From NCBI GenBank assembly GCA_027335685.1, contig DAHWHN010000076.1, positions 1 through 39,783 of the forward strand: 39,783 nucleotides of DNA. Reading direction: 5' to 3'. The DNA comes from Acidimicrobiaceae bacterium (lineage in GTDB: Bacteria; Actinomycetota; Acidimicrobiia; Acidimicrobiales; Bog-793). A program made the position numbers and the translations under genes. The notes under the pieces were generated by a model, which ran no database searches, had not been told where the DNA came from, and was given only the letters and a program-made list of their open reading frames with translations. This document shows, in pieces, positions 1 to 39,783 of this stretch. The number at the start of each line of letters is the position of its first letter. Positions within the stretch are counted from its first letter, which is position 1.

Positions 1-252
1 GAGCGCCTCGGCGCGGCGCGCCTCGGCCGCGGCGAGCGCGTCGGCGAGGCCCTCCGCGCGCCCGCGCTCGTAGCCGGCGCGCCGCGCCTCGGCGAGCTGG
101 ATCTCGATGCTCGGGCCGTCGTCGGCGGGATGGCGTGGCAGGTGCGCGGCGACCGCGACGCGGCTCGACACGAGGTGCGCGAGCCCGAGCGAGCCCGCGT
201 CGGCTTCACGCACGACGCGCCGGTGCGCGCGGGGCTCAGCCGACGAGCTCAT
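1..252 (-). CDS. fliH: FliH-like flagellar export protein, N-terminal part (cut by window edge)
   Basis: This open frame runs off the left edge, so only about 84 residues are visible. FliH is the cytoplasmic stator that holds the FliI ATPase inactive and docks it at the flagellar export gate. The visible part contains an Ala/Glu/Arg-rich stretch with the pattern AGYERGRAEGLADALAAAEA, matching the glycine-repeat helix typical of the FliH N-terminal half. The chosen ATG at 252 lies inside the end of fliG (17-base overlap); a GTG at 213 is an alternative. Position directly after fliG is the standard place for fliH. The call rests on motif plus position, since the conserved C-terminal domain is outside the window. 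Confidence 0.72.
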   Translation of the reverse strand, partial: MSSSAEPRAHRRVVREADAGSLGLAHLVSSRVAVAAHLPRHPADDGPSIEIQLAEARRAGYERGRAEGLADALAAAEARRAEAL

Positions 253-1240
253 CGGTGCCCCGTTCGATGGTGATCGTGCCGGCGTCCGCGAGCGAGCGGA
301 CGAGCTTGACGATGGAGGCCTCGGCCCCCTCGACGACCGAGAGGCGCTGCGGCCCGAGCGACGCCATGTCCTCGAGCAGCTCCTCCGCGGCGCGCTCGGA
401 GATGTTGCGCGTGAACTTCTGGATGACGTGCTCCGGCTTGCCCTTCAGCGCGAGCGCGACGTTCTTCAGCACGACCGAGCGGAGCACGGTCTGCAGCGTC
501 TGGTCGTCGAGCTGGACGACGTCTTCGAAGACGAACATCTCGTTGCGGATGATCTCGGCCATCTCCGGGTCGCGCTCTTCGAGGTCCGCGAGGATCTGCT
601 TCTCCGTCGCCTGGTCCGCGCTCGTGAGGATGCCGACGATCGTCGCGACGCCCTCGATCTCCGAGCTGCCGCCACCTGCTCGCGCGAAGGCCGAGAGCCG
701 GTAGTCGAGCTCGGCGCCGACCTTGCGCATGACGTCGGGCGGCAGCGGGCTCATCTTTGCCACGCGACGTGCGACCTCCGTGCGCAGGTCGTCGTCGAGG
801 CGCTCGACGACTCGCGCCGCGTGGTCGCGGTTGACGTGCGCGAGGACGACGGCGAGGAGCTGGGGGTGCTCGGCGCTCATGAAGCCGACGATCTGGGCGG
901 GGTCGATCCGGTTGATGAAGGCGAGCGGATGGTCCGCGACGACGTTCTGCAGCTCGTCCATGATCTGCGCCGCACGTGCCGCGCCGACGCGCTCGCGCAG
1001 CAGGCGCTCCGCGATGTCGCTCCCGCCCTGGCGGACGTCCGCGAGCGAGCCGGTCACGACGGAGAGCTCGTCGAGGACCCGGTCGACGTCCTCGGCCGTC
1101 ATGGTCGGGAGCCGCGCGACCTCGGCCATCAGCTCGATGACCTCGCTCTCGCTCAGGTTCTTGAGGACCTTGTGCGCCCGGGTCTCGTCGAGCTGCGCGA
1201 TCACGACCGCTGCTTGCTGGCTCTTCGTGAGCTGGATCAT
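236..1240 (-). CDS. fliG: Flagellar motor switch protein FliG
   Basis: FliG forms the rotor ring that meets the stator and transmits torque and direction. The 334-residue product has normal family length. The middle-domain EHPQ motif is at residues 124-127, and the C-terminal torque domain begins near the MFVFEDV segment at 235-241, followed by the charged helix with LDDQTLQTVLRSV. The N-terminal FliF-binding domain starts MIQLTKSQQAAVVI, a typical opening. The ATG at 1240 overlaps the fliF stop in an ATGA, so translational coupling is expected. A longer open frame extends upstream to 1900 but is out of frame with fliF and is not coding. Confidence 0.97.
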   Translation of the reverse strand: MIQLTKSQQAAVVIAQLDETRAHKVLKNLSESEVIELMAEVARLPTMTAEDVDRVLDELSVVTGSLADVRQGGSDIAERLLRERVGAARAAQIMDELQNVVADHPLAFINRIDPAQIVGFMSAEHPQLLAVVLAHVNRDHAARVVERLDDDLRTEVARRVAKMSPLPPDVMRKVGAELDYRLSAFARAGGGSSEIEGVATIVGILTSADQATEKQILADLEERDPEMAEIIRNEMFVFEDVVQLDDQTLQTVLRSVVLKNVALALKGKPEHVIQKFTRNISERAAEELLEDMASLGPQRLSVVEGAEASIVKLVRSLADAGTITIERGTDELVG

Positions 1241-2781
1241 GTGCCCTGGTGGAGCCAGTCGCGCAGCACCGAGGCGACCTCGTCGGACTGGTTGTCGACG
1301 AGCTCTTGGATCGAGGGCCCGAGCCGGCGCCGGGCGGGCGTGAGCTCGATCGCCGGGAGCTCGCCCGTCGTCGGCTCCATGAGCATCGGCATCGACTCGA
1401 GCTGGTCGAGCACGAGCGAGTCGAGCAGGGCCTGCTCGGCGGCTGCAGCCTTGCGGGCCTTGCGCGACGCCCGCCAGAGCAGGAAGAGCACGAGCAGCAC
1501 GAGCAGCAGGGCGAGGCCCGGCTTGAGGGCGGTCGCGAGGATGCTCTTCTTCGTCGCGAGCACTGCCGTCGACGGGCTCGCCTTGAACGGCGCGGCGCTG
1601 AAGCTGAGCACGTCCCCGCGAGCCTTCTGGATGCCCGCCGTCGCGGCGACGCCGGCCTGGAGCTGCGCGAGCGTGAGGCCCTTCGGCAGGGCCTTCGAGT
1701 TGACGAGGACGGCGACGGACTGGCTCGTCACGCCGCCGGGGGCCGTCGTGACCGTCTGGCTCTGCGTGCCGCTCTCGCACGTCTTCGACGTCGAGGTCTG
1801 GGTGTAGCTCCCGGTCCCGGCTGTCGTCGTGCCGGCCTGCAGCCCGGCGGGCGTCCCCGTGCCGGTGTACTTCTCGCTCGACTGCTGGGTCGAGGTGCAC
1901 ACGAGGAGCGGCTTGCCGCCCTTGCCGGCGAGGATGGTCTGGCTGCGGGTCTGGACCTGGTCGAAGTTGAGCTGCGCGTTGACCTGGACGTCGGCGTTGC
2001 CGGGGCCGAGGATCCCGGCGAGGTACGCGGAGATCCGCGCCTGCTCGGCGCTGTCGTAGGCGGTGGAGGCGCTGCTCTGGGCGGCGCCGCTGTCGTTGAC
2101 GCCGGGACCGGCGAGCAGGTTGCCGTTCGAGTCGGCGACCGTCACGTCCGACCGGTTGAGTCCGGGGACCGCGGAGGCCGTCAGCGAGACGATCGCCTGC
2201 ACCTGGCCGTAGGTAAGGCTGTGCCCGGGCTGGAGGTCGACGAGCACCGAGGCGCCGGTCGGGTTCGTGTTGCCGAGCGCGAAGGTCTGGTTGGCCGGCA
2301 GGGCGATGCTCACCTGGCTCGAGGTGACCCCGCTGATCGAGTCGATCGTCTGCTCGAGCTCGCCCTGGAGGGCCTGCAGGTAGTCCGCCTGCTGGGTGAG
2401 CTGGGAGGTGGTGAGGCCCTCCTTGTCGAGGATCGAGAGCCCGACGGTGGTCTGCGAGGGCAGGCCGGCTGCTGCCGCGGCGAGGCGCTCCTGGTCGACC
2501 ATGTTCTGCGGGACGAGGATCGTCGAGCCGCCGTTCTCGAGCTCGTAGGGAACGTGGTTCGTGGCGAGCTGCTGGGTGATCGCGGCGGCGTCGGAGGGCT
2601 GGAGGTTCGTGAAGAGCATCGCGTAGGTCGGCCGCCCCGACAGCGACATGAAGACCATCGCAACGACGACGACCCCGATCACCGCGGCGACCGTCACGGC
2701 TTGCTGCCCGCGGGAGAAGCCGGAGGTGAATCGCTGCGCCGCCTGCTTGTAGCGGCTGAAGTCCCGTGCGCCTGCTGCCAT
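1237..2781 (-). CDS. fliF: Flagellar MS-ring protein FliF
   Basis: FliF builds the membrane MS ring, the base on which the rod, rotor and export apparatus assemble. The 514-residue product has a first membrane helix at about 28-47, then the ring-building motif region (YAMLFTNLQPSDAAAI and the following helices). A long Ser/Thr/Gly-rich periplasmic segment follows, then a second membrane helix at about 418-436 and a basic and acidic cytoplasmic tail ending in VASVLRDWL, the FliG-binding part. The start is an ATG four bases after the fliE stop codon. Length and architecture are ordinary. Confidence 0.97.
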   Translation of the reverse strand: MAAGARDFSRYKQAAQRFTSGFSRGQQAVTVAAVIGVVVVAMVFMSLSGRPTYAMLFTNLQPSDAAAITQQLATNHVPYELENGGSTILVPQNMVDQERLAAAAAGLPSQTTVGLSILDKEGLTTSQLTQQADYLQALQGELEQTIDSISGVTSSQVSIALPANQTFALGNTNPTGASVLVDLQPGHSLTYGQVQAIVSLTASAVPGLNRSDVTVADSNGNLLAGPGVNDSGAAQSSASTAYDSAEQARISAYLAGILGPGNADVQVNAQLNFDQVQTRSQTILAGKGGKPLLVCTSTQQSSEKYTGTGTPAGLQAGTTTAGTGSYTQTSTSKTCESGTQSQTVTTAPGGVTSQSVAVLVNSKALPKGLTLAQLQAGVAATAGIQKARGDVLSFSAAPFKASPSTAVLATKKSILATALKPGLALLLVLLVLFLLWRASRKARKAAAAEQALLDSLVLDQLESMPMLMEPTTGELPAIELTPARRRLGPSIQELVDNQSDEVASVLRDWLHQGT

Positions 2782-2785
2782 CTGA

Positions 2786-3088
2786 TCAGAAGCTCATGTT
2801 CATGATGCCGGTGTAGGACGCGATGGCTTTGTTCAACAGGTCTGTCGCGATCTGGGTGTCGAGCGACGCCTTCGTCGCCGCGATCATCGTGTCGGCGAGG
2901 TTGCCCTGGCCGGCAGCCGACTGCGCCTCGGCCGCCGACGCGGCGCTCTGCGACGCCTGCAGGCCGTTGACGGCGTTCGACATGAGCGATCCGAACGAGT
3001 TGCTCGCGGAGCTCGCGGCCGGGCCCGACCCGAGCAGCGAGGGCATCTGGGGCAGGGCGGGGACCGCCGGGATGGGTGCGATCGGCAT
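2786..3088 (-). CDS. fliE: Flagellar hook-basal body protein FliE
   Basis: FliE is the small protein joining the MS ring to the proximal rod. The 100-residue product has a Pro/Ala-rich N-terminus and the conserved C-terminal half, with ADTMIAATKASLDTQIATDL followed by LNKAIASYTGIMNMSF. That matches the usual FliE pattern of helices ending in a hydrophobic IMNM-type motif. It lies between flgC and fliF, its expected place in the flgB-flgC-fliE-fliF order, with two bases to flgC and four to fliF. Confidence 0.95.
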   Translation of the reverse strand: MPIAPIPAVPALPQMPSLLGSGPAASSASNSFGSLMSNAVNGLQASQSAASAAEAQSAAGQGNLADTMIAATKASLDTQIATDLLNKAIASYTGIMNMSF

Positions 3089-3090
3089 GG

Positions 3091-3498
3091 TCAGCTCCCG
3101 ATTGCGAGGCCGGACTGGTACGCGGCGACGGCGTGGGTGATGGAGACGGTGTTGGCCTGGTAGCCCTCCTGGGCCTGGATCAGGTCGACGAGCTGGCTCC
3201 CGAGCGAGACCGACGGCACCTTCACCTCGCCCTGGGCGTTCGCGAGCGGGTTTCCCGGCTCGGACACGATCACGCCCGTCGTCGAGCCGAGCGCGACGGA
3301 CGTCGAGACGCCGACGCCGGGCGCGCCGGGCAGCGTCCCGCCGAGGGGTGTGAACACCGGCGTCTCGGTCGCGTAGGCCGGTGCGTTCGTCGCGACGACG
3401 TCGTTCGCGTTCGCGATGTTGCCGCCCGAGGTGTCGATCCAGGTCTGCATCGCGTCGAGACCCGTGTTGGAGATGTCGATGGACGTGAACAGCGTCAC
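3091..3498 (-). CDS. flgC: Flagellar proximal rod protein FlgC
   Basis: FlgC is a proximal rod subunit exported by the flagellar type III system. The 135-residue product has the rod/hook N-terminal signature (GLDAMQTWIDTSGGNIANAN) and the C-terminal helix with VDLIQAQEGYQANTVSITHA used for axial packing. The start ATG overlaps the flgB stop by four bases. Length is in the usual range. Confidence 0.96.
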   Translation of the reverse strand: MTLFTSIDISNTGLDAMQTWIDTSGGNIANANDVVATNAPAYATETPVFTPLGGTLPGAPGVGVSTSVALGSTTGVIVSEPGNPLANAQGEVKVPSVSLGSQLVDLIQAQEGYQANTVSITHAVAAYQSGLAIGS

Positions 3499-3842
3499 TG
3501 GAAGCTCCCTCCTGTCGCGCCTTGGATCAGGCGGAACTGCGCGTTGAGCGACTCGCTGATCGTCTCGTACTGCAAGGTGTCCTTCTGCGCCGCGACGAGC
3601 TCGTCGGCGATCTGGACGTTGTTGCCGTTCGTCGCAGGCGGCGTGGCCGACGGCGCGTTCGTGATCCGGGCGGTGGCGGGGCCGGGGGAGGCGAGCGCGT
3701 CCGCCAGGCTCGACTGGAAGCTCACCTCGTTCGCGGTGTAGCCGGGAGTCGAGAGGTTCGCGATGTTGTTCGCCTGGGCGTTCTGCTGGGCGGTGACGCC
3801 GTCGATCGCGAACTGCAAGATGCCGATGATGCCGCTCGTCAC
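3495..3842 (-). CDS. flgB: Flagellar proximal rod protein FlgB
   Basis: FlgB is the first rod subunit and here the first gene of the flagellar operon. The roughly 115-residue product has the conserved N-terminal segment AIDGVTAQQNAQANNIANLS followed by TPGYTANEVSF, the pattern shared by rod proteins, and a C-terminal axial helix. I chose the GTG at 3842 because AGGT lies six bases before it. An in-frame GTG at 3857 would add five residues but has no clear ribosome binding site. The gene is read leftward from the promoter region between 3843 and 4005. Confidence 0.92.
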   Translation of the reverse strand: MTSGIIGILQFAIDGVTAQQNAQANNIANLSTPGYTANEVSFQSSLADALASPGPATARITNAPSATPPATNGNNVQIADELVAAQKDTLQYETISESLNAQFRLIQGATGGSFQ

Positions 3843-3868
3843 GGACGTACCTCGCACGGGCTCGCGTC

Positions 3869-3890
3869 GGGACGCGGCAGGCCGCGTCCC
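3869..3890. promoter_or_regulatory. Perfect 22-base inverted repeat in the flgB leader
   Basis: GGGACGCGGC, a two-base AG centre and GCCGCGTCCC form a perfect 10-base dyad just upstream of flgB. It could be an operator or an mRNA hairpin in the leader of the flagellar operon. The dyad is directly visible; its function is unknown. Confidence 0.5.
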
Positions 3891-3946
3891 CGTGGGCCCG
3901 TCCGTGGGCTACGTCAGCGGGGCAGTCCTCGCCGCCGCTGGACTAG

Positions 3947-3974
3947 CAAACGGCAGGGTGCGGGAAGACGTTGA
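3947..3974 (-). promoter_or_regulatory. Possible sigma-28 (FliA/WhiG)-like promoter for the flagellar operon
   Basis: On the minus strand TCAA, 16 bases, then GCCGTTTG resembles the sigma-28 consensus TAAA-N15-GCCGATAA. Three of four bases match in the first box and five of eight in the second. It sits 105-132 bases upstream of flgB, in the only non-coding stretch before the operon. The match is partial, so this is a weak prediction. Confidence 0.28.
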
Positions 3975-4005
3975 GCGATTCGCGTCGCGTGGCGCGAACC
4001 TGTGA

Positions 4006-4527
4006 TCACGCCGAGACGGTGTCGAGCTCCTCGAGCACGGTGCGGTAGCGCTCGATCAGGCCCGCGAGCTCGTCGCGGAACGCGGTGATGCGGACGACCT
4101 TGCGTGCGACGCGGTCGTGGAGGGCCTCGGTCATCTCGAGCGCCTCGAGCACGAGCGCCCGGCGCTCGTCGGGGTCCTCGCTCTGGCGGTAGGCGTCCCG
4201 GAGCGTGCCGAGGCGGTCCTCCCGGGTGACGACGCCGCGGATCTCCTCGAGGTTGAGCCCGATGAGCTCTTGCAGCTCGCGGATCCGCTGGACGCGCTCG
4301 AGCTCGCCCGGTCCGTACTCCCGGCAGCCACCGGCACTGTGCCCCGCGGGGGCGAGGATGCCGATCTCCTCGTAGTAGCGCAACGTGCGCTCGGACACCC
4401 CGCTGCGCTGTGCCGCCTCGCCGATGCGCAGCCGGGTCGGCGCGCCCTCGTCCGGCGGAGCTCCCTCCCCGGTCCGGGCACCGGTGCGGGAGCCCGCCGA
4501 CCTAGTCAAGGTTGCTCTCGGCGACAC
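4006..4527 (-). CDS. MerR-family transcriptional regulator
   Basis: The product binds DNA through an N-terminal winged helix-turn-helix (LRIGEAAQRSGVSERTLRYY, then EEIGILAP and REYGPGELERVQRI) followed by a long dimerisation helix and a C-terminal helical segment. No effector-domain cysteines of metal sensors and no drug-binding GyrI-like domain are seen, so the ligand is unknown. The start is uncertain. I give the GTG at 4527, which overlaps the upstream efflux-pump gene by 26 bases; a TTG at 4509 and a CTG at 4431, just before the HTH, are alternatives. Co-transcription with the pump, and a MerR-type promoter ahead of the pump, suggest that it controls the pump and itself. Confidence 0.85.
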   Translation of the reverse strand: MSPRATLTRSAGSRTGARTGEGAPPDEGAPTRLRIGEAAQRSGVSERTLRYYEEIGILAPAGHSAGGCREYGPGELERVQRIRELQELIGLNLEEIRGVVTREDRLGTLRDAYRQSEDPDERRALVLEALEMTEALHDRVARKVVRITAFRDELAGLIERYRTVLEELDTVSA

Positions 4528-6310
4528 CCGCGCCGACGAGCGCGGACTCCGCGGCCGCCGCGTCGAGCGGCGCCTCGCCGTCGGCAGCGGTCGCGGGGGC
4601 ACTGGCGTGGCCGTGCACGTACTTGCCGCCACGCAGCCAGGAGGCGATCGCTGCGACGAGGCAGGCGGCGAGCGCGAAGGCGAACGCCTCGCGCAGCCCC
4701 GACTGGAAGGGCTTCGCGATGAGGCTCGGGAAGAAGCTCCGGCCCGTCAGGTAGCGGGCGTGCGCGAGGTGGGGGAGCGCCGGACCGAGCAAGGTCTGCA
4801 TCGGGTTGTAGCCGAGGAATGCGGCGAAGAGGCTGCCGACCGGGGGCAGGCTGGCGACCTGGTGCGCGAGCGCGGGCGAGACGCCCTGTCGTGTCAACCC
4901 GCCGTACAGGGCGTGCGGCAGGCCCGAGGCGAGGCCGAGGATGATGAGGGTGAAGAAGACGCCGATCGAGAGCACCATCGAGGAGTTCTGGAACGTCGTC
5001 ACCATCCCCGCACCCGAGCCTCGCTGGTCCGGCGGGAGCGAGTTCATGATGCCGGCCTGGTTGGGCGCGGAGAAGATGCCCATGCCGAGGCCCATCATCA
5101 ACAGCACGAGCGCGAACACGACGTAGGAGAAGTCGACGGGGAGGATCTCGAGCAGCCCGAAGGCGAGCGCGGTGACGACCATGCCGCCGGTCGCGAACGG
5201 GCGGGCCCCGAAGCGGTCGGAGAGGATGCCCGAGAGCGGGCCGGCGACGAGGAAGCCGACCGTGAGCGGGAGCATGTAGATACCCGCCCACAGCGGCGTG
5301 CGGGCGAAGCTGTAGCCGTGGAGGGGGAGCCAGATCCCCTGGAGCCAGATGATGAGGATGAACATGAGCCCGCCGCGTCCGAGCGCCGCGAGGAAGGTCG
5401 CGACGCTGCCCGCGGAGAAGGCCCGGATCTTGAACAGCGAGCGCCGGAGCATCGGGTGGTCCGAACGCGTCTCGATCACGCCGAAGACGACGAGCAGGGC
5501 GACACCGCCGAGCAACTCGGCGAGGACCTTCGGGCTCGTCCACCCCATCGTGTGGCCACCGTAGGGCTCGATGCCGTACGTGATCCCGACGAGGACGGCG
5601 ACGAGACCGACCGCGAAGGTGAGGTTGCCCCACCAGTCGATCTTGGCCGGGACCCTGATGCTGCGCTCCTCGAGCTTGAGGTAGGCCCAGACGGTGCCGA
5701 ACAGCCCGATCGGGACGGACACGAGGAACACGAGGTGCCACTCGATCGGGGCGAGGACCCCGCCGAGGACGAGACCGATGAACGAGCCGGCGATCGCGGC
5801 GACGCCGTTGACGCCGAGAGCCAGACCGCGCTGCTCGACGGGGAAGGCGTCGGTGATGATCGCGCTCGAGTTCGCGAACAAAAAGGCGCCTCCGACGCCC
5901 TGGCCGACGCGCATGAGGATGAGGTAGAGCGCCGCGCTCGCGCCGTGCAGCCAGGTCACCGACAGCAGCAGCGAGAACAGCGTGAAGACCGCGAAGCCGA
6001 GGTTGTACATCTTCACCCGGCCGAACATGTCGCCGACGCGGCCGAGGCTCACGAGCAGCACGGCGGTGGCGACCATGAAGCCCATGAGCATCCAGAGCAG
6101 GTAGCTCGAGTTGCCGGGCGTGAGCGGGTTCAAGCCGATGCCGCGGAAGATGTTGGGCAGGGCGATGAGGATGATCGAGGAGTTCACCGTCGCCATGAGG
6201 ATGCCGAGCGTCGTGTTCGACAGGGCGATCCACTTGTAACGGTCCGGGTGGGTGGGGCGCCGCGCGCCCCCCTGCGCGGCCGGTGTGCCGCCGGTTCTCG
6301 CCGATGCCAC
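4502..6310 (-). CDS. DHA2-type MFS drug efflux transporter (14 TM)
   Basis: This 602-residue membrane protein has the length and segment pattern of 14-helix drug:proton antiporters (EmrB/QacA group). The first helix holds NTTLGILMATVNSSIILIAL. The cytoplasmic loop LGRVGDMFGRVKMYNLG is the MFS motif A, and FLFANSSAIITDAFPVEQRG with GSFIGLVLGG matches motif C of antiporters. The start is a GTG at 6310 with GAGAGGA upstream. The tail after the last helix is hydrophilic. It overlaps the MerR gene that follows. The exported compound cannot be told from sequence. Confidence 0.92.
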   Translation of the reverse strand: MASARTGGTPAAQGGARRPTHPDRYKWIALSNTTLGILMATVNSSIILIALPNIFRGIGLNPLTPGNSSYLLWMLMGFMVATAVLLVSLGRVGDMFGRVKMYNLGFAVFTLFSLLLSVTWLHGASAALYLILMRVGQGVGGAFLFANSSAIITDAFPVEQRGLALGVNGVAAIAGSFIGLVLGGVLAPIEWHLVFLVSVPIGLFGTVWAYLKLEERSIRVPAKIDWWGNLTFAVGLVAVLVGITYGIEPYGGHTMGWTSPKVLAELLGGVALLVVFGVIETRSDHPMLRRSLFKIRAFSAGSVATFLAALGRGGLMFILIIWLQGIWLPLHGYSFARTPLWAGIYMLPLTVGFLVAGPLSGILSDRFGARPFATGGMVVTALAFGLLEILPVDFSYVVFALVLLMMGLGMGIFSAPNQAGIMNSLPPDQRGSGAGMVTTFQNSSMVLSIGVFFTLIILGLASGLPHALYGGLTRQGVSPALAHQVASLPPVGSLFAAFLGYNPMQTLLGPALPHLAHARYLTGRSFFPSLIAKPFQSGLREAFAFALAACLVAAIASWLRGGKYVHGHASAPATAADGEAPLDAAAAESALVGAGVAESNLD

Positions 6311-6421
6311 GAGCGTCCGTCCTCTCTCGTCGTCCTAGCCGTCGTTCGACCCGTCGTGCTGGCTGTCGTGTCCCGGTACCCGCGGCCGTCGAGGCCGGGT
6401 CCGGGGCGAGCTGACGCTCAC

Positions 6422-6452
6422 ATCTTACGTCAACGTGAGGTGCACCTGTCCA
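6422..6452 (-). promoter_or_regulatory. MerR-type promoter with tipA-like dyad ahead of the efflux operon
   Basis: On the minus strand TGGACA and TAAGAT are separated by 19 bases, the over-long spacer typical of MerR-controlled promoters. Within and beside the spacer is the dyad CTCACGT-TG-ACGTAAG (plus-strand 6424-6439, one mismatch). It resembles the CTCACGT dyad I recall from the TipAL-controlled tipA promoter. A further dyad TGACG-N11-CGTCA spans 6412-6432. The site is about 110 bases upstream of the pump start. Regulation by the downstream MerR protein is inferred. Confidence 0.55.
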
Positions 6453-6560
6453 GGCTGTCCGGCGAGCGGGTCCGGGTCCGGGTCGCGGGCCGGCGACCAG
6501 GCCTGGGGTCCGCGCAGGCGGGCTGCGCCCTCCGCCGCGTACGTGGGCCGCACCGGTGGC

Positions 6561-6589
6561 TTGACAGTGGCGACTCGCGTTCGTAACAT
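6561..6589 (+). promoter_or_regulatory. Near-consensus housekeeping promoter of the LacI-Opp operon
   Basis: TTGACA at 6561-6566, a 17-base spacer and TAACAT at 6584-6589 form a very strong sigma-70/HrdB-type promoter. Transcription should begin near 6596, inside the first of two LacI-type operators. Confidence 0.8.
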
Positions 6590-6592
6590 CAC

Positions 6593-6618
6593 GAAAGCGC
6601 TTACTGGTAAGCGCTTAC
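6593..6618. promoter_or_regulatory. Two tandem LacI-family operators
   Basis: GAAAGCGCTTAC (6593-6604) and the perfect palindrome GTAAGCGCTTAC (6607-6618) have the central CG of LacI/CcpA-type operators and lie 14 bases centre to centre. They cover the predicted start of transcription, so a bound LacI protein would block its own operon. Confidence 0.78.
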
Positions 6619-6736
6619 GGCGGGGCGGAGGACGTCCCGGGCGCCAGGGAGGCGCCGGAGCAGGTCGATCAGTCGAGGGGCATCCAGGGCCGCGCCGAAC
6701 GGACCGCTGGGGCACGGGGGCAGGGGAGGGGGGACG

Positions 6737-7882
6737 ATGCGGGCACCGACGATCTACGACCTCGCGGAGAAGGCCGGCGTGTCGATCGCCACGGTCTCCC
6801 GGGCCCTCAACGCGAAGGCCGGCCTGAGCGCGGAGACCCGCGACCGGGTGCTCGCCGTCGCCGACGAGCTCGGCTACGTCCCGAACGGTACGGCGCGCGG
6901 GCTCAGCTACGGGGCGACGGAGACGATCGGGGTGGTCGTCGCGACGCGCAGCACCAACGCCGCCCTCGCCGAGGAGCACGAGAGCCTGCTGTTCGTCGAC
7001 GCGGTCATCCGCGGCGCGGAGCGCTCCGCCCAGCGGATCGGCTTCGCCCTACTGCTCGCGAGCATCCGCCCCCGATCGGGTTGGGAGGCCGCGAAGCGCA
7101 TGGTCGGGCGGACCGACGGCCTCGTCGTCGTCGACCGTGCCGTGAGCGAGGAGGCGATGGCGTGGATCGCCGCGCGCCACCCGGTCGTGGCCCTCGCGTG
7201 GGACAGTCCGAAAGGTGACGAGCTCGTCGTGCGGATCGACAACGTCGGCGGCATGAGCAGGCTCGTCGAGCACCTCGTCGTCGAGCACGGCTACACCGAG
7301 ATCGGCGTCGTGCGCGGCCCGGAGTCGAGCCCGGACGCGACGGCCCGCTGGCAGACCGTCGAGCAGTGTGCCACGAAGCTCGGCGCGCGCATCGTCGGGA
7401 CGTGGGTCGGCGACTTCTCGGCTGCGAGCGGCGAGCGCATCGCGCGCACGATCGGCCGGAGCACGGCGCCGATGCCCCGTGCGCTCATGTGCATGAACGA
7501 CCAGATGGCCGTCGGCGTGCTCAACGTCCTCACCGCCCGGGAGATCGCCGTGCCCGAGGAGGTCGCCGTGACCGGCTTCGACGACATCATCGTGTCGCGC
7601 TACTTGCGCCCGGGCCTCACGACCGTGCGCCAGCCGGCCGAGGAGCTCGGGGCGACCGCCGTCTCGAGCCTGTACGAGGTCGCCCGCGGCACCGCTCTCG
7701 CCGTGCGGGAGATGGTGTTGCCGACCGAGGTCGTCGTGCGCTCGAGCTGCGGCTGCGCGTCGACGCCGGTGCTCGAGGCGCCGCATTCCGAGACCGACCT
7801 GGGTGTCGGCCGGCCGCGGCGCGAAGGCGCCGGGGCAGATGCCGCCCCGGCGCCGGACGACCTCGCCGAGATGGCGGGCTAG
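6737..7882 (+). CDS. LacI-family transcriptional repressor
   Basis: The 381-residue protein has the LacI N-terminal helix-turn-helix (APTIYDLAEKAGVSIATVSR) and hinge helix (VPNGTARGLSYGATETIG). A periplasmic-binding-like sensor domain follows, with the MNDQMAVGVLNVLTAREIAV and TGFDDIIVSRYLRPGLTTVR segments typical of sugar-responsive members. A GGGGAGGGG ribosome site lies just before the ATG. It ends in a Cys-Gly-Cys motif and a low-complexity Ala/Pro tail. It is the first gene of an operon with Opp-type transporter genes and carries palindromic operators in its own leader. Autorepression relieved by an imported sugar is the likely mode; the inducer is probably a gluco-oligosaccharide given the GH3 gene downstream. 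Confidence 0.93.
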   Translation: MRAPTIYDLAEKAGVSIATVSRALNAKAGLSAETRDRVLAVADELGYVPNGTARGLSYGATETIGVVVATRSTNAALAEEHESLLFVDAVIRGAERSAQRIGFALLLASIRPRSGWEAAKRMVGRTDGLVVVDRAVSEEAMAWIAARHPVVALAWDSPKGDELVVRIDNVGGMSRLVEHLVVEHGYTEIGVVRGPESSPDATARWQTVEQCATKLGARIVGTWVGDFSAASGERIARTIGRSTAPMPRALMCMNDQMAVGVLNVLTAREIAVPEEVAVTGFDDIIVSRYLRPGLTTVRQPAEELGATAVSSLYEVARGTALAVREMVLPTEVVVRSSCGCASTPVLEAPHSETDLGVGRPRREGAGADAAPAPDDLAEMAG

Positions 7883-7891
7883 GAGCACGTC

Positions 7892-8875
7892 GTGCAGTTC
7901 ATCGTCCGCCGGATCGTCTTCTACCTCGTCGCCGCCTGGGCTGCGCTGACGGTGAACTTCTTCATCCCGCGCCTCATGCCCGGCAATCCCGCGGAGGTCC
8001 TGTTCCAGAAGTTCCCGTCCCTCCAGCCCGGCGCGCTCAAGTCGCTCGAGGCGGAGTTCGGCATCGGCCACGCCGGGAGCCTCGTCCACCAGTACTTCTC
8101 GTACCTGGACAACATCTTCCACGGCAACCTCGGGCTGTCGGTCATCGAGTACCCGGCGCACGTGTCGACGATCATCGGCGAGACGCTTCCCTGGACTCTC
8201 ACCCTCGTCGGCACCGCGACGGTGATCAGCTTCACGCTCGGCACCGGGCTCGGGATCCTCGCAGCCTGGCGACGGGGCGGCTGGTTCGACCGGATCCTGC
8301 CCGCGCTCTCGTTCCTCCAGGGCGTGCCGTACTTCTTCCTCGCCCTGCTCCTCGTCGACGCCGTCGCGATCCACCTGCACTGGTTCCCGATCCAGCAGGG
8401 CTACTCCGAAGGCCTCGTGCCGGGCTGGCACTGGCCGTTCATCCAGAGCGCCCTGTACCACTCGGTCCTGCCGGCGTTCACGATCGTGCTGACCTCGATG
8501 GCGGGCTGGATGCTCCAGATGCGCAACGTCATGATCACGACGATCGGGGAGGACTACGTGCTCGCAGCCCAGGCCAAGGGCCTGTCCTCCCGGCGCGTCG
8601 TGATGACCTACGCGGCGCGCAACGCGATCTTGCCGAACCTCTCCGGCTTCGCGCTCTCGCTCGGCTTCGTGATCTCCGGTGCGCTCATCATGGAGATCGT
8701 CTTCTCCTACCCGGGCATCGGCCTCACGCTCTACAACGCGGTGACGTCCGACGACTACCCGCTCATGCAGGGGATCTTCTTGATCATCGCCCTCGCCGTG
8801 CTGATCGCCAACTTCATCGCCGACGCCGTCTACGTCATCGCCGACCCGCGGGCCCGTGCCCGGGACGCCCACTGA
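7892..8875 (+). CDS. Opp/Dpp-type ABC transporter permease (OppB-like)
   Basis: The 327-residue integral membrane protein has the OppB/DppB plan: an N-terminal helix (FIVRRIVFYLVAAWAALTVNF), the FFIPRLMPGNPAE segment, and five further helices. The cytoplasmic EAA-type loop is in EDYVLAAQAKGLSSRRVVMT, which meets the ATPase. The start is the GTG at 7892, with AGGAG overlapping the lacI stop codon. It overlaps the next permease by one base. Such permeases carry peptides, nickel or oligosaccharides; the neighbouring LacI regulator and GH3 enzyme favour sugar. Confidence 0.95.
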   Translation: MQFIVRRIVFYLVAAWAALTVNFFIPRLMPGNPAEVLFQKFPSLQPGALKSLEAEFGIGHAGSLVHQYFSYLDNIFHGNLGLSVIEYPAHVSTIIGETLPWTLTLVGTATVISFTLGTGLGILAAWRRGGWFDRILPALSFLQGVPYFFLALLLVDAVAIHLHWFPIQQGYSEGLVPGWHWPFIQSALYHSVLPAFTIVLTSMAGWMLQMRNVMITTIGEDYVLAAQAKGLSSRRVVMTYAARNAILPNLSGFALSLGFVISGALIMEIVFSYPGIGLTLYNAVTSDDYPLMQGIFLIIALAVLIANFIADAVYVIADPRARARDAH

Positions 8876-9918
8876 TGGCCGTCGCCGTCGGCGTCGTCGA
8901 CCCGGCACCGACCGTTCCCGTCAAGCGGCGCAGGGGCGCCGCGTGGCGCCAGATGTCGGTGAAGGCCAAGGTCGGCGCGCTCATCTTGCTACTGTTCGTG
9001 CTCGTCGCGATCATCGGGCCGTACGTGGCGCCGTACAACCCGTCGGCGGAGAACATCGTCACCGGAGCGGGGGCGCCGAGCCTCGCGCACCTGCTCGGGA
9101 CGACGACCTTCGGCCAGGACGTGCTCTCCCAGCTCCTCGTCGGCATCCGGGCGACGCTCATCTTGAGCCTCGCCGTCGGCGTCATCGCGACCGCTCTCTC
9201 CGTCGTCGTCGGGATCTCGGCGGGCTTCCTCGGCGGCTGGGGCGACGAGGGGCTGTCGCTGCTGAGCAACGTGTTCCTCGTGCTACCCGCACTGCCGCTC
9301 CTCGTCGTGCTGCTCGGCTACGTCCCCCAGCGCGGCGACTTGACGACGATCATCGTCCTCGGCGCCCTCGGCTGGCCCTGGGGGGCACGCGTCATCCGTG
9401 CCCAGACCCTGTCGCTGCGCAACCGCGACTTCGTGTCCGCCGCCCGGGAGACCGGGGACTCGAGCTGGCGGATCATCTTCTTCGAGATCCTGCCGAACGA
9501 GGTGAGCCTCATCGCGGCGAGCTTCGTCTCCACGGTGATCTACGCGATCGGGACCTCGGTCGCGCTCGCCTTCCTCGGCCTCGCGGACGAGAACAGCTGG
9601 ACCCTCGGCACGATGCTGTACTGGGCGCAGAGCCAGAGCGCGCTCCAGGCCAACGCGTGGTGGTGGTTCGTGCCCCCGGGGCTCGCCGTCGCCTTCCTCG
9701 CAGCCGGCCTCGTGCTGTTGAACTTCGGTATCGACGAGCTCGGCAACCCGCGACTTCGTGACGCAGCCGGTGGCAGCCGCATCGACGGCCGGCGCTGGCG
9801 CCCGGCCGACCCGACGCCGGTCCTCCACCTCGCACCACAGGGCGGTCGCTCGTCGGGCGGTCTGCTCCGTTCGTTCTCGCGTCGCTCCGTGACCGAGCAG
9901 GCAGGACGGGCACGATGA
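8875..9918 (+). CDS. Opp/Dpp-type ABC transporter permease (OppC-like)
   Basis: This is the partner permease, 347 residues. A basic N-terminus is followed by a membrane helix (VGALILLLFVLVAIIGPYVA), the AHLLGTTTFGQDVLSQLLVG segment typical of OppC, and the EAA-type loop with RNRDFVSAARETGDSSWRII. The start is an ATG sharing one base with the oppB-like stop. A hydrophilic C-terminal tail of about 50 residues (from GSRIDGRRWR on) is longer than usual for the family and has no recognisable domain. The gene ends in a four-base overlap with the ATPase gene. Confidence 0.94.
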   Translation: MAVAVGVVDPAPTVPVKRRRGAAWRQMSVKAKVGALILLLFVLVAIIGPYVAPYNPSAENIVTGAGAPSLAHLLGTTTFGQDVLSQLLVGIRATLILSLAVGVIATALSVVVGISAGFLGGWGDEGLSLLSNVFLVLPALPLLVVLLGYVPQRGDLTTIIVLGALGWPWGARVIRAQTLSLRNRDFVSAARETGDSSWRIIFFEILPNEVSLIAASFVSTVIYAIGTSVALAFLGLADENSWTLGTMLYWAQSQSALQANAWWWFVPPGLAVAFLAAGLVLLNFGIDELGNPRLRDAAGGSRIDGRRWRPADPTPVLHLAPQGGRSSGGLLRSFSRRSVTEQAGRAR

Positions 9919-11038
9919 CGGCGACTCCGGGCGACGAGATCGGCACGGGCGCGCTGACCGGCGAGCCGGTCCTCGAGATCACGAACTTCTCGGTCGTCTA
10001 CCGCACGGCCGGAGGCGACGTCCACGCCGTCGACAAGGTCGACCTCGCGCTCCATCCCGGCGAGGTCGTCGGGCTCGCCGGCGAGAGCGGCTCCGGCAAG
10101 TCCACCCTTGCCTACGGGGCCTGCCGGCTCCTCCGGCCGCCTGCGCTCATCACCGGTGGGAGCGTCGTCTACCGCGGGCGCCGCCTCGCCGGCCCGGTGG
10201 AGATCCTCGGTCGCCACCCCGACGAGCTGCGCGAGCTCCGCTGGCGGGAGATCGCGATCGTCTTCCAGAGCGCGATGAACGCGCTCAACCCCGTGCTGCG
10301 CGTCCGTGACCAGCTCCTCGACGTCGTCGAGGCGCACCTGAAGCTGTCGAAGGACGAGGCCGCAGAGCGCATCGGCTCCCTGCTCGACCTCGTGTCGATC
10401 CCGCGGGCGCGCCTCAAGAGCTACCCGCACGAGCTCTCCGGCGGGATGCGCCAGCGCGTCATGATCGCGATGGCGCTCGCCACCGACCCCGAGGTCGTCA
10501 TCATGGACGAGCCGACGACAGCTCTCGATGTCGTCGTGCAGCGGGACATCCTCGCCGAGATCGTCGAGCTGAAAGAGCAGCTCGGCTTCGCGGTGCTCTT
10601 CATCACCCACGACCTCTCGCTCCTGCTCGAGCTCGCGGACCGCGTCGCGGTCATGTACGCCGGCCGCCTCGTCGAGACGGGTAGCTCGGACGAGATGCAC
10701 CACGACGCCGCGCATCCCTACACCAAGGGCCTGCTCAACTCCTTCCCCTCGCTGCGCGGCCCGCGCCGCGACCTCGCGGGGATCCCGGGCTCCCCGCCGG
10801 ACCTGCGGGGCCTGCCGCCCGGGTGCCCGTTCCTCACCCGCTGCGCCTACGGGACCGAGGCGTGCGCGCGCGTCGACATGGCGCTCGTCGCCGTCGCCGG
10901 CTCGCCCGACCCGACCCACGTGACGGCGTGCCCGTTCGTCCTGCCGTCGACGCCGATCAAGGTGCTCTCGACCGTCGCGCCGGGAGCAGCTCCGACGCCG
11001 ACGCCGACGGCTCCTGCGGCGCCAGGAGGCGGTGCGTG

Positions 11039-11039
<1 letters not shown>
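9915..11039 (+). CDS. Opp-type ABC transporter ATPase (OppD-like)
   Basis: The 374-residue nucleotide-binding subunit has Walker A (GESGSGKST), the Q loop (FQSAMNALNP), signature LSGGMRQR, Walker B (VVIMDEP) and the switch His (FITHDLS). The C-terminal oligopeptide-transporter extension has a cysteine pattern (GCPFLTRCAYGTEAC and a later Cys), which in characterised Opp/Dpp ATPases can bind an iron-sulfur cluster. The LNPV motif marks the OppD half of the pair. The last residues are a Pro/Thr/Ala repeat. It begins in ATGA overlap with the permease and ends in TGATG overlap with the next ATPase. Confidence 0.95.
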
Positions 11040-12121
<1,082 letters not shown>

Positions 12122-12186
12122 GCCTGCACGGCTCGTGCGAGCACACCGCCTCGGCCGGGCACGTCCCGCCACCGGGTCGGTCGCAG

Positions 12187-12204
12187 CTCCTGGAGTGCCA
12201 GGAG
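12187..12204 (+). terminator. Intercistronic stem-loop between OppF-like ATPase and SBP genes
   Basis: CTCCTGG, AGTG and CCAGGAG form a perfect 7-base stem with a four-base loop. No U-run follows. It may be a partial terminator or an mRNA-processing/stability element that raises expression of the downstream SBP gene; this is inference. Confidence 0.4.
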
Positions 12205-12279
12205 GGCTGTCGCGCGCGCCCGCCTGCAGGTGCAGTGGGGGCCACATCGCAACATAAGACAGAAAGGCTAGTAAAAACC

Positions 12280-13950
12280 ATGAACCAATGGCTAGTTCGG
12301 AACAAGGTGCGTGCCGTGGTCGCGTCCGGCGTCCTCGCGTCCGGCGTCCTCGGTGGCTTCGCGGCGACGATCGGCGCATCGCCGGCGTCCGCGTCCAGCC
12401 CCGTCGTGCTCACGATGGAGTCGAGCCCGACGAACACCTTGACGCAGAGCTTCAACCCGTTCAGCACCACCTCGGCGGCGTACCTCGTCGCGGGCACGTC
12501 GTTCATCTACGAGCCGCTGCTGCAGTTCGACGCCGCCAAGGCCGGCGTCATCTACCCGTGGCTGGCGACGAAGTGGGCGTTCAGCGACGGCGGCAAGAAG
12601 ATCACCTTCACGATCCGCCCGGGCGTCAAGTGGTCGAACGGCTCGCCGATGACCGCAGCCGACGTCGCCTTCACGTACAACCTGTTGATGAAGTACCCGG
12701 CGATCAACACCGGTGGGCTCGAGCTGAGCGGTGTCGCCACGTCGGGTGACACGGTCACGCTGAGCTTCCCGACCGCGCAGTACACGAACCTGCAGAACAT
12801 CGCGAGCGTCTACATCGTGCCCCAGTCGATCTGGAGCACCGTCGGCAACCCGGCGACCTACGTGGACGCGAACCCGGTCGGCACGGGGCCGTACGTGCTC
12901 GGGACGTTCACGCCGCAGGGCTTCACGATGGTGAAGAACGCGAACTACTGGCAGGCGAGCAAGGTCCGGATCGGCACGCTCGACTTCCCGGCGTACGCGT
13001 CGAACACCAACGCGGAGGAGGCGCTGTTCTCGGGTCAGCTCGACTGGGCCGGCAACTTCATCCCCAACTTGAAGAAGCTCTTCGTGTCGAAGTCGAAGTA
13101 CAACACGACCTGGGAGGCGGCGCTCAACACCGTCACCCTCGAGCCCAACCTCAACCGCTTCCCGCTCAACCAGCTGCCGGTGCGTGAGGCGATCAGCCTC
13201 GCGATCGACCGCACGGCGATCAGCACCGAGGGCGAGGCCGGGCTCGAGCCGCCGGCGATCAACTCGAGCGGCCTGACGCTGCCCGTGTTCAACGCGTACC
13301 TCGCCTCGGCCGTCAAGCACGACACCATCTCGCCGAACGCGAACGTCGCGGCCGCGGACAAGGTCCTCGAGGCTGCCGGCTGGAAGAAGGGGAGCGGTGG
13401 TTACTTCGAGAAGGGCGGAAAGGTCCTGTCCTTCACGATCTCGGACCCGACCTCCTACACGGACTACGCGGCCGACGCGTCGATCATCTCGTCGGAGCTG
13501 AAGAAGGCCGGGATGGCCGTCACGTTCAACGGCCAGTCGGTCACCGCCTGGTCGAGCGACGTCGCCGACGGGAACTTCGACTCCGTGCTGCACTGGTCGA
13601 ACACGAGCGTCAACCCCTACGGGCTGTACAACGGCTGGCTGAACAGCGCGCTCGACACCTCGTCGGCGAGCGGTGACTACGAGCACCTCCACGACGCGGC
13701 GATCAACGCGCAGCTCCAGAAGGTCGCGGAGGCCCCGACGACCGCGGCGGAGAACGCAGCACTCGCGCCGATCGAGAGCTACGTCGCCGCGAACCTTCCT
13801 GTCATCCCCGTGGTCTACGGGGTTGCCTGGTCCGAGGTGAACGGCCAGCACATCGGTGGGTGGCCCACGCCGTCCAACCCGTACGAGTCGGCACAGCCGG
13901 CGACGCCGACCAACGAGGTCGTCGTGCTCCACCTGTTCCCGCGCGGCTAG
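12280..13950 (+). CDS. Extracellular solute-binding protein, family 5 (Opp-type), non-lipoprotein signal peptide
   Basis: This 556-residue SBP_bac_5 protein delivers substrate to the OppB/OppC-like permeases encoded just upstream. Family landmarks are the YEPLLQFDAAKAG region, LATKWAFSDGGKKITFTIRP, GVKWSNGSPMTAADVAFTYN, the NPVGTGPYVLGTFTPQGFTM segment, and LPVREAISLAIDRTAIS. The N-terminus has a Sec signal peptide with a probable type I site after ASPASAS and no cysteine, so no lipobox. That is unusual for an ABC binding protein in a Gram-positive. The start ATG is preceded by an AT-rich leader with AGAAAGG. GH3 downstream suggests a beta-gluco-oligosaccharide ligand. Confidence 0.94.
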   Translation: MNQWLVRNKVRAVVASGVLASGVLGGFAATIGASPASASSPVVLTMESSPTNTLTQSFNPFSTTSAAYLVAGTSFIYEPLLQFDAAKAGVIYPWLATKWAFSDGGKKITFTIRPGVKWSNGSPMTAADVAFTYNLLMKYPAINTGGLELSGVATSGDTVTLSFPTAQYTNLQNIASVYIVPQSIWSTVGNPATYVDANPVGTGPYVLGTFTPQGFTMVKNANYWQASKVRIGTLDFPAYASNTNAEEALFSGQLDWAGNFIPNLKKLFVSKSKYNTTWEAALNTVTLEPNLNRFPLNQLPVREAISLAIDRTAISTEGEAGLEPPAINSSGLTLPVFNAYLASAVKHDTISPNANVAAADKVLEAAGWKKGSGGYFEKGGKVLSFTISDPTSYTDYAADASIISSELKKAGMAVTFNGQSVTAWSSDVADGNFDSVLHWSNTSVNPYGLYNGWLNSALDTSSASGDYEHLHDAAINAQLQKVAEAPTTAAENAALAPIESYVAANLPVIPVVYGVAWSEVNGQHIGGWPTPSNPYESAQPATPTNEVVVLHLFPRG

Positions 13951-13970
13951 CAGGAACGCCGGTACCTCGC

Positions 13971-14010
13971 ACCAAGTGGTAAGCACCAAGTGGTAAGCAC
14001 CAAGTGGTAG
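13971..14010. repeat. Three 14-base direct repeats (ACCAAGTGGTAAGC)
   Basis: ACCAAGTGGTAAGC occurs twice in full and a third time as ACCAAGTGGTAG, in exact 14-base steps, 20 bases after the SBP stop. Each unit has a near-palindromic ACCA-AG-TGGT core. The sequence TGGTAAGC also occurs at 6605-6612, next to and inside the LacI operator, and the operator centres there are also 14 bases apart. They may be binding sites; the repeat is certain, the role is not. Confidence 0.75.
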
Positions 14011-14011
14011 A

Positions 14012-14066
14012 CGCAGTCGCCGTTCGCTGCCGGGCCCTCGACGGCCCGAAGCGGGCGGCGACTGCG
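14012..14066. terminator. Large imperfect inverted repeat after the SBP gene
   Basis: CGCAGTCGCCG pairs with CGGCGACTGCG, CGCT with AGCG, and GGGCC with GGCCC around a CTCGAC loop, giving a 55-base hairpin with two small bulges. It directly follows the 14-base repeats. It is a plausible terminator or processing structure without a U-tail. Together with the next hairpin it fills most of the 317 bases between the SBP gene and GH3. Confidence 0.5.
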
Positions 14067-14136
14067 CCGCAACGCGAGACGCGCACGTGGCCGGCGGCGG
14101 CGCGCGCGTCTCGGCTCCGGCACGATCACGGGCAAT

Positions 14137-14161
14137 GCCGGCGCCGGTCATCGGCGCCGGC
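14137..14161. other. Perfect hairpin in the GH3 leader
   Basis: GCCGGCGCCG and CGGCGCCGGC flank a five-base loop (GTCAT), about 106 bases before the GH3 start codon. It may be a leader structure or operator. No promoter could be recognised nearby. Confidence 0.45.
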
Positions 14162-14267
14162 GCTCGTGTTGGGCGTGCCCGGCCGGGAGACGGCTGCTCG
14201 CGATGGGCCTGTGGCGGCATCGTGGACGACGACGAGACGACTTGCCGACCATCTGGAAGGACGCGAC

Positions 14268-16826
14268 ATGGACCCGACGTACGAGCAGCGCTGCGACGAG
14301 CTGACGCTCGAGGAGAAGGTGTCACTCGTCTCCGGCACGGACATGTGGCACACGGCAGCGGTCGAGCGCCTCGGCATCCCGGCGCTGTGGATGAGCGACG
14401 GGCCGAACGGCGTCCGCGGCCTGCAGCTCTCCGGGACCGCGACGGCGGTCTGCTTCCCCTGCGGCGCTGCTCTCGGCGCGACGTTCGACTCCGAGCTCGT
14501 CCGGCTCGTCGGGGAGGCGATCGGGCGGGAGGCACGCCGGACGGGGGTGCACGTGCTCCTCGGCCCGACGATCAACACCGTCCGCCTGCCGATCGCCGGG
14601 CGCAACTTCGAGTGCTTCTCCGAAGACCCGTTCCTCTCCGGCCAGATCGCTGCAGGCTACGTCGCGGGTGTCCAGTCCGTCGGTGTCGCCGCGGTGGCGA
14701 AGCACTTCGTGGCGAACGACTCGGAGCGGGAGCGGTACACGACGAGCTCCGACGTGGACCAGGCGGTGCTGCGCGAGGTCTACCTCGCGCCGTTCGAGTC
14801 GGCTGTGCGCGCGGGGGGCGCCTGGGCCGTCATGAGCGGCTACAACCGCGTCAACGGCACGTACGCCTGCGAGCACGCCGAGCTGCTCCGCTCGGTGCTG
14901 AAGGGCGAGTGGGGCTTCGACGGCGTCGTCGTCTCCGACTGGTACGGCACGACGAGCACCGTCGGCGCCGCGCTCGGCGGTCTCGACGTCGAGATGCCGG
15001 GACCCGCGCTGCAGTGGGGCGCGAAGCTCCTCGACGCGGTCGGCTCCGGCGAGGTCCCCCTCGAGGTCCTCGACGACAAGGTCCGGCGCGTGCTCCGCCT
15101 CGTCGACCGCGTGACGGCCGCCAGCGCAGGTGTGGCCAGCGCAGGTGTGGCCAGTGCAGGTGCGGCACGTCCGTCCGCGGACGGCGGCGCGGGCACCGTC
15201 GCCCTCGTGCGGCGTGCCGCCGCGGAGGCGACGGTCCTGTTCCACAACACCGGCGGCATCCTTCCCCTCGACCCCTCACGGCTCGCGACGCTCGCTGTCA
15301 TCGGGCCCAATGCCGTCGCCGTGCAGGCGCACGGTGGCGGGAGCGCACGCGTCGTCTCGCCGTACACCTCGAGCCCGTTCGACGCGCTCGCCGAACGCCT
15401 CGAGCCCCGCGTCACCGTCGCCTACGAGCAGGGCTGCAGCATCGCACGCGCCCTGCCGGTCCTCGACGAGCGCAGCCTCGTGGTCGGGGACCGGGGCGGG
15501 GAGCCGGTGACGATCGAGTACTTCGCCGGTCGGGGCTGCGCAGGAGCGCCGCACGCGGTCGCGCACGCGTCGAGCATCCAGCTCGCCTGGAACGGCGCGC
15601 CGGTCGAGGGCCTCGTGCCCGGGGAGTTCTCCGTCCGCATCCGCGCGACCCTCGTGCCGGAGTCGAGCGGCACCGCGCAGTTCGGGATGCTCGGGATCGG
15701 CCGCACCCGCCTCAGCGTCGGTGGGGAGTGCGTCATCGACAACTGGGACGACCCGGCCGTCGCACCGCTGCTGTTCGGGCGGGGAGCCGGTGAGATCCGG
15801 GCGAGCGTCGAGGTGACGGCGGGCACGCCGCTCCCCGTCCTCGTCGAGCTCGAGGCCCCGTCGCCGGAGCTCGCGCGCGCGGCGATCGAGATGTCCCCGC
15901 TCCCGCCGGGCGAGTCGCACAACGCCGCGTCCCACCCCGCGGGAGTGACCGTCGGCTACCGGGCGCCCGGGCCGACCGACCTGCTCGAGCGCGCCGAGGC
16001 ACTCGCACGTGCGAGCGACGTCGTGGTCGTGGTCGTCGGGACGAGCGAGGAGTGGGAGAGCGAGGGCTTCGATCGGGACTCGCTCGCGCTCCCCGGCGAC
16101 CAGGACGAGCTCGTCAGCCGGCTCTGCGCGGCGAACGACAACGTCGTCGTCGTCGTGAACGCGGGTTCGCCGGTCGCCATGGCGTGGGCCGACGACGCGG
16201 CGGCCGTCCTGCAGGTCTGGCTCCCGGGCCAGGAGGCGGGTCACGCGCTCGCGGACGTCCTGCTCGGCGTCACCGACCCGGCGGGCCGCCTGCCCGTGAC
16301 GGTGCCGTTCCGCCGCGAGGACAGTGGCGCGGCCGCGGGCTATCCCGCAGAGCAGGGCAGGCTCGCCTACCTCGACGGGTTGAACGTCGGCTACCGGCAC
16401 TTCGACGACGCCGGCATCGCTCCGCGCTATCCCTTCGGTCACGGCGTGAGCTACACGACGTTCGGCTACGGCGAACCGGCGGTCGAGAGGGCGAGCTCGG
16501 GTGCGCCGCTCGTGACGGTCACCGTGACGAACACCGGTGCCCGCCGCGGGGCAGAGGTCGTCCAGGTGTACGTCGGCGACATCGTGGCCCGGACCGGCCG
16601 GCCGCCGCGCACGCTCCAGGGAGTCGAGAAGGTCTGGCTCGAGCCGGGCGAGTCGCGCCTCGTGGCCGTGGAGCTCACCCCCTCGGCGTTCCGCCACTAC
16701 GACGTCGCGGCTCGGGCCTGGGTCGTCGAGCCGCGCGAGGTCGTGCTCGCGGTCGGTGCGTCGTCTCGTGACCTGCGCGGCTGCTGCACGGTCCGTATCG
16801 ACGCCGACGGCCGTCTCGTGAGCTGA
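14268..16826 (+). CDS. Glycoside hydrolase family 3 beta-glycosidase with PA14-like insert
   Basis: GH3 enzymes remove terminal beta-linked sugars by a retaining mechanism. The 852-residue protein has the N-terminal TIM-like domain with KHFVAN (145-150), GRNFE (111-115) and the nucleophile Asp224 in VVSDWYGT. A low-complexity linker at about 285-299 is built from a tripled 15-base repeat. The second domain carries a PA14-like insert (about 400-540, with EYFAGRGC and QFGMLGIGRTRLSVGG), then SEGFDR (acid/base candidate Glu599), LPGDQDEL and a C-terminal fibronectin-III-like domain. There is no signal peptide, so it should act in the cytoplasm on imported oligosaccharide. GGAAGGA precedes the ATG at 14268; a longer in-frame extension to 14004 is probably not translated. 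Substrate is most likely beta-glucoside. Confidence 0.94.
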   Translation: MDPTYEQRCDELTLEEKVSLVSGTDMWHTAAVERLGIPALWMSDGPNGVRGLQLSGTATAVCFPCGAALGATFDSELVRLVGEAIGREARRTGVHVLLGPTINTVRLPIAGRNFECFSEDPFLSGQIAAGYVAGVQSVGVAAVAKHFVANDSERERYTTSSDVDQAVLREVYLAPFESAVRAGGAWAVMSGYNRVNGTYACEHAELLRSVLKGEWGFDGVVVSDWYGTTSTVGAALGGLDVEMPGPALQWGAKLLDAVGSGEVPLEVLDDKVRRVLRLVDRVTAASAGVASAGVASAGAARPSADGGAGTVALVRRAAAEATVLFHNTGGILPLDPSRLATLAVIGPNAVAVQAHGGGSARVVSPYTSSPFDALAERLEPRVTVAYEQGCSIARALPVLDERSLVVGDRGGEPVTIEYFAGRGCAGAPHAVAHASSIQLAWNGAPVEGLVPGEFSVRIRATLVPESSGTAQFGMLGIGRTRLSVGGECVIDNWDDPAVAPLLFGRGAGEIRASVEVTAGTPLPVLVELEAPSPELARAAIEMSPLPPGESHNAASHPAGVTVGYRAPGPTDLLERAEALARASDVVVVVVGTSEEWESEGFDRDSLALPGDQDELVSRLCAANDNVVVVVNAGSPVAMAWADDAAAVLQVWLPGQEAGHALADVLLGVTDPAGRLPVTVPFRREDSGAAAGYPAEQGRLAYLDGLNVGYRHFDDAGIAPRYPFGHGVSYTTFGYGEPAVERASSGAPLVTVTVTNTGARRGAEVVQVYVGDIVARTGRPPRTLQGVEKVWLEPGESRLVAVELTPSAFRHYDVAARAWVVEPREVVLAVGASSRDLRGCCTVRIDADGRLVS

Positions 16827-17401
16827 GCCCGCCCGGGCACCGCGCGTCACGGTGTGGGACCGGCGGCTCGCCGCGATGCGTCGTGTCGTCCCCGGCCCGG
16901 ATGTCACGCTCCCCGGGGCGTGGCGGTGTCCGAGGAGGATGGGGGTGCCGTGACCGGTGCCCGCACCGTCCGCGGCAGGCTCGGGCGGGCCACATGTTGG
17001 CGTATAGGGGACCGGCGAGGACCCGGCGAGGACCCAGCGAGGACCCGGCGCGGGCGCGCCTGGCCGCGCGTGGTCGAGCTCGTCGAGTGGCGCCTCGCCG
17101 GCCGGCCGGAGCACGCTGAGCGCGGTCTGGCACTAGCCGTGGTCACGTTCGCGCGGCGCGTGGCTCCATGCGGCGCGCACGATGCAGTCGGGGAGGCGTC
17201 GGGGCAGCGTGGCGGGGTCAGGATGTGATCTCGTGGTACCTGGTGACAACTCGGCGCACCACGTTGAACTACCATGACTCGCGTACTAGGTCTTGTCGTC
17301 TGCGTCCCGGTGCACCACGTGACTCGTCCGAAGCCATCGGACGGACGGCGTGTCGCACGGGCTCCGTCGCCGCAGACGACCGAGGGAATCGAGCACCGCG
17401 C
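16827..17401. other. 575-base stretch without a convincing gene
   Basis: No frame here has recognisable protein features. The visible structure is an 11-base tandem repeat (CGAGGACCCGG, three copies at 17016-17048). The motif GCACCACGT occurs twice (about 17250 and 17310), near a possible weak TTGAAC -35 box before the antitoxin gene. A 5-base dyad CACCG/CGGTG follows the GH3 stop. Confidence 0.6.
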
Positions 17402-17737
17402 GTGACGCACGTCCAGGTCCACGTCGGCCCCCACGGCCGGATCGTCATACCCGCAGAGTTCCGCAAAGAGCTCAACATGGAGCCGGGAGCGACGCTCGTC
17501 GCGTACGTCGCCGACGGCAACCGCCTCGTGCTCGAGGACCACAGGGCACACGTCGCACGCCTGCGCGGAGCGTGGCGGCACCTCGTCCCGACGGGCCGGG
17601 ACCCCCTCGCCGAGCTCGACGCCGAGCGCGCCGCCGAGGTCCAGCTCGACGACGCCGAGCTGCTCGGCGACGAGGCGGTGCTCGACGAGGCGCACGCGCT
17701 GCTCGCGCGGGGTGGTCGCTCGGAGGCGGGGCAATGA
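17402..17737 (+). CDS. AbrB/SpoVT-type antitoxin of a VapBC pair
   Basis: The 111-residue protein starts with a swapped-hairpin AbrB/MazE DNA-binding domain (HVQVHVGPHGRIVIPAEFRK, then ELNMEPGATLVAYVADGNRL at about 20-45). An acidic Ala/Leu/Asp-rich C-terminal tail fits a toxin-binding arm. Its stop overlaps the PIN-domain toxin gene by four bases (ATGA), the normal antitoxin-toxin order. It should repress its own promoter and neutralise the toxin. The GTG at 17402 is chosen because the domain begins immediately after it; an upstream in-frame extension to 17168 is low-complexity and unlikely. Confidence 0.85.
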   Translation: MTHVQVHVGPHGRIVIPAEFRKELNMEPGATLVAYVADGNRLVLEDHRAHVARLRGAWRHLVPTGRDPLAELDAERAAEVQLDDAELLGDEAVLDEAHALLARGGRSEAGQ

Positions 17738-18186
17738 CCGTCGTCCTCGACGCGTCGGCCTGGCTCGCGTACCTGCTCGACGAGGCGGGCGCGAGCGCCG
17801 TCGAGGACCTCGTGGTCGACGGCGCGGTCATGTCCTCGGTCAACCTCGCGGAGGTCTGCTCGCGTCTCGCCGACGTCCGTCGAGACGTCGCAGCGGTGCT
17901 CGAGCGCGCCGCGTCTGCCCTCTCGCGCAGCGAGCAACCGCGCTTCGTGACGAGCGGCCTGCCGGTCCTGCCCGAGACCGTCGAGGTGCTCCCGTTCACG
18001 GAGGCCGACGCGTGGACGGTCGGCGGTCTGCGGCTCGCGACCCGAGACGCCGGGCTGTCGCTCGGCGACCGAGCCTGCCTCGCCCTCGCCCGCCGGATCG
18101 ACGCGTCGGTCGTGACGACGAACAAGCGCTGGCTCGACCTCGACCCGGTGGCGACGGGCGTCGACGTGATCGTCGTACCGACCTGA
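17734..18186 (+). CDS. vapC: VapC-like PIN-domain ribonuclease toxin
   Basis: PIN-domain toxins cut RNA using acidic residues that bind magnesium. In this roughly 150-residue protein the first Asp is in VVLDASAWLAYL (Asp6), Glu is in NLAEV (about 40), the third acid is Asp113 in LSLGDRACLALA, and the C-terminal VTTNKRWLDLD segment supplies the fourth. The length is normal. It is translationally coupled to the AbrB-type antitoxin. The last codons and stop lie in an 18-base tandem duplication (18171-18206). The tRNA or rRNA target cannot be predicted. Confidence 0.9.
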   Translation: MTVVLDASAWLAYLLDEAGASAVEDLVVDGAVMSSVNLAEVCSRLADVRRDVAAVLERAASALSRSEQPRFVTSGLPVLPETVEVLPFTEADAWTVGGLRLATRDAGLSLGDRACLALARRIDASVVTTNKRWLDLDPVATGVDVIVVPT

Positions 18187-18206
18187 TCCGTCGTGCCGAC
18201 CTGATC
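18171..18206. repeat. 18-base tandem duplication across the vapC stop
   Basis: CGTCGTACCGACCTGATC is followed immediately by CGTCGTGCCGACCTGATC (one difference) and then CGTCGTG. The first copy contains the vapC stop codon, so the second is in the downstream spacer. Confidence 0.8.
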
Positions 18207-18280
18207 CGTCGTGACCGGGGTCACCACCACGGCTTTTGCGACGACCGCAGTCCTCGCGTGTGCTCCGGGCGTCGTGACGC

Positions 18281-19033
18281 TCATCCCGGCGTGGTCTTTG
18301 CCCGCAGGAGCCCGAGAGGCTCGGCGCGGACCCGAGCTGCGAGACCAGGGGAGAGCGCACCGGTGACGACGAGCTCGTGCTCGACCTCGAGCTGGCGCTC
18401 CCGGGCGAGTCGGGGGTGGACGACCGGGTCGTAGGCGCTCGGGGCCTGGACGAGGCCGGCCAGCATGGCCGCCTGGGCCCAGGAGAGGTCGGAGGGCGTC
18501 CTCCCGAAGTACGTGTGCGCTGCGGCGACGAGCCCGTAGGCGCCCTGGCCGTAGTAGGCCGCGTCAAGGTAGAGGGTCGCGAGGACTGGCGCCGGGTAGG
18601 TGATCTCGAGCTTGAGCGCGAGCCCGATCTGCTCGATCTCGGAGCCGAGCCCCGTCGCCGGGCCCGTGTAGACGAGCTTCGCGAGCTGCTGGGCGATCGT
18701 GCTACCGCCCTGGTCGGGCAGGCCGTGCACCACCCGGTTCCAGATGTAGCGCACTGCTCCGTACGCGATGTCGACGCCCGGTGGCGCGCCGAGGAGGTGG
18801 TCCTCGATCGCCGTGATCGCCGCGACGACGCGCGGGGGAGGTGGAACGTGCGCGGGCACCCCGCCGTGGACGGCGAGGTCCGCCTGGACGAGCGCCGCGG
18901 CGTCGGCGACGCTCGGCACCGCAGCGAGGAGCGCGGCGGACGCGCCGGCGAGGAGCACGGCGGCACAGGCCACGACGATCGCGGCCCGCCGGGCGATCCG
19001 GCCAGCCGGGCCGCGCGTGGCCCGGCTCGTCAC
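18281..19033 (-). CDS. Divergent GT51 monofunctional peptidoglycan glycosyltransferase-like protein
   Basis: GT51 enzymes polymerise lipid II into glycan chains at the membrane. The 250-residue protein has one N-terminal membrane anchor (about 17-40) and then the GT51 order: AIEDHLL (Glu77, motif 1), QGGSTIAQQLAKLVY (108-122, motif 2), IGLALKLE (motif 3) and YLDAAYYGQGAYGL (motif 4). Motif 1 departs from EDxxFxxHxG (Phe and His replaced), and the second catalytic Glu of motif 3 may be Gln136 instead, so activity is uncertain. The start is a GTG at 19033, four bases after the DedA stop, so the two are probably co-transcribed. There is no transpeptidase domain. Confidence 0.85.
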   Translation of the reverse strand: MTSRATRGPAGRIARRAAIVVACAAVLLAGASAALLAAVPSVADAAALVQADLAVHGGVPAHVPPPPRVVAAITAIEDHLLGAPPGVDIAYGAVRYIWNRVVHGLPDQGGSTIAQQLAKLVYTGPATGLGSEIEQIGLALKLEITYPAPVLATLYLDAAYYGQGAYGLVAAAHTYFGRTPSDLSWAQAAMLAGLVQAPSAYDPVVHPRLARERQLEVEHELVVTGALSPGLAARVRAEPLGLLRAKTTPG

Positions 19034-19037
19034 CGGG

Positions 19038-19700
19038 CTAGCCGCCTTGGACCGCCTCGGCCTGACGCTCGAGGTCGCGCGTCGTACGGTAGCTCTTCCA
19101 GCGATGCCAGAAGAACCCCGCGATCACCGCGACCGCCACCACGGCGAGCACGTAGCCGGCGTCGCTGAAGGCGTGGACGATCGCGTGCCAGTGACCACCG
19201 ATGCCGTAGCCGACGCCGGCCATCGCGCTCAGCCAGACGAGGCTACCTGCCACCGTGAGCAGCCCGAACGCAACCGGAGGAACCTCTGCGACCCCGGCGA
19301 CAAGGGCGACGAAGCCCCGGATGAACGGCACGAGCCGGCCTCCGAACACGCCCCAGCGCTCGTGGCGGCCGTACCAGGCCTCGGCGCGGTCGAGATCGGT
19401 CTTCGTGAGAAGGACGTACTTGCCCCATCGCTCGACGATCGCCCGACCGCCGGTGCGGCCGATCAGCCACGCAACGTAGGCACCGAGGATCTCGCCGCTC
19501 ACGCCGACAGCGACGGCCCCCTCGAGGCTCAGGTGACCGGTCGCAGCGAGCACGCCGGCGAACCCCATGGTGATCTCCGACGACGTCGGGATGCAGCACG
19601 ACTGGGCGACGCACAGCACGAAGATCGCGACGTAGCCAGACGACGAGACGAAGTGCGAGGTCGAGAGGAAGGCGAGCACGGTCACCACACACTCTGCCAT
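19038..19700 (-). CDS. DedA-family (SNARE-associated/VTT domain) membrane protein
   Basis: DedA proteins are polytopic membrane proteins linked to lipid-carrier (undecaprenyl phosphate) flipping and membrane homeostasis. This 220-residue member has several hydrophobic helices, SGEILGAYVAWLIGRTGGRA, and the re-entrant signature GGRLVPFIRGFVALVAGVAE with the conserved Arg-Pro-Arg pattern. The C-terminus is basic. I start at the ATG at 19700, where similarity to the family begins, and leave out a low-complexity extension up to 20075. No ribosome site is visible before this ATG. The GT51-like gene follows four bases later, giving a small envelope operon. Confidence 0.88.
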   Translation of the reverse strand: MAECVVTVLAFLSTSHFVSSSGYVAIFVLCVAQSCCIPTSSEITMGFAGVLAATGHLSLEGAVAVGVSGEILGAYVAWLIGRTGGRAIVERWGKYVLLTKTDLDRAEAWYGRHERWGVFGGRLVPFIRGFVALVAGVAEVPPVAFGLLTVAGSLVWLSAMAGVGYGIGGHWHAIVHAFSDAGYVLAVVAVAVIAGFFWHRWKSYRTTRDLERQAEAVQGG

Positions 19701-20076
19701 GTGGAGCCGATGCCGGCTGGACGACGGGCGCGTCGGCGCGTCACGTCCGCGTGCCCGAGCCGGCGTGCCCGAGGGCCTCGGTGACAGCAGTCCATGGCCG
19801 CGAGTGTGCGCGGCCGACCTTGCGGGACCATGAACGGCCCACGACCTCGGGCCCGGCTTCCCGCTGGTGGGGGCTGCCGGGCTGCCGGGCTGCCGGGCTG
19901 CGCGAGATGGCGCTGCCGAGCCTGGACCGGATCGGCCCTCGATCGCGACCGCCGTCCGGTCGTTGGACTCTGCGGGTCCGTCGCGCATCGGGGCACGGTC
20001 GTCAGGTCGCGCCTCGACCGCGTGGCACCCGAGCGCGTGGCGCCCGACCACGTACAAGACGGCGACAAGGAGCACG
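19701..20076. other. 376-base divergent spacer with 8-base repeats
   Basis: This region separates the DedA gene from the divergent Hcp-like gene. It contains four near-perfect copies of GGGCTGCC (19871-19902) and an imperfect repeat of CGTGGCACCCGAG-type sequence near 20020-20050. No convincing promoter or gene was seen; the long frames crossing it are low-complexity. Confidence 0.55.
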
Positions 20077-20805
20077 ATGTTGATGGCACGCGGAGCAAGA
20101 GTGGTGGCGTCGGCGGTCGCGATTGCGGCCCTCGGCGGAGTCGGACTCGCGTCGTGGGCAGCCGGCGGGGTCTCGTCGGCCTCTCGGGCCGCCGACGGCG
20201 GACCGGGCCGCGGTGGCCCACCTCCCGGGGTACCGGGGCGTGGGCCATCTGCCGAGGGGATCGGTCAGCGCCCGGGGACGGCGACCCTCGTCCTTACCCC
20301 GGCGGCGAGTGGGTCCGGCTCGACAGCATCGACCGCCGTCACGCTCGACCTCACCGGCTACGACTTCTCGTCGTCGGTGCAAGGAGCGATCGGATCCCAG
20401 AGCTCGGGCGCCGGTGCCGGCAAGGTCGTCGTCGCGCCGCTCGTCGTCACCACGGTGCCCGGGCCGCAGACAGCAGGGCTCTTCGCGGACCTCGCAGCAG
20501 GCGGCGCCTTCACGTCGGCCGAGCTCGTCGTCGCCGGCCAGCCTGCGGGCTCGCCGCTGCTCGACGTGACGTTCAAGCTCGTGCAGCTGCAGAAGATCGA
20601 GGAGTCCTCGTCGGCAGGCGCGGCCGAGACGCCAGGCCCCGCGGACCCGGTCGGTCCGTCGAGCCCGGTCGAGACCTTGAGCTTCTCGTACGGATCGTCG
20701 TCGGTCGCACCGCCGCCGTCCGGTGGCCAGCTGCCGGGCTCGGGCGGCTCGGGCGGCTCGGGCGGCTCGGGCGGCTCGGGCGGCTCGGGCGGCAGCGGGT
20801 CGTAG
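20077..20805 (+). CDS. Secreted Hcp-like (type VI tube family) protein with Gly-Ser tail
   Basis: The 242-residue protein begins with a signal peptide or membrane anchor (VVASAVAIAALGGVGLASWA), then a Gly/Pro-rich linker. A roughly 130-residue domain follows whose order of motifs matches Hcp tube proteins: VTLDLTGYDFSSSVQGAIGS, GAGKVVVAPLVVTT, LFADLAAGGAFTSAELVVAG, LLDVTFKLVQLQKIEESSS and VETLSFSYGSSSV. In type VI systems Hcp hexamers stack into the tube, but no other type VI gene is present here, and Hcp proteins normally lack a signal peptide. The C-terminus is a (Gly-Ser-Gly) repeat. AAGGAG precedes the ATG at 20077; a second ATG six bases on is possible. Function is unknown; a role in the cell envelope or as a secreted ring protein is conjecture. 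Confidence 0.75.
   Translation: MLMARGARVVASAVAIAALGGVGLASWAAGGVSSASRAADGGPGRGGPPPGVPGRGPSAEGIGQRPGTATLVLTPAASGSGSTASTAVTLDLTGYDFSSSVQGAIGSQSSGAGAGKVVVAPLVVTTVPGPQTAGLFADLAAGGAFTSAELVVAGQPAGSPLLDVTFKLVQLQKIEESSSAGAAETPGPADPVGPSSPVETLSFSYGSSSVAPPPSGGQLPGSGGSGGSGGSGGSGGSGGSGS
20737..20790. repeat. Six 9-base tandem repeats (GGCTCGGGC)
   Basis: Six exact copies encode the Gly-Ser-Gly tail of the Hcp-like protein. Exact repetition suggests recent slippage. Confidence 0.9.
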
Positions 20806-20870
20806 CTGGCCGGTGACGGGATCGCCGGCGACCGGCGTCGGTGATCCCGTCACCCCGAGGGCCTCTACGA

Positions 20871-20898
20871 AACTTACATAACGGACATTATCGGCTAT
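20871..20898. other. dif-like AT-rich site (possible tyrosine-recombinase site)
   Basis: In a very GC-rich region, AACTTACATAA, a six-base centre CGGACA and TTATCGGCTAT copy the 11-6-11 layout of Xer dif sites. The ATAA and TTAT ends next to the centre match the dif core, but the outer parts of the two arms are not complementary. It could be a degenerate recombination or attachment site, or only an AT-rich promoter. No recombinase gene is nearby. Confidence 0.3.
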
Positions 20899-21017
20899 GC
20901 GTAGAGAGGGGGGACCGGACGGCGGGTCCGGCGTCCTCGCCAGGCCCGATCAGGCCGGACAAGGTCCGACCAAGCCAGCCAGGACCGATCTCGCTCGCCG
21001 GGCCACAATGTTGCTCG

Positions 21018-21380
21018 GTGTCTTCTTCCTGGTGGTCAGACGGCGAGGTCTGCGCACTCTGCGGTATCCCGTTCTGCCACCCGCACCGCTCAGGTGCCCC
21101 GACGCAGCTCGTCTGGGTCGGTCCTCACGCGACCGCATACCACGTGAGCCCGACGTGCGGCGCGACCCCGAGTGGCGTCTCGTGGTACGCCCACAAGGCC
21201 ACCGCCCTGCGATTCGACTTCGATCGCGGCCCCGAGGACGACGATGCAGCCGGCGCCGGGGAGAACGTCCGCGACGGCATCGCCGCTCGTCGTCCGGTCG
21301 TTCCTCCCGGCTGGAAGCAGGTGACGATCACGGAGGCAGTCGTCGACGGTCTGCCGGCATGCATGCGTTGTCGACGGTGA
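21018..21380 (+). CDS. Cys-rich hypothetical protein
   Basis: I do not recognise a family. The roughly 120-residue product has CALCGIPFCHPH near the N-terminus and ends ACMRCRR, so a metal-binding cysteine set is possible. It also has WVGPHATAYHVSPTCG and PPGWKQVTITEAVVDGLPAC. The start is uncertain: the GTG at 21018 keeps only the compositionally protein-like part, while a GTG at 20841 would add 59 residues and run through the AT-rich dif-like site. It converges on the HNH gene, with about 50 bases between. Confidence 0.5.
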   Translation: MSSSWWSDGEVCALCGIPFCHPHRSGAPTQLVWVGPHATAYHVSPTCGATPSGVSWYAHKATALRFDFDRGPEDDDAAGAGENVRDGIAARRPVVPPGWKQVTITEAVVDGLPACMRCRR

Positions 21381-21431
21381 GCGCACCGCGTCAGTCGACT
21401 ACTATATGCAGTGTATGTGCAGAGTCTGACC

Positions 21432-22865
21432 TCAGGTCGACGGCCGGGTCGTGCCGACTCCTGGTGGCGGTCGGCCGCCGTCGTCGGCGTTCTCGGTTGG
21501 ATCCGCAGGCTCCCGGTCGCCGTCGCCGTCGCCGGCGCCGTCGCGTCGATGGTTGCGGAGACGGTTGTGGAAGCCGCAGAGCAGGCGGCCGTTCTCCTGG
21601 GTGGTGGTGCCTCCCATCGAGAACGGCACGATGTGGTCGACCTCGCAGCGGCGAAGGGGCTCGTCGCAGAGCGGATGCGTGCACGAGCGATCGCGCAGCT
21701 CGATTGCTCGCCTCGTCGCTCCGCTGAACAACCTCGTGCGGATGCCGATCTCGATCCGGCGCCCGGGCGCGAAGACCGCACGCTCGATCTCTGCGCGCTC
21801 GAGAAGTCCGAGCACGGAGCCCGGTGTGACAAGCGTGCCGTCCTCGAGCTCGCAGATCTTGCCGTAGAGGGTCTCGTAGCCGACGAGAACCGTGACGAGC
21901 GGCAAGGGGCGGCGAGCGTTCGCCGGCGTGCTCCGGCTACGGGTCGCCATCTCGACGAGCGCGTCGGCCCGCCGCTCGGCCGCCGTCCGGGCGAGCTCCG
22001 ACGTGGTCGCTCGCCGCCCGAGGCGCGCAGCCGCCTCGGCGTGGTCCTGCTCGAACAGCAGCGCCTCGAGTCGATCGAGCTCGCCGGCGACGGTCGCCCC
22101 CGACAGCTCGTCGAGGGTGATCGTACCGAGGTAGGTCCCGGAGATGCTCGGATACAGCCTGACGTCCCGCGCCCGACGGCGTCCTTCGGCGCCCTTCTCG
22201 CAGCCGTCGGGATCCGCGCACTGCGCGAAGTAGGCGCACAGGCGAGCGAAGCGCCGGTGGTCGAAGGTACGCGCGTCGTCGAGCAGTATCTGCTCCCCGC
22301 GCAGCACAGCCTCCCGCGTGCGCTGTTCGAGCATCGGCGCCACAAGGGCGAACTGCGCCGTGCTGACCGTGCCGTCGGCCCAGGCGGACCCAAAGGCCGG
22401 TAGATCGCCGGATGCCCTGCCGAGTCGCAGAAGGCGGTGGACGTCGGCTCGGGCGAGCTTGGTCTTGTGGACGACCCAGGCCGTCACGGAGCGGGCACCG
22501 TCCGCGGCGTGCTCCCCGGACGACGCGAACGCAGCGAGGGTGCGGCCGAGCACTGCGTCGAGGCGCGTCACTTCTCTCGCGAGCCGGATGACGCGATCGC
22601 CGTGGCCGAGGTCGACGGGCTCGCTCGAGGCACAGGCATCGAGCGCGCCGGCGAGCAGCTCCAAGGCCCTGTCGAACCCAAGGCCGATCTCCCCCGGCGG
22701 CGCGCCGGGCGCCCTGCACGGCGTGCACCCCCCGCTTGCTGCTCGAACGCCAGCTGGCCTGTCGGCCGCGTGCTCGTCGACGGCTGCTCGTGCGGCGCAA
22801 GCCGTCTCGCGCGCGCTGGCGACTCGCTCGAGGATCTCGCCCACCTCTCGTGTGCTCGCTGCCAC
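21432..22865 (-). CDS. DUF222 protein with C-terminal HNH endonuclease domain
   Basis: The 477-residue protein is a member of the actinobacterial DUF222-HNH family (the 13E12-repeat type, often present in several copies). The helical DUF222 region covers about the first 350 residues (ALDACASSEPVDLGHGDRVI onward). The HNH core near the C-terminus has CTHPLCDEPLRRCEVDHIVP, then MGGTTTQENGRLLCGFHNRL, giving metal-binding Cys pairs and the catalytic DH. The tail is Asp/Gly/Pro-rich. The start is a GTG at 22865 without a clear ribosome site. The biological role of this family is not established; links with repeats and mobile DNA have been suggested. Confidence 0.9.
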   Translation of the reverse strand: MAASTREVGEILERVASARETACAARAAVDEHAADRPAGVRAASGGCTPCRAPGAPPGEIGLGFDRALELLAGALDACASSEPVDLGHGDRVIRLAREVTRLDAVLGRTLAAFASSGEHAADGARSVTAWVVHKTKLARADVHRLLRLGRASGDLPAFGSAWADGTVSTAQFALVAPMLEQRTREAVLRGEQILLDDARTFDHRRFARLCAYFAQCADPDGCEKGAEGRRRARDVRLYPSISGTYLGTITLDELSGATVAGELDRLEALLFEQDHAEAAARLGRRATTSELARTAAERRADALVEMATRSRSTPANARRPLPLVTVLVGYETLYGKICELEDGTLVTPGSVLGLLERAEIERAVFAPGRRIEIGIRTRLFSGATRRAIELRDRSCTHPLCDEPLRRCEVDHIVPFSMGGTTTQENGRLLCGFHNRLRNHRRDGAGDGDGDREPADPTENADDGGRPPPGVGTTRPST

Positions 22866-22927
22866 GCTGAGCAGTCAAGCCGCGCGCTGTGACACCGGGG
22901 ACGCCGGGTCCGTGAGACGATCACGAG

Positions 22928-23410
22928 ATGCTCGTCACAAGTCACGCCCTCGCCGGGCGGATCATCGGCCGCCTCCTACCTGGCCGACCACTCGCTGCCT
23001 TCGCTGTCGGTGCCGTGTCGCACCTGGTGATGGACACCTGCCCGCACTGGTCTCCCGCTGAGGGGGACGACTCCCACGAGGTCTTTCTCCGCGTCGCCCG
23101 GCGCGACGGCGTCGCCGGTCTGGCAGCCGTCGCCCTCAGCGTCGCAACGACTCCGGCTGCCGAGCGTGCCGCGGTGGTCGCAGGTGTGGCGGGCGCAGTG
23201 ATTCTCGACCTCGACAAGCCGTTCGTGCACTTCCTCGGGTTCAATCCCTTCCCGCGGTGGGTCCGGCGTCTGCACAAAGCCGTCCAGCACGAGGCGCCGC
23301 ACCGGATGCCCTACGAGCTAGCAGCCGCGGCGGGACTGCTGGCGACGGTTCTCACCGGCCCGGGAGCCTGGAGGCCGTGGCGCAACCGAGCCGAGCGGTC
23401 CCGCTCGTGA
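22928..23410 (+). CDS. Small membrane protein resembling DUF457/YdjM-type metal-dependent hydrolases
   Basis: The 160-residue protein has alternating hydrophobic segments and His/Asp residues placed as in membrane-bound metal-dependent hydrolases (DUF457-like): SHALAGRIIGRLLPGRPLAA, VGAVSHLVMDTCPHW, and ILDLDKPFVHFLGFNPFP. The motif SHxxxDxxPHW is the best support. It is divergent from the HNH gene, 62 bases away. The substrate is unknown, and the assignment rests on motif pattern only. Confidence 0.6.
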   Translation: MLVTSHALAGRIIGRLLPGRPLAAFAVGAVSHLVMDTCPHWSPAEGDDSHEVFLRVARRDGVAGLAAVALSVATTPAAERAAVVAGVAGAVILDLDKPFVHFLGFNPFPRWVRRLHKAVQHEAPHRMPYELAAAAGLLATVLTGPGAWRPWRNRAERSRS

Positions 23411-23444
23411 GGACTGCGCCAGCGCTGGCGCGCCGGGCGACAAC

Positions 23445-23462
23445 GGGTCCCGCGAGGGACCC
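23445..23462. other. Inverted repeat ahead of the DinB-like gene
   Basis: GGGTCCC, GCGA and GGGACCC form a perfect 7-base stem between the small membrane protein gene and the DinB-like gene. It may end the upstream transcript or be an operator overlapping the downstream promoter region. Confidence 0.4.
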
Positions 23463-23468
23463 GGCGCC

Positions 23469-23474
23469 TACAGT
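23469..23474 (+). promoter_or_regulatory. Candidate -10 box for a leaderless DinB-like mRNA
   Basis: TACAGT lies seven bases before the ATG at 23482, the spacing expected if transcription starts at the A of the start codon. No ribosome binding site precedes this ATG. No good -35 box was seen. Confidence 0.35.
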
Positions 23475-23481
23475 TCAGCGC

Positions 23482-24009
23482 ATGATCGTGCCCGACACAA
23501 AGGATTGGACGTGGGTGCTCGAGCGCCCCTGCGACGAGTGTGGATTCGACTCGAGCAGCTGCGACCCACGCACGGTGCCCGCCCTCATGCGCGAGAACGC
23601 GCGGAACTGGGAGCGGCTGGCACGTACCGGTCGCATCGCGGCCGGACGGCCGGACGACGCCACGTGGTCGAGCCTTGAGTACGCGTGCCACGTGCGCGAC
23701 GTGTACCGGCGCGCCGCAGTGCGGATCGGCCGCATGGTCGACGAGGACGACCCCGTGTTCGACAACTGGGACCAGGACGCCACCGCCGTGGACGACGCCT
23801 ACGAGGACCAGGACCCGCTGGCGGTCGTCGAGGACCTCGCGGACGCGGCCGAGTCCGTTGCCGCGCTGATCGACGCACTGCCCGCCTCGGCGTGGCTCCG
23901 GCCCGGCCGGCGGAGCGACGGCGCGGCATTTCGCGTCGAGACGCTCGTCGTGTACACGGTCCACGATCCGATCCATCACGTCTGGGACGTCGAGAAAGCA
24001 TGCGCCTGA
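23482..24009 (+). CDS. DinB-superfamily protein
   Basis: The 175-residue product begins DTKDWTWVLERPCDECGFD, the hallmark opening of an actinobacterial DinB-like family. Its four-helix-bundle pattern includes ACHVRDVYRRAAVRIGRM and VVYTVHDPIHHVWDVEKA, where the His residues (CHVRDV, HDPIHH) would form the metal site. Members may use low-molecular-weight thiols or act on small molecules, but this subgroup is uncharacterised. The ATG at 23482 is chosen because the family begins there; the upstream frame is low-complexity. It converges with the Gfo/Idh gene. Confidence 0.86.
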   Translation: MIVPDTKDWTWVLERPCDECGFDSSSCDPRTVPALMRENARNWERLARTGRIAAGRPDDATWSSLEYACHVRDVYRRAAVRIGRMVDEDDPVFDNWDQDATAVDDAYEDQDPLAVVEDLADAAESVAALIDALPASAWLRPGRRSDGAAFRVETLVVYTVHDPIHHVWDVEKACA

Positions 24010-24028
24010 GCCCGCTCGCTCCCGCGCT

Positions 24029-24044
24029 CTCCCGCCGACGGGAG
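24029..24044. terminator. Possible bidirectional terminator hairpin
   Basis: CTCCCG, CCGA and CGGGAG form a 6-base stem between two convergent genes, the DinB-like gene and the last gene of the large minus-strand operon. There is no U-run. Confidence 0.35.
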
Positions 24045-24102
24045 CCGGACGGCACCGCGGCAGCCATGTCTGACGGCGCGTGTCGACGGCGCAACGACAC
24101 GA

Positions 24103-25158
24103 CTACGTCGCTGGGCCCTCGACCTCCTCGACCTCCTCGACCTCCTCGACCAGCACGCGGCGGTGCTCGGCGACCGAGCGCCGCGCCGCGAGCCCGATGA
24201 CCAGTGCGGCGCGCCCGTCCGTCCCGTCGACCGGCATCGCCGCGCCGGATCCGTGGGCGGCGGCGAACGCCTCCCACTCCCCCTTGTACGACGCCGCGTA
24301 GCGCTCGAGGAAGAAGTTCGGGAGCGCCGCAGAGCGCCCTCCCGAACTGTCGAGCACGGTGGCGGTGTGCTCCAAGGGGTTGCCGGAGGCGGCCATGCCT
24401 GCCGAGCCGTGCACCTCGACCCGCTGGTCGTAGCCGTAGCTCGCCTGCCGGCAGTTGTCGATCACCGTGAGGCAGCCGTTCGCGTGCCGCAGGGTCACCA
24501 CCGCCGTATCGACGTCGCCGAGCTCCGCCAGGGCTGGATCGAGCCGCACGGCGCCGAAGGCCGACACTTCGAGGACCTCGCTCCCGACGACGTAGCGGGC
24601 CATGTCGAAGTCGTGGATCGTCATGTCGAGGAAGATCCCACCGGACACCCGCGCGTACTCGACGGGCGGTGGAGCGGGGTCCCTGCTCGTGATGCGCGCG
24701 AGGAACGGCTCACCGACCTCGCCCGCGCGAACGGCCGCGTGGACGCGCCGGTGCGAGGGGTCGAACCGCCGGTTGAAGCCGACGAGCAACGCGACGCCGT
24801 GACGCTCGACGGCCTGGAGGGCCGTGTCGACCTCCGCGAGGTCGAGTGACACCGGCTTCTCGCAGAAGATGGCCTTGCCGGCCTGCGCGGCCGCCACGAT
24901 GAGCTCGACGTGGGTGTTCGTCGACGAGCAAATGGCGACGGCGTCGACACCGGGATCCGCGAGGAGCTCGTCGGTGGTGAGCTGCGGGACGCCCAGGCGC
25001 CTGGCAACGTCGGCGGCGAGCTCGGGACGGGCGTCCGAGACCGCGACGAGAGCCGCCCCGGGGACCTGTGTCGCGAGCAGGCCGGCGTGGAGGGCACCGA
25101 TGCGTCCGGCACCGACGATGCCGACCCGCAGCGGTCTGACCGCTCCCGGGGAGGTCAC
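24103..25158 (-). CDS. Gfo/Idh/MocA oxidoreductase (IolG-like)
   Basis: The 351-residue NAD(P)-dependent dehydrogenase is the last gene of the large operon. It has the Rossmann motif GIVGAGRIG (13-21), CEKPVS with the catalytic Lys (99-104), and GGIFLDMTIHDFDMARYV with Asp178 and His182. That last segment closely resembles myo-inositol 2-dehydrogenases (IolG). Related enzymes also oxidise C3 of sugars and glycosides, so the substrate is open. The GTG start overlaps the upstream TIM-barrel gene in a GTGA. The tail VEEVEEVEEVEG comes from a 9-base tandem repeat, so the true family C-terminus lies a little earlier. Confidence 0.92.
   Translation of the reverse strand: MTSPGAVRPLRVGIVGAGRIGALHAGLLATQVPGAALVAVSDARPELAADVARRLGVPQLTTDELLADPGVDAVAICSSTNTHVELIVAAAQAGKAIFCEKPVSLDLAEVDTALQAVERHGVALLVGFNRRFDPSHRRVHAAVRAGEVGEPFLARITSRDPAPPPVEYARVSGGIFLDMTIHDFDMARYVVGSEVLEVSAFGAVRLDPALAELGDVDTAVVTLRHANGCLTVIDNCRQASYGYDQRVEVHGSAGMAASGNPLEHTATVLDSSGGRSAALPNFFLERYAASYKGEWEAFAAAHGSGAAMPVDGTDGRAALVIGLAARRSVAEHRRVLVEEVEEVEEVEGPAT
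24119..24151. repeat. 9-base tandem repeats in the 3' end of the Gfo/Idh gene
   Basis: CTCGACCTC is repeated about 3.7 times and encodes the acidic Val-Glu-Glu tail. Confidence 0.85.
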
Positions 25159-26123
25159 GACCGGGGGCTCGGCGACGCCGAGCCACCAGCAACGGCACCA
25201 GCACCGGCACCAGCACCGGCACCGGCACCGGCACCGGCGAGAGCATCCAGGTAGGCGATGCTCACCCGCACGTCCTCAGCGGGGGTCGCGCGAGATGCTG
25301 CACCCTCGTCGATCGCCGTGTCCTGCTCGAGGACGTACCAGCCGTCGTATCCAGCCTCCTCGAGGATCCGCACGACCGAGGCGATGTCGACGTCTCCCTG
25401 GCCGAGGGAGCGGAACAGCCCGGCCGCGGTCGCCTCGCGGAGGGTCGTCTCGCCTCGCCGGACCGCCGCGGCGAGCCGCAGGTCCACGTCTGTCAGGTGG
25501 ACGAGCCCGACCCGTGCGGCGTTCTGCCGTGCGAACTCGACAGGGTCGACGCCTCCGATCGCGAGGTGGCCGGTGTCGAGGCACCAGGACACCGCCGAGC
25601 GCCGGAGAATCTCCGCGATGTCGTCGGCAGTCTCTACGAGGGTACCGACGTGGGGATGGAGGACCTGCACGAGGCCGTGCGCAGCGCAGATCCCGTCGAC
25701 GAGGGCCAAGCCGTCGGCCAGTGCCTGCCACTGCTCCTCGTCGAGAGCAAAGGGCGCCGACCACGCCGCGTCGACGACGGCGGCGGTGACGAAACGCGTA
25801 CCGCCTGCCCCGGCGAGCAGCTCCGCCGCGCGGGTGGCGTCCGCGACGAGCTGGTCTCGACGAGCCCGGTCGTGGAGGGAAAGCGGGACGAAGCCCCCGA
25901 CCGCGGCCAGCGAGAATCCCGCCAGGACCTGCTTGATCTCGTCCGGCTCGTCGCCGAGGTATCCGAGCGCCCCGAGCTCGCTCGCGCCGAGGCCGAGGTC
26001 GTGCATCTCGCCGAGCACGCGCTCTTTCGGGAGCATCACGCCCCAGCCCGGGACCTCGCAGACCCCCCACGAGATCGGGGCCGCAGCGATGCGACCGGCA
26101 AGAACTCCGCTGCCTTGTGCCAT
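25155..26123 (-). CDS. IolE-like TIM-barrel sugar isomerase/epimerase/dehydratase
   Basis: The 322-residue protein belongs to the xylose-isomerase-like TIM-barrel superfamily. It begins with AAAPISWGVCEVPGWG, a pattern of inosose dehydratases (IolE) and relatives. Likely metal ligands are in LHPHVGTLVE, CLDTGHLAIGG, LVHLTDVD and the C-terminal GWYVLEQD. Neighbouring IolG-like dehydrogenase (GTGA overlap) supports an oxidise-then-isomerise or eliminate pathway. The ATG at 26123 is chosen because the family begins there and GAGAG precedes it; a TTG at 26198 would add 25 residues. The C-terminal (Ala-Gly)n tail is encoded by 6-base repeats. Confidence 0.87.
   Translation of the reverse strand: MAQGSGVLAGRIAAAPISWGVCEVPGWGVMLPKERVLGEMHDLGLGASELGALGYLGDEPDEIKQVLAGFSLAAVGGFVPLSLHDRARRDQLVADATRAAELLAGAGGTRFVTAAVVDAAWSAPFALDEEQWQALADGLALVDGICAAHGLVQVLHPHVGTLVETADDIAEILRRSAVSWCLDTGHLAIGGVDPVEFARQNAARVGLVHLTDVDLRLAAAVRRGETTLREATAAGLFRSLGQGDVDIASVVRILEEAGYDGWYVLEQDTAIDEGAASRATPAEDVRVSIAYLDALAGAGAGAGAGAGAGAVAGGSASPSPRS
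25194..25239. repeat. 6-base tandem repeats in the 3' end of the IolE-like gene
   Basis: Units of GGCACC or AGCACC are repeated about seven times and encode an Ala-Gly tail. Confidence 0.85.
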
Positions 26124-26237
26124 CACGCTGCTCTCGCCCTTCGCTCGCGGCTCCAGGGTTCCCCGGGACGCCTCCTCGATGTCTTCATGTCCTAGCAAAT
26201 CTACGACGCTCGCGTGGTCGGCGTGGTCGGCGTGGCG

Positions 26238-27998
26238 TCACGCGCCGACGGCGTCCGGCCGGATCGCGATCTCGAGGGTGGCGTGCGACAGGGACCGGTC
26301 CGGAGCCGGGCGAAGCAGGACCTCGTAGTCTGCGGCCGCGCCTACCGAGGCGACAGGACGACACTCCATGCTCGAGACGTCGCCCGTTGCCGTGACGGTC
26401 AACGACCCGGCATGGACGGTGCTCGAGCCGTCCACGACGGGCACGGCACCGGAGAGCAGGAGACGCACGGCCTCGCCCGGGGCCGCGTTCGGGCGTTCGA
26501 GCGTGACTCCCCCGCTGTGCGTGCGCGCGTGGACGACGTGGGCCCCCGGCATCCACAGGGTCCCGACGTCGGGCCGGCGCCCGCTGCCGCCCCCACCGTC
26601 GCTCCCGCTGCCGCTCCCGCTGCCACTGCGTCTGCCGTGGCGATCGTCGCTGCCGCTGTGCGTGCCACGGTCCGAAAGGCCCTCGAGCCAGTGGACGCAG
26701 ACCGGCACGGCCTGACCCGTCGGCGGCCAGTCGCGCTCGCTCGCCTCCGCCCCGATCATGAGCGCCGGCGTGATCCACGAGGTGAGGACCCGCCCGCCGA
26801 GGTCGCGCCGCACGACGCCTCCCGCGGCCGGCGAGCTCCCCGAATTGCCCGAATTGCCCAGATTGCCCAGATTGCCCGGATTGCCCAGCGTGGCGCGGGC
26901 CGATCCTGCGACCGGGGCGAGGAACCTTGCGAGGCGTGCGACGACCGGTCCCGCCATGACGTCGTTGGAGTGGTGCACCTCGGGCGGGGTGCCCTCGTCG
27001 AGCCGGGCGCCCGGGGTGCGGGAGCCTTCGGCGACCACGAGCTCGGGGAGGGGCGCCTCCGACCCGCCGAGCAGAGCGGCGTACCAGAGACCGAGAAGCG
27101 TCACCGAGCGCGTCGCGTCGGGTCCGTAGCTGCGTGTGTACGGTCCGCACCAGTTGCGGAGCCGGGGGTTGTAGCGCTCGATGGTCTCGCGCCAGAGCGC
27201 CTCGGCGATACGCAGGCCTGCATCGCGCAGTCCCGGCGTCGGGCCGAGCTCGTGCCACAGCGCGAGCGCGAGCAAGTCGATGCCGTAGTAGGTCGGCGAG
27301 TTGTGCTCGTCGAAGCCCCCGAGCTCGTCGAAGCGCTCGACCAGCGACCGGGCCCGCTGCTCGCCGCGCTCGACGAGGTCGACGTCGCCGGTCCTCGTGC
27401 CGTACCAGGAGAGCAGGAACGCGTGCATAAGGCCGGGATTGGTGTAGTCGAGGGCGATCCGTGCGTCTGGCTCGCCATGGACGGCGCGGCCGATCGCGGT
27501 CTCGAGCCCTCCGGCGAGCGCCGCGGGGAGGTCGCCGCCGAAGTCCTCGAGCACGAGGACGAAGGTCGTGCCGAGGAACTGGCGCCAGTTGGGGTCGTAG
27601 TCCCGCCAGACGACGGCGTCCCCGTCCGGCGGGCGCGGCGACTCCGCGAAGGCCGCGAACGTGCCGTCGAAGGGCTCGCCCGGCGCGTCGTACTGGAGCT
27701 CGAGGAGCGCCCTGAGGATCGCGCACGCCTCGTCGAGGTCGCCCGGTGACCGGCGGGCGAGCAGGCCGTAGGCGATCCACGCGGAGTCGGGCACGAGGTG
27801 CACCGTGCGTGCCGGCACAGCGCCGTCGTAGCAGCTCGGGTTCCAGACCAGGTGGCGCGCGCGGTCGAGGAAGTCGAGGCTCCACGTGAGCGTCCGCCGG
27901 CCGAGATCGGCGCTGTGCTCCTGCGCGCCGGCGGGGCCGACGCGCTCCTCCTGCGCGCCGGCGGGGCCGACGCGATAGGTCGGGTTGGCCGGGCTCAC
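26238..27998 (-). CDS. Large uncharacterised protein, possible alpha/alpha-toroid carbohydrate-active enzyme
   Basis: I do not recognise a named family with certainty. The 586-residue protein has an N-terminal helical region of about 350 residues with repeated aromatic and acidic motifs (LVPDSAWIAYGLLARR, DYDPNWRQFLGTTF, DEHNSPTYYGIDLLALALWH, ERYNPRLRNWCGPYTRSYG). This is like six-hairpin/toroid glycosidases and lyases. A C-terminal beta-rich part follows (VTLERPNAAPGEAVRLLL and SLTVTATGDVSSM), as in heparinase-type lyases. There is no signal peptide. Two low-complexity inserts (Asn-Gly-Ser/Leu and Ser-Gly) come from tandem repeats, and RVGPAGAQE is duplicated at the N-terminus. The GTG start overlaps the GH4 stop (GTGA). 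A role on the glycoside handled by the operon is inferred. Confidence 0.75.
   Translation of the reverse strand: MSPANPTYRVGPAGAQEERVGPAGAQEHSADLGRRTLTWSLDFLDRARHLVWNPSCYDGAVPARTVHLVPDSAWIAYGLLARRSPGDLDEACAILRALLELQYDAPGEPFDGTFAAFAESPRPPDGDAVVWRDYDPNWRQFLGTTFVLVLEDFGGDLPAALAGGLETAIGRAVHGEPDARIALDYTNPGLMHAFLLSWYGTRTGDVDLVERGEQRARSLVERFDELGGFDEHNSPTYYGIDLLALALWHELGPTPGLRDAGLRIAEALWRETIERYNPRLRNWCGPYTRSYGPDATRSVTLLGLWYAALLGGSEAPLPELVVAEGSRTPGARLDEGTPPEVHHSNDVMAGPVVARLARFLAPVAGSARATLGNPGNLGNLGNSGNSGSSPAAGGVVRRDLGGRVLTSWITPALMIGAEASERDWPPTGQAVPVCVHWLEGLSDRGTHSGSDDRHGRRSGSGSGSGSDGGGGSGRRPDVGTLWMPGAHVVHARTHSGGVTLERPNAAPGEAVRLLLSGAVPVVDGSSTVHAGSLTVTATGDVSSMECRPVASVGAAADYEVLLRPAPDRSLSHATLEIAIRPDAVGA
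26842..26887. repeat. 9-base tandem repeats (GAATTGCCC type)
   Basis: About five copies of a 9-base unit ending ATTGCCC encode the Asn-Leu/Ser-Gly insert of the toroid-like protein. They are more AT-rich than their surroundings. Confidence 0.85.
27918..27974. repeat. 27-base direct repeat with 30-base period
   Basis: A 27-base sequence beginning CTCCTGCGCGCC occurs at 27918-27944 and again at 27948-27974. It duplicates ten codons (RVGPAGAQE region) at the N-terminus of the toroid-like protein. Confidence 0.88.
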
Positions 27999-29386
27999 CG
28001 GAGGTAGGCGAGGTGGGGACCGTGCTGCTCGCGGTAGTCGGCCATCATCTCTCGTGCGACGCTCACGCCGGGCACGAGGGGGTGGAGCGCGAGCGCGAGC
28101 GCAGCGAGCTCGGCGTCGCCCGTGACCGCAGCCTCGACTGTCGCCCGCTCGTACTCCTTCACCTGCGAGACGAGAGCGCGCGCCGAGCGCGAGAGCCCGT
28201 CGGTCGCGAGCGGCGCGATACCCCCGGCGTGGACGAGGGCCGGCACCTCGACGACGTCGTCGGGCTCGAGGAAGCCGAGGCTCGACCCGTTGCGCGTGTT
28301 GACGATCACCTCACCGGCACGACCCGACGCGAGGCCGTCGATGACCTGGAGCGCGATCCCCTCGTAACCACCCAGTCGGGCGTGCTCGAGGCGTGCAGGT
28401 CCCCTGCTCGCGCGCGCCTCGCGCGCGCTCGTCTGGCCGCTGTCGCCGTCGACGTCGGTCTTCATGTAGGTGTCCCGCCGGACACCGAGGAGGAGCTCGT
28501 AGGTCGCCCACGCGTCGTTGACGTCCCCGGTGTCGAAGGCCTTCGCGATCCCGGCCAGCAGCTCGGTGTTGAGGCGCTCGACGTCCTGCCCGCGGCTGGT
28601 GCCGGCGCGGGCGACACCCTCGACGTAGCGGGTCGGGTCGTAGTAGTAGTACACGTACTCGGTCGGGATCGCCCCGACGCGGCGGACGAGGGCTGGGTCG
28701 AACGCCGCGAACCGGTGGTCGAAGCCGACGAGCCGCTCGTAGTTCGCGAGCAGCTCAGCGATCCTCTCCTCGCCCCCGACGGTGAACGACGTGATCCAGC
28801 CGAGGTGGTTGAGTCCCCCGTAGGAGTAGGACCAGTCGTCCTCCTGCGCGCCGAGGAAACGGGCGAGGCGCTCCACCGTCCCGCTCGGCGTGTCGCAGAC
28901 GCCGACAGAGCGGACCGTCGCGTGCGACGCGAGCGCCTGGGTGATGATCCCGGCGGGGTTCGTGAAGTTGATCAGCACGGCGTGGGGTGACACCCGGGCG
29001 AGCGTCGCGGCGTAGTCGAGCACGACCGGGATCGTCCGCAGGGCCATCGCGCACCCCCCGGGACCCGTCGTCTCCTGTCCGACGACGCCGCGTGAGAGTG
29101 CAACCTGCTCGTCGACGACGCGCCCGCGGTCCCCGCCGACCCGGATCGCGGAGAACACGAAGTCCGCCCCCGTGAAGGCCTCCTCGACGTCGGGCGTGAC
29201 GCTGACGACACCGGGGTGGCCGAGGACGCCGGCGAGCTCCACGGCGAGGCGGCCGATGGTCTCGCGCCGGTAGGGGTCCGGCTCGAACAGTGCGATCTCC
29301 TCGAACGCCGACGCGTGACCGGACAGCACGGCGCGGACGAACGCAGGCATCCGCACGCCACCGCCACCGAGTATCGCCAGCTTCAT
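27995..29386 (-). CDS. Glycoside hydrolase family 4 enzyme (6-phospho-glycosidase type)
   Basis: GH4 enzymes cleave glycosides by an NAD- and metal-dependent oxidation/elimination at C3 and C2; most act on 6-phospho-glucosides. The 463-residue protein opens with MKLAILGGGGVRMPAFVRAV (NAD site). It has INFTNPAGIITQA (139-151), the metal ligands Cys164 in VGVCDTPSG and His194 in GLNHLGW, and TEYVYYYYDPTRYVEG. These are all standard for the phospho-beta-glucosidase branch. AAGGAG lies nine bases before the ATG, which overlaps the kinase stop (ATGA). No PTS genes are nearby, so the 6-phosphate would have to come from a cytoplasmic kinase such as the PfkB or ROK protein of the same operon. Confidence 0.94.
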   Translation of the reverse strand: MKLAILGGGGVRMPAFVRAVLSGHASAFEEIALFEPDPYRRETIGRLAVELAGVLGHPGVVSVTPDVEEAFTGADFVFSAIRVGGDRGRVVDEQVALSRGVVGQETTGPGGCAMALRTIPVVLDYAATLARVSPHAVLINFTNPAGIITQALASHATVRSVGVCDTPSGTVERLARFLGAQEDDWSYSYGGLNHLGWITSFTVGGEERIAELLANYERLVGFDHRFAAFDPALVRRVGAIPTEYVYYYYDPTRYVEGVARAGTSRGQDVERLNTELLAGIAKAFDTGDVNDAWATYELLLGVRRDTYMKTDVDGDSGQTSAREARASRGPARLEHARLGGYEGIALQVIDGLASGRAGEVIVNTRNGSSLGFLEPDDVVEVPALVHAGGIAPLATDGLSRSARALVSQVKEYERATVEAAVTGDAELAALALALHPLVPGVSVAREMMADYREQHGPHLAYLR

Positions 29387-30522
29387 CGCAGGTTCTCCTT
29401 TACGTCGTAGGGTCCTTCGAGTGGCGCGCCGCGACTGCTCGCGCGAGCGGGCCCGGCGCCGCCGAGAACAGTCGCCACGAGTCCGGACAGCGCGCCCGGC
29501 GAGCGGGACAACCCCTCGACCTCGACCTCGCCGACCGCGCCGAGCCGGCCCACTGCGTCGGACCCCGCGGCGTTGCCCGCCGCGACGGCGTCGAGCAACG
29601 TCGATCCCGCAACGAGGGCACCGACCAGGGCGCCGGCGAAGGAGTCGCCGGCGCCCGTGCGGTCGCGCACCTCGACCTCGTGGACGCCCTCGGCCACGAG
29701 CTGCGCGTGGCCGTCGCGCACGAGCGAGGCCCCGGCCGGTCCGCGTGTGACGACGAGCGTGCGGCACCAGGCCGACGCGATCTCGAGGCTCGCGTCGACA
29801 TCTCGTGCGCCGGTCAGGCGCGCGAGCTCGGCCTCGTTCGGCAGGAAGACGTCGGCGAGGCCCGCGCAGTCGACCACCGCTTCCCTGTCCTTCTCGATGC
29901 TGCCGAACGACAGGTCGAGGGCGACGCGCGTCCCGACGTCGTGCGCGTGGCGCAGGAGGTCCGCGACCCCGGGGCCCGCGTGGACGTAGCACCACGACGG
30001 GCGGTGCTCGTCGAGCACGCGGTGCCAGCGGTCGAGCTCGGGAGGCTCGCCCCCCGGACGGGACGGGACGTGGGAGACGAAGGAGCGCTCGCCGGAGAAG
30101 TTGAGCACGACGGTGATACCGGCCGTGCTGCCCGTCACACGGCGCGACGCGCGCAGGTCGATGCCGCGCGCGATGCAGTGCTGCTCCGCGACGCGAGAGC
30201 CGAGGTCGTCGCCGAGCAGCGAGCTGATCCCCGCCCGGGCGCCCGCTGCGCGCGCCGCGGTCGCGATCGTCACCGAGCCCCCGCAGGAGATGGCGAACTC
30301 GTCGGTGAAGATCTCCTCGCCGGGACCGGGGAGCCGTGGGACGTGGCCGAAGACCAGCTCGAGGAAGAGCTGGCCGAATGCGATCAGGTCCACGGCGTCG
30401 TTGGCGGCCCCGTCAACGGCCCCGTCCGCGGCCCCGTCGACGGCGGTGCCCAGGTCGGCATCGCAGGCGTCCACGTCCACGTCATCCTCTCTCGGGTCGC
30501 CACCCGACGTCGGCTCATCCAC
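29383..30522 (-). CDS. PfkB-family carbohydrate kinase
   Basis: The 379-residue ribokinase-type protein has a low-complexity N-terminus (about 45 residues, Asp/Ala/Gly-rich, partly from a 12-base repeat). The PfkB core starts at VDLIAFGQLF, with the GGSVTIATAARAAG segment near 81-94. The C-terminal signature DRTGAGDSFAGALVGAL carries the catalytic Asp293 (GAGD). The substrate is not readable; in this setting it could be the glycoside, the released sugar or a keto-deoxy intermediate like that of IolC. The GTG start overlaps the upstream gene by eight bases and the end overlaps GH4 by four. Confidence 0.93.
   Translation of the reverse strand: MDEPTSGGDPREDDVDVDACDADLGTAVDGAADGAVDGAANDAVDLIAFGQLFLELVFGHVPRLPGPGEEIFTDEFAISCGGSVTIATAARAAGARAGISSLLGDDLGSRVAEQHCIARGIDLRASRRVTGSTAGITVVLNFSGERSFVSHVPSRPGGEPPELDRWHRVLDEHRPSWCYVHAGPGVADLLRHAHDVGTRVALDLSFGSIEKDREAVVDCAGLADVFLPNEAELARLTGARDVDASLEIASAWCRTLVVTRGPAGASLVRDGHAQLVAEGVHEVEVRDRTGAGDSFAGALVGALVAGSTLLDAVAAGNAAGSDAVGRLGAVGEVEVEGLSRSPGALSGLVATVLGGAGPARASSRGAPLEGPYDVKENLR
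30405..30440. repeat. 12-base tandem repeats in the PfkB N-terminus
   Basis: Three copies of CGGCCCCGTCNN encode an Asp-Gly-Ala-Ala/Val run before the kinase core. Confidence 0.8.
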
Positions 30523-31573
30523 GCGGCAGGTCCATCCACCCGGTGCGCCAGCGGAAGTGCCGGCCGCTGCGGAGGTGGGCGACCACCGCCCGCTGTAGGC
30601 GCGTCTCGTGCGGGAGCTCGTCGAGAGGTGTGTCGACCGTGCGGAACACGAAGGTCAGCACGCCCCGGTCGCCGTCGCCCGCACCGGGGACGAGCGTGAA
30701 GCGGCGCTGGAACTCGAGGATGTTCGAGCCCGGGGCAAGGTACTCCTCGAGCTGGTCGTCGAGCAGCCAGCTCGAGCACGTCGCGACTCGACGCGTCGCG
30801 CTCGGGAAGCATTCGTCGAGGATGCGGCGAGCCTCGGCGTAGGACGCGGCGCAGCTCTCGGGCGTGAGCGGCGTCCCGCCGGGGATGTGGACCCCGAGCG
30901 CGTCGTCTCCGGTGCGAAAGCCTGGACCGAGCAGCGCCGCCTCCCCGTCGTCGTACCAGGGGCTCGGGTGCTCGGGTCCGCGCCCTAGCCGGAACACGGC
31001 GTACTGCAGGCGGCCGATCTCGTAGAGGATGCCACGCAGGTGCAGTGTCAACCACCACGGCTCGTCGACGCCGGTCGCCCCGGTCGTCGCCCGCTCGATC
31101 GCGACGTGGCGGCCGAGGTCGGCCAAGGTGGCCCACGAGACCTGCTCGGGCACGTGGCGGCTCGCGTGGTAGGCGCGTGTCGCCGGCATCGTCGCGAGGA
31201 CGAGGTGGAGGTAGAACGCCCCCCCGGCAGGACCGAGCCGGCTCGGCAGCTTCGGCCACGTGCCGCGCGCGGCGTCAGGGTCGCCGAGCGTGCGGACGAG
31301 GCGGGTCCGGCAGCGCTCGAGCAGCCACCAGCGCGCCGGGTCCGTGCGCGGGTCCGGGAGGGTCCCGACCGCGTCGGCGATCGCCTCGGGCGGGCAGCCG
31401 AGCTCGCGCAGGGTCGCCGCGGCCTCCCGCGGCGCAGGGAGCACCGTGCCCGGCTCGGGTCCGCCGAGGCAGTCGAGCTCGGCGAGCCACGAGCCGTAGC
31501 TGGCGTCGAGGCCGAGGTCGGCCGCGACCCGCTCGGGCCCGATCTGCGTGTCGTGCACGCGCCCGCCCCTCAC
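30515..31573 (-). CDS. GNAT-like acyltransferase-domain protein (NAT_N/GNAT_C type)
   Basis: The 352-residue product matches an actinobacterial family with an N-terminal NAT_N-like part and a C-terminal GNAT-like domain. Visible landmarks are WWLTLHLRGILYEIGRLQYA, LGVHIPGGTPLTPESCAASY, CSSWLLDDQLEEYL and SNILEFQRRFTL. The family is annotated by fold only; substrate and acyl donor are unknown. It lies between the OppF-like ATPase and the PfkB kinase, overlapping both (four and eight bases). That ties it to the sugar operon and suggests acylation of a sugar intermediate or a regulatory acylation. The GTG at 31573 gives a GTGA overlap; a GTG at 31558 with GAGGGG before it is equally possible. 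Confidence 0.82.
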   Translation of the reverse strand: MRGGRVHDTQIGPERVAADLGLDASYGSWLAELDCLGGPEPGTVLPAPREAAATLRELGCPPEAIADAVGTLPDPRTDPARWWLLERCRTRLVRTLGDPDAARGTWPKLPSRLGPAGGAFYLHLVLATMPATRAYHASRHVPEQVSWATLADLGRHVAIERATTGATGVDEPWWLTLHLRGILYEIGRLQYAVFRLGRGPEHPSPWYDDGEAALLGPGFRTGDDALGVHIPGGTPLTPESCAASYAEARRILDECFPSATRRVATCSSWLLDDQLEEYLAPGSNILEFQRRFTLVPGAGDGDRGVLTFVFRTVDTPLDELPHETRLQRAVVAHLRSGRHFRWRTGWMDLPRG

Positions 31574-32736
31574 GCGCCCGCGACCGGACCGAGCGGCGCC
31601 GCCTCGGCGCGGCCGGCGCGCCGGATCGATCCCGATCCGGCGGGCGCGGCGACATGGCAGGCTGCGCCCCGTCCGGGCGCGCACTCGACGAGCACCGGCG
31701 TCACGCGTGAGCACACCTCCTGCGCGACCGGGCAGCGCCAGCGGAAGCGGCATCCTTCGCCGGGGTCGACGACGCGCGGCGGCTCGCCGATGTCGGCGGA
31801 CGAGATGGCGATCCGCGCCCGCGGGTCGGGCACGGCCGAGAGCAGGAGCTTGGTGTAGGGGTGCACGGGGTCGTGGAGCACCTCCTCCGACGGACCCTGC
31901 TCGACGAGGTGGCCACCGTACATGACGAGGACGCGGTCGGAGACGTACCGGGCGCTCGCGATGTCGTGCGTGATGTAGAGGAGCGAGACGCCCTGCTCGT
32001 CGCGCAGGCGCGCCATGACGTTCAGCAGCCCGACGCGGATCGAGACGTCGAGCATCGACACGGGCTCGTCCGCGAGGATGAGCTTCGGCCGGTACGACAG
32101 CGCCTGCGCGAAGCCGATGCGCTGGCGCTGGCCGCCGCTCATCTCGTAGGGGTACTTGCGCAGGACCTGGCGGGCGGGCACGAGGCCGACCGACTCGAGC
32201 ACGCGCTCGGCCTCGGCGTCGCGCTCTTTGCGCCCGAGCTCGCTCCGGTGCAGCTTCAGGCCTCGCGCCATCACGTGGCCGATCGTGTGGGAGGGGTTGA
32301 GCGAGCTGAACGGGTCCTGGAAGACCATGGGGACCTGGCTGCGGTAGGCGAGGACGTCGCGACGGCTGCGGAGGTCGCCGAGCGGCCGGCCGCGGAAGAC
32401 GATCTCGCCGCTCGTCGGGCGGTACACCATCGCGAGCAGGCGCGCGACGGTGCTCTTGCCGCTGCCGCTCTCCCCGACCAGCGCGACGATCTCCCGCTCG
32501 CCGATCGACAGCGAGAGCTCGTCGACGGCATGGAGGCTGTGGCCGCGCAGCCCGCCGATGCGGAAGTGCTTCGTCAGCTCTCTCGTCTCGAGCAACGCTC
32601 CCGTCTCGAGCAACGGTCCCGTCTCGAGCAGCGGTCCCGTCTGGAGCAGCGCTCCCGTCTGGAGCGGCGCGCCGGTCCCGGGTACCGCGGCCTCGGGCAC
32701 CGCGGTCGCCCCGGGTCGCGGGTCCGTCTCAGGCAT
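31570..32736 (-). CDS. Opp-type ABC transporter ATPase (OppF-like), second system
   Basis: The 388-residue ATPase has Walker A GESGSGKST, QDPFSSLNPSHTIG, signature MSGGQRQR, Walker B LILADEPVSMLD, YITHDIAS and the C-terminal GCRFRWRCPVAQEVC extension. The N-terminus, before the usual start of the domain, carries a repetitive (T-G-x-L-L-E/Q) segment from an 18-base repeat, not typical of the family. The ATG at 32736, preceded by GAGG and overlapping the OppD-like stop by eight bases, is preferred over a TTG at 32757. Confidence 0.94.
   Translation of the reverse strand: MPETDPRPGATAVPEAAVPGTGAPLQTGALLQTGPLLETGPLLETGALLETRELTKHFRIGGLRGHSLHAVDELSLSIGEREIVALVGESGSGKSTVARLLAMVYRPTSGEIVFRGRPLGDLRSRRDVLAYRSQVPMVFQDPFSSLNPSHTIGHVMARGLKLHRSELGRKERDAEAERVLESVGLVPARQVLRKYPYEMSGGQRQRIGFAQALSYRPKLILADEPVSMLDVSIRVGLLNVMARLRDEQGVSLLYITHDIASARYVSDRVLVMYGGHLVEQGPSEEVLHDPVHPYTKLLLSAVPDPRARIAISSADIGEPPRVVDPGEGCRFRWRCPVAQEVCSRVTPVLVECAPGRGAACHVAAPAGSGSIRRAGRAEAAPLGPVAGA
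32584..32673. repeat. Five 18-base tandem repeats in the OppF-like N-terminus
   Basis: Units of the type CGTCTCGAGCAACGGTCC are repeated five times with few changes, encoding a repeated Thr-Gly-x-Leu-Leu-Glu/Gln peptide in front of the ATPase domain. Confidence 0.9.
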
Positions 32737-33769
32737 CGGACCTCGTTTCGTCGTCAACGGCCCGCTCGCGTGCGCCCGCGGCGCCCGGGACCGCCGCTGC
32801 GCCCTTACGCCCGGCCGAGTAGAGCAGGCAGCGGACCTCGCGACCGGCGACCGCGTAGAGCTCGGGCACGGTCGTCGAGCACGCGGGCGCGCAGCGCGCG
32901 CAGCGCGGGTGGAACCGGCAGCCGCTCGGCAGCGCCGCGAGGTCGGGCGGGCTGCCCGGTATCCCGTCGAGGTGGACCCGCGGTCCGTAGATGGAGGGGA
33001 AGGCCTCGAGCAGTCCGACCGTGTAGGGGTGCATCGGGGCGTCGAAGACCTCGCGAGTCGGACCGAGCTCGGCGACCTGACCCGCGTACATCACGACGAG
33101 ACGATCCGAGAAGTGGCTGACGAGGGACATGTCGTGGGTCACGAAGACGATCGCGAAGCCGAGCTCGCGCTGGAGCTCCTTGATCTGGACCATGAGCGAG
33201 CGCTGGGCGACGACGTCGAGCGCGGACGTCGGCTCGTCCATGAGGATCAGCTCGGGCGAGAACAGCAGGGCCATCGCGATCATCGCCCTCTGGCGCATGC
33301 CGCCGGAGAGCTGGTGCGGGAAGCTCGACAGGTGGACCGGGTCGATCCCGACCAGCTCGAGAACCTCGCGCGACCGCTTCGTGATGTCGGCCTTGGCGCG
33401 CGTGCCGTGCGCGCGCATCGCGTCGGCGAACTGCGCCGCGATCGACTTGACCGGGTTGAGCGCGTTCATCGCGCTCTGCATGACGACCGAGTAGTCCTTC
33501 CAGCGCACGCTCCGCAGCTGCTTCTCGGTCATCTGCACCATGTTCTGGCCCTTGAAGACGACCTCGCCGCGGGAGATCTCGGCCGGCGGGCTGAGGAGCT
33601 GCGCGATCGCGAAGAGCAGGGTCGACTTGCCGCACCCCGACTCGCCGACGACACCGAGGAACTCGCCCGCCGCCAGCTCGAGGCTCACGTCCGCGACGGC
33701 CTGGGCGGGCTCGCCACGCGTCAGGTACTCGACGCTCAGCTCGCGGACTTCAAGGATCGCGTCGGACAC
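32729..33769 (-). CDS. Opp-type ABC transporter ATPase (OppD-like), second system
   Basis: The 346-residue ATPase has Walker A GESGCGKST, VMQSAMNALNPV (OppD type), signature LSGGMRQR, Walker B LILMDEPTSALD, FVTHDMS and the C-terminal cysteines in GCRFHPRCARCAPAC. The start is the GTG at 33769, with GGAGGG upstream; it lies 20 bases inside the end of the OppC-like gene. An upstream in-frame extension to 33844 is antisense-like and rejected. It pairs with the OppF-like ATPase that follows. Confidence 0.94.
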   Translation of the reverse strand: MSDAILEVRELSVEYLTRGEPAQAVADVSLELAAGEFLGVVGESGCGKSTLLFAIAQLLSPPAEISRGEVVFKGQNMVQMTEKQLRSVRWKDYSVVMQSAMNALNPVKSIAAQFADAMRAHGTRAKADITKRSREVLELVGIDPVHLSSFPHQLSGGMRQRAMIAMALLFSPELILMDEPTSALDVVAQRSLMVQIKELQRELGFAIVFVTHDMSLVSHFSDRLVVMYAGQVAELGPTREVFDAPMHPYTVGLLEAFPSIYGPRVHLDGIPGSPPDLAALPSGCRFHPRCARCAPACSTTVPELYAVAGREVRCLLYSAGRKGAAAVPGAAGARERAVDDETRSDA

Positions 33770-34688
33770 GAGCCCTCCGTACCGGCCGCAGCGCCGGGTT
33801 GCCGATCTCGTCGAACGCGAAGTTGAGCAGCGAGAACGCGCCACCGAGCATCGCTATCGCGATCCCGGGCATGATCGCCCACAACGGCATCCCGGCCTGG
33901 AGCGCCTCGTTGTTCTCGGCCCAGTACAGCATGGTCCCCCAGCTCATCGAGCTCGGGTTGCCGAGGCCGATGAACTGCAGGCCCGCCGCAGCCAGCACGG
34001 CGTACAAGGCGGCGCCGAGGAAGTTCGCGACGATGAGGGACGTCATCGTCGGCAGGATCTCGAACACGATGATGCGCCACCTCCGCTCGCCGCGCAGCTT
34101 CGCCGCGACGAGGAAGTCCCGGCTGCGCAGCGAGAGGGCCTGTGACCGGAGCTGGCGGGCACCGTAGGACCAGCCCGTGGCGACGAGCACGGCGATGAGG
34201 ATCGTGTCCCCGCCGTTCTTCGAGTAGGCCGCGATGACCACGATCAGCGGGAACGCGGGGATGACGAGGAAGACGTCCGTGAACAGCGAGAGCAGGTCGT
34301 CAGCGATCCCGCCGAGGTACGCGGCCGTCACGCCGATCGCGACGGACAGCACCGTGGCGAGGCCGCCGACCACGAGGGCGATGACGAGCGACTGCCGCGT
34401 CCCCCAGATGAGCTGCGCGAAGACGTCCTGGCCGTAGGAGGTCGTTCCGAGCAGGTGCGCGGCCGACGGCGCGGCGCCGCGGGCGTAGATCTCCGCGTTC
34501 GGGTTGTCGGCCGCGAGCACGCGCGGGAACAGCGCGCAGAACGCGAAGAACGCGAGCAGGACCGAACCGGCCATCGCCTTGCGGTTGCCGAGCAGCGCCC
34601 GCCCGAGGTTGCCCGCCGTGCCGGACTTGAGCCGCGCGACCAGCTCCGCGACGCGCGCCGGTGGGGGGCCGACCGTCACCGTGGCCAT
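33750..34688 (-). CDS. Opp/Dpp-type ABC transporter permease (OppC-like), second system
   Basis: The 312-residue membrane protein has the OppC pattern: first helix AGSVLLAFFAFCALFPRVL, AAHLLGTTSYGQDVFAQLIW, the EAA-type loop in RSRDFLVAAKLRGERRWRII, and C-terminal helices ending LLNFAFDEIGNPAL. The start is an ATG seven bases after the OppB-like stop. It resembles the OppC-like protein of the first operon (the same HLLGTT and FDE/IDELGNP landmarks) but lacks that protein's long tail. Confidence 0.95.
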   Translation of the reverse strand: MATVTVGPPPARVAELVARLKSGTAGNLGRALLGNRKAMAGSVLLAFFAFCALFPRVLAADNPNAEIYARGAAPSAAHLLGTTSYGQDVFAQLIWGTRQSLVIALVVGGLATVLSVAIGVTAAYLGGIADDLLSLFTDVFLVIPAFPLIVVIAAYSKNGGDTILIAVLVATGWSYGARQLRSQALSLRSRDFLVAAKLRGERRWRIIVFEILPTMTSLIVANFLGAALYAVLAAAGLQFIGLGNPSSMSWGTMLYWAENNEALQAGMPLWAIMPGIAIAMLGGAFSLLNFAFDEIGNPALRPVRRARVRRDP

Positions 34689-34695
34689 GTCGCCC

Positions 34696-35679
34696 TCACC
34701 TCTCCGACCTCGTCCGGGGGTCGAGCACGAGCGTCACGAAGTCCACGACGAGCACGGCGACGAGCACGGCGACGGTGATGAGCAGGAACAGCGTCTGCAT
34801 GAGCGCGAAGTCCTCGTTCTGCACCGCTTCGAGGAGCATGTAGCCGAGCCCGGGGTAGGAGAAGACGTACTCGACGAGGATCGCCCCGCTCACGACGAAG
34901 CCGAGGGACATCGCGAAGCCCGTCAGGTTCGGCAGGATCGCGTTGCGGCCGGCGTAGTCCATCATGATGCGCGCCGGCGAGAGCCCTTTGGCCCGCGCCA
35001 TGCGGACGTAGTCCTCCGCGAGCGTCGTGATCATGTTGTTGCGCATCGTGAGGATCCAGCCACCGATCGAGGTGATGAGGATCGTGCACGCAGGCAGGAT
35101 CGCGTGGTCGAGCACGTCGCCGATGAAGTGCCAGGTCCAGCCGATCGTGTCGGTGTTCGAGTAGCCGAAGCCGAGCGGGGTCCAGCCGAGGGTGATCGAG
35201 AACGCGAGGAGCAGCAAGAGCGCGACGAAGAAGTAGGGGAACGCGGACGTCACGACGAACACCGGCGGCAGGATGCTGTCGAGCTTGCTGCCCCGCCGCC
35301 ACCCCGAGATCATCCCGATCAAGGTCCCGAGCACGAAGCCGATGATCGTCGTCACGCCGACGAGCACGAGCGTCCACAGGATCGCAGACCGCACGACCTG
35401 CAGGACCGTGTCCGGGAAGAAGGTCAGGGAGACCCCGAAGTGGCCGGTGAGGGTGTCGCCGAGATACCCGAAGTACTGGGATATCTCGCTTTGCTTGGTG
35501 TTGACGCCGAAGGCGATCTCGAGAGCGTGCAGCACCTGGCCGTTCACCCGCCCCCGGAACCTCGCCATCATCGCGATGGCGGGGTTGCCGGGCATGAGCC
35601 GAGGCAGGACGAAGTTGATCGTCAGGCACGACCACAAGGTGACGACGAAGAAGCCGAGCCGGCGGACGACGTAGCTCAC
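34696..35679 (-). CDS. Opp/Dpp-type ABC transporter permease (OppB-like), second system
   Basis: The 327-residue permease begins MSYVVRRLGFFVVTLWSCLT and has NFVLPRLMPGNPAIAM, several further helices, and the EAA-type loop in EDYVRMARAKGLSPARIMMD. The length equals that of the first-operon OppB. The start is a GTG at 35679. It follows the SBP gene by 13 bases and precedes the OppC-like gene by seven. Confidence 0.95.
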   Translation of the reverse strand: MSYVVRRLGFFVVTLWSCLTINFVLPRLMPGNPAIAMMARFRGRVNGQVLHALEIAFGVNTKQSEISQYFGYLGDTLTGHFGVSLTFFPDTVLQVVRSAILWTLVLVGVTTIIGFVLGTLIGMISGWRRGSKLDSILPPVFVVTSAFPYFFVALLLLLAFSITLGWTPLGFGYSNTDTIGWTWHFIGDVLDHAILPACTILITSIGGWILTMRNNMITTLAEDYVRMARAKGLSPARIMMDYAGRNAILPNLTGFAMSLGFVVSGAILVEYVFSYPGLGYMLLEAVQNEDFALMQTLFLLITVAVLVAVLVVDFVTLVLDPRTRSER

Positions 35680-35692
35680 GAGACCGAGTCGA

Positions 35693-37375
35693 CTACTTCT
35701 TCGGGCTCAGGTGCAGGAGAAGCACCTCGTTGTCCGGCGTGTTGTACGGCGCCGGCTGAGCGAAGGGGTTGGTCGGGGTCGGCCAGCCGGTGAACTGGCT
35801 CGTGCTGTACTGGAACCAGTCGACCGACTCCGTGATCGGGATCACCGGCACGTCTGCGAGCATGACGCCCTCCAGCTTGTCGACGATCTGGTGCTGGGTG
35901 GCAACGCTCGTCGTCGCGGCATACGCGTTGATGAGGCTATCGGTCGCGGGGTTCGAGTACCGCTCGTAGTTCGTGGACGCGAGCTGGCCGATCGGGGCGG
36001 TGTTAGGCCCGTAGAGCAGCTGGCGCAGCTCGTAGTACGGGCTCGGGCCGCCGGTCTCGTTGTCGAACGCGAGCTGGAAGCTGCCGCGGTACAAGTCGTT
36101 GTCGAAGTCGGTGCCCGCCAGGTTGTCGACGGTCACCTTGATCCCGACCGCGGCGAGCTCGTGCTGGACGATCTGGAGGTCCGCGACCCAGTCGCTGTTG
36201 CCGCCCACGTTGATGATCGTGAAGGAGAGCGACTTCCCGCCCTTTTGGAAGACCCCGCCGGGACCGCGCTTGTAGCCGTCCTTCTCGAGGATCGAGATCG
36301 ACCTCTTCGGGTCGTAGCCGTAGCCGTACTGTGCGGCGGCGGGCTTGTCGAGCCACGAGGAGAACGTCGGGGTGACGATCCCGGTCTGGTTCGCCGCCGG
36401 CTCGTAGCCGTACTCGCCGATCGACGCGACCTGGCTGCGGTTGATCGCGTAGGCCATGGCCTGGCGGACCGCGAGGTCGTTGAGCGGGGCCACCTTCTGG
36501 TTGATGAACAGCGAGACGTTCGCGACGGGCGGGAACCAGTCGTGGTTGCTCGGGGACTTCGAGAGGTAGAAGGCCTTGATCCCCGGGATGAACTGCCCTC
36601 CCCACTGCGCCTGGCCGGTGGCGAGGTAGGTGTTGGCCGGCTGGTTCGAGGTGAACGCCGGGTACTCGAGCGTCGCGATCTTCGGCAGCCCGGGCTGCCA
36701 GTAGTGGGTGTTCGCGGCGTAGGTGATGTTCTGCCCCGTGCAGTTCTTCACCGTGTACGGGCCCGAGCCGACCGGGGAGGTGTCGGGGTAGGTGACCGGG
36801 TTCTTGATCTTGGACCAGATGCTCTCGGGCACGATGGAGACCTGGTCGGCGACGTAGTAGAAGTACGGGACCGCGGCGGTCTTGAAGGTGAGCACGACCT
36901 GGTCGCTCCCCTTTTGGACGACGCTGTCGAGCACCGACCAGACGGCGTTGATGTCGAGGGCCGGGAACTTCTTCAACAAGTTGAAGCTGAACGCGACGTC
37001 GGCGGCCGTGAGCGGCGTGCCGTTGGTCCACTTCACGCCCTTGCGCATCGTGAAGGTCAGCACCTTGTTCGCGTCGCTCCACGCGTAGCTCGACGCGAGC
37101 CACGGCGTGGTCTTCGCGTTGTCGAGGGAGTCGACGAACACGAGCGGCTCGTAGACAAAGCCGGCCGACTCCTGGAACACCGCCGGGTTGTACGGGTTGA
37201 AGTTGCAGGTCCACAGCGATCCGGACTCGTTCGAGATGGTCAGCGTGCCGCTCGGCCCCGAGGCGTGGTGCGTCTCGTGGACCCGGGCCGCCGACGCGGG
37301 TGTCCCGGCCGTGAGGCCCGTGGCGAGCAGCGCCGCGGGTACTGCGACGGCCGCCGGCAACCAACGTCGTGTCAT
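35693..37375 (-). CDS. Extracellular solute-binding protein, family 5, second system; no lipobox
   Basis: The 560-residue SBP_bac_5 protein has the family landmarks YEPLVFVDSLDNAK, YAWSDANKVLTFTMRKGVKW, TNGTPLTAADVAFSFNLLKK, SPVGSGPYTVKN and LNDLAVRQAMAYAINRSQVA. The C-terminal DVPVIPITESVDWFQYST region helps form the ligand cleft. The signal peptide (AAVAVPAALLATGLTAG, type I site after ASA) has no cysteine, so the mature protein is not predicted to be lipid-anchored. It starts two codons from the ROK kinase stop and should be the most abundant product of the operon. The ligand is probably a glycoside. Confidence 0.95.
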   Translation of the reverse strand: MTRRWLPAAVAVPAALLATGLTAGTPASAARVHETHHASGPSGTLTISNESGSLWTCNFNPYNPAVFQESAGFVYEPLVFVDSLDNAKTTPWLASSYAWSDANKVLTFTMRKGVKWTNGTPLTAADVAFSFNLLKKFPALDINAVWSVLDSVVQKGSDQVVLTFKTAAVPYFYYVADQVSIVPESIWSKIKNPVTYPDTSPVGSGPYTVKNCTGQNITYAANTHYWQPGLPKIATLEYPAFTSNQPANTYLATGQAQWGGQFIPGIKAFYLSKSPSNHDWFPPVANVSLFINQKVAPLNDLAVRQAMAYAINRSQVASIGEYGYEPAANQTGIVTPTFSSWLDKPAAAQYGYGYDPKRSISILEKDGYKRGPGGVFQKGGKSLSFTIINVGGNSDWVADLQIVQHELAAVGIKVTVDNLAGTDFDNDLYRGSFQLAFDNETGGPSPYYELRQLLYGPNTAPIGQLASTNYERYSNPATDSLINAYAATTSVATQHQIVDKLEGVMLADVPVIPITESVDWFQYSTSQFTGWPTPTNPFAQPAPYNTPDNEVLLLHLSPKK

Positions 37376-38362
37376 CTACATGCCCCTCCTGTTGTCATGC
37401 GACACGCAGCTCTTGCGTGCCGGGTTCTCGAGGACCTGGCGTGCGCACCCGAGTGCCATCTCGACGGCGCCGCGCAGCGCCGCTCCGTCCGGGCGCGCCG
37501 CGAGCACGAGCTCGGGCGGGTAGGGCACACCCGACTTGAGGGCCCGCTCGAGCGGGCCGGAGAACCTCGCCCAGGAGCGGGTCAGCCCGCCGCCGACGGC
37601 GACGCGGGCCGGGTCGAGCGCGACGACGAGGTTGACGAGGTGCGCGGCGAGGTGCTCGACGAACTCCTCGACGAGCTCCGCGAGAACGGGGTCGCCGTCG
37701 GCGGACTCGAACACCTCGGTCGCGTCGACCGGCCGGCCGAGGCGGCGCGACGCGACCGCCGCGAGGCCCATCCCGCTCACGACGTCCTCGAGCACCGCGC
37801 GGCCCGCGAGCGGGCGGTGGACGTCGCCGTGCGAGACGAGGCTGTAGCCGATCTCGCCGGCGGCGCCGTGCGCCCCGAGGAGCACCTGGCCGCCGACGAC
37901 GGCCGCGGACGCGAGACCCGTGCCGAGGTTGAGGTAGAGGCCGGGGTCCTGGCCGACGAGGGCCCCGCTCCTGGACTCGAAGAGCGCCGCCGCCTTCACG
38001 TCGTTGCCGACCCATGCCGGCACCCCGAAGGCCTCTTCGACGCGGCGTCCGAGGGCGACCGATCCCCACCCGGGGATCGCCGGGGCGAGGTCGACGCCGT
38101 GGTCGAGGGGGATCCCGATCGTCGACACGCCGACTGCGACGAGCTGGGCCTCGGGCCCGGCGCCGCGGACCGCGGCGTGGCCCATCTCGACGAGCCGCGC
38201 GAGCACCGCCGGGGCACCCTCCACCGATGCGGTGGCGCGCAGGTCGTCGACGAGCTGCCGGCCCTCGAGGTCGCAGACCGCAGCCGCCAACTTCGTCCCT
38301 CCGACGTCGATCGCCAGCACGACCGGGATCGGTCCCGGCTGTGTCTGCATCTGCCCCCCCAT
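37376..38362 (-). CDS. ROK-family sugar kinase without the zinc motif
   Basis: This first gene of the operon encodes a ROK kinase. The phosphate motif LAIDVGGTK (17-24), catalytic Asp121 in GNDVKAAAL and the LNLGTG motif (145-150) are intact, so kinase activity is likely. The usual ROK zinc site (GHxxx...CxCGxxGCxE) is absent: AAGEIGYS has Tyr where His is normal, and no cysteine cluster follows. The beta-glucoside kinase BglK is a ROK member acting with GH4-type hydrolases, which makes phosphorylation of an imported glycoside a fair guess. Start is uncertain: ATG at 38362 or 38350, or GTG at 38395. Confidence 0.88.
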   Translation of the reverse strand: MGGQMQTQPGPIPVVLAIDVGGTKLAAAVCDLEGRQLVDDLRATASVEGAPAVLARLVEMGHAAVRGAGPEAQLVAVGVSTIGIPLDHGVDLAPAIPGWGSVALGRRVEEAFGVPAWVGNDVKAAALFESRSGALVGQDPGLYLNLGTGLASAAVVGGQVLLGAHGAAGEIGYSLVSHGDVHRPLAGRAVLEDVVSGMGLAAVASRRLGRPVDATEVFESADGDPVLAELVEEFVEHLAAHLVNLVVALDPARVAVGGGLTRSWARFSGPLERALKSGVPYPPELVLAARPDGAALRGAVEMALGCARQVLENPARKSCVSHDNRRGM

Positions 38363-38441
38363 TGCCACCGTTATCGTCACCGTTCGTACTGTCACGGATG
38401 GTGCCGTCTCGAGCGGTGCCCTGCACCGCCTCCCCCGAGAC

Positions 38442-38462
38442 AGATAGGAAAGTTACCTATCT
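38442..38462. promoter_or_regulatory. 21-base dyad operator between the ROK kinase and ROK regulator genes
   Basis: AGATAGG and CCTATCT flank an AAAGTTA centre; with two inner matching pairs, nine of ten base pairs of the dyad agree. It covers the -10 box of the predicted minus-strand promoter and lies just before the ROK regulator gene, so that regulator is the likely binder. Confidence 0.7.
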
Positions 38463-38478
38463 GGAGCGCGCCTGGCAA
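38450..38478 (-). promoter_or_regulatory. Predicted promoter of the twelve-gene operon
   Basis: On the minus strand TTGCCA, 17 bases and TAACTT make a plausible housekeeping promoter, with the -10 inside the dyad operator. Its -35 box touches the start codon of the divergent regulator gene. Confidence 0.55.
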
Positions 38479-39713
38479 TGGGCTATCGTGAACGCATCGT
38501 TACGAGCCGGCCCGAGCACACCGACCAGCTGGAGGCGGCCCCTGGCGCCGGCCGGGTCGGCCAGCCACGACTTCTCCGGGCGATCAACGAGCAGGCGCTG
38601 CTCAACGCCCTGCGCCGGTACGGCCGGCTGACCCGTGCCGAGCTCGCCGAGCTGTCCGGGTTGTCGAAGCCGACCGTCGGCGCGGCGCTCGTGCACCTCG
38701 AGGGCGACGGCCTCGTCCAGGTCGTCGGCCGCCGCACGGGCGGGCGCGGCCCGACGGCGCTCGTCTACGAGCTGCGGCCCGACGCGGGGTTCGTGCTCGC
38801 GCTCGACGTCGGCAGCGAGTTCGTCCGGGGCGGCGTCGCCGACCTCTCCGGCACGATCCGGGCGCGTGGCCACCGTGGCGTGCACGCCGCGAGCGGGCAC
38901 GCCCGGATGTCCGGGCTCGTCGAGCTCGCGGGCGAGCTGGTCGAGCGGGCCGGCATCTCGCTGTCGTCCATCGTCCAGACGATCGTCGGGAGCCCCGGGG
39001 TCCACGACCCGGTCCACGACGTCCTCACGGTCGCGCGCGGCCTCCCCGGCTGGGAGCGTCCGGGCGTGCTCGCGGACCTGCGCCGGTCCTTCGGCGCCGC
39101 GACGCTCGTGCAGAACGACGTGAACCTCGCCGCGCTCGCCGAGCGGGACCACGGCCAGGGACGAGGCGTCGAGACCTTCGCGTTCGTGTCGGTCGGCACC
39201 GGGGTCGGGATGGGGCTCGTGCTGTCCGGGCAGCTCCACACCGGAGCGCACGGCACGGCCGGCGAGATCGCCTACCTGCCGATCGCGACCGACGACGGCA
39301 TCGACCTGCGCGACGCCCGCCGGCGCGGCGCGCTCGAGGCGGCCGCGTCCGCGGCGGGCGTCGTGCGCGCCGCGCGCAGCCGCGGCATGACCGGTCGGCT
39401 GACGGCGCAGCGGGTCTTCGCAGCTGCGGCCGCGGGCGACGAGCGGGCGCGCGCCGTCGTCGCCGGCGAGGCCCTCCTCGTCGCCCGAGCGATCGCCTCG
39501 GTCGCCCTCGTCGCGGACCCTGCGCTCGTCATCCTCGGCGGGGGCATCGGCGGCGCGCCGGGCTTTTCCGACGCGGTCGCGTCTGCGCTCGCGGGCCTCG
39601 TGCCCGCTCCTCCCGAGCTGCGGGTGAGCGCCTTCGCCAGCGAGGCGATCGTCGAGGGCGGGATCGTGGCCGGCGTCGACCTCGCGTGGGGCAAGGTCCT
39701 CGACCGGTCCTGA
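38478..39713 (+). CDS. ROK-family transcriptional regulator
   Basis: The 411-residue protein has an N-terminal winged helix-turn-helix (LLNALRRYGRLTRAELAELS, then GLSKPTVGAALVHLEGDGLV at about 41-80) and a ROK sugar-binding domain. The ATP motif is degenerate (LALDVGSEFVRGG rather than DxGGT), while QNDVNLAAL and SVGTGVGMG remain. It is therefore likely a sugar sensor and not a kinase. The zinc-binding cysteines are missing here too (GEIAYLPI). It is divergent from the ROK kinase operon with a dyad operator between them, the usual layout for a local repressor released by a sugar or sugar phosphate. GGAG lies upstream of the ATG. Confidence 0.93.
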   Translation: MGYRERIVTSRPEHTDQLEAAPGAGRVGQPRLLRAINEQALLNALRRYGRLTRAELAELSGLSKPTVGAALVHLEGDGLVQVVGRRTGGRGPTALVYELRPDAGFVLALDVGSEFVRGGVADLSGTIRARGHRGVHAASGHARMSGLVELAGELVERAGISLSSIVQTIVGSPGVHDPVHDVLTVARGLPGWERPGVLADLRRSFGAATLVQNDVNLAALAERDHGQGRGVETFAFVSVGTGVGMGLVLSGQLHTGAHGTAGEIAYLPIATDDGIDLRDARRRGALEAAASAAGVVRAARSRGMTGRLTAQRVFAAAAAGDERARAVVAGEALLVARAIASVALVADPALVILGGGIGGAPGFSDAVASALAGLVPAPPELRVSAFASEAIVEGGIVAGVDLAWGKVLDRS

Positions 39714-39783
39714 GCGCGAACTTCCCGCCACGGCGGACGCTCCGCTCGGGGGAACGCGCCGTGCCCGGCGGCGCGCGCGCCGG

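What the first reader, a model, noticed from the sequence alone, without database searches (positions are those of the whole stretch)
20077..20805. Secreted Hcp-like protein with no type VI secretion genes around it
The domain motifs follow Hcp, but the protein carries a signal peptide and a Gly-Ser tail and lies in a presumed Gram-positive. A secreted ring or tube protein outside type VI secretion would be new biology; such orphans have been noticed in actinobacterial genomes, but their role is unclear to me.
Basis: partly seen in the sequence, partly recalled or inferred. Interest (0 to 1): 0.6.

Follow-up and report, generated by a model that had tools for sequence, protein, structure and literature searches.

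The report
Secreted Hcp-fold protein without injection machinery
An uncultured actinobacterial lineage appears to export, by an ordinary signal peptide, a protein with the fold of the type VI secretion tube protein Hcp although it has no detectable injection machine; related proteins in several phyla are joined to collagen-like or adhesin domains, so the tube fold seems to have been reused as an extracellular building block.

Summary
Window 20077-20805 is a real gene, syntenic and under purifying selection in a second species of the genus. It encodes a signal-peptide-like N-terminus, a Gly/Pro linker, an Hcp domain and a slippage-built Gly-Ser tail. AlphaFold2 gives the Hcp barrel (VIA-align Z 14.0 to E. 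coli Hcp1). TssC is absent from all 298 genomes sampled in the order; phage-type sheath, VgrG and baseplate J are absent from this genome (82% complete) and its 92%-complete sister.

It is not an isolated oddity. It belongs to a clade of mostly signal-peptide-bearing Hcp domains in Actinomycetota, Acidobacteriota and Spirosoma, related to Hcps beside tssC. Full-length relatives without a signal peptide sit beside tssC in 10 of 10 cases; those with one lie in genomes with tssC in 1 of 12 (p = 3e-5). Several actinobacterial relatives carry a collagen stretch; Bradyrhizobium proteins carry tandem Hcp domains, one with cadherin/Big domains.

Best reading: a T6SS-type Hcp repurposed as a Sec-exported extracellular structural or adhesive module. 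Ring formation is untested; tubes are unlikely (no baseplate, last beta strand missing). A new variant of a known fold family; the T6SS tube-protein label is probably wrong for its function.

The parts
20077..20193 (+). Signal-peptide-like N-terminus (residues 1-39): Arg-containing n-region, hydrophobic stretch VVASAVAIAALGGVGLASWAAG, likely cleavage near SSASRA|ADGG; probable start TTG 20080
   Evidence: sequence; crude signal-peptide call and sister-species alignment
20194..20277 (+). Gly/Pro-rich linker (GGPGRGGPPPGVPGRG...), conserved in kind in the sister species (GGPGKGTPPSGVPGKG)
20278..20700 (+). Hcp (PF05638) beta-barrel domain, residues 68-208
20380..20424 (+). Loop between strands 2 and 3 (residues 102-116) with the motif IGSQSSGAGAGK; the equivalent loop mediates ring stacking in B. 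pseudomallei Hcp1
   Evidence: PMC4650826
20737..20793 (+). 6.3 perfect copies of the 9-bp unit GGCTCGGGC encoding most of the Gly-Gly-Ser tail
20808..20863 (+). Strong hairpin just after the stop codon (-45.9 kcal/mol, z -5.3), a possible transcript end without a T tract
19041..19700 (-). Divergent neighbour: VTT/DedA-type membrane protein (true start probably ATG 19700), leaving about 376 bp of intergenic DNA
   Evidence: synteny
21435..22865 (-). Downstream convergent neighbour: DUF222-HNH protein, not related to secretion

Best explanation
A T6SS-type Hcp domain has been repurposed as a Sec-exported extracellular protein. Shown: the Hcp fold; a signal-peptide-like N-terminus conserved in a second species; no T6SS or contractile system detectable in the host; placement in a clade whose members mostly carry signal peptides, live in genomes without TssC, and in some cases join the Hcp domain to a collagen-like stretch (more distant tandem-Hcp kin are joined to cadherin/Big domains). 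Inferred: the precursor is exported, the signal peptide is removed, and the flexible Gly/Pro linker and Gly-Ser tail space the barrel away from the envelope. The barrel then acts outside the cell as a self-associating (probably hexameric-ring or smaller oligomer) structural or adhesive head, not as a fired tube. The gene is probably transcribed alone, divergently from a DedA-type gene.
For: Fold: Z 14.0 (118 residues, 2.0 A) to Hcp1 4hkh, with Hcp structures filling the top ranks; profile E=2.9e-26 to 1y12. Real gene: syntenic block 17228-21669 in the sister genome; dN 0.30 against dS 0.77 in the domain. No machinery: TssC in 0 of 298 genomes of the order including this one; no phage-type sheath in this genome or G015; no VgrG or baseplate J in either. 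Signal peptide against T6SS: 10 of 10 full-length relatives without a signal peptide lie beside tssC, 1 of 12 signal-peptide relatives lie in a genome with tssC, p=3.4e-5. Tree: window in an 18-row group with 16 signal-peptide rows (SH-aLRT 88), inside a starred group (97) that also holds the tssC-linked Hcps. Fusions: collagen PF01391 over cut-off in L005, L015, L021, L040; Big_9 and cadherin domains with tandem Hcp in L038.
Against: Secretion rests on a simple hydrophobicity rule, which called 19% of other long ORFs; SignalP was not available. The window protein itself has no collagen or adhesin domain. Oligomerisation was not tested. The last beta strand (GWNRVxN) of the T6SS relatives is missing, which could weaken ring formation. 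The genome is 82% complete. Placement within the signal-peptide clade has moderate support.
Confidence: 0.62

Rival explanations
1. The barrel works outside the cell as a monomeric binding domain (like an Ig or carbohydrate-binding domain), without any ring.
For: Missing terminal strand (window ends QLPGSGG; T6SS relative L023 has a further strand 182-187). Tandem Hcp domains in one chain in Bradyrhizobium adhesin-like proteins. Hcp tubes need a tip complex to grow (PMC8718954).
Against: The stacking loop IGSQSSGAGAGK is the best conserved part, also in members not found through that motif. Collagen stalks in relatives imply an oligomer.
Confidence: 0.25
2. It is the tube protein of a contractile system that is in the missing part of the genome or too divergent to detect.
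For: Genome 82% complete. Phage-type sheaths occur in 40 of 298 genomes of the order, and in 4 of 12 Hcp carriers (p=0.06).
Against: The 92%-complete sister with the same gene has no sheath, VgrG or baseplate J. Tube proteins of such systems are assembled in the cytoplasm and carry no signal peptide. 8 of 12 carriers in the order lack a sheath.
Confidence: 0.04
3. It is an exported carrier or chaperone: a ring that holds small proteins or peptides in its lumen outside the cell, as T6SS Hcp holds effectors.
For: T6SS Hcp acts as a receptor and chaperone of effectors (abstract of PMC5874247). The fold is kept.
Against: No linked candidate cargo gene; the neighbourhood is unrelated.
Confidence: 0.06
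4. A decaying horizontally acquired gene with no function.
For: Low Pfam score; patchy distribution (5 of 35 genomes in the family); Gly-Ser tail made by slippage.
Against: Open frame, synteny and purifying selection over a deep split.
Confidence: 0.03

Closest known systems
Hcp / TssD, tube protein of type VI secretion (PF05638, TIGR03344)
   Same: Beta-barrel fold with one helix; GAGK-containing strand 2-3 loop; profile of the relatives hits P. aeruginosa Hcp1 at E=2.9e-26
   Different: Signal-peptide-like N-terminus, Gly/Pro linker and Gly-Ser tail; last strand missing; no TssC, VgrG or baseplate J found in the genome; no TIGR03344 match for the window domain
Hcp proteins fused to other domains in T6SS ('specialized' effectors)
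   Same: Hcp domain joined to other parts
   Different: Those are delivered by a T6SS; here there is no T6SS and the relatives' partner parts are collagen-like, cadherin or Big domains, not toxins
Bacterial collagen-like surface proteins
   Same: Several relatives have signal peptide, collagen stretch and C-terminal globular head
   Different: The head is an Hcp domain; the window protein itself has no collagen repeat
Tube proteins of extracellular contractile injection systems (Afp, PVC, Streptomyces CIS)
   Same: Same broad tail-tube fold (Z about 10-11)
   Different: Lower structural match than Hcp; no sheath or baseplate J found in the genome

Membership tests
Hcp fold family (PF05638) | Profile match over Pfam's cut-off | tested here: met
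   Domain alone 23.8 bits against cut-off 23.5; whole protein 22.3 bits (borderline)
Hcp fold family (PF05638) | Hcp beta-barrel fold | tested here: met
   AlphaFold2 pLDDT 81; Z 14.0 to 4hkh, Hcp chains on top
Hcp/TssD of type VI secretion | Match to TIGR03344 (VI_effect_Hcp1) | tested here: not met
   No NCBIfam match for the window domain; 17 of 30 relatives match
Hcp/TssD of type VI secretion | T6SS sheath gene in the genome | tested here: not met
   TssC 0 of 298 genomes including own, control positive in E. coli; own genome 82% complete, sister 92%
Hcp/TssD of type VI secretion | Made without a Sec signal, exported by sheath contraction | tested here: inconclusive
   Signal-peptide-like N-terminus conserved in two species, called by a simple rule only
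Hcp/TssD of type VI secretion | Hexameric rings that stack into a tube | not testable with these tools
   Only monomer models could be made; last strand missing
Extracellular contractile injection system tube | Sheath and baseplate genes in the genome | tested here: not met
   PF04984 and PF04865 absent in G000 and G015
Collagen-like surface protein | Collagen repeat (PF01391) | tested here: not met
   Window protein matches only PF05638; relatives L005, L015, L021, L040 do carry it

The most novel reading that the evidence does not exclude
The Hcp ring has left the injection machine altogether: a horizontally spread clade in Actinomycetota, Acidobacteriota and Bacteroidota exports it by Sec and uses it as a ring-forming surface or matrix polymer, in some lineages as the oligomerising head of collagen-like stalks.
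Probability: 0.35. Interest if true: 0.75.

Novelty: new variant of a known kind. Interest (0 to 1): 0.56.

Why it matters
Hcp genes are commonly read as markers of type VI secretion. This clade suggests that an Hcp call, above all one with a signal peptide, is not evidence of a T6SS. It also offers a traceable case of a contractile-machine part turned into an extracellular building block, with testable domain fusions. No account of it turned up in the eight paper searches made in the open-access library; subscription journals were not covered.

Tried and rejected
Phage and plasmid collections: no match for the window protein or its domain, nor in plasmids for a collagen-fused relative. The first genome-contig scan query was too diverse. 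No sigma-70-like promoter or T-tract terminator near the gene. An 'empty site' in the third genus member G014 could not be shown: it lacks a close match to the flanking transglycosylase-VTT block too. Association of Hcp with phage-type sheaths in the order is weak (p=0.06). The literature searches found no description of Sec-exported Hcp proteins. I rejected a direct collagen reading of the window's own linker: its glycine spacing is irregular and Pfam does not call it. One early alignment (A1) holds a mistyped start for the L008 row; it was used only for orientation and for the 59% identity to the sister, and all later alignments use locus references.

Full report
Observation. The ORF at 20077-20805 encodes 242 residues: a signal-peptide-like N-terminus, a Gly/Pro linker, an Hcp domain and a Gly-Ser tail. 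PF05638 is the only Pfam family matched (E=1.8e-4; 22.3 bits for the whole protein, 23.8 for the domain alone, cut-off 23.5). Direct sequence search of the PDB is weak (1y12, E=0.13), but a profile of 30 relatives hits P. aeruginosa Hcp1 at E=2.9e-26. AlphaFold2 on residues 60-219 (30-row alignment) gives pLDDT 81, with 83 of 160 residues at 90 or more. VIA-align 2 puts Hcp structures at the top (Z 14.0, 118 residues, 2.0 A to E. coli Hcp1 4hkh), ahead of contractile-system tube proteins (Z about 10-11).

Reality of the gene. The genome is a 2.39-Mb assembly in 153 contigs, 82% complete; the window is one whole contig. A second species of the genus, an Acidimicrobiaceae MAG (DAHXNN010000076.1, L017, the same contig as G015:C210), keeps the order GH3, MazE-like, transglycosylase, VTT, Hcp, DUF222. 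The protein is 59% identical overall and 63% in the domain, with dN 0.30 and dS 0.77 in the domain. The TTG at 20080 with GGAG upstream is shared, whereas the ATG at 20077 is ACG in the sister, so TTG is the likelier start. The tail is a perfect 9-bp repeat array (6.3 copies) and differs in the sister, so its exact sequence is not constrained. The gene appears to stand alone: about 376 bp separate it from the divergent VTT gene (start at 19700 by inspection), and a strong hairpin follows the stop.

No injection machine. Pfam finds no T6SS or phage-tail gene among the neighbours given to it. TssC is absent from 298 genomes of the order, including this one; the E. coli control rings. The phage-type sheath is in 40 of the 298 but not in this genome or its sister. 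VgrG and baseplate J are absent from both.

Relatives. PF05638 is rare: 5 of 35 genomes in the family, 12 of 298 in the order, 8 of 396 in the phylum sample. A scan of 84,980 species genomes found 26 loci in Actinomycetota, Acidobacteriota, Armatimonadota, Bacteroidota (Spirosoma) and Pseudomonadota. Full-length single-domain members without a signal peptide (10 proteobacterial loci) all lie next to tssC; Pfam confirms TssC, ImpE and TssF beside L023, and TssC beside L033. Signal-peptide members (12) lie in genomes of which one, Granulicella aggregans, has tssC, on another contig. Fisher p=3.4e-5. This count leaves out four loci: an ambiguous one (L020), a fragment (L037) and the two Bradyrhizobium tandem proteins, whose genomes lack tssC. 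In the tree the window protein joins its sister and a Thermoleophilia protein, in a group of 18 with 16 signal-peptide rows (SH-aLRT 88). That group lies within a starred group (97) that also holds the tssC-linked Hcps. The simplest reading is that a T6SS Hcp gained a signal peptide and spread horizontally. The tree is a quick search and the root is arbitrary, so the direction of change is inferred.

Domain fusions. L005, L015, L021 and L040 carry a collagen triple-helix stretch over Pfam's cut-off before the Hcp domain; L012 has one just below it. L038 of Bradyrhizobium zhengyangense joins four Hcp domains with Big_9 and cadherin-like domains, and L032 has four Hcp domains in tandem. These are parts of surface or secreted proteins (inference from the domain types), and they are the best clue to function.

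Mechanism. Shown: fold, conserved signal-peptide-like N-terminus, absence of detectable machinery, clade and fusions. Inferred: Sec export, cleavage, and use as an extracellular self-associating or adhesive module. The strand 2-3 loop, which makes the ring-to-ring contacts in B. pseudomallei Hcp1 (PMC4650826), is the best conserved part. The scan itself asked for that motif, but members found through Pfam alone (L003, L012, L013, L008) keep much of it. Against tubes: Hcp polymerisation needs a tip complex (PMC8718954), and the last strand, seen in the model of the T6SS relative L023 (residues 182-187, moderate confidence), is absent here. A ring or smaller oligomer, or a monomeric binding domain, are the live options.

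Limits. The signal-peptide rule is crude: 19% of other long ORFs pass it. The genome is incomplete. No multimer prediction was possible. Papers were searched in an open-access library only.

Noticed in passing
L032:5200-7524 and L038:5740-8523: Bradyrhizobium proteins with four Hcp domains in tandem, one with Big_9 and cadherin-like domains, in genomes without TssC; probably adhesins or type-1-secreted proteins.
   Followed up: partly
L006, L007, L009, L049, L050, L051: Canonical-type Hcp proteins (109-143 bits) without a signal peptide in actinobacterial genomes without TssC; L009 directly follows a Tat-signal-like ORF, and L011 has a Tat-like Hcp next to a second Hcp. A second, separate class of T6SS-free Hcp.
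   Followed up: partly
Order-level sample, e.g. L043-L048: Phage-type sheath proteins in 40 of 298 genomes of the order, suggesting that contractile systems are fairly common there.
   Followed up: no
window 20841-21380: Region conserved in the sister species (about 71% DNA identity) with a Cys-rich frame (LCGIPFCHPH...PACMRC) and no Pfam match; the listed GTG start lies inside the hairpin, so the true start is probably later.
   Followed up: partly
L025:694-1296 and L025:2405-3604: An acidobacterial contig with two separate signal-peptide Hcp-like ORFs; the second is too divergent for Pfam.
   Followed up: no
N-terminal part of L005, L012, L013, L019, L021, L040: Shared motif (ACxxxxGxLRLVxxxxxCRxxETAVQWxxxGPxGP) between signal peptide and collagen stretch; Pfam named no domain there except a weak DUF6188 match in L019.
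   Followed up: no

Follow-up and report, generated by a model that had tools for sequence, protein, structure and literature searches.

On a 39,783-nucleotide stretch of Acidimicrobiaceae DNA (in its whole length called the window here), a short palindrome lies between the gene for a ROK-family transcriptional regulator and a divergently oriented sugar operon. The question raised by this locus is whether the palindrome serves as the operator of the adjacent regulator, and how the operon would then be controlled. An earlier note on the same DNA had suggested a near-perfect dyad covering the -10 box of the divergent promoter, with the regulator repressing an operon of twelve genes and perhaps its own gene. 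From sequence comparisons we consider it very likely that the adjacent ROK regulator uses the dyad as its operator and, as a repressor, would block the operon promoter until released by a sugar. For an Acidimicrobiaceae-like bacterium on which little work exists, the locus thus offers a concrete candidate operator together with its regulator and target operon.

The dyad, the adjacent regulator and their joint conservation

The dyad AGATAGG-N7-CCTATCT, which resembles a CsnR-box and has no strand, occupies positions 38442-38462, with the left arm at 38442-38448, the right arm at 38456-38462 and a spacer of 7 bases, and forms the core of a 25-bp motif at 38440-38464. Its coordinates agree with those of the earlier note, nine of the ten mirrored positions match across the whole 21-mer, and the -10 hexamer TAACTT falls within the dyad, on its spacer. 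By symmetry alone such a dyad is moderately unlikely, unusual but not extreme: when the 115-bp intergenic region was shuffled 5000 times by dinucleotides, 15 of the shuffled sequences contained an equally symmetric odd 21-mer, rising to 39 of 5000 once widths of 19-22 were permitted. The window holds 14 odd 21-mers of equal symmetry, the dyad included, and the dyad is the only AT-rich one (7 G+C bases, against 13-20 of 21 in the other 13). The strong evidence for the dyad comes from its conservation, more than from symmetry. Near the regulator start, at 38488-38504, the sequence GTGAACGCANSGTTACG was also observed, the same DNA in two genera with differing reading frames; among 35 family genomes exact copies occur at this locus only (in G000, G001, G002, G005 and G023).

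The regulator (P0001, 411 residues, plus strand, 38478-39713) combines an N-terminal winged helix-turn-helix (residues 37-90; MarR_2 and HTH_24 above their cut-offs) with a ROK domain (PF00480, 122 bits). Its nearest relatives in named records, both 82% identical, come from an Acidimicrobiaceae MAG (L032) and an Actinomycetes MAG (L034), and other members of the group are labelled Acidimicrobiales, Kribbella, Streptosporangiaceae and others. A cysteine zinc motif is usual in ROK proteins; by eye, it is missing from both the regulator and the divergent ROK kinase (37376-38362).

Searching the collection of named genomes for the regulator gave 65 loci, 54 of which, at an identity of at least 44%, were taken as its group (55 loci with the window; not independent, as 12 are Kribbella and 15 are grouped as Streptosporangiaceae-like). 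Palindromic expectation-maximization on the 400-bp upstream regions of the 54 relatives, with the window excluded, returned the motif ATNGTTAGGANANTNTCCTAACNAT de novo (fraction 0.90), with a log-likelihood of 753 versus 46 for shuffled upstream regions. Each locus was then scored with its own group removed from the matrix, the window without its genus. Scored in this way, the window site reached 30.2 bits versus 7.2 bits for the next place in the 39.8 kb, and over the 55 loci the median margin over the next match was 24.6 bits. In 51 of 55 loci and 19 of 23 groups, the best match of the locus attained at least 15 bits and was placed no more than 3 kb upstream of the regulator, 49 of these 51 sites being within 600 bp; by this count, 51 of 55 have the conserved upstream palindrome that marks a ROK regulator with a cognate operator. 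No good upstream site was found in L047, L055, L075 and L083, and in L047 and L055 neither a kinase nor an importer stands beside the regulator. None of 500 column-permuted palindromic matrices reached the score of the window site (highest 21.1 bits), and for 77 of the 500 the best window match fell in the same AT-rich intergenic region. A2 leaves out L075, L076, L077 and L084 as well as duplicate sites.

Outside the group, eight Actinomycetospora homologues (32-34% identity) had no site (best 5.8 bits). Three distant homologues do score, namely L094 (Bacteroidales, 19.0 bits at -121), L096 (Streptomyces, 18.8 bits at -111) and L095 (21.3 bits at +5973), so that a score of 15-21 bits cannot stand as proof alone. 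L094 and L095 appear rich in AT, a bias that raises scores, and L096 may carry a related box.

The scan for further sites that the earlier note had proposed was carried out in the genome of the bacterium (2.39 Mb, 82% complete). It recovered one site, both with at most 3 mismatches and by profile, which is the one beside the regulator, and none of the further sites looked for in this 82% complete assembly. The regulator itself was detected at E 1e-80 or better in 11 of 35 family genomes, the bacterium's own included. A scan of the same 35 genomes with the R1 profile, built partly from sites later recovered with it, placed a site in 7 of the 11 with the regulator versus 1 of the 24 without it (Fisher 3.4e-4); the single match among those 24 is a weak one (E 0.44), and no site was found with this profile in G005, G023, G019 and G029. 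In a profile search of nine genomes reached from named loci, six matched, one Kribbella genome at several places. A consensus pattern with at most 2 mismatches proved too blunt for 20 genomes and was rejected: ten matched, mostly at places other than this group's sites, and control patterns read in reverse matched too; the bacterium's own genome gave no match.

The site was also seen in other gene arrangements. In G030 the kinase gene and its operon lie about 11.8 kb from the regulator and have a site of their own, which scored 26.4 bits once the matrix was fixed, with a promoter read by eye as TTGCAC-N17-TAACTT. The copy of the operator on the regulator side faces a GH20 beta-hexosaminidase frame followed by a GNAT frame (L038:6153-7733). 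In L057 and L073 the regulator follows genes for a PfkB kinase and a GH4 enzyme on the same strand, and the best match is found about 2.6 kb away, upstream of this PfkB-GH4-regulator series. A weaker second match (16.2 bits) lies just upstream of GH4 in L084, a Chloroflexi-labelled locus.

The divergent promoter and the operon

The operon promoter is read on the minus strand as TTGCCA-N17-TAACTT, with the -35 box at 38473-38478, overlapping the first base of the regulator ATG, and the -10 box at 38450-38455, within the dyad. It has a spacer of 17 and points toward the kinase gene. Counted by eye, TTGCCA matches consensus at 5 and TAACTT at 3 of 6 positions, and a strict sigma-70 scan returned no promoter in 37000-39783, since its threshold is 9 of 12 matches and this promoter has 8.

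The arrangement recurs among the relatives. On the operon strand, TTG 13-15 bases before the 25-mer together with TANNNT 16-18 bases further on was present at 34 of 52 loci (L047, L055 and L083 being left out of the count), against 0 or 1 of 52 at the other offsets tried and 0 to 2 of 52 over the offsets on the regulator strand. This fixed-offset count was devised after the printed sites had been viewed, and is used in place of a first -35 metaprofile (mean hexamer match), which showed no peak at the expected offset and had its best offsets inside the dyad. The strict pattern is absent from 18 of 52 loci, among them the near relatives L033, L037 and L039. A -10 box placed within the predicted operator is, on this evidence, a trait of the family, a placement that suits steric repression. 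Between the dyad and the regulator ATG (38478) lie 15 bases; no plus-strand promoter for the regulator's own gene was seen by eye in the dyad, and at the matching offset the regulator strand carries the pattern at 1 of 52 loci.

The proposed twelve-gene operon fits the spacing, with 12 minus-strand frames from 38362 to 24103 that, as framed, either overlap or leave gaps of no more than 39 bases. The first frame encodes a ROK-family sugar kinase with no helix-turn-helix match (37376-38362, alternative start ATG at 38350), and is followed by an importer made up of a SBP_bac_5 solute-binding protein (35693-37375), an OppB-like permease (34696-35679), a second permease (33750-34688), and OppD-like (32729-33844) and OppF/DppF-like (31570-32757) ATPases, the real starts of which are probably further in. 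Next come a NAT_N/GNAT_C acyltransferase (30515-31753), a PfkB-family kinase (29383-30522) and a GH4 glycosidase (27995-29995), for which homology begins near residue 203, so that its real start would be near 29390. The following frame of 586 residues (26238-27998) has coding-like base usage and no family match: Pfam, NCBIfam and PDB gave nothing at the limits used, except one match at E 0.23, and it did not match the GH20 protein of L038.

The sugar operon ends in an IolE-like gene and an inositol 2-dehydrogenase gene (24103-26198). The former encodes a xylose-isomerase-like TIM barrel (25155-26198) that matched the IolE model below its cut-off, and the latter (24103-25158) belongs to the inositol 2-dehydrogenase family (TIGR04380, above cut-off). 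An inositol 2-dehydrogenase is on the contig of the regulator in G001, as in the window, and on another contig in G005, G023 and G060, while G030, G024, G007, G013, G019, G029 and G061 gave no match at 1e-60. The operon may have acquired its inositol genes late, with the fragmentation of the assemblies to be kept in mind.

Proposed repression model, alternatives and possible effector

In the mechanism that we propose, a dimer of the regulator would bind the palindrome of 21-25 bp and thereby cover the -10 box, hence the start region, of the minus-strand promoter, and RNA polymerase would be kept off the kinase-transporter-glycosidase operon. A sugar ligand bound in the ROK domain would lower the affinity for DNA and induce the operon. 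Control of the regulator's own gene may be a further part of the mechanism. The core of the earlier model, a ROK regulator with a dyad operator and a divergent operon, is backed at the sequence level by the de novo motif, the leave-group-out scores, the conserved promoter and the relocated operon with its own copy of the site.

Alternatively, the dyad could serve as operator for a different ROK regulator (a CsnR-type paralogue) rather than for the adjacent gene. Candidates exist, with 8 ROK matches in the bacterium's own genome (kinases counted), and the box is common to several ROK branches, four ROK genes outside the group having TTAGGAAANTTTCCTA[AT]-type boxes nearby. Against this, the site tracks this regulator group and its gene order at 51 of 55 loci, and the one such site in the bacterium's own genome adjoins this regulator, which makes the paralogue improbable. 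We regard it as slightly more improbable still that the regulator acts mainly as an activator here: ROK proteins may activate or repress (PMC9599254), and TAACTT with its 3 of 6 matches is weak, but at 34 of 52 loci a 17-spaced promoter has its -10 box under the site, and in published descriptions NagR operators overlap -10 or -35 boxes and the csnN106 palindrome overlaps the transcription start, both proteins being repressors. A palindrome arisen by chance, or a terminator hairpin, has next to no probability as an explanation of the dyad: the 14 equally symmetric 21-mers of the window speak for chance, but conservation across the loci, seen in the de novo motif and the leave-group-out scores, speaks against it, and no terminator-like site was found in 37000-39783.

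For the repressor model, our best guess is that the effector would be an amino-sugar or beta-linked oligosaccharide, of the chito- or beta-gluco- kind. The guess rests on four points: the PDB matches of the importer binding protein, which include one named a chitin oligosaccharide binding protein and one mannoside-binding; the best PDB matches of the GH4 enzyme, named 6-phospho-beta-glucosidases; the predicted second target, GH20, in G030; and the response of CsnR to (GlcN)2, the strongest competitor of CsnR binding (PMC6097792). A far bolder idea, which we hold to be a long shot, is that a widespread lineage related to CsnR but separate from it controls uptake of an amino-sugar glycoside, and that the operon in the window's genus has gained inositol dehydrogenase-like and IolE-like genes, so that an amino-sugar inositol, a glycoside of the mycothiol type, might be scavenged intact and act as the ligand.

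Comparison with CsnR and other ROK systems

Several known regulators share parts of this arrangement. NagR of Bifidobacterium is likewise a ROK repressor, and 10 of its 11 predicted operators overlap the -10 or -35 box, an overlap from which steric repression was also argued; NagR, however, runs a global regulon with 11 predicted sites, versus the one site found in the window's genome (PMC9599254, in part). BglR of Thermotoga maritima, a ROK protein that governs a beta-glucoside operon containing ABC importers, is alike in regulator and type of operon but comes from another phylum. RokB of Streptomyces coelicolor is a ROK regulator binding its own bidirectional promoter region; its genomic sites, with A-rich edges and a TVCVT center, are unlike the window site. 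BgrT of Bifidobacterium was dropped as a ROK comparison, since its paper gives TetR. For Kribbella, no publication on a ROK regulon was found in the open library searched.

The closest likeness is to CsnR (Streptomyces lividans/coelicolor), a ROK protein acting as repressor of csnA and of the csnREFGHK cluster to which its own gene belongs; in actinomycete chitosanase control the CsnR-box reads AGGAAANTTTCCT, with positions 5 and 9 mattering most (PMC6097792). The window core AGGAAAGTTACCT has one mismatch to this core as given there, at neither position 5 nor 9, and 18 of 21 bases are alike between the window site and the csnN106 operator (PMC3048496). Exact TTAGGAAANTTTCCTAA occurred in 2 of 13 Streptomyces-genus genomes searched. 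In G074 such a box starts 45 bp ahead of a ROK gene, after which come genes for SBP_bac_1, for two permeases, for GH4 and for a BcrAD_BadFG kinase, which is the csnREFGHK layout. The ROK protein of G074 is 32% identical to P0001 and has the recognition helix GLSKPT, which P0001 and the CsnR-like proteins bearing nearly the same box have in common. At seven loci viewed with a TTAGGAAANTTTCCTAA-type box, a ROK match adjoins it in L137, L139, L141 and L142 and none does in L136, L138 and L140. A nearly identical box also lies close to genes of another ROK branch and to a Kribbella ROK-GH4 pair (L137, L139 and L141), and related ROK repressors would on this account share an operator sequence.

Lineage and gene content set the two systems apart. 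In a tree of 29 of the 54 loci (L042 removed for an internal stop, the others only for thinning), P0001 falls in a clade of 27 rows (99/100) with L080, L083 and L084 at the edge of its group, while four box-bearing ROK proteins, that of G074 included, form a separate clade (100/100), the two joining at 83/81. By clade, P0001 would therefore not be the orthologue of CsnR, as it stands outside the clade of the box-bearing Streptomyces ROK protein; the latter, chosen by box and gene order, stood in for CsnR (SCO2657) in the comparison. By cluster make-up (L143: SBP_bac_1, GH4, BcrAD_BadFG) the window differs too, though GH4 is present. Both systems combine a ROK regulator with an ABC importer, a GH4 enzyme and a sugar kinase, but the window has SBP_bac_5 and two Opp-type ATPases instead of SBP_bac_1, a ROK kinase instead of BcrAD_BadFG, and a regulator gene divergent to the operon instead of leading the cluster. 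Judged from these comparisons, the window system is best described as CsnR-like and in a separate lineage, not as CsnR. A box known from Streptomyces chitosanase control now extends to this separate ROK lineage, and with recognition helix and box both shared, one may ask how related ROK repressors within a single cell are kept from acting at each other's sites.
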